Shown: positions 1-40,570 of the stretch, piece after piece
How positions within the stretch are numbered: position 1 is the first letter of the stretch
Layout of the letters: the number at the start of each line of letters is the position of its first letter
Assembly: GCA_902764575.1 (NCBI GenBank)
Contig: CACWWI010000001.1
Coordinates: 1-40,570, forward strand
Direction: 5' to 3'
DNA length: 40,570 nucleotides
Source of the DNA: an uncultured Coriobacteriaceae bacterium
GTDB taxonomy: Bacteria > Actinomycetota > Coriobacteriia > Coriobacteriales > Eggerthellaceae
The notes under the pieces: generated by a model
Told to the model about the DNA's origin: nothing
What the model saw: only the letters and a program-made list of their open reading frames with translations
The model's database searches: none
Translations under genes and position numbers: made by a program

Positions 1-74
1 ATTATTGCAACTGAGGCTCACGTCTACCCTGGCGAAAACAGGCCTCTATATTGAAATGCGAATTATTCACAAAA

Positions 75-107
75 TTGCGAATTGTTCAATAATAATTATT
101 ATCTTTG
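75..107 (+). promoter_or_regulatory. Bacteroidetes-type promoter of higB
   Basis: The -7 element TATCTTTG (100-107) fits the Bacteroidetes consensus TAnnTTTG, and TTG triplets at 75-77 and 82-84 could serve as the -33 element. The HigB start codon follows at 120, giving a very short leader without a Shine-Dalgarno sequence, as is common in Bacteroidetes. This promoter type is not expected in an actinobacterium and marks the segment as imported. The exact -33 box is uncertain. Confidence 0.6.
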
Positions 108-119
108 CATCAGGAACAT

Positions 120-437
120 ATGTTTATTGAATTTGAGGACAAGGCTTTGGAGGATCTTTTCACAACGGGAAGTACAAGTGACAACAGGTACAAAAAGTTG
201 CCAAAGGATATTGTAAAGCGTTATGTCAAGGTGGTAAACTATTTAAGGGCTGCAGTACGTATAGAGAACCTGTACCTTATTAAATCGTTGCACTATGAGA
301 AAAAGGAAGGTAATCTTAAGGGTGTTGATGCCGTATGGATAAATGATAAGTACCGCTTGCTATTCAAAACATCTCCTGATGAAAGCGGCATTATTGTGAA
401 TGCATTATTATTAGAAATCTCCAAGCACTATGAGTAA
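120..437 (+). CDS. higB: HigB-like toxin (RelE/ParE superfamily mRNA interferase)
   Basis: A 105-residue protein that reads like Bacteroidetes HigB: an N-terminal MFIEFEDKALEDL strand-helix start, a central basic helix (KKLPKDIVKRYVKVVNYL), the ENLYLIKSLHYE segment, the WINDKYRLLFK strand, and an ending LLLEISKHYE that matches the family's usual ELSNHY tail. HigB toxins cleave mRNA on the ribosome and are neutralised by HigA, which is encoded here by the next gene, overlapping by 8 bases. The start at 120 is preferred over a TTG at 105 because the promoter -7 box covers that TTG. The gene is AT-rich, unlike the rest of the window. The family call is good; whether it is an active toxin is untested. 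Confidence 0.85.
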   Translation: MFIEFEDKALEDLFTTGSTSDNRYKKLPKDIVKRYVKVVNYLRAAVRIENLYLIKSLHYEKKEGNLKGVDAVWINDKYRLLFKTSPDESGIIVNALLLEISKHYE

Positions 438-1209
438 TACAGAACAAAAGCCATTCATTGCCACCCATCCCGGTGAACTGATAAGGGATGAACTTAGGGC
501 CAGGGGACTGACCCAGAAGCGGCTGGCGGAGATGACCGGGATCAAGGCGTCGGTGATAAGCGAGACCATTACCGGCAAGCGTGCGGTGTCGCTGAATATG
601 GCCGTTGCTCTTGAGAAGGCTTTGGGTATTCCTGCTCCAACGCGGCAAATCGGAATTTGTGGGGATGATCACGTGAAAATAGAAAAGGACGAAATAACAA
701 TCCGGGATTTTACTGAAACGGATCTTTCGCTCATGTTTCAATGGTTGACAGATCAGAGAGTGCTTGAATACTACGAAGGCCGCGATGTCAAATTTACGAT
801 GGATACCTTGTCTGCACATTTTTTGGAAGCAATTCCCGATGGGTTCAGAATGATCATCGAGTATCAGAAATCCCCCATCGGGTATGCGCAGGCATATCAA
901 TTGAGCGGAGAATTGTTCGATGAATATGACTATCCTGACGATGGACATATCGTGTATGCCATGGATCAGTTTATCGGTGAGCCGAAATACTGGAGCAAGG
1001 GAATAGGTTCATCTTTTTTGAAAATGATGGCTTCTCATCTGAAAGAAAACATGGCAGCTCAGCGAGTTCTTCTTGATCCGCACCAGGATAATAAAAGAGC
1101 TATTAGGGCATACGAGAAAGCCGGGTTTAAAATCATTAAACCACTTCCGAAACATGAGCTGTTTGAGGGAGAAAAAGTGGATTGCTGGCTGATGGAATTA
1201 GCACTGTAA
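430..1209 (+). CDS. HigA antitoxin N-terminus fused to AAC(6')-type aminoglycoside acetyltransferase
   Basis: A 259-residue fusion. Residues ~12-70 are a HigA/Xre-type helix-turn-helix (HPGELIRDELRARGLTQKRL, then SVISETITGKR), ending at ALGIPA where ordinary HigA continues for ~25 more residues. From ~84 on it is a GNAT domain closely resembling the acetyltransferase half of AAC(6')-Ie/APH(2'') and AAC(6')-Im: WLTDQRVLEYYEGRD, then VYAMDQFIGEPKYWSKGIG (acetyl-CoA loop region), LDPHQDNKRAIRAYEKAGF and the closing DCWLMEL. Such enzymes acetylate the 6'-amino group of aminoglycosides. A GTG at 673-675 (codon 82), preceded by GGGGATG, could start the acetyltransferase alone. The HigA part sits 3' of HigB with an 8-base overlap, so the promoter and autoregulation of the toxin-antitoxin pair probably drive the resistance domain. 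AT-rich and surely transferred. Confidence 0.88.
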   Translation: MSNTEQKPFIATHPGELIRDELRARGLTQKRLAEMTGIKASVISETITGKRAVSLNMAVALEKALGIPAPTRQIGICGDDHVKIEKDEITIRDFTETDLSLMFQWLTDQRVLEYYEGRDVKFTMDTLSAHFLEAIPDGFRMIIEYQKSPIGYAQAYQLSGELFDEYDYPDDGHIVYAMDQFIGEPKYWSKGIGSSFLKMMASHLKENMAAQRVLLDPHQDNKRAIRAYEKAGFKIIKPLPKHELFEGEKVDCWLMELAL

Positions 1210-1232
1210 ATTCAAGTTTCCGCAGGTAGACC

Positions 1233-1425
1233 GCAATACTCCCCATATCGGAAAGCAATACTCCCCATGTCGGCCGGAAGGAAAGGAAATCGGGCTGGAA
1301 CTCACTCCACCATGATGGAGCCGCAAAACCGCAGGTCAGGGGCAATACTCCCCATGTCGGGCAAAATACTCCCCATAAGTGAGTTCCAACTGGAACTCAC
1401 CCCGCTGAGTTCCAAGTGAGTTCCA
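1233..1425. repeat. Repeat cluster, probable mobile-element end (region 1210-1620)
   Basis: The 411 bases between 1209 and 1621 hold no convincing gene. They carry four copies of GCAATACTCCCCATGTCGG or close variants (1233-1251, 1255-1273, 1342-1360, and the shorter 1365-1376). There are also five copies, in both orientations, of TGGAACTCAC / TGAGTTCCA (1296-1305, 1379-1388, 1391-1400, 1406-1414, 1417-1425). Two of them form a perfect 10+2+10 inverted repeat at 1379-1400. CCGCAGGT occurs twice (near 1220 and 1329). Clusters of short repeated sites are known at the ends of IS21-family elements, where the transposase binds, but no transposase is present, so this would be a remnant. Identity is inference; the repeats themselves are seen. 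Confidence 0.6.
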
Positions 1426-1620
1426 ACAGAACAGCCTGAATGTAAATACTCACCTATAACGAGACGACACGCGTGGCACGAGGCGACACGAAACGTCACG
1501 AGAAAGAAGAATCGGGCAGCGTAGGAATCATTGAGTGGGAATAGCCCACGGAGTAGCACCGCTTAGCTTCTCTTGGCATCGTTTGCCACGGTTTGGCACC
1601 AGGCGCACGCTTGCAGAACA

Positions 1621-2178
1621 TTAAGCCGATTGCAGGCTGCTCCAACGGGGGTGAACGGCGTCGAGAACCGCCTCGATTGTTGCTTCGAAATCCGATTCGA
1701 TTATCGTGACCTTCTCGTTGCATTTCGCGAAAGCGTCGATGCAGCGTCGATTGTCTTCCCTCAATTCGCCGAGCGTGCAGCCGGAGTCTTCCAGCCTCGC
1801 CTCGACGGCACAGGCGTATTCTTCTATCTCGCCGATATGGGCATCGATGTAGGCATCTGACATTGCCAGGCAGACGAACTCGATAGACCTGAGGTATTCT
1901 TCCTCGAAATCCCCTCGCCAGTCGGGCGGGATGTAGCAGCCCTCGATGACAAGATTCTGTCTGTTCTCGATGGCGGTCTTCACCATCTCGCGCACGATTG
2001 GCCAAAGGTATTCCGTGATCGCTTCGTCATCCTCTGGCGTAAGGTCGGTGTTTCCGCTGCGGATGAGCCCCATCTTCAAGTGATCGATTGAGAAGTAGGG
2101 AAAGGCGTACTTCTCGAGAATGCGCTGTGCGAGGACCGTCTTTCCCACATGCGATGCCCCGGTGATGAGGACGATCAT
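1621..2178 (-). CDS. P-loop kinase-like NTPase
   Basis: A 185-residue small nucleotide-binding protein. It starts at once with a Walker A motif, GASHVGKT (residues ~7-14), followed by the YFSIDHLKMGL segment typical of nucleoside/2-phosphoglycerate kinase-like proteins (acceptor-substrate region) and VIEGCYIPPDW, a strand with the second acidic residue. No lid or substrate motif allows a firm substrate. The start codon at 2178 has AAAGGTAG just upstream. It lies 4 bases after the Fic gene, so the two are co-transcribed and probably translationally coupled. Such a pairing might mean that the kinase modifies or reverses the effect of the Fic enzyme, or that both form a conflict-type module; that is inference. 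Confidence 0.75.
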   Translation of the reverse strand: MIVLITGASHVGKTVLAQRILEKYAFPYFSIDHLKMGLIRSGNTDLTPEDDEAITEYLWPIVREMVKTAIENRQNLVIEGCYIPPDWRGDFEEEYLRSIEFVCLAMSDAYIDAHIGEIEEYACAVEARLEDSGCTLGELREDNRRCIDAFAKCNEKVTIIESDFEATIEAVLDAVHPRWSSLQSA

Positions 2179-2182
2179 GGCG

Positions 2183-3232
2183 CTACCTTTCAACGCGTCT
2201 ATAGGTGGTTGCGCGAGCCGCGCCCACCTTTTCGATGATGCCTTCCGACTGCAGCTTCTGCAAGACACGCTCAACAGTGCGTCTGCTGAGCGTTGGGTTG
2301 TCGTCGAGAATCCGGCGTTTGGTCGCCGTCCCGACGAGGTCTGCGAAGTAGGCCCGCAAGATGTCCTCGCCCTTGCCGCCCGAAGCCAGCAGCGCAACGC
2401 GCGCGTCGAGGTCGGCGTAGCACGCGGCCATAACGCCCAGCATGTAGGTGACAAACGGCGCGTAGTCACTCTCCCCTTTGGCCCATCCGGCGGAGCTCGC
2501 GGCCAGCGCCTCGTAGTAGGTCGCCTTCGTGCGCTCGATTTCGGCCTCGATTGACACATACTTGCCCACGTCGTAGCCGCTACGGTAGGTGAGCAGCAGC
2601 GTGATCAGGCGGCTCATGCGCCCGTTGCCGTCGCTGAAGGGGTGAATGCACACGAGGTCGAACACGAAGACGAGCGAAACGAGCAGCGGGTCGTAGGTGC
2701 CGTCCTTTGACCAGCGGCTGTATTCCTTGCAGATGCACTCGACTGCTCCCGGCGTTGCCACAACGCTCGTGGGCACGAAGCGCGCCACCATGCGACCGTC
2801 CGCGGCGCGCTCCGCGATGATGTTGTCGGAGTCCTTCCAACGCCCTGCGAACGAGACGTCGCAGAAACGGTAGAGGTCGCGGTGGAGCTGCAGGATGACG
2901 CCCGGGGTCACGGGGATGCTGTCGTGGCTTTCGTGAATCATGTCCAGTACGTAGCGGTACCCGGCAATCTCGCGCTCGTCGCGGTTCATGGGCTCGATTT
3001 TGCGCTGCATCAACTCACGCAGGCGCATCTCAGAGGTCGAGATGTTCTCGATTCGGTTCGACGCGCCCGTGCTCTGGATCTTCGCAACCTCGCAAAGCTT
3101 CTCCAGTGCCGCGGGCTGCAGCGACTTGTAGAGCTCCTGCCTGCCGCGGTGCTCGCGCACGTTTCCGAGGGCAGACACAACATCCGGTGTAATGAGGCTA
3201 TCGAGGACCTTTCCGTATTCAAATTGGGCCAC
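2183..3232 (-). CDS. Fic-family AMP transferase with N-terminal inhibitory helix and C-terminal winged helix
   Basis: A 349-residue Fic/DOC protein. The catalytic motif HPFSDGNGRMSR (residues ~198-209) is complete, with the histidine, acidic residue and Asn-Gly-Arg that bind ATP. Near residue 60 lies SNRIEN, which fits the autoinhibitory (S/T)xxxE(G/N) helix, so this is a class II (self-inhibited) Fic protein. The last ~60 residues (NPTLSRRTVERVLQKL...GIIEKVG) form a winged helix, usual in regulatory Fic proteins. Fic enzymes transfer AMP, or other nucleotide parts, to Ser/Thr/Tyr of target proteins. Translation probably starts at GTG 3232; AAAGGTGG lies ~16 bases upstream, farther than ideal, so the start is somewhat uncertain. 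The winged helix and palindromic upstream region suggest self-repression. Confidence 0.9.
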   Translation of the reverse strand: MAQFEYGKVLDSLITPDVVSALGNVREHRGRQELYKSLQPAALEKLCEVAKIQSTGASNRIENISTSEMRLRELMQRKIEPMNRDEREIAGYRYVLDMIHESHDSIPVTPGVILQLHRDLYRFCDVSFAGRWKDSDNIIAERAADGRMVARFVPTSVVATPGAVECICKEYSRWSKDGTYDPLLVSLVFVFDLVCIHPFSDGNGRMSRLITLLLTYRSGYDVGKYVSIEAEIERTKATYYEALAASSAGWAKGESDYAPFVTYMLGVMAACYADLDARVALLASGGKGEDILRAYFADLVGTATKRRILDDNPTLSRRTVERVLQKLQSEGIIEKVGAARATTYRRVER

Positions 3233-3260
3233 CTGGGTATCTTCGCCACCACCTTTAATC

Positions 3261-3318
3261 TATCTTAGCCATATTAGCAATTTTTGGCTAGTATACATTA
3301 TGGTTGGCTAAGATACAA
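3261..3318 (-). promoter_or_regulatory. Promoter and palindromic operator of the fic-kinase operon
   Basis: On the minus strand a -35 TTGTAT (3318-3313) and a -10 TATACT (3295-3290) are 17 bases apart. A perfect 11-base inverted repeat, TATCTTAGCCA (3261-3271) and TGGCTAAGATA (3305-3315), brackets the promoter, and a third half-site TTGGCTA lies at 3284-3290. The right arm covers the -35 box and the middle site touches the -10 box, so a bound protein would block RNA polymerase. The Fic protein's own winged helix is the obvious candidate. This patch is clearly more AT-rich than its surroundings. Confidence 0.6.
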
Positions 3319-3345
3319 GGACCCCATTAGAAGCCGCTGATACTT

Positions 3346-3410
3346 AAAACCGATGCAACCTGTACTCACCTCTCAAAACCGAGTAATACTCCCCATCACT
3401 GACCTGCGGC
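3346..3410. repeat. Intergenic repeat, copy 1 (~65 bp)
   Basis: This segment aligns along its whole length with 10907-10972, with a few substitutions and short indels. Shared blocks are AAAACCGA, TGTACTCAC, TCTC-AAA, ATACT-CCCC and GACCTGC. It also contains one ATACTCCCCAT block like those clustered at 1233-1376, and GACCTGCGG, the reverse complement of a block at 1329-1337. It lies between the 5' end of fic and the 3' end of a flavoprotein gene. It may be a small mobile or element-end derived repeat; function unknown. Confidence 0.65.
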
Positions 3411-3451
3411 GGGTTCACCACCATGTCGACGTTTGCGTTCATGTTCATCTA

Positions 3452-4138
3452 CTAAATCATCTCGCCATTGGCAATGGCCGTGTACATCTCCTCCGGGATC
3501 ATGGGAATGGCGAGTTTCTCCATGAGCTCGTCGGGTACCGAGTAGCTCTCCGCATAGTGCCGCCCCGCTTCGCGCACGAGCTCCAGGAACGGGACGGTGA
3601 CCTCGGCCGCCTCCGGCACGTTGAACATGGGCGCCTCGGGCACGGTCAGCATGAAGAGGTCATGCGGAATCATCAGCTCGAACTCGCGGCGCAGCGGCTC
3701 GTAGTTGTTCGTCACGCTCGGGAACCCGCAGCCGCTGATGACCACGGTGCGGATGCGCGAGAAGTCCACCGGGCCGGTGTGCTCGTAGCGGTCGCCCACC
3801 TTGCGCATCGCCATGGTGGACAGCGGCATCGTGCGGTCGAAGAACGCCTTCAGGGGCGCTGGCATCCCGTAGCAGTACAGCGGGAAGCTGAAGATGACCA
3901 CATCGGCGTCGAGGTATTTCTGGAGCAAGCCGGCCATATCGTCGTTGTGGATGCACTCGCCGCCGTTCTTCTTGCAGCTGAAACAGCCGCGGCAGAACTC
4001 GATATGCTGCTTCATGATGTCCACGTGCTCCACCTCGTGCTCGGCGACGCCGCATATCCCCTCCAGGAACGCACGTGTCATGTGCATGGTGTCGCTTCTC
4101 TCGCCCTTCGGCGAACCGTTGATGACCAGAATCTTCAT
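3452..4138 (-). CDS. Flavodoxin-fold NAD(P)H-dependent oxidoreductase
   Basis: A 228-residue protein of the FMN-reductase / NADPH-quinone reductase group. The N-terminus KILVINGSPKGERSDT is the FMN-phosphate loop. Next comes the cysteine segment CRGCFSCKKNGGECIHNDDM (~residues 49-68), typical of iron-sulfur flavoproteins and related reductases, then DADVVIFSFPLYCYGMPAPLKAFFDR, the second flavin-contact loop. The role is probably electron transfer to a quinone, nitro compound or small electrophile. The start at 4138 has GAGGAA upstream. It is transcribed divergently from the esterase gene at 4292, with palindromes between the two, so both may answer to the same regulator. The specific substrate is unknown. 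Confidence 0.85.
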   Translation of the reverse strand: MKILVINGSPKGERSDTMHMTRAFLEGICGVAEHEVEHVDIMKQHIEFCRGCFSCKKNGGECIHNDDMAGLLQKYLDADVVIFSFPLYCYGMPAPLKAFFDRTMPLSTMAMRKVGDRYEHTGPVDFSRIRTVVISGCGFPSVTNNYEPLRREFELMIPHDLFMLTVPEAPMFNVPEAAEVTVPFLELVREAGRHYAESYSVPDELMEKLAIPMIPEEMYTAIANGEMI

Positions 4139-4221
4139 GGTGGTGTTCCTCGTTATCCCTCTACGATTGCCTTTCTTGCTGTTGGGCAACTCCATGTTTT
4201 TCGCTGCCATGCAATTGTCAC

Positions 4222-4256
4222 TTGTCACGTTCATATTATTGCGCAATAATTATTGC
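4222..4256 (+). promoter_or_regulatory. Promoter with overlapping palindromic operator for the esterase homologue
   Basis: A -35 TTGTCA (4222-4227) and -10 AATAAT (4245-4250) are spaced by 17 bases. Two perfect overlapping palindromes cover the -10 region: ATTATTGCGCAATAAT (4235-4250) and GCAATAATTATTGC (4243-4256). This arrangement fits repression by a dimeric regulator of TetR or MarR type. A TetR gene lies downstream at 5769, and the flavoprotein at 3452-4138 runs the other way from the same region. Which regulator binds is inference. Confidence 0.6.
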
Positions 4257-4291
4257 ATTACAAGTGTTACCTTTTGTTTCCAGGAGACGCA

Positions 4292-5590
4292 ATGGCGCAT
4301 CAGCAGAACGCAGCGGGTAAGAAAACGCACCGCGCCCGCTGGATCGTACTTGGCGCGGTGGTCGTGCTCGCGGTCGTTGCGGGTGCGTTCTCCCACTTCG
4401 GCGGCTTCGGCACGGGACCGAGCGCTGATCCCGACGAGCTTGCCGCCTACGCGCAGGGCGTGGATGACATTGCCGTTCCCGACGGCGTGAAGGTCGTTGC
4501 GCTCGGCGAGGCGACGCACGGCAATTCCGAGTTCCAGCAGCTCAAGCTTGATGTCTTCAAAGTGCTCGTAGAGAAATACGGCGTACGCGCTTTCGCGCTG
4601 GAAGGCGATTTCGGTGGGTGTGAGGTGGTGAACCGCTACATCCACGGCGGGTCGGATACCTCCCAAGGAGCGGTCGCATCGATTGGCTGTGACGAGGCGA
4701 CAGCTGCAATCGGCTTCACCATCTACCGCACCGACGAGATGGCAAATCTCGTCGCGTGGATGCGCGCGTACAACGAAACCGCAGCACCCGGCGAAGACCT
4801 GCGCTTCTATGGTTTCGACATGCAGAGGGGTGCACACAACCTGGCCTATCTGATCGAAGCGTGCAAGAACCACGGCGTGGATGTAGCGCGCCTTCATTCC
4901 CTTACCAGTGGTGAAGATTGGTCGGATGCGTACTCTTGGGACGAAAGGATTGCAATCATCTCTGCCGTCAGACAGGAGCTTGCCGATGCCGGCGCCTCCA
5001 CGCACGAACTCCACTTCGCCGACGTGCTGCTGCAGCACTGCACGTACTACCAGGCCATGGAGACCGAATCGAGCGGCGATTCCAGCTTGCGTCGGGATGC
5101 GATGATGGCGGACAACATCCAATGGATTTCCGAGCAAGAACAGGCGCTCGGCCACGGCATGGTCTTCGTCTCCGCCCACAATGGGCACGTGGCAAAGACG
5201 AGCTACGAATCAATGGGCAATTTCCTGGCACACGATTTCGGCGAAAGCTACTACGTCATCGGCACGGACTTCTACCACACGACGTGCAACATGCCCTTCA
5301 TGAACAGCCGTTTCGATTTCGGTTTCTATTCCTACGACCCGCTGGCGAAGGCCGCGAAGACTGCAGGGCTCGATGTCTGCTGGCTGGACTTCTCGAAGGT
5401 CCCCGCAGATTCGGAGTTAGGAAAGGCCTGTTCATCCTACATGTACATGGGCAGCCTGGGCGAGGGTTATTCGCCGCTCATGCTCGTGCTGCCGATGGCA
5501 TATCGGGTGTACCAATGTCCCTCGATCTGGTACGACAGCCTGATCCTGGTCTCAGAGGCAACCCCTATCAGCCCAAAGCCGGCTTGGTAA
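4292..5590 (+). CDS. Membrane-anchored erythromycin-esterase family protein
   Basis: A 432-residue member of the erythromycin esterase (EreA/EreB-like) family. Residues ~16-36 form one hydrophobic segment after a short basic cytoplasmic tail, so the catalytic domain is probably outside the membrane; known Ere enzymes are cytosolic. The domain has GEATHG with E73 and H76, E104 in FALEGDF, and SAHNGHVAK further on. The spacing of E73, H76 and E104 equals that of the active-site residues of EreB as I recall them (E43, H46, E74). Family members open macrolide lactone rings, but many homologues have other ester or lactone substrates. The start at 4292 was chosen over 4253 because AGGAG precedes it by five bases and the earlier ATG falls in the operator. 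The final ~40 residues diverge from what the family usually shows. Confidence 0.8.
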   Translation: MAHQQNAAGKKTHRARWIVLGAVVVLAVVAGAFSHFGGFGTGPSADPDELAAYAQGVDDIAVPDGVKVVALGEATHGNSEFQQLKLDVFKVLVEKYGVRAFALEGDFGGCEVVNRYIHGGSDTSQGAVASIGCDEATAAIGFTIYRTDEMANLVAWMRAYNETAAPGEDLRFYGFDMQRGAHNLAYLIEACKNHGVDVARLHSLTSGEDWSDAYSWDERIAIISAVRQELADAGASTHELHFADVLLQHCTYYQAMETESSGDSSLRRDAMMADNIQWISEQEQALGHGMVFVSAHNGHVAKTSYESMGNFLAHDFGESYYVIGTDFYHTTCNMPFMNSRFDFGFYSYDPLAKAAKTAGLDVCWLDFSKVPADSELGKACSSYMYMGSLGEGYSPLMLVLPMAYRVYQCPSIWYDSLILVSEATPISPKPAW

Positions 5591-5768
5591 CCACCACGGA
5601 AAGGCAACTAACATGCTGAGCTTCTGACTGGTAGGACGCGGCTGCGCACGATTCGAGGCCCTCAAGTTGCTCAAGCGCTCGGAACAGGGGGATGAGAATG
5701 CCCCAAGGCAGAACGGAAGATACAATAGTCGTTACATAACAGGTCAACGCAAACTGAAGGGGGCGCCG

Positions 5769-6410
5769 ATGCCACCGAAGCCGAAGTTTACGGAAGAGCA
5801 GATCGTCTCCACAGCGCTCGACATCGTCCGCGATGGCAGCGTAGGGGCCATCACGGCGCAGGAGATGAGCAAGCGGCTGGGCACCTCCACGCGCCCGATG
5901 TTCACCTACTTCGACACCGTCGAGGAGCTGCGGCAGGCGACGATCGATGCGGCATGGCGGCTCTACGACGAGCGCGTCCAGCAGGGCCTTTCGTTCACGC
6001 CGGCGTTCAAGGGCTTCGCCATGGCCTACATCCGCTTCGCCATCGAGGAGCCGAGTCTCTTCAGGTTGCTCTTCATGCGCAAGTCGGAGGCGACGAGCAT
6101 CGCCGAGTTCCTCGACAGAGAAGGACACCTCAACAAAGTGCTCGACGCCGTAACCGATACTTTCCACATCAGCCACGAACAGGCCATATGGCTCTACGAG
6201 AACATGTGGACTTACGCGCACGGCATCGCGGCTATGTGCGCAAGCGAGGCGATTGGATTCTCCGACGAGGAAATCGCGCAGAAACTCGGCGTAATCTGTC
6301 GCGGCCTGCTCATGACGCTTCACGCTCCTGCTGACGAGCGCACCGCCGTCATCCCCGGCCCCGATGTTGTCATATCTGGCAATGTCGAGGGTTACGCGAC
6401 CCTGGAATAG
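5769..6410 (+). CDS. TetR-family transcriptional regulator
   Basis: A 213-residue TetR/AcrR-type repressor. The N-terminal DNA-binding part is IVSTALDIVRDGSVGAITAQEMSKRLG then TSTRPMFTYFDTVEEL (helix-turn-helix, residues ~10-55); the rest is an all-helical ligand-binding domain resembling the WHG type. The start at 5769 follows CTGAAGGGGG. It lies 178 bases after the esterase homologue, on the same strand, and is the nearest candidate to bind the palindromes at 4235-4256. Its own upstream region (5591-5768) holds no gene and no clear operator. The ligand is unknown. Confidence 0.85.
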   Translation: MPPKPKFTEEQIVSTALDIVRDGSVGAITAQEMSKRLGTSTRPMFTYFDTVEELRQATIDAAWRLYDERVQQGLSFTPAFKGFAMAYIRFAIEEPSLFRLLFMRKSEATSIAEFLDREGHLNKVLDAVTDTFHISHEQAIWLYENMWTYAHGIAAMCASEAIGFSDEEIAQKLGVICRGLLMTLHAPADERTAVIPGPDVVISGNVEGYATLE

Positions 6411-6417
6411 CCACACC

Positions 6418-6480
6418 CTCATCGGCCGGGATTTCACCCGGGGCGAACGCCAGCGCATTTCTCTGGCGCGCGCCTACAAT
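6418..6480 (+). pseudogene. Possible remnant of an ABC transporter ATPase (signature region)
   Basis: Directly after the TetR stop, the frame beginning at 6418 reads LIGRDFTRGERQRISLARAY. GERQRISLARA is the C-terminal half of the ABC signature motif (usually LSGGERQRISLARA) seen in exporter-type ATPases. There is no start, no Walker motifs, and the frame soon leaves the match. Either a deletion left this scrap behind or it is a chance resemblance; the long exact match to a family motif favours a remnant. Confidence 0.4.
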
Positions 6481-6484
6481 GCGA

Positions 6485-6521
6485 TTCGATGCGTCAGCAC
6501 CTGAGCGATATAATGCTCGCA
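6485..6521 (+). promoter_or_regulatory. Promoter giving a probably leaderless antiporter mRNA
   Basis: A perfect -10 hexamer TATAAT (6509-6514) ends six bases before the ATG at 6521, which places transcription start at or next to the A of the start codon. A weak -35 (TTCGAT, 6485-6490) lies 18 bases upstream. No Shine-Dalgarno sequence precedes the ATG. Leaderless mRNAs are frequent in actinobacteria. Confidence 0.6.
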
Positions 6522-7699
6522 TGGACACCGATTTCATTTCGCTGGCAATTATCTCCATAGTAGCGGCCATCGTTCCGCTTATAGCCAACCGCATCCCCAA
6601 CAAACTTGTTCCTGAAACGGTCCTGCTGCTTATCGCAGGAGCAGTTCTCGGCCCATATGCACTCAATGTAGTGAACACGACGGACGCTGTCAGCCTGCTC
6701 TCCGAACTTGGCATGGCATTCCTCTTCCTGCTTGCCGGCTATGAAATCGATCCAAGGAACCTTACGGGACGTCAAGGGCGCTCCTCGGTTATTACCTGGC
6801 TCGTCTCGTTCGCCATCGCCACGATTATCGTCATGGTATTTACGAGCGCAGAAACCGGCAGCATTGGCGCAACAGCTGCCGCCATAGCCCTCACCACCAC
6901 GGCCATCGGCACGCTCATGCCCATCTTGGCCGAACGCGGACTTCTGGGAACACGAATTGGCGACTTGGTGCTCAGCTATGGCACGTACGGCGAAATCATG
7001 CCCATCTTGGCAATATCATTGCTCCTAACCACACGTGCGAAGTGGGTCACGGTCATCATCCTGCTTTTGTTCGCTGCAATTGCCGTGGTCGTCGGCGTGC
7101 AAGCGAAGCGCTTCCGACATGTCGGGAACCAAGCTTACGATTTCTTGGTCGACCGTGCCAACTCGGGAAGTCAAACGCTCGTGCGTGCAACGATATGCCT
7201 TCTCATCTGCCTGGTGGCTATTAGTGCCATCTTCGACCTCGACATCATCCTGGGAGCGTTCGCAGCTGGGTTCGTGCTGCGCTACGTCGTTCCCGAGGGA
7301 AACCGCTCGCTCGAGCATAAACTCGAGGGCATCGGATACGGGTTCCTCATTCCGCTCTTCTTCGTCGTGTCCGGCGCGAGCATCGACCTTTCGGCAATCG
7401 GCGCAAAACCTCTGATGCTCGTCGTATTCATCGTGCTCTTGCTGGTTGTTCGCTTCGTGCCGATCATGGTGTCCTTGCGACTTAATCGCCAAACGCGCAA
7501 CATGCACTGGTCCGACCGCGTAACCGTGGCTTTCTACTGCACGACAGCCCTTCCACTCATCGTTGCCGTCACGAATGTCGCCGTAAGCGCCGAGGCCATG
7601 GATCCCGCCACAGCTTCGGTCATGGTTGCAGCTGGGGCGATTTCCGTGTTCCTCATGCCGCTGTTGGCCTCGATCTGCCAGCGCATGGTTAACGACTGA
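6521..7699 (+). CDS. Kef/CPA2-type cation:proton antiporter
   Basis: A 392-residue membrane protein with about 11-12 hydrophobic segments and no large soluble domain. It has the look of the monovalent cation:proton antiporter-2 family: IPNKLVPETVLLLIAGAVLGP in the first helices, LSELGMAFLFLLAGYEIDP (LF/FxxGxE-type segment of helix 3), and ALTTTAIGTLMPILAERGLLGTRIG, the usual discontinuous helix-4 region. LDIILGAFAAGFVLR and GYGFLIPLFFVVSGASIDL follow. It lacks the C-terminal TrkA-N domain of KefB/KefC. It probably exchanges Na+ or K+ for protons in the cytoplasmic membrane. The start at 6521 is preferred over 6479 because of the -10 box immediately upstream. The ABC-F gene follows after 21 bases, so the two form an operon. 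Confidence 0.88.
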   Translation: MDTDFISLAIISIVAAIVPLIANRIPNKLVPETVLLLIAGAVLGPYALNVVNTTDAVSLLSELGMAFLFLLAGYEIDPRNLTGRQGRSSVITWLVSFAIATIIVMVFTSAETGSIGATAAAIALTTTAIGTLMPILAERGLLGTRIGDLVLSYGTYGEIMPILAISLLLTTRAKWVTVIILLLFAAIAVVVGVQAKRFRHVGNQAYDFLVDRANSGSQTLVRATICLLICLVAISAIFDLDIILGAFAAGFVLRYVVPEGNRSLEHKLEGIGYGFLIPLFFVVSGASIDLSAIGAKPLMLVVFIVLLLVVRFVPIMVSLRLNRQTRNMHWSDRVTVAFYCTTALPLIVAVTNVAVSAEAMDPATASVMVAAGAISVFLMPLLASICQRMVND

Positions 7700-7720
7700 T
7701 ACCGCGGAAGCGAAGGCGCC

Positions 7721-9208
7721 ATGCAGCTTAGCCTTTCGAACATCGAGTACGCCTATCCCTCTGCAGCAGAGCCCGCTTTGCATGGCGTGACGGCTGCGTT
7801 CCCGAAAGGATGGACCGGCATCGTCGGCGACAACGGAAGCGGGAAGACGACGCTCGCGCTCATCGCCTGCGGCCTTCTTATTCCCGACGCCGGCACCGTC
7901 ACGCCCTCTCTTGTATCTCGCTATTGCGCCCAGGACGCGACGGAGCCGCCGGGCAATCTGGAAGATTTCTCTTACGCGTACGACGGAGTTGCCGTCAGGC
8001 TTCGCAATGACCTTGCCATCGAGGACGATTGGCACCTCCGCTTCAGCACGCTCTCGGGCGGACAGCAGAAGCGTCTGCAGGTTGCGTGCGCACTATGGTC
8101 CTCCCCCGACGTACTCGTGATGGACGAGCCCACCAACCACGTGGACTCCTCGACGAGGCGCGAGATTTCAGCCGTCCTAACGCAATTCGGGGGTATCGGC
8201 TTGCTCATCTCCCACGATCGCGAACTTCTCGACGCGCTTTGCGAGCAATGCCTGTTCGTCTCAGGCGGTTCTGCCATCATGAGACCCGGAGGATACACAC
8301 AATCCTCTTCTCAAGCTTCTCTCGAACGTTCGAGCGCCATTCATGCGCGACAGACTGCTCGAAAGGAAAAGGCCCGCATCGAGCGTGAAGCGCAGAGGCG
8401 CCGTGAGGAAGCATCGCGTTCGGCGGGCAAGAGGAGCCTCAAGGGGGTTTCAAAACACGACGCAGACGCCCGCTATAAGAAGCGTATCGCGGTTGTCTCG
8501 GGACAAGACGGCAAAGCGGGCAAGCTTTCGTCGCGCATGTCCGGCAGGCTCGAGAGCGTGAACGCCCGTCTTGCCGAAACGCGCGTTGAGAAACGCTACG
8601 ATGCCGAAGTGTGGCTCGAAGCCGAACCAAGCAGGCGCAAAATCTTGCTCAGAATGAAACCGCAAACCCTCGCCCTCGGAGAAGCCATACTGCGCACGCC
8701 TGCGCTGTTCATCGGCAACACCGACCATATCGGCCTCGTCGGAGACAATGGCAGCGGAAAGACCACGTTGGTCAAAAGCATCGTCGAGCACTTGCCCAAA
8801 GGCACACGTTACCTGTACATCCCCCAAGAACCCGACGAAACGCAGAAGCAAACCGCCCTTCGCCAGCTCAATGAACTACCGAGTGAAAAACGCGGTCGCG
8901 TTCTGGCAATCGTCGCGTTGTTGAATTCCGATCCCGACCGCATCTTGGAAGGCGACGCAATCAGCCCCGGCGAGATGCGAAAGCTCATGCTCGCGCTCGG
9001 CATCCTCGACTCGCCTGAGCTCATCATCATGGACGAACCCACCAACCACCTCGACCTCGGCTCAACCGAGACCCTCGAGCGCATGTTAGCGGCCTATCCA
9101 GGGGCGCTCCTCCTGGTGTCTCACGACTTCGCGCTCGTCGAAGCGGCAACGAGCTTTATGTGGGAGACGAGGCGGTCGCACAGCGGCTACGAACTTGTGG
9201 TCCGTTAG
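7721..9208 (+). CDS. ABC-F type ATPase (two ATP-binding cassettes, no membrane domain)
   Basis: A 495-residue protein with two cassettes in one chain. The first has Walker A GDNGSGKTT (36-44), signature LSGGQQKR (111-118) and Walker B VLVMDEPTNHVD (131-142). A charged linker rich in Arg/Lys/Glu (~200-290) stands where ABC-F proteins carry the P-site tRNA interaction motif. The second cassette has another GDNGSGKTT and LIIMDEPTNHLD, but its signature is ISPGEMRK instead of LSGGQ. ABC-F proteins act on the ribosome, as translation factors or as protection against antibiotics such as macrolides, lincosamides and pleuromutilins. An esterase homologue of the macrolide type lies 2 kb upstream, but on a separate transcript. 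The role (housekeeping or resistance) cannot be told from sequence. Confidence 0.85.
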   Translation: MQLSLSNIEYAYPSAAEPALHGVTAAFPKGWTGIVGDNGSGKTTLALIACGLLIPDAGTVTPSLVSRYCAQDATEPPGNLEDFSYAYDGVAVRLRNDLAIEDDWHLRFSTLSGGQQKRLQVACALWSSPDVLVMDEPTNHVDSSTRREISAVLTQFGGIGLLISHDRELLDALCEQCLFVSGGSAIMRPGGYTQSSSQASLERSSAIHARQTARKEKARIEREAQRRREEASRSAGKRSLKGVSKHDADARYKKRIAVVSGQDGKAGKLSSRMSGRLESVNARLAETRVEKRYDAEVWLEAEPSRRKILLRMKPQTLALGEAILRTPALFIGNTDHIGLVGDNGSGKTTLVKSIVEHLPKGTRYLYIPQEPDETQKQTALRQLNELPSEKRGRVLAIVALLNSDPDRILEGDAISPGEMRKLMLALGILDSPELIIMDEPTNHLDLGSTETLERMLAAYPGALLLVSHDFALVEAATSFMWETRRSHSGYELVVR

Positions 9209-9340
9209 CCGAGCGTACTTGCCTGTTCGAGATAATCCAATGCCTGCTTCTGCAGTTCTTGGCACAAAACGCGTCCCCGGTTGTCCATCGAACGCATGAT
9301 TTTGCCCGGTTCTTCCTCGCGCCGGCGGCTTTGGTGATAG
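9205..9340 (-). pseudogene. Possible C-terminal remnant of a minus-strand gene
   Basis: On the minus strand the frame ending with TAA at 9207-9205 reads a credible protein tail, with RREEEPGKIMRSMDNRG then LCQELQKQALDYLEQ and a final ASTLG. Its composition (charged amphipathic helix) is protein-like, while the other frames look random. There is no start or upstream domain, and its stop overlaps the stop of the ABC-F gene. It is either a decayed gene end or chance; I do not recognise the family. Confidence 0.22.
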
Positions 9341-9362
9341 CATCTTGAGCGGCAGGTCTCAT

Positions 9363-9917
9363 ATGGACTCCGAAGTCAGACATATCAGACAGGACGGACA
9401 GCCTCTTCTCGAGGACTTCCTCTGTGAGGCGGTATCCGTCCCAGATGGTGTGCGTACTGCTGTCTTGGATGACGCCGATGCCGTCTACGACCTCGTCCAG
9501 CGCGACATCCGTGCTATCTATCCCAGTTGCTATGAGCCCACGATAGTCGAGGCGTTTTGCAGGCTCCACAGCCGGGATGCAATCGCGACGGATATAGGTG
9601 GAGGCAAGATTTGCGTCCTCGAAGCTGACGGCAACATCGTCGCTACGGGCACGCTCGACGGCAACCACGTCACCCGGGTCTTCGTTTTGCCCGAGCTCAG
9701 GGGCTGCGGCTATGGTTCTGCGATTATGGACGAACTCGAGCGGATTGCCTCGAGGTCGCACAGTTCCGTCGCAATCGACTCGTCCGCTCCAGCGGAGCAG
9801 TTCTACCTACATCGCGGCTACCGCATAACCGGCAGTGGCGAGTGGGTGATCGAGGCCGAGGACGGCATGCAAGCTGCGACCTTGGTCTACAAAACCATGG
9901 AGAAACATCTGGGCTGA
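9363..9917 (+). CDS. GNAT-family N-acetyltransferase with an unusual N-terminal segment
   Basis: A 184-residue protein. Residues ~33-184 are a complete GNAT domain: AVLDDADAVYDLVQRDIRAIYPSCY, then VTRVFVLPELRGCGYGSAIMDELE (acetyl-CoA-binding R-x-x-G-x-G/A loop as RGCGYG), DSSAPAEQFYLHRGY and the closing strand. These enzymes move an acetyl group from acetyl-CoA to an amine; the target is not evident. Residues ~13-28 (QPLLEDFLCEAVSVPDG) resemble the start of a different GNAT family (LLEDFLYEAIFIPEG), so the gene looks like a join of two acetyltransferase genes. ATG 9363 was preferred over TTG 9345; its ribosome site (GGCAGG) is weak. Confidence 0.8.
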   Translation: MDSEVRHIRQDGQPLLEDFLCEAVSVPDGVRTAVLDDADAVYDLVQRDIRAIYPSCYEPTIVEAFCRLHSRDAIATDIGGGKICVLEADGNIVATGTLDGNHVTRVFVLPELRGCGYGSAIMDELERIASRSHSSVAIDSSAPAEQFYLHRGYRITGSGEWVIEAEDGMQAATLVYKTMEKHLG

Positions 9918-9918
9918 A

Positions 9919-10164
9919 AGGAAAGACGACCCGCAGTCCGCTGCCACAACCAAAATAGAAGCGGCGTTTTGGAGGCTCGTGGAAGAAGCTGGGTACCCCG
10001 AGATCACCGTGCGGCGCGTCATGCTCTGAGCGCGAAGCGAGTCGCCCTTCCTCAGGGGCCTGGTGGGCGAGCTGCTCAGCGACACCTGGTTCGGCGAGCT
10101 CGGCATAGACGGACGCCTCCTCTCGGCTGACGACCGAGCCGTTTTCGGACATCGAAACCGTAGT
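9919..10164 (+). pseudogene. Broken TetR-family regulator
   Basis: Right after the GNAT stop the + strand reads TTKIEAAFWRLVEEAGYPEI and then TVRRVML, which is the first helix and helix-turn-helix start of a TetR regulator, and then TGA at 10027-10029. In another frame it continues SESPFLRGLVGELLSDTWFG followed by ELGIDGRLLSADDRAVFG, typical of the C-terminal domain of such regulators in this group. The middle is missing and no start codon is visible. So a TetR gene has lost its start, its central part and its frame. Confidence 0.55.
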
Positions 10165-10208
10165 CTGACGTCGCTTGTATCGATGTTCGATTATGGCTAG
10201 TCACTCGC

Positions 10209-10331
10209 ATGCCCATCGGCTATATTTGCATCGAAGCCGAGCGCCAACCGTGGCGCGGCTACGCGGTCATCAGCCTGTGGAGCTCGCTTGGAAACTTGGC
10301 ACCGAAACCGAAAGGAGATCAACCGCCATGA
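10209..10331 (+). CDS. Possible 40-residue ORF coupled to the methyltransferase gene
   Basis: An ORF of 40 codons beginning MPIGYICIEAERQPWRGYAV and ending KPKGDQPP. Its TGA overlaps the ATG of the downstream methyltransferase in an ATGA arrangement, the usual sign of translational coupling. It has no good ribosome site of its own and I recognise no family. The AGGAG in front of the methyltransferase lies inside it. It may be a leader peptide, a gene remnant, or only chance. Confidence 0.22.
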   Translation: MPIGYICIEAERQPWRGYAVISLWSSLGNLAPKPKGDQPP

Positions 10332-10891
10332 CGACCTTCCGCACCGAATACGAATCCGACCTCATCGGCCCGATTACGCTGGCGAGCGACGGCGAGACCA
10401 TCGTAGGCTGCTGGTTTGGAAACGATCGCTACTTCGGCTACGGCGTCGACGGCGAGATGGAGCCGAAAGACGACCTACCTGTGTTCGACCAGGCGCGCGG
10501 ATGGCTCGACCGGTACTTCGCGGGCGCGGCGCCCGACCCGCGCGAGCTCCCGCTTTCGGCGAACGCGACTCCTTTCCAGCTGCGCGTGCGCGAGGCCATG
10601 CTCGACATCCCCTACGGGGCCACGACCACCTACGGCGACATCGCGAAGCGCATCGCGTCCGAGACGGGCAAGCGCTCATCCGCCCGCGCTGTGGGTGGGG
10701 CTGTCGGGCACAATCCGCTCTGCATCATCGCCCCGTGCCACCGTGTCGTCGGCGCCGATGGCAGCCTTACCGGTTTCGGCGGGGGCATCGACATGAAGGT
10801 GAAGCTGCTCGAGCATGAGGGCGTCGACCTGTCGCGCTTCTACCGCCCGAAGCGCGGCACGGCTATCGATCCCGCTAGTTGGGGCCGATAA
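10328..10891 (+). CDS. ogt: Methylated-DNA--protein-cysteine methyltransferase
   Basis: A 187-residue Ogt-type suicide repair protein. It takes the methyl group from O6-methylguanine (and O4-methylthymine) in DNA onto its own cysteine. The active site PCHRVVG (C137) is intact, preceded by the usual segments TPFQLRVREAMLDIPYGATT, TYGDIAKRIA (DNA-binding helix-turn-helix with the arginine-finger region) and ARAVGGAVGHNPLCIIAPC. GSLTGFGGG follows, as expected. The N-terminal ~75 residues form the non-catalytic domain and lack the zinc cysteines of Ada. The start at 10328 has AGGAG 12 bases upstream. No damage-inducible element was recognised. Confidence 0.93.
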   Translation: MTTFRTEYESDLIGPITLASDGETIVGCWFGNDRYFGYGVDGEMEPKDDLPVFDQARGWLDRYFAGAAPDPRELPLSANATPFQLRVREAMLDIPYGATTTYGDIAKRIASETGKRSSARAVGGAVGHNPLCIIAPCHRVVGADGSLTGFGGGIDMKVKLLEHEGVDLSRFYRPKRGTAIDPASWGR

Positions 10892-10906
10892 CACCGGCGC
10901 GCATTC

Positions 10907-10972
10907 AAAACCGACTGCAACTGTACTCACTTCTCGAAAGCGAATACTACTCCCCCGTCACCGACCTGCAGC
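10907..10972. repeat. Intergenic repeat, copy 2 (~66 bp)
   Basis: Second copy of the element at 3346-3410, in the same orientation: AAAACCGACTGCAACTGTAC, then CTCAC, TCTCGAAAGCGA, ATACTACTCCCCC and GACCTGCAGC. It starts 15 bases after the ogt stop codon. The two copies are 7.5 kb apart and neither is inside a gene. Confidence 0.65.
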
Positions 10973-11255
10973 TGTACCATCCCCGATGGGTAAGTGCAAA
11001 AGCGTACTCAGCGGTGAGTATGGGTGAGTGCGCCCTCAAAGCGTCGCGGCGAGAAACTTTGAGTGCGGTTTGGACGACGACGGGCAGCAGGAAGGCCTGC
11101 CCTACAAATTGATTGGGCAGCGCTTCCCGTTTCCCTTCATTCTTGAGGATAGCCTCCAACCGCGTTTCACCAGAGAATCTTTCCAGCAGGCAAGTTAGCC
11201 GAACCTGCATGAGCAGACAGGATTGTTCTAACCAAGAAAGAAGAAGGAGGCCACC
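10973..11255. other. Gene-poor interval with small inverted repeats
   Basis: Together with the repeat before it this makes 364 bases (10892-11255) without a firm gene. It holds CTCAAAG...CTTTGAG (11035-11063), ACTCAGCGGTGAGT just before it, and a 56-codon frame from GTG 11028 to TAG 11198 with protein-like composition (GLPYKLIGQRFPFPFILED) that I do not recognise. The latter may be the tail of a lost gene. The strong ribosome site AAGGAGG at 11244-11250 belongs to the next gene. Confidence 0.4.
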
Positions 11256-11471
11256 ATGCCGTATTCCGTCGACGACAAGTGCAAGAAGCTCGCGAAGTGC
11301 CCCGAGGCCGCAGCGATCATCACCGAGTATTCCCCCGGATTCACAACCGACCCGCAAATGAAGATGGTCATGGGCCTGACGCTGCGCAAGCTCGCGAGCT
11401 TCCCGCAGGCAAAAGAGCTCGCCGACGCCCTGGACGAAATCGACGCCCGCCTGAAGGCAATCGAAGACTAG
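11256..11471 (+). CDS. Small conserved-looking protein with PEAAxII motif
   Basis: A 71-residue acidic, all-helical protein: KCKKLAKCPEAAAIITEYSP, then a proline/glycine-rich turn (GFTTDPQMKMVMGLTLRKLA), then a helix of the FPQAKELADALDEIDARLK type. The PEAAAII motif followed by a turn and a helix is like the short DUF1858-type or C-terminal helical modules appended to enzymes in gut Eggerthellaceae, where it often stands as a separate domain; here it stands alone. An excellent ribosome site (AAGGAGG, 5 bases from ATG) and a strong terminator directly behind support a real, well-translated gene. Function unknown; it could be a binding module for a partner enzyme. Confidence 0.65.
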   Translation: MPYSVDDKCKKLAKCPEAAAIITEYSPGFTTDPQMKMVMGLTLRKLASFPQAKELADALDEIDARLKAIED

Positions 11472-11496
11472 TTTTCATTAGTCTTGTGAGCACGAA

Positions 11497-11526
11497 GGGT
11501 CGGAACAGCACGTTCCGGCCCTTTTT
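11497..11526 (+). terminator. Rho-independent terminator
   Basis: GGGTCGGAAC (11497-11506), loop AGCAC, GTTCCGGCCC (11512-11521) with one G-U pair, then TTTTT (11522-11526). It ends the small gene before it. The stop codon of the opposite-strand PucR gene begins at the next base, so the hairpin may also hinder readthrough from that side, though no T-run exists on that strand. Confidence 0.9.
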
Positions 11527-13074
11527 CTATACCTGCTTCCGCTCCTGAGCAGACCTGAGCTCTGCACGTGATTGCATGGCTTTCAGGAGAATCCTGAGGC
11601 GCAACTGCACGTCCGGGTCATCGAAATCCAGGCTAAGCTCGCGCTTAATGCGCGTGAGCCGCTCCATGAGGGTCGAACGATGCACGAAAAGGTCCGATGA
11701 GGTCTTTGCGATACTCAGGTTGTTCTCGAGATAGACCCTAAGCGTTTCGATGTAGCTCGTCGACGAGTCCTTATCGTGGTCGATCAAACGGCGCAGCCCT
11801 TCGGGGAACAAGAGCTCCAGGCGCATGTCCTGCACCGAGTTCATAACAAGTCCTCGTAGCGCGTAATCTTCGAAATAGTAGAGGCGCTTCGCCGGATCGA
11901 AGAGCAGGCCGAGATCGAGCGCATGGTTGGCCTGCAAGAACAGCGATTTCGCCACGAGGAGGTCGTTGTAGGGATTCGACACGCCGACGTCCATCGCCAT
12001 GGTATTCACGAACGGTTCAAGGCCTTTCTCAATCGCTGCACGGAAGCCCGCGTCGCCCGATTCGCCGACGTCGAGCATGGCGACGACCGAATTGCGATGG
12101 TATTCGAACACGATGCCTCCAGGGAACGCTTCCTCGATCGCATTCCGCACGAATCCGAGCGGAAGCTGCTCGAGCTGGTTCGAGAGTTTCAACCGTGCGC
12201 AAACGAAGTACCTCCCGTCGTTCGCAGCCGCAATGACGTCACGCTCGACAGAATCGAGGGGGCGTTCTTCCACCAGAGCCTGAATCGCCTGCCTTAGCGA
12301 TCCGAGCCCTTCGGGCGCACGTGCGGCTAGCTGCTGCATGGCAGCGAGGAGGTATTTCCCGAGAACCTCGATGAGGGGCTTGTCGCTCGGACGGTACGGC
12401 CGGCCCTCGTAAAGCACGGTCAGGCATCCCCGGTAGGCATCAGATTCGAAGAGGTTGTAATTCAGGGTGGTTTGGTCGAGCAGCGTCAGCACGAGCGGCT
12501 CCCGCTCGTGCATGGACAGATCATGCAACTCGAGAAACTGGTCGAACACGTCGACTCCGAGGGTCTTTCCATCGGTTTGCCCTCTACCAACAAGGGGCGT
12601 CACAACACCGCCCGATGCACCGAGGATCTTGAAATCCTCGTCGATTGCGAACAGGGGGTTCCCGAATACGGGCTCGCTGCACGTCAACAACGCCCTAATG
12701 TCCTCGTTCCTGTCGATGGCCTCGCGTAGCTCGGATTCCCACCTATCGTAGCCGTCGAAGATCCGCTGGAGCGTGTTGAACACCTGGTAGAAGCTCGCAT
12801 CCCGCTCGACGACGATGACGCTGCAGCTCTTTCGATACCTCTCGAGCAGGGGCGAATCCCCGATGCACACGATCACGCTTCCCCGCTCGGCATGCGCCCG
12901 TTGCGGCACCCTCTCCGAATTGACCAGGTAGAGGTGGTTCGCCTCGAAAGAGACTCCCCCGCCTTCGTAGAGCTCGGGTCGGCGCAACGCCAGCTCGAGG
13001 ACCTTGGGGCCAGCCATTTTCGCGTTCATCTCAGGTGGAAGGTTATCGAAAACAATGTCGGCATTCAGGTTCAT
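11527..13074 (-). CDS. PucR-type transcriptional regulator
   Basis: A 515-residue regulator. The C-terminus has the PucR-type helix-turn-helix: YIETLRVYLENNLSIAKTSS, then DLFVHRSTLMERLTRIKREL, where ENNLSIAKTSSDLFVHRSTL is the hallmark. The middle (~residues 130-400) shows GAF-like and diguanylate-cyclase-like regulatory regions found in such proteins; the N-terminal ~100 residues look like the purine-catabolism-regulator sensing region. Members activate catabolic operons when a substrate is present. The start at 13074 is set by a near-perfect AGGAGG seven bases upstream. It is divergent from the three-gene operon at 13308-16377, separated by 233 bases, and is therefore its likely regulator. 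Confidence 0.82.
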   Translation of the reverse strand: MNLNADIVFDNLPPEMNAKMAGPKVLELALRRPELYEGGGVSFEANHLYLVNSERVPQRAHAERGSVIVCIGDSPLLERYRKSCSVIVVERDASFYQVFNTLQRIFDGYDRWESELREAIDRNEDIRALLTCSEPVFGNPLFAIDEDFKILGASGGVVTPLVGRGQTDGKTLGVDVFDQFLELHDLSMHEREPLVLTLLDQTTLNYNLFESDAYRGCLTVLYEGRPYRPSDKPLIEVLGKYLLAAMQQLAARAPEGLGSLRQAIQALVEERPLDSVERDVIAAANDGRYFVCARLKLSNQLEQLPLGFVRNAIEEAFPGGIVFEYHRNSVVAMLDVGESGDAGFRAAIEKGLEPFVNTMAMDVGVSNPYNDLLVAKSLFLQANHALDLGLLFDPAKRLYYFEDYALRGLVMNSVQDMRLELLFPEGLRRLIDHDKDSSTSYIETLRVYLENNLSIAKTSSDLFVHRSTLMERLTRIKRELSLDFDDPDVQLRLRILLKAMQSRAELRSAQERKQV

Positions 13075-13165
13075 GAGACCTCCTGATTGAAGGTGTATAG
13101 CACAGATGATTTCACGCGCTACATCGTTGACCGCATGAATCCCGCAATTATCAAACGTATTCATA

Positions 13166-13182
13166 CCCTGCATATTGTAGGG
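13166..13182. promoter_or_regulatory. Imperfect palindrome between the PucR gene and the demethylase-like operon
   Basis: CCCTGCATATTGTAGGG is a 17-base imperfect palindrome (two mismatched positions, at symmetric places) in the 233-base divergent intergenic region. A second hairpin, GGGCGGGAACTCGCCC at about 13260-13275, lies nearer the + strand operon, just ahead of its ribosome site. The first is a candidate operator for the PucR-type protein. No confident -35/-10 pair was found on either strand. Confidence 0.3.
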
Positions 13183-13307
13183 CTTTCCTATGCGATATGG
13201 CAACACAATGCAGTCTAGCAACCCATCCCCATACACAACAAACTGACCATGTGCCAGCAGGGCGGGAACTCGCCCGTCAAAAAACGACAAAGGAGAGAGG
13301 AGAGGTT

Positions 13308-14537
13308 ATGGCATTGCTCGAACATGTCGAAACGCACCGTGGCGTCGAGACCGCATTCGGCAAGATCATCCCCGAAAAGGAGGCGTACAGCTACTGCCTC
13401 CGAACCATCGCGGCGTTTTCCGCGAACATCTTCCAAGTGATGCGCATGCTGAACGACGACTGGGAGGATCGCACCTCGCAAATCTGCGAGATCGCCAACA
13501 TGATGAACTGCGCCGCTTGCTCGGGCAGCGAAGAGGAGCTTTTCGATTACCTGAACGACTTTTACGACGAGTGGAACATCCCCGAGCTCGTGAAGCGCGC
13601 TGCCTGGATCGGCGCCATCTGGGGAGACTACGGCGACGAGGCCGAGGACATGGCCGGACGCGTCATCCAGTTCACCGAGGATCGCGTGGAGAAGGAGCTC
13701 GACTCCTGCCCGTGGGACATCGTCGGCTCCGAGATGTGCAACATGACGACCGCCATGTTCACGGCGAACTTCGACATTGCTGCAGGCGGCGAACACGGCG
13801 AAATCACCAACGACGTAGCATTGAACATGTGCGAGGCGCGCGGTTGCGGTAACCCGCACTGCCGTGTGGTCGCTGAGCGCCGTGACACATTCGGCCTGGA
13901 AAAGCAGGATTGGCTCGACCACCGTGGCCAGGCGTTCCTGCCTGTCCACGACACGCCGCCTGAGCGCCGCGTGAAGCATGCCCAAGGCTTGCGCAACGGC
14001 CAATACACGAATGCCTTCGGCGAGGAGCAATCGCTGGAATGGCAGTACAACTGGGTCGCTCAGATGGGCTGGGTATGGTCCATCAGCTTCCCGCTCATCG
14101 CAATCCGCGACATGGCCGACGACGATGACGAGTTCGAGCGCATCCTGAAGATCGTGTTCGCCACGGCGGGCAAGAACTCCTTCATCGACCCGTTCGCACG
14201 CGAGGGCCTACGCAATTGGCTCGACATTCCCCGCGAGATCGGCGACAACGATCCGCGCGTCATGGGCGCCTACATCCAGGCAATCCTCGGATGCCAACTC
14301 GTACCCCACGAACTCGAGGCCTTCGACGCATACGGCGTCGAGATTCGCGTTGACCAGGATACGTTCACGGGCCGCTTCGAAATGGCTCCGCTCGACGAGA
14401 TCACAATCGGTTACGAAGCGCAATGGAACGGCGCCTGCCATACGCTGGTCTCGCCCGAATGGTCCGTGTGGATTGACGAGGACGATGACGATTTCATCAT
14501 CAACGTGGGCCGCAAGGTCGACGACCGAGCGCTGTAA
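13308..14537 (+). CDS. Unknown 409-residue protein with V4R-like cysteine motif
   Basis: I do not recognise this family. No signal peptide or membrane segment is seen, so it is cytosolic. Cysteines are concentrated: NMMNCAACSG (66-71 region), DSCPWDIVGSEMC (133-144) and MCEARGCGNPHCRVVAE (C175, C180, C185). The last resembles the G-x-P-x-C-R-x-V-x-E motif of V4R/XylR-N small-molecule-binding domains and of the amino-thiazoline-carboxylate hydrolase group. The C-terminal ~80 residues are acidic, with a DEDDDD stretch. The ribosome site is a purine run (AGGAGAGAGGAGAGG) ahead of ATG 13308. It is first in an operon with a GcvT-like protein (12-base gap) and an SDR (13-base gap), so it probably binds the substrate, a corrinoid or a metal in the same reaction. 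Function is inference. Confidence 0.7.
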   Translation: MALLEHVETHRGVETAFGKIIPEKEAYSYCLRTIAAFSANIFQVMRMLNDDWEDRTSQICEIANMMNCAACSGSEEELFDYLNDFYDEWNIPELVKRAAWIGAIWGDYGDEAEDMAGRVIQFTEDRVEKELDSCPWDIVGSEMCNMTTAMFTANFDIAAGGEHGEITNDVALNMCEARGCGNPHCRVVAERRDTFGLEKQDWLDHRGQAFLPVHDTPPERRVKHAQGLRNGQYTNAFGEEQSLEWQYNWVAQMGWVWSISFPLIAIRDMADDDDEFERILKIVFATAGKNSFIDPFAREGLRNWLDIPREIGDNDPRVMGAYIQAILGCQLVPHELEAFDAYGVEIRVDQDTFTGRFEMAPLDEITIGYEAQWNGACHTLVSPEWSVWIDEDDDDFIINVGRKVDDRAL

Positions 14538-14549
14538 GGAGGTAGCGAG

Positions 14550-15545
14550 ATGCTGTTCAAAGAAGACGAAACTGCTCGAGCGGAAGCAGCTGCTGTGCGT
14601 ACGAATGCCGCATGGTACCGCTGGACGCACGACCTCGTGAAGGTTACCGGCAAAGACGCTGAAAGGTTCCTCGACTGGATTCTCGTCAACACGATCGCCG
14701 GTCTCCCGGTCGGCAGGGGCAAATACACGACGATGCTCGACGAGGCAGGCGGGATTATCGACGACCTCGTTGTCTTCCACAAGGACGAGGGGCTGTGGTG
14801 GCTGTCCACGCTGTACGGTCCGCATGCGGTGAAATGGTTCGACGCGCACGCGGAAGGGTTCGAGGTCGCCTATGAGGACATCACCCAGGAAATCGACATG
14901 TACGCCGTTCAAGGCCCGAATTCCGCAAAGGTCATGAACGAGCTCGTTGCCGATTCTGTTGATGAGCTCAAGCGCTTCCAGATCATCGAAGGCGCTATCG
15001 GCGGCATCGCCGTGACCATCGACCGCGGTGGGTTCACCGGCGAACTCGGATACGAGATCTACTGCGCACGCGAGGATTCCGCAGCTGTCGCCGAGGCGAT
15101 CGAGGCCGCTGCCGCCAAACACGACGCGCCGCGGTGCAAGACCCTCGAAGTGTACGTCCGCTCGCTTCCCATGGAGAAGGGCATGGCGCTGCGCCAGGAC
15201 TACAAGGGACTCACGCCCTTCGAGGCAAACCTTGGCTGGTCGGTGCGCATGGACAAGGACTTCCTTGGCAAGGAGGCACTCGAAGCGGCCCAGGCGGAAG
15301 GCCCCAAGCACGCCTTCGTCGGCATCGAGATCGAACGCGAGAGCTACGAGGACATCGCGCAGAACGAGATAATCCGCAAGCGCGGCATCCCCGTTGGCAT
15401 CTGCCGCCAGATGATTTACGGATACACGGTCGATAAGAACATCGGCTTCGGCATTGTGGATGCGACCAAGGTGCCGATCGGCACGCGCGTGACCATCGGC
15501 CCGAACGATTCGCCAGCCGTCATCGTCGAACCCAAGTGGTGCTAG
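14550..15545 (+). CDS. GcvT-like tetrahydrofolate-dependent aminomethyl/methyltransferase
   Basis: A 331-residue protein of the glycine-cleavage T-protein family. It has the folate-binding landmarks: RGKYTTMLDEAGGIIDDLVV with the catalytic-type aspartate pair, GGFTGELGYEIY, and MEKGMALRQDYKGLTPFEAN followed by LGWSVRMDK and FLGKEAL. No GcvH, GcvP or lipoate enzymes lie nearby, so it is not part of a standard glycine-cleavage operon. Relatives include DmdA (DMSP demethylase), LigM/DesA (aryl methyl ether demethylases) and sarcosine/dimethylglycine enzymes, all of which pass a methyl or methylene group to tetrahydrofolate. The ribosome site GGAGG precedes ATG 14550. Being between an unknown cysteine protein and a dehydrogenase, it probably demethylates a dietary or host compound. 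The substrate cannot be told. Confidence 0.85.
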   Translation: MLFKEDETARAEAAAVRTNAAWYRWTHDLVKVTGKDAERFLDWILVNTIAGLPVGRGKYTTMLDEAGGIIDDLVVFHKDEGLWWLSTLYGPHAVKWFDAHAEGFEVAYEDITQEIDMYAVQGPNSAKVMNELVADSVDELKRFQIIEGAIGGIAVTIDRGGFTGELGYEIYCAREDSAAVAEAIEAAAAKHDAPRCKTLEVYVRSLPMEKGMALRQDYKGLTPFEANLGWSVRMDKDFLGKEALEAAQAEGPKHAFVGIEIERESYEDIAQNEIIRKRGIPVGICRQMIYGYTVDKNIGFGIVDATKVPIGTRVTIGPNDSPAVIVEPKWC

Positions 15546-15558
15546 GGAGGAGAAAGCC

Positions 15559-16377
15559 ATGAGCACGAACGAAGGACGCACTATTCTGGTCGTGGGCGGC
15601 GCCTGCGGCATGGGCGCGGCGACGGTCACCGCACTGTACCGCCAAGGCGCGAACCTGATCGTCCTCGACATCAACGAGGAGGCAATGGAGGAGCTCATCG
15701 AGGACGAGGAGCTTGAGAACGGCCCCGGCACGCTGCATTTCGTGGCAGGCGACGTGAACGATGCTTCCGTTCGTCAAAATGCCATCGATTACGCGAAGGA
15801 AAAGTTCGGCACACTGGATGCGCTGCTTTACATCGCCGGTGTACTCGACCTCATGTGCCCCGCGCACAAGACCGATGATGAGCTGTACGACTACGTCATG
15901 GACGTGAACGTGAACTCATGCTTCCGCATGTGCCGCGATTGTCTGCCGCTTCTGTGGGACCATGAGGGTCTGCCGGCAAGCATCGTGATAGTCGGTTCCG
16001 TAGGCGGCCAGGTCGGCTCGTCGGCCGGTGCGGCCTACATCACCTCGAAGCACGCTGTTTTGGGCCTCGCGCGCAACCTCGCGCACACCTACCGCTTCCG
16101 CAACGTGCGCACTAACGTGGTGAACCCAGGCGCATGTGTCACGGACATCCTCGCCAACGCGATGGAGAAATGGCCCGACCGCGACGTCATGGACGCCGAA
16201 GGCAACGAGCTGTACAACGTCCGCGGCGCCGTGGCGCTCGGCGTGGACTACGACGGCAACAACATCACCGGTTGGCCCGAGGACATCGCCAACGCCATCC
16301 TGTACCTGATCAGCGATGAAGCGCACTACGTCAACGGCGCACAACTGAACGTCGATGGCGGTTGGACGAGCTTTTAA
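15559..16377 (+). CDS. Short-chain dehydrogenase/reductase (classical SDR)
   Basis: A 272-residue NAD(P)-dependent oxidoreductase. The cofactor motif is GGACGMGAA (GxxxGxG; ~residues 13-21), with an aspartate at the end of strand 2 (VLDIN), which favours NAD. The catalytic set is intact: GSVGGQVG (serine), YITSK (Tyr and Lys), and NVNVNS in the middle; it ends with the classical YVNGAQLNVDGGW. The ribosome site GGGAGGAG precedes ATG 15559. As the last gene of the operon it probably oxidises or reduces an alcohol/ketone of the compound handled by the GcvT-like protein. A hydroxysteroid dehydrogenase role is possible, as many gut SDRs act on bile acids, but nothing here proves it. Confidence 0.88.
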   Translation: MSTNEGRTILVVGGACGMGAATVTALYRQGANLIVLDINEEAMEELIEDEELENGPGTLHFVAGDVNDASVRQNAIDYAKEKFGTLDALLYIAGVLDLMCPAHKTDDELYDYVMDVNVNSCFRMCRDCLPLLWDHEGLPASIVIVGSVGGQVGSSAGAAYITSKHAVLGLARNLAHTYRFRNVRTNVVNPGACVTDILANAMEKWPDRDVMDAEGNELYNVRGAVALGVDYDGNNITGWPEDIANAILYLISDEAHYVNGAQLNVDGGWTSF

Positions 16378-16426
16378 TTGCCGACAGTCAGTGTTCGATG
16401 GCCTATTGATGGTGGCATCAATGGCA

Positions 16427-16459
16427 GAAACCGCCCGTCTATCCAACGGGCGGTTTCTT
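16427..16459 (+). terminator. Rho-independent terminator of the GcvT/SDR operon
   Basis: A perfect 12-base stem, GAAACCGCCCGT (16427-16438) and ACGGGCGGTTTC (16446-16457), with a 7-base loop and a short T-run that blends into TTGC. It closes the operon 50 bases after the SDR stop codon. Confidence 0.85.
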
Positions 16460-16481
16460 GCATTCATGCAAGTCAACTCCT

Positions 16482-16508
16482 GGTTGATTTCTTTAACCGA
16501 AATCAACC
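16482..16508. promoter_or_regulatory. Inverted repeat ahead of the CPBP gene
   Basis: A perfect 10-base inverted repeat, GGTTGATTTC (16482-16491) and GAAATCAACC (16499-16508), with a 7-base centre. No T-run follows, so it is not a terminator. It lies 100 bases ahead of the CPBP gene and shortly after the previous operon's terminator, where a promoter for the CPBP gene must be. It may be an operator. Confidence 0.4.
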
Positions 16509-16607
16509 CCTCGTCGCTCGGCAACTGCACCCATACGCCGTATCCTTGGAATCTATGAAAGAGCCTCGCTTCAAGCGCATCAGAGAGAGCATTCGGGAGG
16601 TTGTCCG

Positions 16608-17507
16608 ATGAAACGCCTTGCAATCTATCTCGTAGTTACTTTTGGCCTTACCTGGGGATTGCTTATCCCAGCAGGATTCTTGCTCGGCACGTTCGAGAAT
16701 GGCGAAGAATCATCGCTGGCCATGATAGGCCTCATAGCGCTTAGCATGTTCTTCCCGCTTGCCGGTGCGCTCGTAGCCAACTTCGCCTGCAGGCCCGAAG
16801 ACCGCATCGACCTTTGCTGGCGCCCGCGCATCACGCAAAATGTGCGCAGCTATCTGATCGCCTGGTTCACGCCGGCAGCGATCGCGCTTATCGGATGCGT
16901 AGTGTTCTTCGCCGTCAACCCGCGCCTGTTCGACCCGACGATGCGGTTCTTCATCGAGTCGAGCGCCGCCGCTGCGGGGCTTGCACCCGACACGCTTGCG
17001 AGCCAGATGCCCCCGGTCCCCATCCTGATAGGTGCAACCTTCGCTTCGGCACTTACCATCGCGCCGTTCATAAACATGATCCCCGCATTCGGCGAGGAGC
17101 TCGGGTGGCGCGGCATGCTGTTCCCCACCCTCGCCGAGCTCATGTCCAAGCGCTCAGCTGCGCTGGTCACGGGCGTCATCTGGGGGTTGTGGCATGCGCC
17201 GGCCATCGCGATGGGACACAACTACGGCATGGGCTACGAGGGGTTCCCCATCGCCGGCATCCTTACGATGACATTGCTGTGCACTGCCATGTCCTGCTGG
17301 CTGTCGCTTCTGCGCACGCAATCCGGCAGCGTATGGCCGTGCGCTCTGGCGCATGGCGCCTTCAACGCAGTTGCCAACATAGGAGTGGTGCTCTGCTCGG
17401 TCGGGCAGACGCTTTTCGGTCCCAGTCCGCTCGGCCTGGTAGCTGGCATCCCGCTGATGGCGCTTGGCGTGTTCTGCTGGTTCCGCCTATCCAACGTACG
17501 TGCCTAG
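16608..17507 (+). CDS. CPBP-family intramembrane metalloprotease/immunity protein
   Basis: A 299-residue protein with about eight hydrophobic segments. The conserved CPBP (Abi) motifs are all present: motif 1 FGEELGWRGML (the paired glutamates and arginine, ~residues 163-172), motif 2 WGLWHAP (histidine) and motif 3 CALAHGAFNA (histidine and Asn). These form the glutamic-type intramembrane protease centre. The family includes CAAX prenyl-protein proteases and bacterial proteins used in bacteriocin immunity or membrane-protein processing. The start at 16608 follows CGGGAGG. It is a single gene in its own transcript, so the substrate is unknown. Confidence 0.88.
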   Translation: MKRLAIYLVVTFGLTWGLLIPAGFLLGTFENGEESSLAMIGLIALSMFFPLAGALVANFACRPEDRIDLCWRPRITQNVRSYLIAWFTPAAIALIGCVVFFAVNPRLFDPTMRFFIESSAAAAGLAPDTLASQMPPVPILIGATFASALTIAPFINMIPAFGEELGWRGMLFPTLAELMSKRSAALVTGVIWGLWHAPAIAMGHNYGMGYEGFPIAGILTMTLLCTAMSCWLSLLRTQSGSVWPCALAHGAFNAVANIGVVLCSVGQTLFGPSPLGLVAGIPLMALGVFCWFRLSNVRA

Positions 17508-17688
17508 TATTGCAAGAACGCGGACGGCGAGCCAAAAGCAAGTCGCATAACGCGCTTTCCGTTGCCCCGTTCATTTCAGCGACCTTTTCATCGCGAGCAT
17601 GCGTTCGAAGCCCGCCATTTGGCGTAGAATGGGCAAAGCCGATTGGTAACGGCAAAGACGAAAGTGAATCATAGGGAGAGGAGCAGCA

Positions 17689-19041
17689 ATGAAGCAACTC
17701 CGCAAGTCATCGCTCTTCGCATTATTCACGTTCATCACGGCCATCGCGCTGGCCCTCGCGGGATGTGCGGGGACCGCAGCGAGCTCGGGTTCGTCGAGCA
17801 GCGCGAGCAGCTCCGCAGGCGGCGCGTCGAGCGCTTCGGTCGCTCCGAGCGTCAATACGGCTGCACACAGCCAGATGACGCTCGACCTCATGGAGATGCT
17901 GGATAACGATCCCGACCTGAAGGCGCTTGTCGAAAAATCGCTCGCCAAGGCTTGGGAGATAAACCCCGACCCGAAGACGAACCCGGCCAAGAACCTCGAC
18001 GAGCTTTACCAGTTCACGGACTGGGCCCAGACGTGCCTTCCCTGGGACGTCATCGAGGGAAAGCCGAATGGCAAGCTGTACGAGCACATCGACCAATCGC
18101 TTGACGTGTTCTACTTCCTGTTCGACCAGCCGCTCGAAGAGCTCGAGGGCAAGGGCTACTATTACCCGTCGCTTCAATACCACGCGCCCATCCGCAGCTG
18201 GATCAAGACCTACGCCGCCGCGTGGGGGCAGTTCCTGTCGTCGCCTGACAGCTGGAACGACAAGTATTACGAGCTCGCATGCTCCGACGAGCGCTTCAAC
18301 ATGTCGAGCGGGTGGTACGGTGACAAGAACATTTGGACGACATTTAACGACTGGTTCGCGCGCCGTCTCGTTGACCAGCCGTCTTCGCATCCGATCGATC
18401 AGAACGCGGACGTCGTCTTCCCTTGCGACAGCACGCCCCAGGGTGTGTGGCCAATCGACGAAAACGGCAATTTCGGGCTCGATGACGGCGGAGTGGCGCT
18501 CAAATCCGCGCGCTTTAACAACATCGCGAACCTGCTGAGCCCCTCGAGCGAGTACGCCCAGAGCTTCAACGGCGGCACGTTCACGCACACGTTCCTCGAC
18601 GTGAACGACTACCACCGCTACCATTTCCCCGTCAGCGGCACCATCGTCGAAGTCAAGAAAATCCCGGCGCAGGACGCCGCAGGCGGCGTGACTGTCTGGG
18701 ACGAGAAGCTCGGGCGTTATGTCCTCGAAGATAAAAACCCCGGTTGGCAGTCAATCGAGACGCGAGACCTCGTGGTCGTCGACACAGGCGAGTACGGCCT
18801 GGTGGCCATACTGCCCACCGCCATGAGCCAGGTGAGCTCGTGCAACTTCGAGGACAGCGTCTTGGTCGGCGCGCATGTGGAGAAGGGCGACCCGATGGGC
18901 TACTTCCTGTTCGGCGGCAGCGACATCTGCATGGTGTTCCAAGCTGGCGTGAACGTCGATTACCTACCGGTCCAGAAATCCGACGGAACCTATGACCATG
19001 TGCTCATGGGGCAGGCGCTCGCAAACCTGAGTAAGAAATAG
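17689..19041 (+). CDS. Lipoprotein of the phosphatidylserine decarboxylase family
   Basis: A 450-residue protein. It begins with a lipoprotein signal (hydrophobic run, lipobox LALAGC with C26) and a Ser/Ala-rich tether to ~residue 58, so it sits outside the membrane. Residues ~95-225 (AWGQFLSSPDSWN, then SSGWYGDKNIWTTFNDWFARR) look like the extra N-terminal domain seen in PsiD-type decarboxylases. The catalytic domain follows: DYHRYHFPVSG (H309, H312) and FGGSDICMVF (S411). The latter replaces the usual LGST/GSS, where the chain cuts itself to make its pyruvoyl cofactor. PSD enzymes decarboxylate phosphatidylserine to phosphatidylethanolamine and are normally membrane-bound; PsiD relatives decarboxylate tryptophan. 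The serine for self-cleavage is present. A free amino acid or other substrate at the surface is plausible. ATG 17689 follows GGGAGAGGAG. Confidence 0.82.
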   Translation: MKQLRKSSLFALFTFITAIALALAGCAGTAASSGSSSSASSSAGGASSASVAPSVNTAAHSQMTLDLMEMLDNDPDLKALVEKSLAKAWEINPDPKTNPAKNLDELYQFTDWAQTCLPWDVIEGKPNGKLYEHIDQSLDVFYFLFDQPLEELEGKGYYYPSLQYHAPIRSWIKTYAAAWGQFLSSPDSWNDKYYELACSDERFNMSSGWYGDKNIWTTFNDWFARRLVDQPSSHPIDQNADVVFPCDSTPQGVWPIDENGNFGLDDGGVALKSARFNNIANLLSPSSEYAQSFNGGTFTHTFLDVNDYHRYHFPVSGTIVEVKKIPAQDAAGGVTVWDEKLGRYVLEDKNPGWQSIETRDLVVVDTGEYGLVAILPTAMSQVSSCNFEDSVLVGAHVEKGDPMGYFLFGGSDICMVFQAGVNVDYLPVQKSDGTYDHVLMGQALANLSKK

Positions 19042-19066
19042 CCTGGTAGGCGGCAAACGCAAAACC

Positions 19067-19702
19067 CTAGCTTGCCAGTGCGGCACCCATTTCGCGGACC
19101 GTATTGCATTCCTCGGGAAACACCGTTTCGCGGCGGTTCTGCTTGGCCTGGGGATCGAACATCGACCATTCCCAATCGGTCTTGCCATAGTCTTTAAGCT
19201 GCAGCGTGTCTCCGCACACGAACGTCTGCGTGGGGCCCACGAACCGCGATAGCGTCTGTTGGTAGCCTTCGACCAGGTTCGCGTACATCGTGTCGGGGGC
19301 GTTGCTTGTCATGATGAGCAGCACGGGGATAAGGCGCTCGTTGCAGCAAGGACGCTCCACGTTGTACGTGAGGTTCTGGAATATGAGCCGCTCGTACAGC
19401 GCCCTAAACGACGCGCTCATCTCGCTCAGGTAGTTGGGCGACCCGATGATGAGCCCGTCGGCTTCCCGGATGGCGTCCAGCACGGGAGTGAGGCCATCGC
19501 GGCAGATGCAGCGGCCCGCATACTTCTGCTTCTTGCAACCGAAGCACGAGATGCAACCCGTGTACTTCTCCAGTCGGTACAGGTCGAACTTCTGCACCGT
19601 AGCGCCTTCGCTTTCCGCGCCCTGCGCCGCCTCAGTCACGAGGATGTCGGTGTTCCAGCCCTTACGAGGACTCGCGTTCACTGCGACGATTGTCTTGCCC
19701 AT
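19067..19702 (-). CDS. Flavodoxin-fold NAD(P)H-dependent oxidoreductase
   Basis: A 211-residue iron-sulfur-flavoprotein-like reductase. KTIVAVNASPRKGWNTD is the FMN-phosphate loop; CISCFGCKKQKYAGRCICRD (~residues 50-69) is the cysteine segment that in relatives binds a 4Fe-4S cluster; ADGLIIGSPNYLSEMSASFRALYERL is the second flavin-contact loop. It belongs to the same group as the gene at 3452-4138. Start 19702 is preferred because AAAGGA lies at suitable distance; an upstream in-frame ATG at 19720 is possible. It converges on the lipoprotein gene with a 25-base gap and no clear terminator. Confidence 0.82.
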   Translation of the reverse strand: MGKTIVAVNASPRKGWNTDILVTEAAQGAESEGATVQKFDLYRLEKYTGCISCFGCKKQKYAGRCICRDGLTPVLDAIREADGLIIGSPNYLSEMSASFRALYERLIFQNLTYNVERPCCNERLIPVLLIMTSNAPDTMYANLVEGYQQTLSRFVGPTQTFVCGDTLQLKDYGKTDWEWSMFDPQAKQNRRETVFPEECNTVREMGAALAS

Positions 19703-19748
19703 TGCCCATCCTTTCCGCACATCAAAACCCGCTCAGAGCGAGCTGAGC

Positions 19749-21161
19749 CTATAGCCTCCGGTCACGGCTCGGGTGGGCCTCGTAGTACGCTTTCTTGTCG
19801 TCGTACATCAGCTCGTCGGAAAGGCGCATCGCCCTGCGCACGTCCTCGCCGTCCTTTGCCAAGCAACCGCCGATGGCGAAGACGACGTCCTCGTACTTCT
19901 TCGAGGCTTCGCGCAACGCTTCGATCTTGCGCTCTACGTCTTGTTCTGTGGCGCCGACCATGAGGGCGAGGAACTCGTCTCCACCGACCCTGAACGCCTC
20001 TTCGTCGTTGAACACGTCGAGCATCGCACGTGCGGCGTTCTTGAGCAGCTCGTCGCCTGCGTCGTGGCCTCCCGCATCGTTGACGCGCTTCAAGCCGTTC
20101 AAGTCGGCGAACACGACACCTATCGTCTTGCCGCCGCCGAACTCGCCACCTTGAAGGCTATCCACGCGGTTATTCATCTCGTTGCGGTTGAGCAAACCGG
20201 TGAGCATGTCCCTCGAGCTCAACACGCGCAGCTTGTCCATAAGCAAGTGCGAGCTGATCTCCAGCCCCAGCACATAGGTCGTGAGCTCGAGCGTTTCCTT
20301 GATCCTACCCGCGTTTTCCGGGGCAAAGTTCGTAGCCCACATGTATCCCAGCAACTCGTTTTGGAACTTGATCGGAAACAGCACGATGGTCTCCACGCCG
20401 AATCGCGCCAGCGATTCCTGCCAAACCGGGTTGCGCTCTTTCACGACTTCCATGTCCTGCTCGCTCTTGACGACCAAGCAGTTGCTGCCCGCAATGGTGT
20501 CTTCCCATGTTTTCGCGTGCTCGTATAAGTTGACCTCCTCGATGTTGGCCCGTTTCGGCATCTCGGACCATTCGACGATGTCCTCGCAGAGGACCTCGCA
20601 GGTTTGCGCTTCCTCGTCCAACAGGAAAACACAGCAGTACTCGGATTCGCACAGCTCGCGGATATCCTTGATGACGTCGTCCATGGTGGCCCTGAAATCA
20701 CGCGAGCCGCTGAGCTTCAGGCTGGTCTCCAGGACGGCGGATGCCAGCTCGCCCGACACGTTCGAGAGCCGTTCGGTGCTCGGCTCGAAGTTTATCTCCA
20801 TGGTGTACGTGCAGTAGCAGATGTTCCCGTCATCGGGCCCCAACGGCAAGAACGTCATGTTGAACCAGACGTCCATGCGGTCGGGGTGCGCATACGAATG
20901 GAGGCACTTCTTGTGCACGGCCGAACGGTAGCAGTAGTCCTCGAAGTTCAAGTCTTTGGTGAAATAACGCGTGTATATGCTATTGGGCACGAACTCGGTT
21001 GTGAGCATCTGCGTACCAGGAGCGGGCTTCTCGATCGAGTCGATATAGGCACGGTTGCCTGTAACGATACGGATATCTCCATAGCGATCGTTATCGAGTT
21101 TCTCCACCGATACGACGCACGTCATCGCATCGATGCCATCAACAACGCTTTGGAAGTCCAT
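19749..21161 (-). CDS. GGDEF diguanylate cyclase with N-terminal sensor and GAF domain
   Basis: A 470-residue protein without membrane segments. Residues ~1-140 look PAS-like (NDRYGDIRIVTGNRAYIDSI; FNMTFLPL), residues ~160-300 are a GAF domain (MDDVIKDIRELCESEYCCVFL to LLGYMWATNF), and residues ~310-470 are a GGDEF domain with SRDMLTGLLNRNEMN, FADLNGLKRVND and FRVGGDEFLAL. The signature is intact, so it should make cyclic di-GMP from two GTP. No RxxD inhibitory site precedes the signature. The start at 21161 follows AGGAG, and a good promoter lies at 21200-21228. It is divergent from the LRR operon. Confidence 0.88.
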   Translation of the reverse strand: MDFQSVVDGIDAMTCVVSVEKLDNDRYGDIRIVTGNRAYIDSIEKPAPGTQMLTTEFVPNSIYTRYFTKDLNFEDYCYRSAVHKKCLHSYAHPDRMDVWFNMTFLPLGPDDGNICYCTYTMEINFEPSTERLSNVSGELASAVLETSLKLSGSRDFRATMDDVIKDIRELCESEYCCVFLLDEEAQTCEVLCEDIVEWSEMPKRANIEEVNLYEHAKTWEDTIAGSNCLVVKSEQDMEVVKERNPVWQESLARFGVETIVLFPIKFQNELLGYMWATNFAPENAGRIKETLELTTYVLGLEISSHLLMDKLRVLSSRDMLTGLLNRNEMNNRVDSLQGGEFGGGKTIGVVFADLNGLKRVNDAGGHDAGDELLKNAARAMLDVFNDEEAFRVGGDEFLALMVGATEQDVERKIEALREASKKYEDVVFAIGGCLAKDGEDVRRAMRLSDELMYDDKKAYYEAHPSRDRRL

Positions 21162-21199
21162 GATTCTCCTAAAACCTGGGAGTTTGCTATTAATTGGCA

Positions 21200-21228
21200 T
21201 TATAGCCCTCATAGCTCCGCATGCCCAT
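21200..21228 (-). promoter_or_regulatory. Promoter of the GGDEF gene
   Basis: On the minus strand a perfect -10 TATAAT (21205-21200) and a -35 TGGGCA (21228-21223), 17 bases apart. Transcription would begin near 21193, leaving a leader of about 32 bases that holds AGGAG. Confidence 0.55.
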
Positions 21229-21283
21229 CGACGCACCTCACAAACCAAAACCACGTTGGTAAAAGAACACGTGCGCGCTTGTC

Positions 21284-21292
21284 TGCTAGAAT
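21284..21292 (+). promoter_or_regulatory. Likely extended -10 promoter of the LRR-VWA-MoxR operon
   Basis: TGC directly before TAGAAT (21287-21292) makes an extended -10 element; no good -35 is seen. It lies 60 bases ahead of the ATG at 21352 and faces away from the GGDEF promoter. Confidence 0.4.
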
Positions 21293-21351
21293 CCCAACCA
21301 TGACCGTAACTGCTTTCGTAAAGGACAGTCGCATCGAATTGCGGTGAGGCT

Positions 21352-23370
21352 ATGGGCAGGACCCCAGAAGGCTACGAGTACGTCGCAGTTGACGGCGGCG
21401 TGCGCATTGAACGGTGCACAGTTCGTGCGCAGAGTCTCGTGATGCCCGAAAGCATCGACGGGATGCCGGTCACATCAATCGCGCCCTACGCTTTCGAGGG
21501 AAATGCAGAGATCCGCGACCTCGCATGCCCTTCCCAGGTGGTGGAAATCGGCTCGCGGGCGTTCGCCAACTGCACCGCGCTCGAGCGCATAACCTTTCCC
21601 GTCAAGCTCACGCGCTACGACAACTCGTGGGTTGCCGGTTGCGCCCGACTCGAGGAAATCGTATTGCCCGGAGGTGTCATCGACCTCGACCTCCCCTCCC
21701 CTGCGCCCTCGGGCGTGAAGCGCGTGGTCATCGGCCCGATGACGCGCACCGTGCAAATCGCGCGCACGTGGAAGACGCGTTTGATTCACGTGGGCGTTCA
21801 CCCCGAAAACCCTTGGCTGAGCTCGGATGGAACCTGCGTCTATAGCGCCGATGGCACCGAGCTCATCGTGCATGCGACGAAATCGCCAGATGTCTCGGTC
21901 GCGCAAGGCTGCCTGCGAATCGCAGCGCGCGCCTTCGAGCACGAGAAGCACCTCGAGCACGTAAACCTGCCCGAGGGCGTATGCGACATCGGCGAGCGCG
22001 CCTTCGCCGAATCGACGCTGAGCCGCTTCGAGTCGCCGGGCAGTTTGCGCAGCATCCGACGCGAGGCATTTGCCGGATGCCAGTCGCTTCGCGAGGTGGA
22101 CCTCGCCGAGGGACTGCGCGAAATCGAATCGCGCGCCTTCGCCGAATGCACGGCGTGCACGGGAATCCGCATACCCGCCAGCGTCGCGCGCGTGGAGCTC
22201 AAGGCTTTCGAAGACGCCGGGCTGCAACCTGTCGGCGACAATCCGACACTCGCCGTGAGCGCCCACAGCAAGGTCCTGTTCATCGACGAGGCGGGAGTCC
22301 TCTGCGAGCGTACCGGCGACGGCGTTGCGGTGCTCGAGGCGCTCGACGGGCAAACGAAGCGGTATCGCACGCCCAACGGCGCGGTACGCGTGAGCGCGCG
22401 GGCGTTCTTCGGCCACCCGAGCCTCGAGCAGCTGGAAATCGCAGAAGGCGTAACCTGCATAGAGCGCGAAGCGTTCATGCGCTGCGAGCACTTGCGCAGC
22501 GTGAGCCTGCCGGAAAGCCTGCAGGAACTAGGCGACCGGGCGTTCGCGACCACGGCCCTCTCCTCGTGCGCCGTGCCAGCCGGTGTAAAGCACCTGGGGG
22601 AATGCGCGCTCGCGTTCAACTTCAAGAACTGGCATCCGACGACCAATCCGCCCGAGGCGCGCGCCCATGTGACGCTGGAGCCGGGAAACAACCGCTACTT
22701 CGTGGAACGCGGCCTGCTGTACGAGCGGTACGAAGGAAGGGCGACCCGCGTCGTGCTCTACGTCGGCCCCGACATCGACCTTGCCGTAAGGCGGGACGCG
22801 CGCAGCATCGCCCCGTACGCGTTTTTCGGCGTGCAGGGCATTCGGGAGCTGCGCCTTCCCGCGGGAATCCCAACCGGCGAGGCGAGCTTCGCCATGCGAA
22901 AGCCTCCGGAGCGCATAGTGATCGAGGGAGAAGACGGCATCTCGTTCGACGCCATGCACGACTGGCGGGGCGTCTGCGCGCTGCAACGCGCGTTTGCGGG
23001 CGACGGCACCACGAACGCGAAGCTCCTATGCACGACCTTCGACGAAGAAGCGCTGAGCGCGCAGCTCGATTACGAGGCGTTCCGCTACATGCTCGCCCGC
23101 CTCGCACGCCCGGACCACCTGGAGGCGAAGGCTCGCCAAACCTTCATGCAGACGTTTCGCGAGCAGCTTTCCGATGCGTGCATCGCGTTCGCGCGCCACG
23201 ACGACAGGACGTGCGTTGACGCGCTTGCGGAGCTGGGATTGATCTCGGAAACGAACATCGACCAGGCCGTCGAGGCCGCATCCACCGCCAACAGCGCGCC
23301 GATCATGGCCCGCCTGCACGAGCTCAAACGCACGCGCTTCCGGGCTGCGGCGCAGAGCTACGAGCTGTAA
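21352..23370 (+). CDS. Cytosolic leucine-rich-repeat (BspA/LRR_5-type) protein
   Basis: A 672-residue protein with repeated LRR_5 units: IAPYAFEGNAEIRDLACP, IGSRAFANCTALERITFP, IAARAFEHEKHLEHVNLP, IGERAFAESTLSRFESP, IRREAFAGCQSLREVDLA, IESRAFAECTACTGIRIP, VSARAFFGHPSLEQLEIA, IEREAFMRCEHLRSVSLP and others, over ~residues 40-440. No signal peptide or anchor is present, although such repeats are mostly known from surface proteins. The C-terminal ~170 residues are helical and ankyrin-like in tone (LDYEAFRYMLARLARP; AELGLISETNIDQAVEAA). The next gene starts 9 bases after its stop, so LRR, VWA and MoxR proteins are made together. It probably recognises a protein partner for the ATPase pair. Function is unknown. 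Confidence 0.85.
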   Translation: MGRTPEGYEYVAVDGGVRIERCTVRAQSLVMPESIDGMPVTSIAPYAFEGNAEIRDLACPSQVVEIGSRAFANCTALERITFPVKLTRYDNSWVAGCARLEEIVLPGGVIDLDLPSPAPSGVKRVVIGPMTRTVQIARTWKTRLIHVGVHPENPWLSSDGTCVYSADGTELIVHATKSPDVSVAQGCLRIAARAFEHEKHLEHVNLPEGVCDIGERAFAESTLSRFESPGSLRSIRREAFAGCQSLREVDLAEGLREIESRAFAECTACTGIRIPASVARVELKAFEDAGLQPVGDNPTLAVSAHSKVLFIDEAGVLCERTGDGVAVLEALDGQTKRYRTPNGAVRVSARAFFGHPSLEQLEIAEGVTCIEREAFMRCEHLRSVSLPESLQELGDRAFATTALSSCAVPAGVKHLGECALAFNFKNWHPTTNPPEARAHVTLEPGNNRYFVERGLLYERYEGRATRVVLYVGPDIDLAVRRDARSIAPYAFFGVQGIRELRLPAGIPTGEASFAMRKPPERIVIEGEDGISFDAMHDWRGVCALQRAFAGDGTTNAKLLCTTFDEEALSAQLDYEAFRYMLARLARPDHLEAKARQTFMQTFREQLSDACIAFARHDDRTCVDALAELGLISETNIDQAVEAASTANSAPIMARLHELKRTRFRAAAQSYEL

Positions 23371-23379
23371 GGAGCTGCC

Positions 23380-24969
23380 ATGACCGGCAACGACGCCATG
23401 AACAGCTCCCGAACGGCACAGGCCGAATACGCCCAAGTGGAAACGCTTGCCCTCGAGATGCTCGAGCAAGCGCGCGAGACGCTCGCCATGACGTTTCGCT
23501 ACCTGGACATCGCCTTGTGGCACATGCCGTTCGAGCCGCGCGAGTTCGACGCGCCGCTCGCCACGGACGGCAGAGCGCTGTTCTTCGACCCGTACCTCGT
23601 CGTGGCGCGCTTCAGGCAATCCCCCGACGACCTCGTGCGCGACTACCTCCACACGCTGCTGCACTGCATCTTCCGCCAGCCCTTCCAGGTGGGGTTTCCC
23701 GACTGGGCGTCATGGTCGACCGCCTGCGACGTGACCTCGGAGCTAACCGCATGGGAGATGTGCAATTCACGCTTCCCGTGCGCGCACGACTTCGAACTGG
23801 AAGACCTGTACTCCACCCTGAAGCAGGCCCTCGGGGCAATCACGCCCTTGAAGGTGTACCGGGAGCTCGTCGCCTACCGGCTCGGGGCGGGACAGTCAGC
23901 CTTCGACGGCGTGCCGCGCGACGTCGTGCGGCAATGGCTCGACAACCTGGTGGTGCGCGACAGCCACGTTGCCTGGGCGCGCGGCAAACGCCACAACCTG
24001 TTTGAAAGCGGAGCATCCTCCGAGGAGGCCGCTGGCGACGAGCTGCGCGAGCAATCGAGCATCGCAGACGTCCTCGACAGCGGCGCCGAGGGCGAAGGTC
24101 AGCACGATGCGCACGACCCGGACGACGGCGGACCCGAAGACGAGGGCTCCGACGACCTGGGGTCGCGCATGAAGCGCGACCTGCGAGACGAGAGCCATTC
24201 CTCGCGCATCGAGCCGGAGAAGCAACAGGCCGCCCAAGAGGAGTGGGACGGCATCTACAAACAGATCGAGATGGACCTGCGCACGGCTGCAGTGCAGGAG
24301 GCCGAAACGCCCGGCATGCTCGTGGCGCAGATAGAGCTCGCCGCGCGCAAGCCGGTCGACTACGAGGCCTTCCTGCGCAGCTTCGCTTCGACCGAGGAGG
24401 ACCTCCGCATCAACGACGAGGAGTTCGACTACATCTTCTACATGTTCGGCTTCGACCGGTACGGCAACATGCCGCTCATCGACCCGCTCGAATACCAAGA
24501 GGTCAGCTGCGTGCGCGAGTTCGTCATAGCGATTGACACCTCCGCGTCGTGCAAGGGCGAGCTGGTCACGGGCTTCCTCACCCGCACCTGCGAGATCCTC
24601 CAGAACACGGCGCAATTCGGACGCGACGTGAACATACACATCATCCAGTGCGATGCGCGCGTGCAAGACGAGACGGTGATAACGTCGCTTGACCAGCTCG
24701 GCGCCTTCACGAGCGAGCTGCAGGTAGTGGGATTGGGCGGGACGGACTTCCGTCCCGTGTTCGACCACGTGAACGAGCTGGTGGAGAACGGCGAGTTCGA
24801 GAACTTGCGCGGGCTGATCTACTTCACCGACGGCCAGGGCACCTACCCCGAACACATGCCGCCCTACGATACCGCGTTCGTGTTCCTGGAGGAAAGCGGC
24901 ATTCCCGTCCGCGTGCCGCCCTGGGCGATGAAGGTGGTGCTCGACGAAGACGGCATACGTTCGATTTGA
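23380..24969 (+). CDS. Metallopeptidase-like/VWA protein (DUF2201 type)
   Basis: A 529-residue protein. The N-terminal half has HTLLHCIFRQP (H91, H95), an HxxxH helix like that of predicted metallopeptidase domains in DUF2201 proteins. A long acidic, disordered stretch (~210-265) follows. The C-terminal VWA domain has the metal-ion site DTSAS (D386, S388, S390) and GLGGTDFRP (the Thr/Asp part), and FTDGQGTYPE. VWA proteins of this type work with MoxR AAA+ ATPases as chaperone-like pairs that insert metals or remodel complexes. The ATPase is the next gene after 55 bases. Start 23380 follows AAGGAG. Confidence 0.85.
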   Translation: MTGNDAMNSSRTAQAEYAQVETLALEMLEQARETLAMTFRYLDIALWHMPFEPREFDAPLATDGRALFFDPYLVVARFRQSPDDLVRDYLHTLLHCIFRQPFQVGFPDWASWSTACDVTSELTAWEMCNSRFPCAHDFELEDLYSTLKQALGAITPLKVYRELVAYRLGAGQSAFDGVPRDVVRQWLDNLVVRDSHVAWARGKRHNLFESGASSEEAAGDELREQSSIADVLDSGAEGEGQHDAHDPDDGGPEDEGSDDLGSRMKRDLRDESHSSRIEPEKQQAAQEEWDGIYKQIEMDLRTAAVQEAETPGMLVAQIELAARKPVDYEAFLRSFASTEEDLRINDEEFDYIFYMFGFDRYGNMPLIDPLEYQEVSCVREFVIAIDTSASCKGELVTGFLTRTCEILQNTAQFGRDVNIHIIQCDARVQDETVITSLDQLGAFTSELQVVGLGGTDFRPVFDHVNELVENGEFENLRGLIYFTDGQGTYPEHMPPYDTAFVFLEESGIPVRVPPWAMKVVLDEDGIRSI

Positions 24970-25024
24970 CGGAGCAGCGAGAGGTTATCCCGGTAAGGCA
25001 ACGAAACGACGAAACGAGGCAATT

Positions 25025-26527
25025 GTGAACATCGCAGACGCAAAGCAACAGGTGAAAGACACCATCGAGGCATACCTTGCCGTCGACGAGGTGGGAATGC
25101 ACCGCATCGAACCCGCTGCTCAGCGGCCCTTGTTCCTCATAGGCGCCCCGGGCATCGGCAAGACGGCCATCATGAGCCAGGTCGCCGACGACCTGGGGAT
25201 CGGGCTCGTCTCGTACTCGATGACGCACCATACGCGCCAGTCGGCGCTCGGGTTGCCATTCGTCGTGGACGGCGCCCACGGATCGCTTACCTACAAAGCC
25301 ACCGAGTACACCATGAGCGAGATCATAGCGAGCATCTACGACTACATGGAGCGGACGGGGCTGGAGCGCGGCATCCTGTTCCTCGACGAGATAAACTGCG
25401 TGTCCGAGACGCTGTACCCATCGATGCTGCAGTTCCTGCAATTCAAAACGTTCGGGCGCCACCGCGTACCAGACAACTGGGTCGTCGTCTGCGCAGGAAA
25501 CCCGCCCGAGTACAACAGGTCGGCGCGCGAATTCGACATCGTGACGCTCGACCGCGTGCGCAAGATCGACGTCGAGCCCGACTTCGAATCGTGGAAATCG
25601 TACGCGCTCGGCGCGGGCGTGCATCCCAGCATCCTGTCGTTCCTCGAAATCGAGCAGGAGTGCTTCTACTCCGTCGAGTCGACGCCGACGGGCAAGCGGT
25701 TCGTCAGCGCGCGCGGATGGACCGACCTATCCCGCACGATCACGACCCTCGAGGAGATGGGCAAGACCGTGGACATCGGGCTGATCGGCCAGTTCGTGCA
25801 AGAATCGAGCATCGCCGAGCGCTTCGCCGTCTACTACGAGCTGTTCAGCAAGTACCGCTCCGACTACCAGGTCGGCGCCATCCTCAAGGGCTCGTGGCAG
25901 GACGACGTGGTCGAACGCGCCCAGCGCGCCGCATTCGACGAGCGGCTCGCCGTGCTCAACCTCATACTCGACGCCGTCGAGACCCAGGCTTCGCAGGCCC
26001 TCGAACGCGAAGCCGTCATCGTGGAGGTGCGCGACGCGCTGCGGCAGGCGAAGCCCCGCATCGTGGACGGAGAGCCGGCGAGCGCCGTCATCGACGAACT
26101 CGTGGGCGAACTGGCGGGTGAGCTCGAGACGCGCATGTCTTCGGGCACGGTCCCCGCTGAAGAGGTTCGCCTGCGCAAGCTGGCCATCGAGCAGCTGAGG
26201 TCGCTTCAGCACGAGAGCGCGGGCGCAGGAGGCGGCATGCCTGCGTTCAGCACGATCAGCGATGCGTACACACGGCTCGTCGACGACATGCGCCAGTTCG
26301 CCGCCGATACGTCAACCCAGCTCGAGAACGCGTTCTCCTTCATCGCGCAGACGTTCGGCAACGAACGTGAGATGCTCGTGTTCGTTGCGGATTTGAGCAC
26401 GCGGCCGACTACCATGCGCTTCGTCAACGCGTTCGGTAGCGACGGCTACGCAGCCTACAGCGAGCGGCTCGCCGTGCAGGAACGCCGAAACGACCTCCTC
26501 GACCGCGCGAACGAGCTCGCATTGTAA
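25025..26527 (+). CDS. MoxR-type AAA+ ATPase
   Basis: A 500-residue ATPase. Walker A is GAPGIGKTA (40-48), Walker B ILFLDEIN (117-124), and sensor-1 is in VVVCAGNPPEYN (~160). The AAA+ core is followed by a helical C-terminal part of ~220 residues, which is longer than usual for MoxR (about 320-350 residues). That part carries coiled segments. A GTG start at 25025 is likely, with a weak purine run upstream. It closes the three-gene operon with the LRR and VWA proteins. The pairing with a VWA gene is typical of MoxR systems, but the specific target is unknown. Confidence 0.85.
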   Translation: MNIADAKQQVKDTIEAYLAVDEVGMHRIEPAAQRPLFLIGAPGIGKTAIMSQVADDLGIGLVSYSMTHHTRQSALGLPFVVDGAHGSLTYKATEYTMSEIIASIYDYMERTGLERGILFLDEINCVSETLYPSMLQFLQFKTFGRHRVPDNWVVVCAGNPPEYNRSAREFDIVTLDRVRKIDVEPDFESWKSYALGAGVHPSILSFLEIEQECFYSVESTPTGKRFVSARGWTDLSRTITTLEEMGKTVDIGLIGQFVQESSIAERFAVYYELFSKYRSDYQVGAILKGSWQDDVVERAQRAAFDERLAVLNLILDAVETQASQALEREAVIVEVRDALRQAKPRIVDGEPASAVIDELVGELAGELETRMSSGTVPAEEVRLRKLAIEQLRSLQHESAGAGGGMPAFSTISDAYTRLVDDMRQFAADTSTQLENAFSFIAQTFGNEREMLVFVADLSTRPTTMRFVNAFGSDGYAAYSERLAVQERRNDLLDRANELAL

Positions 26528-26603
26528 GTAGATCAGCCATGCCGATCTGTCCAGCGCCCGTCCACAGGACCGCGTCGTTTGGCATGATGAGCCCCTCCTC
26601 GCC

Positions 26604-27128
26604 TTAGGCGAACTTACGCGCCCATGCCTGGGCCTTGTCCTTGGACTGCGCCGCCTGGTTCCCGGTGATGGAGAGGCCCTTCTCGAGCTTCGCGCCAGGG
26701 CAGATTTTCTTGAGGTGCTTCTCGGAGCCGCCCATGCCGGACCCCTCGTTCGTGCAGAACGGAACGATGCGCTTGCCCGACAGGTCGTAATGCTCGAGGA
26801 ACGTGAACACGCACATGGGGCATGTGCCCCACCAGTTCGGGTAGCCCAGGAAGACCGTGTCGTAGTCGTCCATGCTCAGGCCCGCGTCCTCCAGGTAGCG
26901 CTTCAACTCGGGGCGAGCATCGGCCTGCAGCTCGGCTTTCGCCTCGTCGATGCACTTGTAGTAATCGGCGTCGTATTCCTTTACGGTCTCGATCTCGAAC
27001 AGATCGCCGCCGACGGCCTCCTGCACGAACTCCGCGACGCGCTCGGTATTGCCCTTCTCGAGGTTCTTCACGCTGCCGGCCCAGTAGTTCTCGCCCTTGC
27101 GGGAGTAGTAGACGATGAGGTTTGACAT
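26604..27128 (-). CDS. Flavodoxin
   Basis: A 174-residue FMN-binding electron carrier or flavodoxin-like reductase. IVYYSRKGENYWAGS is the phosphate-binding loop in the form used by flavodoxins of Gram-positive anaerobes. FLGYPNWWGTCPMCVFTFLEHYDL is the second loop with the tryptophan that stacks on the flavin, and VPFCTNEGSGMGGSEKHLKK the third. It lacks the cysteine segment of the two other flavoproteins in the window. It is divergent from a TetR gene; both start near operators at 27149-27193, so the TetR is expected to repress it. Its promoter overlaps one operator. Confidence 0.88.
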   Translation of the reverse strand: MSNLIVYYSRKGENYWAGSVKNLEKGNTERVAEFVQEAVGGDLFEIETVKEYDADYYKCIDEAKAELQADARPELKRYLEDAGLSMDDYDTVFLGYPNWWGTCPMCVFTFLEHYDLSGKRIVPFCTNEGSGMGGSEKHLKKICPGAKLEKGLSITGNQAAQSKDKAQAWARKFA

Positions 27129-27148
27129 CTCGGTATCCTTTCTTTGGC

Positions 27149-27203
27149 GACACTATGTCTCTTAACTGTGAAGAGTATAAGCGACATCTTGTCTCGTAAG
27201 CAA
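27149..27203 (-). promoter_or_regulatory. Flavodoxin promoter with two TetR-type operators
   Basis: Two similar sites, GACACTATGTC (27149-27159) and GACATCTTGTC (27183-27193), share GACA-N3-TGTC. Both are followed by TC and preceded by C, and their centres are 34 bases apart, about three turns of the helix. On the minus strand a -10 TATACT (27179-27174) and -35 TTGCTT (27203-27198) are 18 bases apart. The second site lies in the spacer and the first just after the start of transcription. The TetR gene is adjacent and divergent. Confidence 0.6.
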
Positions 27204-27253
27204 GGGGTTTGATAGACTTCACATCGAGCACACGAAGCCGAACGGAGAGCCGC

Positions 27254-27892
27254 ATGGCCGAATACATACGAGCGCGTTCGCCCGAGCATAAGCAGGAGCG
27301 GATGGACGCCATAATGACAGCTGCCGACACGCTGTTCGCCGAGCGGCCCTATCACCAGATAACCATGGGTGCGATCGCGGAAGCCCTGGGCTGGTCGCGC
27401 TCTAACCTGTACAAGTACGCCTCCACGCAGGAGGAGGTTTTCCTGGCCTTGCACTCTGCGAAGAACCGGGCATGGATCGAAGAACTCGCCGACAAGCTGG
27501 CCGACGCTCCCCTCCCCTCCGAGGACTTCGCCCGCATCTGGGCCGAGGTCACCGAGCGGCACGGCAGCTTCCTTCGCTACCAGGAGATCATCATCGCCAT
27601 CATCGAGAGCAACGTCACGCTCGAGCGCCTGACCGCCTTCAAACGCGATTTCGCCGAAATGCTACCACCCGTCACCGACGTCCTGTCCCGTCAGTGCGGC
27701 ATCGGTGAAGAGGCCGCGGTCGACCTCTACCTGCGCCTGCTCTACCAGGCACCGGGCCTTTGGAACCACTTCCACGCCGCCGAGCTGACGCGCGAGGCGA
27801 TGTGCGCCGCCGGCATTGCCGAAGTGGAAGGTTCCTTCGTCGAGGCCTACGCCGATTTCGTCGAGCTGTGCATCGCGCCGAGAAGCGCATAG
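27254..27892 (+). CDS. TetR-family transcriptional regulator
   Basis: A 212-residue repressor. The N-terminal helix-turn-helix reads RMDAIMTAADTLFAERPYHQ, ITMGAIAEALGWSRSNLYKY and ASTQEEVFLAL, of the TetR_N type; the rest is helical ligand-binding. The start at 27254 follows CGGAGAG. It converges on the AAA+ gene with only 5 bases between the stop codons. It is the natural partner of the paired sites at 27149-27193 and would control the flavodoxin and itself. The signal is unknown, perhaps an electrophile or oxidant, as flavodoxins of this type are often induced by such stress. Confidence 0.87.
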   Translation: MAEYIRARSPEHKQERMDAIMTAADTLFAERPYHQITMGAIAEALGWSRSNLYKYASTQEEVFLALHSAKNRAWIEELADKLADAPLPSEDFARIWAEVTERHGSFLRYQEIIIAIIESNVTLERLTAFKRDFAEMLPPVTDVLSRQCGIGEEAAVDLYLRLLYQAPGLWNHFHAAELTREAMCAAGIAEVEGSFVEAYADFVELCIAPRSA

Positions 27893-27897
27893 CCGCT

Positions 27898-29667
27898 TTA
27901 GCTTGAGCTCTCCTCGCGGTTTTCCGAAAGGGCGATGGCCGCCTCGATATCCTCGCGCGTTATGGCGACGAGAGCTTCCCGGGTGAGCTCCTTCTCGTCT
28001 GCGAGCCGGTTCGCCTGGCAGGTGATCGCGTTCTCGAAGAAGTTGCGCACCGTGCGCCCATTCGCGAAGCTCGGGTCGTGGCGCTCGACGAGCTCTTCGA
28101 AATACTTCCCCGCCGCCTCGCAAGCTTCATCGCTCGGCTCCATGCTGTTCTTCGAGCATTGGCTCTTGAAGATCTCCAGCAACTCGTCGGGCGTGAAGTC
28201 CTCGAACATGATGAACTTGTTGAAGCGGCTACGCAGGCCCGGGTTCGAGTCGAGGAATTCCTGCATGGGCTCGGTGTAGCCCGCAACGATGACCACCAGG
28301 TCGTCGCGATGGTCCTCCATGCCCTTGAGCAGGGTGTCGATCGCCTCCTGCCCGAAATCGGATTCGCCGCGATGCACGCTCAGGGCATACGCCTCGTCGA
28401 TGAACAGCACGCCCCCGAGCGCCTTCTCGATGACCTCGGCCGTCTTCAGGGCCGTCTGCCCCACGTAGCCGGCAACGAGGCCCGAGCGGTCCACTTCGAC
28501 CAGATGGCCCTTCGAGAGGATGTCGAGCTTCTTGTAGAAGCGCGAGACCAAGCGCGCCACGGTGGTTTTCCCCGTGCCCGGGTTGCCATAGAACACCAGG
28601 TGGAGCGAGAGCTTGTTCTGCTTGATGCCATGTTCCTCGCGCGCCTTCTGGATGCGGGCCAGGTTTACGAGCGACGTTATCTCCTTTTTCACCTGCTTCA
28701 TGCCGGTAAGGGAGTTGAGCTCCTCGAGCAGCTCTTCGAGTGTGGCCTCGTCTTCGGGCTCCTCGGCTTCTTCCTCGGCGGCTTTTGCCTTGCCGGCGGC
28801 ATCTTCCCCGGCGTCCTTCGCGGCCGTCCCGGTGATGCCGTAGCTCGGCGAGAGCGCGAGCGTCGAGATGCGCGGTTTGCCGCCCCATGAGTCGAGCTTA
28901 TCCACGAGCAGTTCCTGAATGGCCGTCATGAGGGACGTGAAACGGGAGGTCTCGTCGGCTTCCATGTCGCCATCGCAGATGAGTATCTCCTCGCACAGCG
29001 TCTTGAGGGTTTTCAACAGAAGCTCTGCGCAGCTATCGTCGGGATTCCCCGTTTCGGCATACCGTTCGTTGTCGTAGACGATGGCGGCGACGAACGATTT
29101 CGGGGGCACGTTGAAAAAGTCCCCTTTCGCGTCCCCGCTCGACGCGGCGCATGCGCGCACCGTCGCTTCGTCGAGCTCCAACCCGAGCGCGCTGTTGATG
29201 AGCGCGATCTCCTCGGGCGCCACCTTCCCGTCCAAAACCGCCATGCGGCACGCAACCGTTTTCAGGTCCAGGTCGAACTGCTCGCCGATGCTGCGGCCCA
29301 GGTACTCGCGCATCTGGTTGCCCTGCTCGGCATCGAGTTCGTCGTAACGCTTCCCATAGGCCCGAATCTGTGCGAACGACGTCGCCATCACCTCGCCGAC
29401 CGCATGCCAAGCCGCCCTGTTCAAGCCCGAAGTCAGGCCCAAGGCGCTTTCGGTGACGTCATCGACGGCGTCTTTCCAGGTGCGTGCGTCGGGCGTAGTG
29501 CGTTGCGCACCGTCAGAAGCACTTGGAGCGGCGGTTTTCAGCCAATCGTCAATTGGGTCGAGGTACTCGAACAGCTTCGAGGACGGATAGCTCTTCCCGC
29601 ACGACGTGCACGTGAACCGATCTGCTTGGAAGTCGAGGGAGCTGCTCCCGCATCCAGGGCACTTCAT
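27898..29667 (-). CDS. Zinc-ribbon/TerB-like/CbxX-type AAA+ fusion protein
   Basis: A 589-residue protein with three parts. Residues 1-30 are a zinc ribbon (CPGCGS and CTSCG). Residues ~90-250 carry two TerB-like acidic metal-site motifs (DGKVAPEE at 146 and DGDMEADE at 232), each in a helical repeat. From ~315 on is a CbxX/CfqX AAA+ domain: MKQVKKEITSLVNLARIQ, Walker A GNPGTGKTT (361-369), pore loop GYVGQ (400-404), Walker B LFIDEAY (421-427), an arginine-finger segment NPGLRSRF (475-482). CbxX ATPases act in Rubisco activation, spore and type VII secretion and stress systems. The TerB part links it to tellurite/stress-type systems. Start 29667 is at the first Met of the zinc ribbon. Confidence 0.85.
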   Translation of the reverse strand: MKCPGCGSSSLDFQADRFTCTSCGKSYPSSKLFEYLDPIDDWLKTAAPSASDGAQRTTPDARTWKDAVDDVTESALGLTSGLNRAAWHAVGEVMATSFAQIRAYGKRYDELDAEQGNQMREYLGRSIGEQFDLDLKTVACRMAVLDGKVAPEEIALINSALGLELDEATVRACAASSGDAKGDFFNVPPKSFVAAIVYDNERYAETGNPDDSCAELLLKTLKTLCEEILICDGDMEADETSRFTSLMTAIQELLVDKLDSWGGKPRISTLALSPSYGITGTAAKDAGEDAAGKAKAAEEEAEEPEDEATLEELLEELNSLTGMKQVKKEITSLVNLARIQKAREEHGIKQNKLSLHLVFYGNPGTGKTTVARLVSRFYKKLDILSKGHLVEVDRSGLVAGYVGQTALKTAEVIEKALGGVLFIDEAYALSVHRGESDFGQEAIDTLLKGMEDHRDDLVVIVAGYTEPMQEFLDSNPGLRSRFNKFIMFEDFTPDELLEIFKSQCSKNSMEPSDEACEAAGKYFEELVERHDPSFANGRTVRNFFENAITCQANRLADEKELTREALVAITREDIEAAIALSENREESSS

Positions 29668-29896
29668 GGCTCACCAACGATCCAGCAAGCGAGCAGGATG
29701 GGATTCGCGTTTCATCATGACGGCACCTTTCAGCGTGGCGGACGGTACACGGACCATTGTAATGCCTGATGCCGAACCTCGTCCAAACCTCAGCCGCCGC
29801 TTTGCGGCGGACAGTACTCGCCTTGGCGAAGGCGGATGGGTCAACCACCCGCTGATGGCCCCGGCGAACAGGCCCGCACCCCTCGTTCCTGGCGAA

Positions 29897-29905
29897 TGGT
29901 ATCAT
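29897..29905 (+). promoter_or_regulatory. Extended -10 promoter for a probably leaderless symporter mRNA
   Basis: TGG then TATCAT (29900-29905) is an extended -10 that ends six bases before the ATG at 29912, the same spacing as at 6509-6521. No ribosome site precedes this ATG. No -35 is seen, which is normal for extended -10 promoters. Confidence 0.5.
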
Positions 29906-29911
29906 GAGCAA

Positions 29912-31507
29912 ATGGCCAAAGATAAGAACACCAAGCGCATCTTTCGGGTTAAGAACGGGACCCTCGGCGAAGCCTGCACATTTGCCGACGGTCTTCTGAC
30001 GCGCAAGGACATCAACGACGAAACGGCAAAAGAGACCCTCCTCGTTTTCGAGGCCCTGATGCAAAAGCTCATCGACTGGGGGCTGGACGAAAACACCGAC
30101 CTCGAGGTTTCCGGAACGGAACGGCTCGGAGACTTCCGGATAATGGTCGGGTTCGAGGGAAAGGTGTTTGCGCGCGGCGACGATGATTTCTATTCCGTGG
30201 AAGACCGGATTCTCGACGCTTACGACGACAGGCTCGGCTATAGCTATCGTTCTGGGTACAACGAGATCAGCATCTCAGTGAGCAGGAGCCACCGCACGGC
30301 GATGTTCGCCTGCTTTATCGCTTCCCTGCTCGCCGTCATCGCCTACATTCCCATGAGCATGATGCTCGATGTGAACGAGCAGCATTACCTGCTCGACGGC
30401 TACGTGTTCCCGATCGAAACGATGTATGCCAACGCCCTGCTCATGATCGGCGCGCCCATGACGTTCTTCTCGCTTCTCAAGAACCTGACGGACACCTACG
30501 TCGTCTCTCAGAAGAGCTCCGGCATACGCCAGCTCCAGCTGCGAACGCTTGGAACTTCCGCGTTCGCCATTTTGCTGGCGTTCGCGTCCGTCTCCATCAT
30601 AAGCGTCGCTGCACTATCAAACCTGGGGGGTACTTCGTCTGAGTATAGCGGCTCTCTCGACCGGTCGTTTGCCGACATCGTCACCTCGCTCATACCTCCC
30701 AGCATATTCGAGCCCTTCGAGGCCATCTCGCCCATTCCGCTGATTATCGTCGCCCTTCTGTGCACCTACGCCCTGTGCTCTGCGGGCAAGTACTTCAACA
30801 CCCTGAGGGATGCGATGATGGCTTGCTACACGCTCTTCTCCCGTATGCTGCACGTTCTCATCGCCGTGCTGCCCGTCTTCTGCTTCCTCGCAATCATGGA
30901 CGTGCTACTCAGTTCGGGCTACGAAGGCGCCTTGGAGGACCTGTGCATGATTCTCGCCATCTACCTGAGCATCGTGCTGCTGTTTGCCACCTACGCCATC
31001 AGATTGCGCGTGCACGGCGTCAAGGTGATTCCCTTCGTGAAAAAGCTCGCCCCCCTTCTCCGCGAGAACTACAGCATCGGTTCTGCCATCGGCGCAGCGC
31101 CCTACAACATCAGGTACTGCTCGAGAACCTTCAAGATGAATCGCGAGATGCTCGAGCGCGACCTGCCGGTGCTCGCCGAAACCAACCTCGACGGCAATTG
31201 CTTCATCATCATGTCCCTCGCCCTCATGTTCGTCTTCGCGACGGGCACCGAGCTCTCGTGGATTAACATCATCGCGCTTGCGGCGCTGATTTTGTTCCTT
31301 TCGTACGGCGCGCCGAACCAGCCGGGAAGCATTCTGATCGGCACCCTGATAGTCACCATGTACCTGAACTCGTTCGACGTTGTGTGCTTCGCCATCTTCT
31401 CGGAGGCGTTTTTGGGAAGCGCGCAAAACCTCGTCAATGTCATCGGCGACATAGTCCTGGTTGCAATCGAGGACAGCAAAGAGAAAGCTCGTGCCGAAGG
31501 CGCCTAG
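29912..31507 (+). CDS. DAACS/SLC1-like symporter with N-terminal cytosolic domain and altered substrate site
   Basis: A 531-residue protein. From ~128 on it is a membrane domain of the dicarboxylate/amino acid:cation symporter fold. By eye, SIGSAIGAAPYNI (388-400) stands for hairpin 1, AETNLDGN (422-429) for the NMDGT sodium motif, SYGAPNQPG (464-472) for hairpin 2, and QNLVNVIGD (505-513) for the last substrate helix. There N509 and D513 match conserved residues of GltPh (N401, D405), while R397 is Q505, T398 is N506 and D394 is G502. Residues 1-~120 are an extra soluble domain with two strands and a helix, somewhat like the small ATPase-like domain of related Firmicutes symporters; that part is tentative. 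The transport substrate is unlikely to be aspartate or glutamate. Start 29912 is set by the -10 box. Confidence 0.8.
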   Translation: MAKDKNTKRIFRVKNGTLGEACTFADGLLTRKDINDETAKETLLVFEALMQKLIDWGLDENTDLEVSGTERLGDFRIMVGFEGKVFARGDDDFYSVEDRILDAYDDRLGYSYRSGYNEISISVSRSHRTAMFACFIASLLAVIAYIPMSMMLDVNEQHYLLDGYVFPIETMYANALLMIGAPMTFFSLLKNLTDTYVVSQKSSGIRQLQLRTLGTSAFAILLAFASVSIISVAALSNLGGTSSEYSGSLDRSFADIVTSLIPPSIFEPFEAISPIPLIIVALLCTYALCSAGKYFNTLRDAMMACYTLFSRMLHVLIAVLPVFCFLAIMDVLLSSGYEGALEDLCMILAIYLSIVLLFATYAIRLRVHGVKVIPFVKKLAPLLRENYSIGSAIGAAPYNIRYCSRTFKMNREMLERDLPVLAETNLDGNCFIIMSLALMFVFATGTELSWINIIALAALILFLSYGAPNQPGSILIGTLIVTMYLNSFDVVCFAIFSEAFLGSAQNLVNVIGDIVLVAIEDSKEKARAEGA

Positions 31508-31632
31508 AAGGTCGAGGAAGGGCGATTCACCAGGCCATTCCAATCGTGCACCAATCCGTTTAGTGCCCATAGCCGCTCGTTCGGTTACTATTACAACAGC
31601 AGAACAGGCTTCGATCACGGACGGCGAAGATC

Positions 31633-33192
31633 ATGACGAACACACCCGAGAACCCCGTTGCTCCAAACGAGAACGTCAACGAAGCCGTGCAGGCGACAAT
31701 TCCCGCCATGCAGGCAGAGTTCGTGAATCCGGTAGGCAGCCAACCGACGATGGGGAGTCTGCCGGCAATGGGAGCCCAGCCGGCGACGGGAACCCAACCG
31801 GCGATAGGGATACAACCGGCAATGGGAGCCCAGCCGCAAGCGGGATACCCCATTGTCGAGGCAATCGCCCCGAACCACGACGATGAGGCCGAGGTGCAAC
31901 TGGCGCTGAAGAACCTCGAGGAGCGCCGCAAGCGCAGCAAGCGCAAGCGCATCATAAAGATCGTGATCGTCTGCGCCATCATCGCGGCCGTCATCGCTGC
32001 ATGGTCCATCGCCAACGCCATCAACGCGCAGAAGCAGAAGGAGGAGGCGGAAGCTGCCGCCGCCCAGGCCGCGATGACCGCAACCGAAGCACCCGCATCG
32101 GGCATCCAGGCGTCGGGCACGCTGAAACCGGGGTCGTCTGCCGTGGTCACGCCCGAGGTTTCAGGCATCATCCAGGAGGTCAGGGTAACGGAAGGCCAGC
32201 ATGTCAACATGGGCGACGTGTTGTTCACGCTGAAAAGCGACGAAGCCGAGAAAGCCATCGCCGACGCCCAGACCGCCGTGGACAAGGCACAGCGAAACGT
32301 CTCGAAGGCCCAATCTGACGTCTCGCGAGCCCAGCAGGATTACGACAACGCCGTGAGCTCCTACAACTCGTCGGTCGATGCCTACAACAACTCGCTGTCG
32401 GCAGCCTCCGACGCCGCGCAAGCCGCATACGATAAAACGTACCGACAAGCTGTCGCGGCCATCCCCTCCTCCGCAACCAGCGCCGAGCGCGCAGCGCTGC
32501 TGGAAGAGGCGGAGGCGAAGGCCGACATGGCATACGACGAGGCGTACCAGAGCGCCGTCGCAGCCGACCCCGGCTCGTTCGACGACTCCATGTACACAGC
32601 AGGCATCGACGCTGCTAACGATTCCGTAGCCTCGGCGCAGGAGGCGCTCGCCGATGCCGAGAAGGAATACGCGCGGGCCCAGGAGCTCATGGACAAATGC
32701 CTCGTCAAAGCCCCACGCTCGGGAACGGTGCTTTCGCTGAAAGCCGTCGTGGGTGCGTCAGTAGGAGGAGCCTCGGGAGGATCCTCGTCAACCACCGAGG
32801 CGACGGTGCTCATCGGCGATCTGTCCTCGCTCGAAGTTGACATCGAGGTGAACGAGATAGACGTTTCCGGCGTGAGCGTGGGCCAAACTGCCGAGGTCAC
32901 GTTCCCAGCGTTCCCCGACATCCTTGAAAGCGCCGAGGTCGTGTCCGTGGCCGCTGCCGCCACGGACGCGTCGAGCGAAGCGGGTACTACGGGCGGCACG
33001 GGCGGCGGCATCGTTACGTTCACCGTGAAGCTGGTTATCAAGAACCCCGACGAGCGACTGAAGGCGGGCATGTCGGCCAACGTGAAAATCGAGACCGACG
33101 GCAACGCGGCTTCAGCCAATTCGGTAAGCGCGTTCGTCGATTCGGGCGCGCAATCCGCCACCTCCGCCTCGGCTTCCGGGAGCGCGTCGTGA
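31633..33192 (+). CDS. MacA-type membrane fusion protein (ABC exporter adaptor)
   Basis: A 519-residue adaptor. Residues 1-~100 are cytoplasmic and contain a Gly/Pro/Gln-rich repeat (35-70). A basic stretch (ERRKRSKRKR) and one membrane helix (~106-126) follow, then the outside part: ASGTLKPGSSAVVTPEVSGI with the lipoyl-like half-domain, a coiled hairpin (~195-340) rich in Ala/Asp/Lys, and VKAPRSGTVLSLKAVVGASV with the second half. The order matches MacA/HlyD family members of Gram-positive bacteria. It links the MacB-like permease to an outer substrate or cell-wall path. Its stop overlaps the GTG start of the ATPase gene. Confidence 0.87.
   Translation: MTNTPENPVAPNENVNEAVQATIPAMQAEFVNPVGSQPTMGSLPAMGAQPATGTQPAIGIQPAMGAQPQAGYPIVEAIAPNHDDEAEVQLALKNLEERRKRSKRKRIIKIVIVCAIIAAVIAAWSIANAINAQKQKEEAEAAAAQAAMTATEAPASGIQASGTLKPGSSAVVTPEVSGIIQEVRVTEGQHVNMGDVLFTLKSDEAEKAIADAQTAVDKAQRNVSKAQSDVSRAQQDYDNAVSSYNSSVDAYNNSLSAASDAAQAAYDKTYRQAVAAIPSSATSAERAALLEEAEAKADMAYDEAYQSAVAADPGSFDDSMYTAGIDAANDSVASAQEALADAEKEYARAQELMDKCLVKAPRSGTVLSLKAVVGASVGGASGGSSSTTEATVLIGDLSSLEVDIEVNEIDVSGVSVGQTAEVTFPAFPDILESAEVVSVAAAATDASSEAGTTGGTGGGIVTFTVKLVIKNPDERLKAGMSANVKIETDGNAASANSVSAFVDSGAQSATSASASGSAS
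31735..31842 (+). repeat. Tandem 18-base repeat inside the adaptor gene (6 units)
   Basis: Six in-frame units of 18 bases, each encoding six residues of the form G-x-Q/L-P-x-x (residues 35-70: GSQPTM, GSLPAM, GAQPAT, GTQPAI, GIQPAM, GAQPQA). Units differ by synonymous and non-synonymous changes, so it is not a recent array. Copy number may vary between strains. Confidence 0.85.
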
Positions 33193-33917
33193 GCATTCCA
33201 GTCATCGACGTCCGCAACGTGCACCGCATCTACGAGTCGGCTGCCGGCTATATGCACGCCCTTCGCGGCGTGACCCTGCAGGTCGCGCGGGGCGAGCTGC
33301 TGTGCATCATGGGCCCGTCGGGTTCTGGAAAATCGACGCTCATGAACACGCTCGGCTGCCTGGACACGCCCACGTCGGGGACGTACCGGCTCGAGGGGCT
33401 CGACGTGTCCACCCTAACCGATGACGAGCTGGCCGAGCTGAGGGCCACGCGCCTGGGGTTCGTGTTCCAGAGCTTCAACCTGCTGCCGCGCGCGACCGTG
33501 CTGCGCAACGTGGTGCTGCCGCTGACCTACACCGACACCCCCAAGGCGCTTCGCCGCGAGCGGGCCGAGGCCGCGTTGGCCGCCGTAGGGCTGCCCACGG
33601 CGTATTTCGACCATCGCTCGAACGAGTTGTCGGGCGGTCAGATGCAGCGCGTGGCCATCGCACGCGCCCTGGTGAACAACCCGGCCGTCATCCTCGCCGA
33701 CGAGCCGACGGGCAACCTCGATTCGGCGACGGGCAGGATGGTGCTCGAAACGTTCAGCCGCCTACGCGACGAGGGCAAGACCATCGTGCTGATCACGCAC
33801 GACCCCGATGTGGCCGCATGGGCCGACCGCACGGTGCACATCCGCGACGGAAAGCTGCTAACCGACGAGGAGGAACGCGCCTACGCGCAGAGGTCCGGCA
33901 GTAGGGGGCGCACATGA
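33189..33917 (+). CDS. MacB-type ABC transporter ATP-binding protein
   Basis: A 242-residue ATPase of the LolD/MacB group. Walker [11 protein letters not shown]-loop VFQSFNLL, signature [15 protein letters not shown], Walker [14 protein letters not shown] and the H-loop [13 protein letters not shown] are all present. It starts with GTG at 33189, overlapping the adaptor stop by 4 bases, with CGGGAG upstream; its own stop overlaps the permease start (ATGA). Its product would power export by the permease and adaptor. The substrate is unknown: peptides, macrolides or cell-wall-active compounds are possible. Confidence 0.93.
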
Positions 33918-35131
33918 AGCTGAGCGACCTCGTACTCGAAACCGCGTCGGCGTTCGACGCCAACCGCGCACGCAGCTTGCTGACCGTGCTCGGCGTGGTC
34001 ATCGGCATCGCCGCAGTCATCGCCATGACGGCGCTCATAGGCGGCGTGAAGGCCAGCCTCATGAACGAGATGGGCATGTCCCAGGCGCGCCTCGTGGAAA
34101 TCTACTGCTTCTACAACCGCGAGATGACCCTCGACGACATCAACGCCATGCAAAACGAGCTCAAAGACTCGTACGAGGTCATCGTGCCCACCACGAGCGG
34201 CAGTGCCGACATCACGTCGTCAACCGAGAAGGCCACCGCCATGATAACGGGCACGTACCCGGCCTACGAGACCGTCATGGGCGTCAAGATGCTGCAGGGC
34301 AGGTTCTTCTCGCAAGACGAGTCGAACAGCGGACAGCTCGTGGCAGTCATCGACCAGTCTGCGGTTAAGAAACTGTTCGGGAACGAGAACGCTCAGGTAA
34401 CGGGCGAGACCGTGCGCATCGGCGGGCTCGACTTCACCATCGTCGGCGTCACCGAATCGGGCGCGGGCGCAGGATATGGCGACAACGTGACCGTGTACAT
34501 GCCCCTGCGCACGTGCCAGCAGCGCATCAGCGGCGCCACCGCAATCGGGGAGGTCCTCGGATTGGCCGTCGAGGGGGCCGACATGAACAAGGTGGCATCC
34601 GAGACGCGCGAATGGCTGGCCAAGCGCTTCAACATCCCCGAATCCGACCAGGAAGACTCGATATACGTCATCACCATGCAGTCGATGCGCGAGCAGCTCG
34701 ACACCCTGTTGGGCTCGTTCCAGCTGCTGATGACCGCCGTGGCCTCGATCTCGCTTTTGGTCGGCGGCATCGGCATCATGAACATGATGCTGACCAACGT
34801 CACCGAGCGCATCCGCGAGATCGGCCTGCGCAAGGCGCTCGGCGCGCGCCGCCGCGACATCACGCGGCAATTCCTCTTGGAATCGGTATGCCTGACGCTG
34901 GCGGGTGGCGTGCTGGGCATAGTGCTGGGGTATGCAGGGGCCTTCGCGCTCGCCGGCTTGGCGGGAGGCGCCTTCGGCATGAGCGAGGGAACGAGCATCA
35001 CGCCCGTCATCGGCATTGACTCGGTGCTCCTCGTCGCGGGCATCTGCGTGGGCATCGGCATAGTGTTCGGCTACTACCCAGCCCGCCGCGCCGCGCGCCT
35101 CGACCCCGTGGAATCATTGCATTACCAGTAG
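33914..35131 (+). CDS. MacB-type ABC transporter permease
   Basis: A 405-residue permease of the MacB/FtsX group. One membrane helix near the N-terminus (LLTVLGVVIGIAAVIAM), an extracytoplasmic domain of ~240 residues (MacB_PCD), and three helices in the C-terminus, with LLVGGIGIMNMMLTNVTERIREIGLRKALGARRRDI as the FtsX signature. The coupling helix region and the tail YYPARRAARLDPVESLHY are typical. It overlaps the ATPase gene by 4 bases. Together the three genes at 31633-35131 encode one exporter with a trans-envelope adaptor. It converges on the GMC oxidoreductase gene with a 31-base gap. Confidence 0.93.
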   Translation: MKLSDLVLETASAFDANRARSLLTVLGVVIGIAAVIAMTALIGGVKASLMNEMGMSQARLVEIYCFYNREMTLDDINAMQNELKDSYEVIVPTTSGSADITSSTEKATAMITGTYPAYETVMGVKMLQGRFFSQDESNSGQLVAVIDQSAVKKLFGNENAQVTGETVRIGGLDFTIVGVTESGAGAGYGDNVTVYMPLRTCQQRISGATAIGEVLGLAVEGADMNKVASETREWLAKRFNIPESDQEDSIYVITMQSMREQLDTLLGSFQLLMTAVASISLLVGGIGIMNMMLTNVTERIREIGLRKALGARRRDITRQFLLESVCLTLAGGVLGIVLGYAGAFALAGLAGGAFGMSEGTSITPVIGIDSVLLVAGICVGIGIVFGYYPARRAARLDPVESLHYQ

Positions 35132-35162
35132 AAATCCTACAGCTCGGCAATGGTGCCGGCCA

Positions 35163-36455
35163 TTATATCGAATGGCATTCCGCCGCCCGGCGCGCGATGC
35201 GCTTGGCCAGCGCCATGATGGTCAGTATGGGCGGGTTGCCCATCGAGCGAGGCAGCAGGCTCGCGTCGGCAACGTAGAGGTTGTCGGGCAGCGAAGCATG
35301 GTGTAGCGTGTCCGCCTCGGCCGGCGTGAGCGGAAAGCACCCGCCGGGATGGCCTGCGTTCAGGGTTCCGAAGAACGTCTTCTCCCGCGGCACGCCCACC
35401 CTCTCGAGCACCTCGTATGACAAGTCGACGGCCCGGGCCAAGGTCTCCCAGTCGGAATCGACGAGCGGCTTGTCCAGATGCCTGCCGTCGTACGACCCAA
35501 CCGATGCATCGGCCATCTTGATCATAATGCTCATGATGTCGCCGTGAGGCATGCGCCAGCTGCGGTTGAAGTAGAAGCTCAGCCAATCGAAATACGGCGA
35601 CAAGATGAAATCGGGCTGCTCGGAGACGAACGGCATGGGAAGCTGGCGGTCGAGCCCTGCTCCCTCCCACCGCGTGGCCACGCACAGCACCGGGTCGACG
35701 AACAGCGTGGGCGTTGCCGGGATGCCCGAGGCGTCCAAGATGACCGGCGTGCCCAAGCCGCCCGCGGCGAGCACGACGACGTCGGCGGCGATGAGCTCGG
35801 TCTTGCCCTGCATGCGTGCGACGACGCCCGTCGCCCTGCCACCCTCGATGACGACCTGCTCTACCGAAGCTCCTTCCACGACGGTGACGCCATCAGCGTC
35901 GGAGATGAGCCGGTCGGCCGTCCACTTCGCCCCGTACTTGCACCCGAGCACGCAGTTCCCGCAGGCGACGCAGCGCGAGGCGTCGTCCATGAACTTGGGG
36001 GTTACCTGCGGGTCGAGCCCGACCTCCTCGAAGGCCGTGAACAGCCGCTCGGTGAGCTCCGACCAACCGGCCCTGTGCTCCGTCGTCTGGGGCACCTCCG
36101 TTTCGAGCTCGGCGAATTCTGCGTCGAGGTCGATCCCGATATCGGCCAGATAGCGGTCGTAGCGCAGCGCATTACCGGTGGCCAGCGCCGTCGTTCCGCC
36201 CACTGCGCGACCGACGACGTGCACGAGGCCGTCCTGCGCCTTGTCGATGCGCATCTCGGGAAACAGGAGCGATATCATGCGCTCATCGAAGAACAGGCCT
36301 GCGCGGCGCACGGGCTCGAGCTTGTCCATGTCCCATGCAAAGGGCTTGAACGCACGGCCCGCCTCCAGCACGGTCACGGAAAGCCCGCAGGCCGCGAGCT
36401 CCTTTGCCGCCATGCATCCGCCTGCGCCGCTGCCCACCACGATCGCCTTGCGCAT
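35163..36455 (-). CDS. GMC-type FAD oxidoreductase with ferredoxin-like cysteine motif
   Basis: A 430-residue flavoenzyme. The FAD-binding motif GSGAGGCMAAKEL (8-20) is N-terminal. A second marker is CVACGNCVLGC (C162, C165, C168, C172: CX2CX2CX3C), like a [4Fe-4S] ferredoxin motif, between the FAD and substrate parts. GTLNAGHPGGCFPLTP holds the histidine of the GMC active site, and LYVADASLLPRSMGNPPILTIMALAKR is the GMC C-terminal signature. The iron-sulfur motif suggests electrons leave to a carrier other than oxygen, as fits an anaerobe. It is last in a three-gene operon: reductase-ligase, small protein (4-base overlap), this gene (12-base gap). Probable substrates are alcohols or fatty alcohols, by family. 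Confidence 0.85.
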   Translation of the reverse strand: MRKAIVVGSGAGGCMAAKELAACGLSVTVLEAGRAFKPFAWDMDKLEPVRRAGLFFDERMISLLFPEMRIDKAQDGLVHVVGRAVGGTTALATGNALRYDRYLADIGIDLDAEFAELETEVPQTTEHRAGWSELTERLFTAFEEVGLDPQVTPKFMDDASRCVACGNCVLGCKYGAKWTADRLISDADGVTVVEGASVEQVVIEGGRATGVVARMQGKTELIAADVVVLAAGGLGTPVILDASGIPATPTLFVDPVLCVATRWEGAGLDRQLPMPFVSEQPDFILSPYFDWLSFYFNRSWRMPHGDIMSIMIKMADASVGSYDGRHLDKPLVDSDWETLARAVDLSYEVLERVGVPREKTFFGTLNAGHPGGCFPLTPAEADTLHHASLPDNLYVADASLLPRSMGNPPILTIMALAKRIARRAAECHSI

Positions 36456-36467
36456 GTAAGCCCCTCC

Positions 36468-37004
36468 CTACTCGAAGCGGGCACGGCAGCACGCCGCACC
36501 CTCGGTCAAACGACACGAGAACACGAGCTGGGCATCGGTTCCCAGCAGTCCCCGCAAGAAACCCTCGTCGAACGCCGACATGAAACAGCAGCAGCGCGGC
36601 GAATAGCGCTCGGCGAAGGAGCAGGGTCCAAACCGCAAGGCACCCGCCTCGTCGCTCGTGAGCTCTATCCCGATTCCGCGGTAGAGGAACTGGGCGAAGG
36701 GGAACGCGCTGCTAGGCCGCACGCGCAACGTGGCGCGCAGCTGCGAGCCCAACCTCAGGCCGCCCTCGCCCAGCCTCTGCCGGTACAGCGCGGCTACCTG
36801 CTCGTCCTCGAGCGCCGCCTCCATGCAGGCTGCGGTGAACTCGCGGAAGGCGAGGAGCGCCTCGTCGGCTGACAGTTCCCCAACGGCAGGCGGCTCGACG
36901 TCGAACGCCTGGGCGAACACGCCCATGATGACCGCGACCTCCACCTTGCGCGCCCATGCGGGCGGGGGCCATCCGAGCATCTTCTCTACCGCTGCGAGCA
37001 TCAT
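36468..37004 (-). CDS. Unknown small cysteine-rich protein
   Basis: A 178-residue protein I do not recognise. The N-terminal half is helical and acidic (VGELSADEALLAFREFTAAC). The C-terminal half holds cysteines: FGPCSFAERYSPRCCCFMSAFDEGFLR and VFSCRLTEGAACCRARF. This is like the tail of the amino-thiazoline-carboxylate-hydrolase-like group and could bind a metal or iron-sulfur cluster. Its start codon overlaps the end of the reductase-ligase gene in an ATGA arrangement, and the GMC gene follows 12 bases later, so it is a fixed part of that operon. It may be a partner of the GMC enzyme or an electron carrier for it; that is inference. Confidence 0.7.
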   Translation of the reverse strand: MMLAAVEKMLGWPPPAWARKVEVAVIMGVFAQAFDVEPPAVGELSADEALLAFREFTAACMEAALEDEQVAALYRQRLGEGGLRLGSQLRATLRVRPSSAFPFAQFLYRGIGIELTSDEAGALRFGPCSFAERYSPRCCCFMSAFDEGFLRGLLGTDAQLVFSCRLTEGAACCRARFE

Positions 37005-39790
37005 GAAACCTCACCCCTATGCAGCTCGTCACCTGCCACTGCGCCACCGACTTCGCCCCAACCGTCGTAGAGCGCCTCCACCAGCGGGGCGCGCGTCTCG
37101 GCCACGACGTTGCGGCGCACCTTCAGGTTGGGCGTAAGCTCGCCATCCGCAAGCGAAAGCGGACGCGCCGCCACGATCCAGCGCTTCACCTGCTCGGGGT
37201 GCGAGAGCTGCTCGTTCACGCCGATCACGGCGGAGTCGAGCACGGCGAAGTCGCAACCCTCCGCATCGTCTTCAAGCCAGATGAGCGCCGTCACGAATGG
37301 CTTGCCGTCGGCGACGACCATGGCCTCGCTCACGCCGTCGATGCCTTTGAGCAGCACCTCGACCTTCTGCGGGGCGATGTTCTTGCCGTACGATGTGACC
37401 AGTATCTCCTTCTTGCGGCCGTTGAGCACGAGGTTTCCCGCCTCGGACAGGTGAGCCAAATCGCCCGTGCAGAACCAGCCATCCGCATCGACCGCCGGTT
37501 CCGGAACCCCGTCGTAGCCGCGCGTCACCTGCGGCCCGCGGATGTACACCTGGCCGTCGTCGCCGATGCGCGCCTCGGTGTTCGGCAGGAGGGCGCCCAC
37601 GCTTCCGAGCTCGTTGCTGCCCAGGCGCGACAGCGTGATGAGCGGGGCTTCGGTCACACCGAACGCGTTGTGGATCTCGACGCCCAGGCTGCGGAACGAC
37701 TCGAGCAATTCCATGCCGATGGGAGCCGAGCCCACGATCAGCTGGCGGCACTTGTCGAGACCCGCCTTGCGCAGCACCACATGGCGCAGCGGCCAGGCGA
37801 CCACCCGTTTCAGCATGCCGTCGGGGAGTGCGATCCAGAAGCGCCCGGCGCCTGTGGCGGCGAACTGGTTCCACACCTTCTCGTAGAACCGCGGAACGCT
37901 GAAGAACAGCGTCGGCCGCACTTTGGGCAGGGCGTCGACGAGCGCCCCGAAGTCGTTGAGGTAGTACATCTCGATGTCCGAGAGGATGTAGTAGGGAGCA
38001 TACGCCACCAGGATGCCCTCGACCACATGGCTCATGGGCAGGAACGAAAGGTAGCGCAGGTCGCCGTTGCGGGTGCGCCAGTCCAGCAGCGCGGGCATGA
38101 CCTCGCCCATCCAGCGCAGCTGGTACTGGTCGAACACCACGCCCTTGGGCTTGCCGGTCGTGCCGCTCGTGCAGCGGATCGTCGCCACGTCGTCCAGCGC
38201 AACGGCCGGCGGCCGCTCCAGGGGAGCAGTGCTTCCCAGGAAGTCGCCCCAGCCGACGATGGGGTCGGGCGGCTGGCCTTCGAGAAGCGAGACCATCGGG
38301 ACGTCCAGGCGCCCTGGCAGGCCTTCCTGCAGGGCGCGCGTTCCGACGAACGCGAGCTTCGCGCCGCTGTCGCGCGCGAGCTCCACGATATCGGGCACCG
38401 GCGACGTGTAGTACAGCGGCACGCTCACCGCGCCCACGAGGCCCACGGCAGCATCGGCGATGAAGTAGCGCGTCGAGTTCACGCCTACGAGCACCACGCG
38501 GTCGCCTGGGCCGATGCCACGCGCTTGCAAGGCCGCTGCAACCCTGAGGATCGCATCCCCAGCGACGGAGGAGTCGGTGCGAGCGATGCCCTCCCGCGAC
38601 ACGTCGTAGTATGTGATCGTGTTGCGGTTGGACGAAAGGCGCACGAGCATTTGCTGGAACACCGTGCGGCCCGTATGGTTGAGGAACCCCTTGCGCGTGG
38701 CATACGCCAGCAGCCTGGGCAGGTAATCGCGCCAATCGGGCCATGCGCCGCCCATGAGGGCGTGGGCGTTTTCGGTGTCGTATGTGCGCCTTTCGGAGAA
38801 GTAGGGGGCCAGGGCCAGCATGTTCTGCGCGAAGCCCTTGGGCTTGGGGGCGCTCGACGGCGCCATGTTGCGCCTCCTGCCCGCGTCGGCCGCAAGCGGA
38901 ACGGGAACGCACAACGGTGCGCCAGGGTCGTAGTCGAGGTTGCCCTTGGCCCACGCGCGCACGAACGCCAACATCTCCCCCACCGTCGGCTGGAACTCAG
39001 CGGGAATCACGGCATGGAACGTCTTGCCCGCCGCACACGGATCCACCAGCGCGCGCACAATCATCTGAGCCACGTAATCGACCGGCACCATGTTCAGCTT
39101 CTGCCGCGCCGGCACGGGAACCACCGGCAGCTTGCCCTTCAGATACAGCTTGAGCGGATAGTACAGCGTGTTGAACGTGGCGGCGAACCCTGTCTCGGAA
39201 TCGCCCACGATCTGGGCCGGTCGCACAACACAAGCGGGGATGCGCGCCATCGCGTCGCGCACGAGCTGCTCGGCGCCGTACTTGCTCTGCTCGTACAGGC
39301 TATTGAAACCGGAGTCGATAAGCTCGTCCTCGCGCACGACGCCCTCGCGCGCGCCCGCCACGTATGCGGTGGACACGTGCACGAACCGCTGCAGCTTGCC
39401 GGCACGCACGCAGGCGCCGGCGAACAGCAGCGCGTTGCACGTCCCGTCGACGTTCACCTCGCCGAAGCGCCGTGCCGTCTCGTTCACGCCGATCTCGGCG
39501 GCGGCGTGCACGATATGGGTAACCGAACGCGCGAGCCCCTCGTACTCGGCTACGGCCAAGCCCAGGCGCTCTTCGCAGATGTCGCCGCAGACGACGCGGA
39601 TGCGCCCTCCCAGTTCACTCGAAAGCTCGGGGCGCTCCCACCACAGCGCGCGTAAACGCGCGCGAGCCTCTTCGGCACGTTCTCCCCGCATGAGAACGAG
39701 AACTTCCTCGAAACCGGCTTCGAGCAGATCTCGCACCACGAAACTGCCCAGGAAGCCGCTGCCGCCCGTGACCAACGCACATCGTTCCAT
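37001..39790 (-). CDS. Fusion of extended-SDR acyl reductase (N) and AMP-binding acyl ligase (C)
   Basis: A 929-residue fusion. Residues 1-~300 are an NAD_binding_4/thioester-reductase-like Rossmann domain: VTGGSGFLGSFVVRDLLEAG, FVHVSTAYVAGAREG (S140/T141), YEQSKYGAE (Y166, K170). Residues ~300-370 form the segment that follows the reductase in acyl reductases. Residues ~375-929 are an adenylate-forming ligase: TSGTTGKPKG (541-550), GYDGVPEPAVDADGWFCTGDLAHL, KKEILVTSYGKNIAPQ, and LTPNLKVRRN with the catalytic lysine. The order reductase-ligase is reversed compared with carboxylic acid reductases (ligase-carrier-reductase) and no acyl-carrier domain with a DSL-type serine is seen. So it might activate an acid to acyl-AMP or CoA and reduce it to aldehyde or alcohol. 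Start 39790 was chosen at the first Met before VTGGSGFLG. Confidence 0.87.
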   Translation of the reverse strand: MERCALVTGGSGFLGSFVVRDLLEAGFEEVLVLMRGERAEEARARLRALWWERPELSSELGGRIRVVCGDICEERLGLAVAEYEGLARSVTHIVHAAAEIGVNETARRFGEVNVDGTCNALLFAGACVRAGKLQRFVHVSTAYVAGAREGVVREDELIDSGFNSLYEQSKYGAEQLVRDAMARIPACVVRPAQIVGDSETGFAATFNTLYYPLKLYLKGKLPVVPVPARQKLNMVPVDYVAQMIVRALVDPCAAGKTFHAVIPAEFQPTVGEMLAFVRAWAKGNLDYDPGAPLCVPVPLAADAGRRRNMAPSSAPKPKGFAQNMLALAPYFSERRTYDTENAHALMGGAWPDWRDYLPRLLAYATRKGFLNHTGRTVFQQMLVRLSSNRNTITYYDVSREGIARTDSSVAGDAILRVAAALQARGIGPGDRVVLVGVNSTRYFIADAAVGLVGAVSVPLYYTSPVPDIVELARDSGAKLAFVGTRALQEGLPGRLDVPMVSLLEGQPPDPIVGWGDFLGSTAPLERPPAVALDDVATIRCTSGTTGKPKGVVFDQYQLRWMGEVMPALLDWRTRNGDLRYLSFLPMSHVVEGILVAYAPYYILSDIEMYYLNDFGALVDALPKVRPTLFFSVPRFYEKVWNQFAATGAGRFWIALPDGMLKRVVAWPLRHVVLRKAGLDKCRQLIVGSAPIGMELLESFRSLGVEIHNAFGVTEAPLITLSRLGSNELGSVGALLPNTEARIGDDGQVYIRGPQVTRGYDGVPEPAVDADGWFCTGDLAHLSEAGNLVLNGRKKEILVTSYGKNIAPQKVEVLLKGIDGVSEAMVVADGKPFVTALIWLEDDAEGCDFAVLDSAVIGVNEQLSHPEQVKRWIVAARPLSLADGELTPNLKVRRNVVAETRAPLVEALYDGWGEVGGAVAGDELHRGEVS

Positions 39791-39840
39791 AGCTCACCAA
39801 TCACTCGTTGTTTGCTCAGATTGTATGCGATTATCGTCAT

Positions 39841-39863
39841 GCTTTCCGCATGGGAAGCTTTTT
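39841..39863 (+). terminator. Orphan hairpin with T-run in a 338-base gene-free interval
   Basis: GCTTTCC, loop GCAT, GGGAAGC (one G-U pair), then TTTTT. It has the form of a + strand terminator, but no + strand gene ends ahead of it; the gene at 39790 runs the other way. It could be the end of a lost gene, an attenuator, or chance. The rest of 39791-40128 holds no gene I can support. A -10-like TACAAT on the minus strand at 39825-39820 may serve the reductase-ligase gene, and TATATT at 40075-40080 the next one. Confidence 0.4.
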
Positions 39864-40128
39864 GTCGAGAGAGCGTGAAGCGCAATGCGTCCTGCTAACG
39901 TCGCATATGGATGAGGACGCTCGGCATGCGACTCCTACTAAGCATAGAGGTGCTGCTTCGCCGATAGATCGAGATGCGCAAATCCTGGAGCAGCCAAACA
40001 CCAGCAGCACCGGGACGAGAAACGAAGCAGTTTGAACACAAAAATGTTACGGGCGGTTCTTATCATGCCCAAGGTATATTAGACTGAAAACACGACCATT
40101 CGAGAACCAGGAAAAAGGTAGTCCTGAC

Positions 40129-40570
40129 ATGTATCAAGAAACCTTCGTGCTCGATGAGAACCTTTCCCCCATTGAAGCGAACAAGATAATCGCAGCGGGG
40201 CAGCACTACCAGAACTGCAGTGCGTGCCTGATGCAGGTATACGAACCCTCATGCGACCCCGACTCTATATCGGACCGCATGAGGATACAGCGGGAAACGT
40301 TGCCTAAAGCCAACATCGTGGGCATGACCACGCTTGGGCCCATCGGGCCGGAAACGAAGGTACCGAGCGACCCCATAGTCTCGCTCGTCTACTTCGAGAA
40401 CAGCAGATTCGACACCTACCTGTTCGATTGCCACGACATCGACCCACGCGTAGCGGGCAGGCAGCTGTGCGACAAGCTGGCCAAAACCGAGCACGTGCAA
40501 GGAGTCCTGCTCCTCACGGCGTGCGCCATGATCGTCCCCACCCCGGTCATCGAGGAGCTCGAGAGCCGAT
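40129..40570 (+). CDS. FIST-domain signalling protein, N-terminal part (cut by window end)
   Basis: The frame is open from ATG 40129 to the last base, 147 codons plus one base, with AAGGTAG in front. It begins MYQETFVLDENLSPIEANKI, followed by CSACLMQVYEPSCDPDSISD, then VGMTTLGPIGPE and PIVSLVYFENSRFDTYLFDC. This looks like the first part of a FIST sensory domain, as in proteins whose C-terminus is often GGDEF or kinase. The rest lies outside the window, so the output domain is unknown. The orientation is opposite to the reductase-ligase gene. Confidence 0.6.
   Translation, partial: MYQETFVLDENLSPIEANKIIAAGQHYQNCSACLMQVYEPSCDPDSISDRMRIQRETLPKANIVGMTTLGPIGPETKVPSDPIVSLVYFENSRFDTYLFDCHDIDPRVAGRQLCDKLAKTEHVQGVLLLTACAMIVPTPVIEELESR

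Follow-up and report, generated by a model that had tools for sequence, protein, structure and literature searches.

A leucine-rich-repeat protein gene linked to MoxR-VWA pairs in gut Coriobacteriia and Clostridia, and its possible role as a chaperone adaptor

What would a MoxR ATPase and its VWA partner need a leucine-rich-repeat (LRR) protein for? The question is raised by the genome of an uncultured Coriobacteriaceae bacterium (class Coriobacteriia, Eggerthellaceae in GTDB; GenBank assembly GCA_902764575.1, contig CACWWI010000001.1). There, positions 21352-26527 of the window (the whole 40,570-nucleotide stretch of DNA that was analyzed) hold three same-strand open reading frames encoding an LRR protein, a VWA protein, and a MoxR ATPase. 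An earlier note on this DNA had placed the three frames correctly and called the 672-residue LRR protein cytosolic, and the lack of an N-terminal hydrophobic segment agrees with this.

Gene layout and domain content of the cassette

The genes are separated by 9 bp (LRR/VWA) and 55 bp (VWA/MoxR). Because the flanking genes, encoding a GGDEF/GAF protein and a flavodoxin, point in the opposite direction, the operon consists of the LRR, VWA, and MoxR genes alone. Promoter and terminator scans gave results near chance level. The genes and the main domains of the LRR protein are as follows.

21352..23370, + strand: 672-aa cytosolic LRR protein with a BspA-type solenoid and a helical domain at the C-terminus; putative adaptor for client recognition (LRR_5, 1.7e-52; AlphaFold2 [AF2] pLDDT 91; without signal peptide or transmembrane segment)
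21373..22950, + strand: LRR beta-solenoid, aa 8-533 (AF2 secondary structure; best PDB folds 4gt6, 4cp6, 4h09, and 4fs7, all bacterial LRR proteins)
22963..23334, + strand: C-terminal helical domain after the solenoid, aa 538-661, conserved alongside the cassette (alignment, AF2)
23380..24969, + strand: VWA/DUF2201 protein, 529 aa; metallopeptidase-like helical N-domain, then an acidic disordered linker, then a VWA domain (Pfam, AF2 model)
25025..26527, + strand: MoxR-clade AAA+ ATPase, 500 aa, GTG start; Walker A GAPGIGKT, Walker B LFLDEIN, sensor-1 N159 (Pfam, alignment)

With LRR_5 repeats (the Pfam match) and an LRR solenoid fold, the first protein belongs to the BspA-type LRR proteins; in its AF2 model, the solenoid and the helical domain are followed by a disordered tail. 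In a congeneric genome (G007) the LRR orthologue, found by tblastn at 71% identity, also lies immediately 5' of the VWA gene, and the VWA and MoxR orthologues are 79% and 82% identical, respectively.

The third protein matches Pfam AAA_5 (3.7e-07), and its intact Walker A and Walker B motifs, sensor-1 Asn, and AAA_5-type core place it in the MoxR clade. Two further regions stand out in the alignment.

25223..25258, + strand: family signature THHTRQSALGLP, near-invariant; YS[MI]THHTR was one of the two scan patterns (alignment)
25952..26524, + strand: MoxR C-terminal extension, aa 310-500, variable save for the FGxxxEMLVF region (alignment)

The long C-terminal extension that the earlier note had singled out is indeed present beyond the AAA+ core, but it is found family-wide and is not specific to the window. 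The neighboring VWA gene, whose product carries an intact MIDAS, makes the two a MoxR-VWA pair, and a VWA gene lies near MoxR in 73/76 Coriobacteriia loci and 53/56 Clostridia loci; for the window pair, no NCBIfam model scored above its cut-off. The VWA protein matches the DUF2201 VWA-like family (4.8e-12), and its model (pLDDT 81.5) shows a helical N-domain, an acidic disordered linker, and a VWA fold.

23986..24213, + strand: acidic disordered linker, aa 203-278, 30% D/E (AF2 model, composition)
24535..24831, + strand: VWA MIDAS, D386-x-S388-x-S390, T455, and D484, all invariant (69/69 homologues; folds like integrin I/VWA domains and the MDN1 MIDAS)

A sequence search of solved structures returned no relative of the VWA protein, and the search by fold was devoted largely to the VWA domain.

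Recurrence of the trio and comparison with known MoxR systems

The earlier note had taken the three genes as one functional unit and proposed a genome neighborhood survey; the LRR gene proved to be linked to the MoxR-VWA pair in other genomes as well, and this linkage together with co-inheritance bears the idea out. Among loci with uncut flanks, searched in six frames, 49/49 from Coriobacteriia and 30/32 from Clostridia (79/81 overall) had a match to the LRR/third-component profile no more than 6 kb from the MoxR homologue. Genes farther from MoxR matched in 2/274 and 5/154, so the linkage is not due to chance. The true LRR count in Clostridia is slightly under 30/32, since at least one of the counted third components (L133) is an ankyrin protein, as is L150 among the cut loci. 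Pfam searches of the Clostridia operon-mates (70 proteins from 43 loci) identified LRR_5 in 42, DUF4132 in 4, and ankyrin repeats in 2.

The gene orders L-V-M, V-M-L, and V-L-M were all found, Coriobacteriia having mostly LRR-VWA-MoxR and Clostridia chiefly VWA-MoxR-LRR and VWA-LRR-MoxR. That the linkage outlasts reordering favors joint function over merely inherited synteny. With its orders shuffled, the trio recurs in hundreds of gut anaerobes; the scan yielded at least 585 candidate loci, Clostridia included, of which 80 were listed. MoxR homologues were present in 33/61 relatives, with as many as 7 matches in a single draft genome; among 296 sampled genomes of the phylum there were 7 positives, all from the same family and none from elsewhere. 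Cultured relatives with the cassette include Gordonibacter sp. 28C.

The genome of the window also carries an orphan LRR relative (L014) and, on contig 3, a second, diverged cassette with the same gene order (L013), whose MoxR is 54% identical and bears a C-terminal methyltransferase-like domain. In the MoxR tree the window copy clusters with two congeners only (100/100), and the contig-3 copy falls elsewhere; the two cassettes therefore did not arise by a recent duplication. Distances for the LRR, VWA, and MoxR proteins are congruent (rho ~0.9; partial correlation of VWA and LRR given MoxR, 0.49), which is weak evidence for physical contact because the genes of an operon are inherited together in any case.

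Some cassettes in both phyla lie beside molybdoenzyme genes, at 26 loci of the bis-MGD type (partly duplicate records) and at 4 of the xanthine-dehydrogenase type, and others adjoin FKBP/SlyD or trigger-factor-like genes; no molybdoenzyme or chaperone gene is linked to the window cassette. Molybdoenzymes are probably numerous in such genomes, so their proximity to cassettes is weak evidence.

A close parallel in organization is offered by the MoxR-vWA ternary systems, in which a MoxR AAA+ ATPase, a vWA protein, and a system-specific third component (VMAP, iSTAND, FtsH, or beta-propeller) share one operon (PMC7159879, PMC8195603) and in most of which the MIDAS is intact, as in the window family. 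Unlike those systems, the window cassette has a BspA-type LRR protein (LRR_5) in the third position, a metallopeptidase-like N-domain, and a VWA protein without an effector domain, matching only DUF2201_N and VWA; its family occurs in gut Coriobacteriia and Clostridia, which are not known as multicellular prokaryotes. The window MoxR also falls below the cut-off for bpMoxR (21.9 versus 27 bits). In the text of PMC7159879, LRR appears once, in a reference title fragment (LRRK2), and the literature searched (most subscription journals lay outside its coverage) contained no LRR-type MoxR-VWA ternary system. Within that literature, then, an LRR-type third component is new among MoxR-VWA ternary systems and differs from the four described in PMC7159879.

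Resemblances to other MoxR systems are partial. NorQ/NorD likewise combines a MoxR protein with a VWA protein composed of an N-domain, a disordered linker, and a C-terminal VWA domain with a MIDAS, but it has no described LRR third gene and is dedicated to nitric oxide reductase (PMC9976466). CoxD/CoxE pairs a MoxR-type AAA+ ATPase with a VWA partner (PMC4240915), and some relatives in the window family adjoin molybdoenzyme genes; however, the partner of CoxE is CoxF rather than an LRR protein, and the window cassette has no molybdoenzyme neighbor. Escherichia coli RavA/ViaA joins a MoxR AAA+ ATPase that has a C-terminal extension to a VWA partner, without an LRR gene alongside; close kinship was rejected, as just the P-loop/core and MIDAS regions align (hhalign probabilities of 65% and 38%) and not the full lengths. 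The E. coli yeh operon (YehI, DUF4132; YehL, MoxR; YehP, VWA) unites MoxR, VWA, and DUF4132 in a single gene cluster, and DUF4132 likewise fills the role of third component at some loci of the window family in Clostridia, but no specific similarity to YehL/YehP extends past the P-loop and MIDAS, and close kinship was rejected here also. Among PDB sequences, the MoxR profile matches Midasin/Rea1 best, in the P-loop region only (6or5, E 7e-08), and the MDN1 MIDAS is among the fold matches of the window VWA domain; Midasin/Rea1 also shares a D/E-rich linker ahead of a MIDAS that there binds an acidic ligand (PMC6624252). Unlike the window cassette, it is a single giant chain with six AAA domains and UBL-domain ligands, acting in ribosome assembly in eukaryotes.

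The C-terminal tail and a proposed adaptor-guided chaperone

In the LRR proteins, a variable-length linker follows the conserved helical domain and leads to a conserved terminal motif, roughly acidic-[FY]-x-[LI]-COOH, typically DFDL or DYDL and SYEL in the window.

23353..23367, + strand: disordered tail at the C-terminus, with QSYEL-COOH as its five final residues and DFDL/DYDL/RFAL as the form in the family; putative docking peptide (motif counts; pLDDT below 50 for aa 668-672)

The strict form [FY]x[LI]-COOH was found in 39/45 cassette LRR proteins of Coriobacteriia versus 14/535 other nearby proteins (Fisher 2e-42) and in 16/53 third components of Clostridia versus 4/379 other proteins (Fisher 1e-12), although the sequences are related, so that these p-values assume more independence than there is. 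Orphan LRR relatives with no motor gene adjoining (L204 to L207 and L014) retain the tail. Across the whole genome of the window, D[FY]x[LIF]-stop is limited to the contig-3 and contig-16 LRR genes; a third match reads TGG in place of the stop and was discounted, and the SYEL of the window lies outside this stricter pattern.

On balance, and with moderate confidence, we favor the reading that the three genes encode one ATP-driven protein-remodeling or maturation chaperone, in which the LRR protein would act as an adaptor that picks clients and docks by its tail. The MoxR protein would form the ring-shaped AAA+ motor, and the VWA protein would be the co-chaperone linking motor and client, its N-domain a degenerate metallopeptidase with the metal site kept and the catalytic Glu lost. 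The solenoid would bind a particular client and the tail would dock on the VWA protein; the MIDAS metal, for which an acidic ligand residue is expected, is the most plausible site. ATP cycles would next put the client under strain or refold it, for instance to permit cofactor insertion or assembly, and paralogous cassettes and orphan LRR proteins would serve different clients. The roles of tail and solenoid are drawn by analogy with NorD, which engages an acidic patch of its target through the MIDAS and links that target to the ring of NorQ (PMC9976466), and with Rea1, whose MIDAS binds a Glu of Rsa4/Ytm1 (PMC6624252). Tails such as RFAL and DFSL lack an acid at the penultimate position, and the binding site may thus be a hydrophobic pocket instead of the MIDAS. 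Two further points count against the chaperone reading: in Clostridia just 16/53 third components carry the strict form, and the window cassette has neither a molybdoenzyme nor a chaperone gene linked to it. The molybdoenzyme, FKBP/SlyD, and trigger-factor-like genes next to some cassettes fit a maturation role and recall the part of CoxD/CoxE in maturing a molybdenum enzyme (PMC4240915). To take the LRR protein as the recognizer and the ATPase as the motor, as the earlier note had suggested, appears to be the most economical reading of the co-inheritance, the conserved tail, and the MoxR-VWA precedents.

The roles might also be reversed, with the LRR protein as the client that MoxR-VWA folds, assembles, or switches and that is active elsewhere. 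In known pairs the MIDAS ligand sits on the target (PMC9976466), just as the putative VWA ligand, the tail, sits here on the LRR protein, and there are tail-bearing orphan LRR paralogues with no motor alongside. However, ankyrin repeats or DUF4132 take the place of the LRR protein in some loci, which better suits an exchangeable adaptor. This substitution is not decisive, and we regard the client role as rather unlikely.

Conflict and protease readings, and the meaning of the family

The earlier note had also raised the possibility of a defense complex. Such an anti-phage system, in which the LRR protein would sense an invader and MoxR-VWA would set the threshold and trigger an effector, in the manner suggested for the MoxR-vWA ternary systems, would accord with the three-part organization (as in PMC7159879), the multi-copy cassettes, and the patchy presence among relatives described above. 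However, an effector domain is found neither on the VWA protein nor anywhere else in the cassette. PADLOC (PADLOC-DB 2023) gave no specific match, only weak P-loop matches, and on the cassette plus 230 neighbors only scattered matches (methyltransferase, ABC-type ATPases), without defense-gene enrichment or a defense-island context. A mobile-element origin was likewise rejected, no full-length relatives being found among annotated plasmids or IMG/VR viral contigs. Pairwise dN/dS against the congener is ~0.19 for LRR, ~0.17 for VWA, and ~0.13 for MoxR, values that are approximate at a dS of 0.85-1.1. The LRR gene is thus the fastest-changing of the three and yet under purifying selection, unlike an arms-race sensor, and a diversifying LRR was rejected within that approximation. 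The cassette hosts are not known as multicellular prokaryotes, which also counts against a conflict role. Taken together, a defense function is improbable.

Six full-length matches were found on unannotated faecal contigs labeled "Bacteriophage sp."; these are probably bacterial contigs.

The earlier note had further proposed that the HxxxH motif of the VWA protein is a protease or metal site. The residues concerned lie on adjacent helices of the N-domain.

23650..23664, + strand: HxxxH (H91-TLL-H95), HExxH-like minus the catalytic Glu (H91 and H95 in 68/69; Glu92 missing in 68/69)
23728..23742, + strand: DxxxE (D117, E121) in the next helix; proposed remaining metal ligands (each 68/69; helices 82-97 and 109-128)

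The H, H, D ligand pattern of HExxH zinc metallopeptidases (DUF2201_N) is present, but the window protein and its aligned homologues lack the Glu at the stated frequency, so the site resembles a metal site lacking the usual catalytic base; judged from these residues, it is probably metal-binding and probably not a protease, and only the metal half of the proposal remains plausible. It is therefore very improbable that the cassette is a regulated protease or unfoldase whose N-domain cuts LRR-delivered clients, in spite of the similarity to DUF2201_N (0.0007; 19.7 bits, below the Pfam cut-off of 23.2) and the near-invariance of H91, H95, D117, and E121, given that L187 and L188, viral-contig proteins distantly related in this N-domain, do retain HELLH and HEVLH. 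Those two proteins were rejected as members of the window VWA family; they belong to another, viral-type family and serve just as HExxH comparators.

The adaptor-guided chaperone reading can be extended, more tentatively, to a single MoxR-VWA core working with repeat-protein adaptors (LRR, ankyrin, DUF4132) that can replace one another and share a C-terminal docking peptide, with orphans acting in trans; we regard this as a possibility, if a doubtful one. If true, it would amount to a bacterial plug-in adaptor code for MoxR motors. Client choice by MoxR-VWA motors is known for only a few pairs, and a family this widespread, equipped with a putative recognition protein of its own and with a tail that is short and portable, would make that choice directly testable.

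MoxR length, fusion and stand-alone partial matches

Long MoxR proteins (>700 aa) make up 24 of the 65 Coriobacteriia MoxR rows in the MoxR tree and are dispersed over it rather than forming a single clade. At its C-terminus, the MoxR protein of the second cassette (L013:8858-11290), on contig 3 of the window's own draft genome, G000, carries a fused class I methyltransferase-like domain, which is ArsM-like and spans aa ~609-810. Stand-alone proteins of ~221-224 aa were also observed, their match limited to MoxR residues ~280-480 and their genes close to the LRR gene of another cassette:

L094:4228-4893
L095:7625-8290
L096:14856-15530

Full-length MoxR homologues (41-45% identity) occur on unannotated faecal contigs labelled "Bacteriophage sp." (MT837993, MT837836, MT835935, MT837937, MT836813, and MT838754), which are probably bacterial contigs.

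Second AAA protein and the HExxH-bearing VWA homologue

A second AAA protein of the window weakly resembles IetA, a defence-associated ATPase (PADLOC, 3.9e-13):

27898-29667, (-) strand, AAA and AAA_lid_6 domains, N-terminal zinc ribbon

The sole VWA homologue of the set to retain HExxH (HEVLH), L153:5698-7008, also has the D-xxx-E pair.

Orphan LRR proteins and alternative third components

On G000 contig 16, an orphan LRR protein (L014:6067-8256) has the cassette-type C-terminal domain and a DFDL tail, with no adjoining VWA or MoxR gene; similar orphans are found in loci L204-L207. A short LRR_5 protein (L015:4620-6885, G000 contig 110) is encoded 1 bp downstream of an Ffh-like gene, whose product looks like the signal-recognition-particle GTPase Ffh.

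In some Clostridia loci, ankyrin repeats or DUF4132 replace or accompany LRR in the third component:

L133:8553-10199
L150:4543-6183
L154:4142-5500
L138:4461-6911

Some of these proteins end in a tail of the cassette LRR kind (DMWEL, DAFAL).
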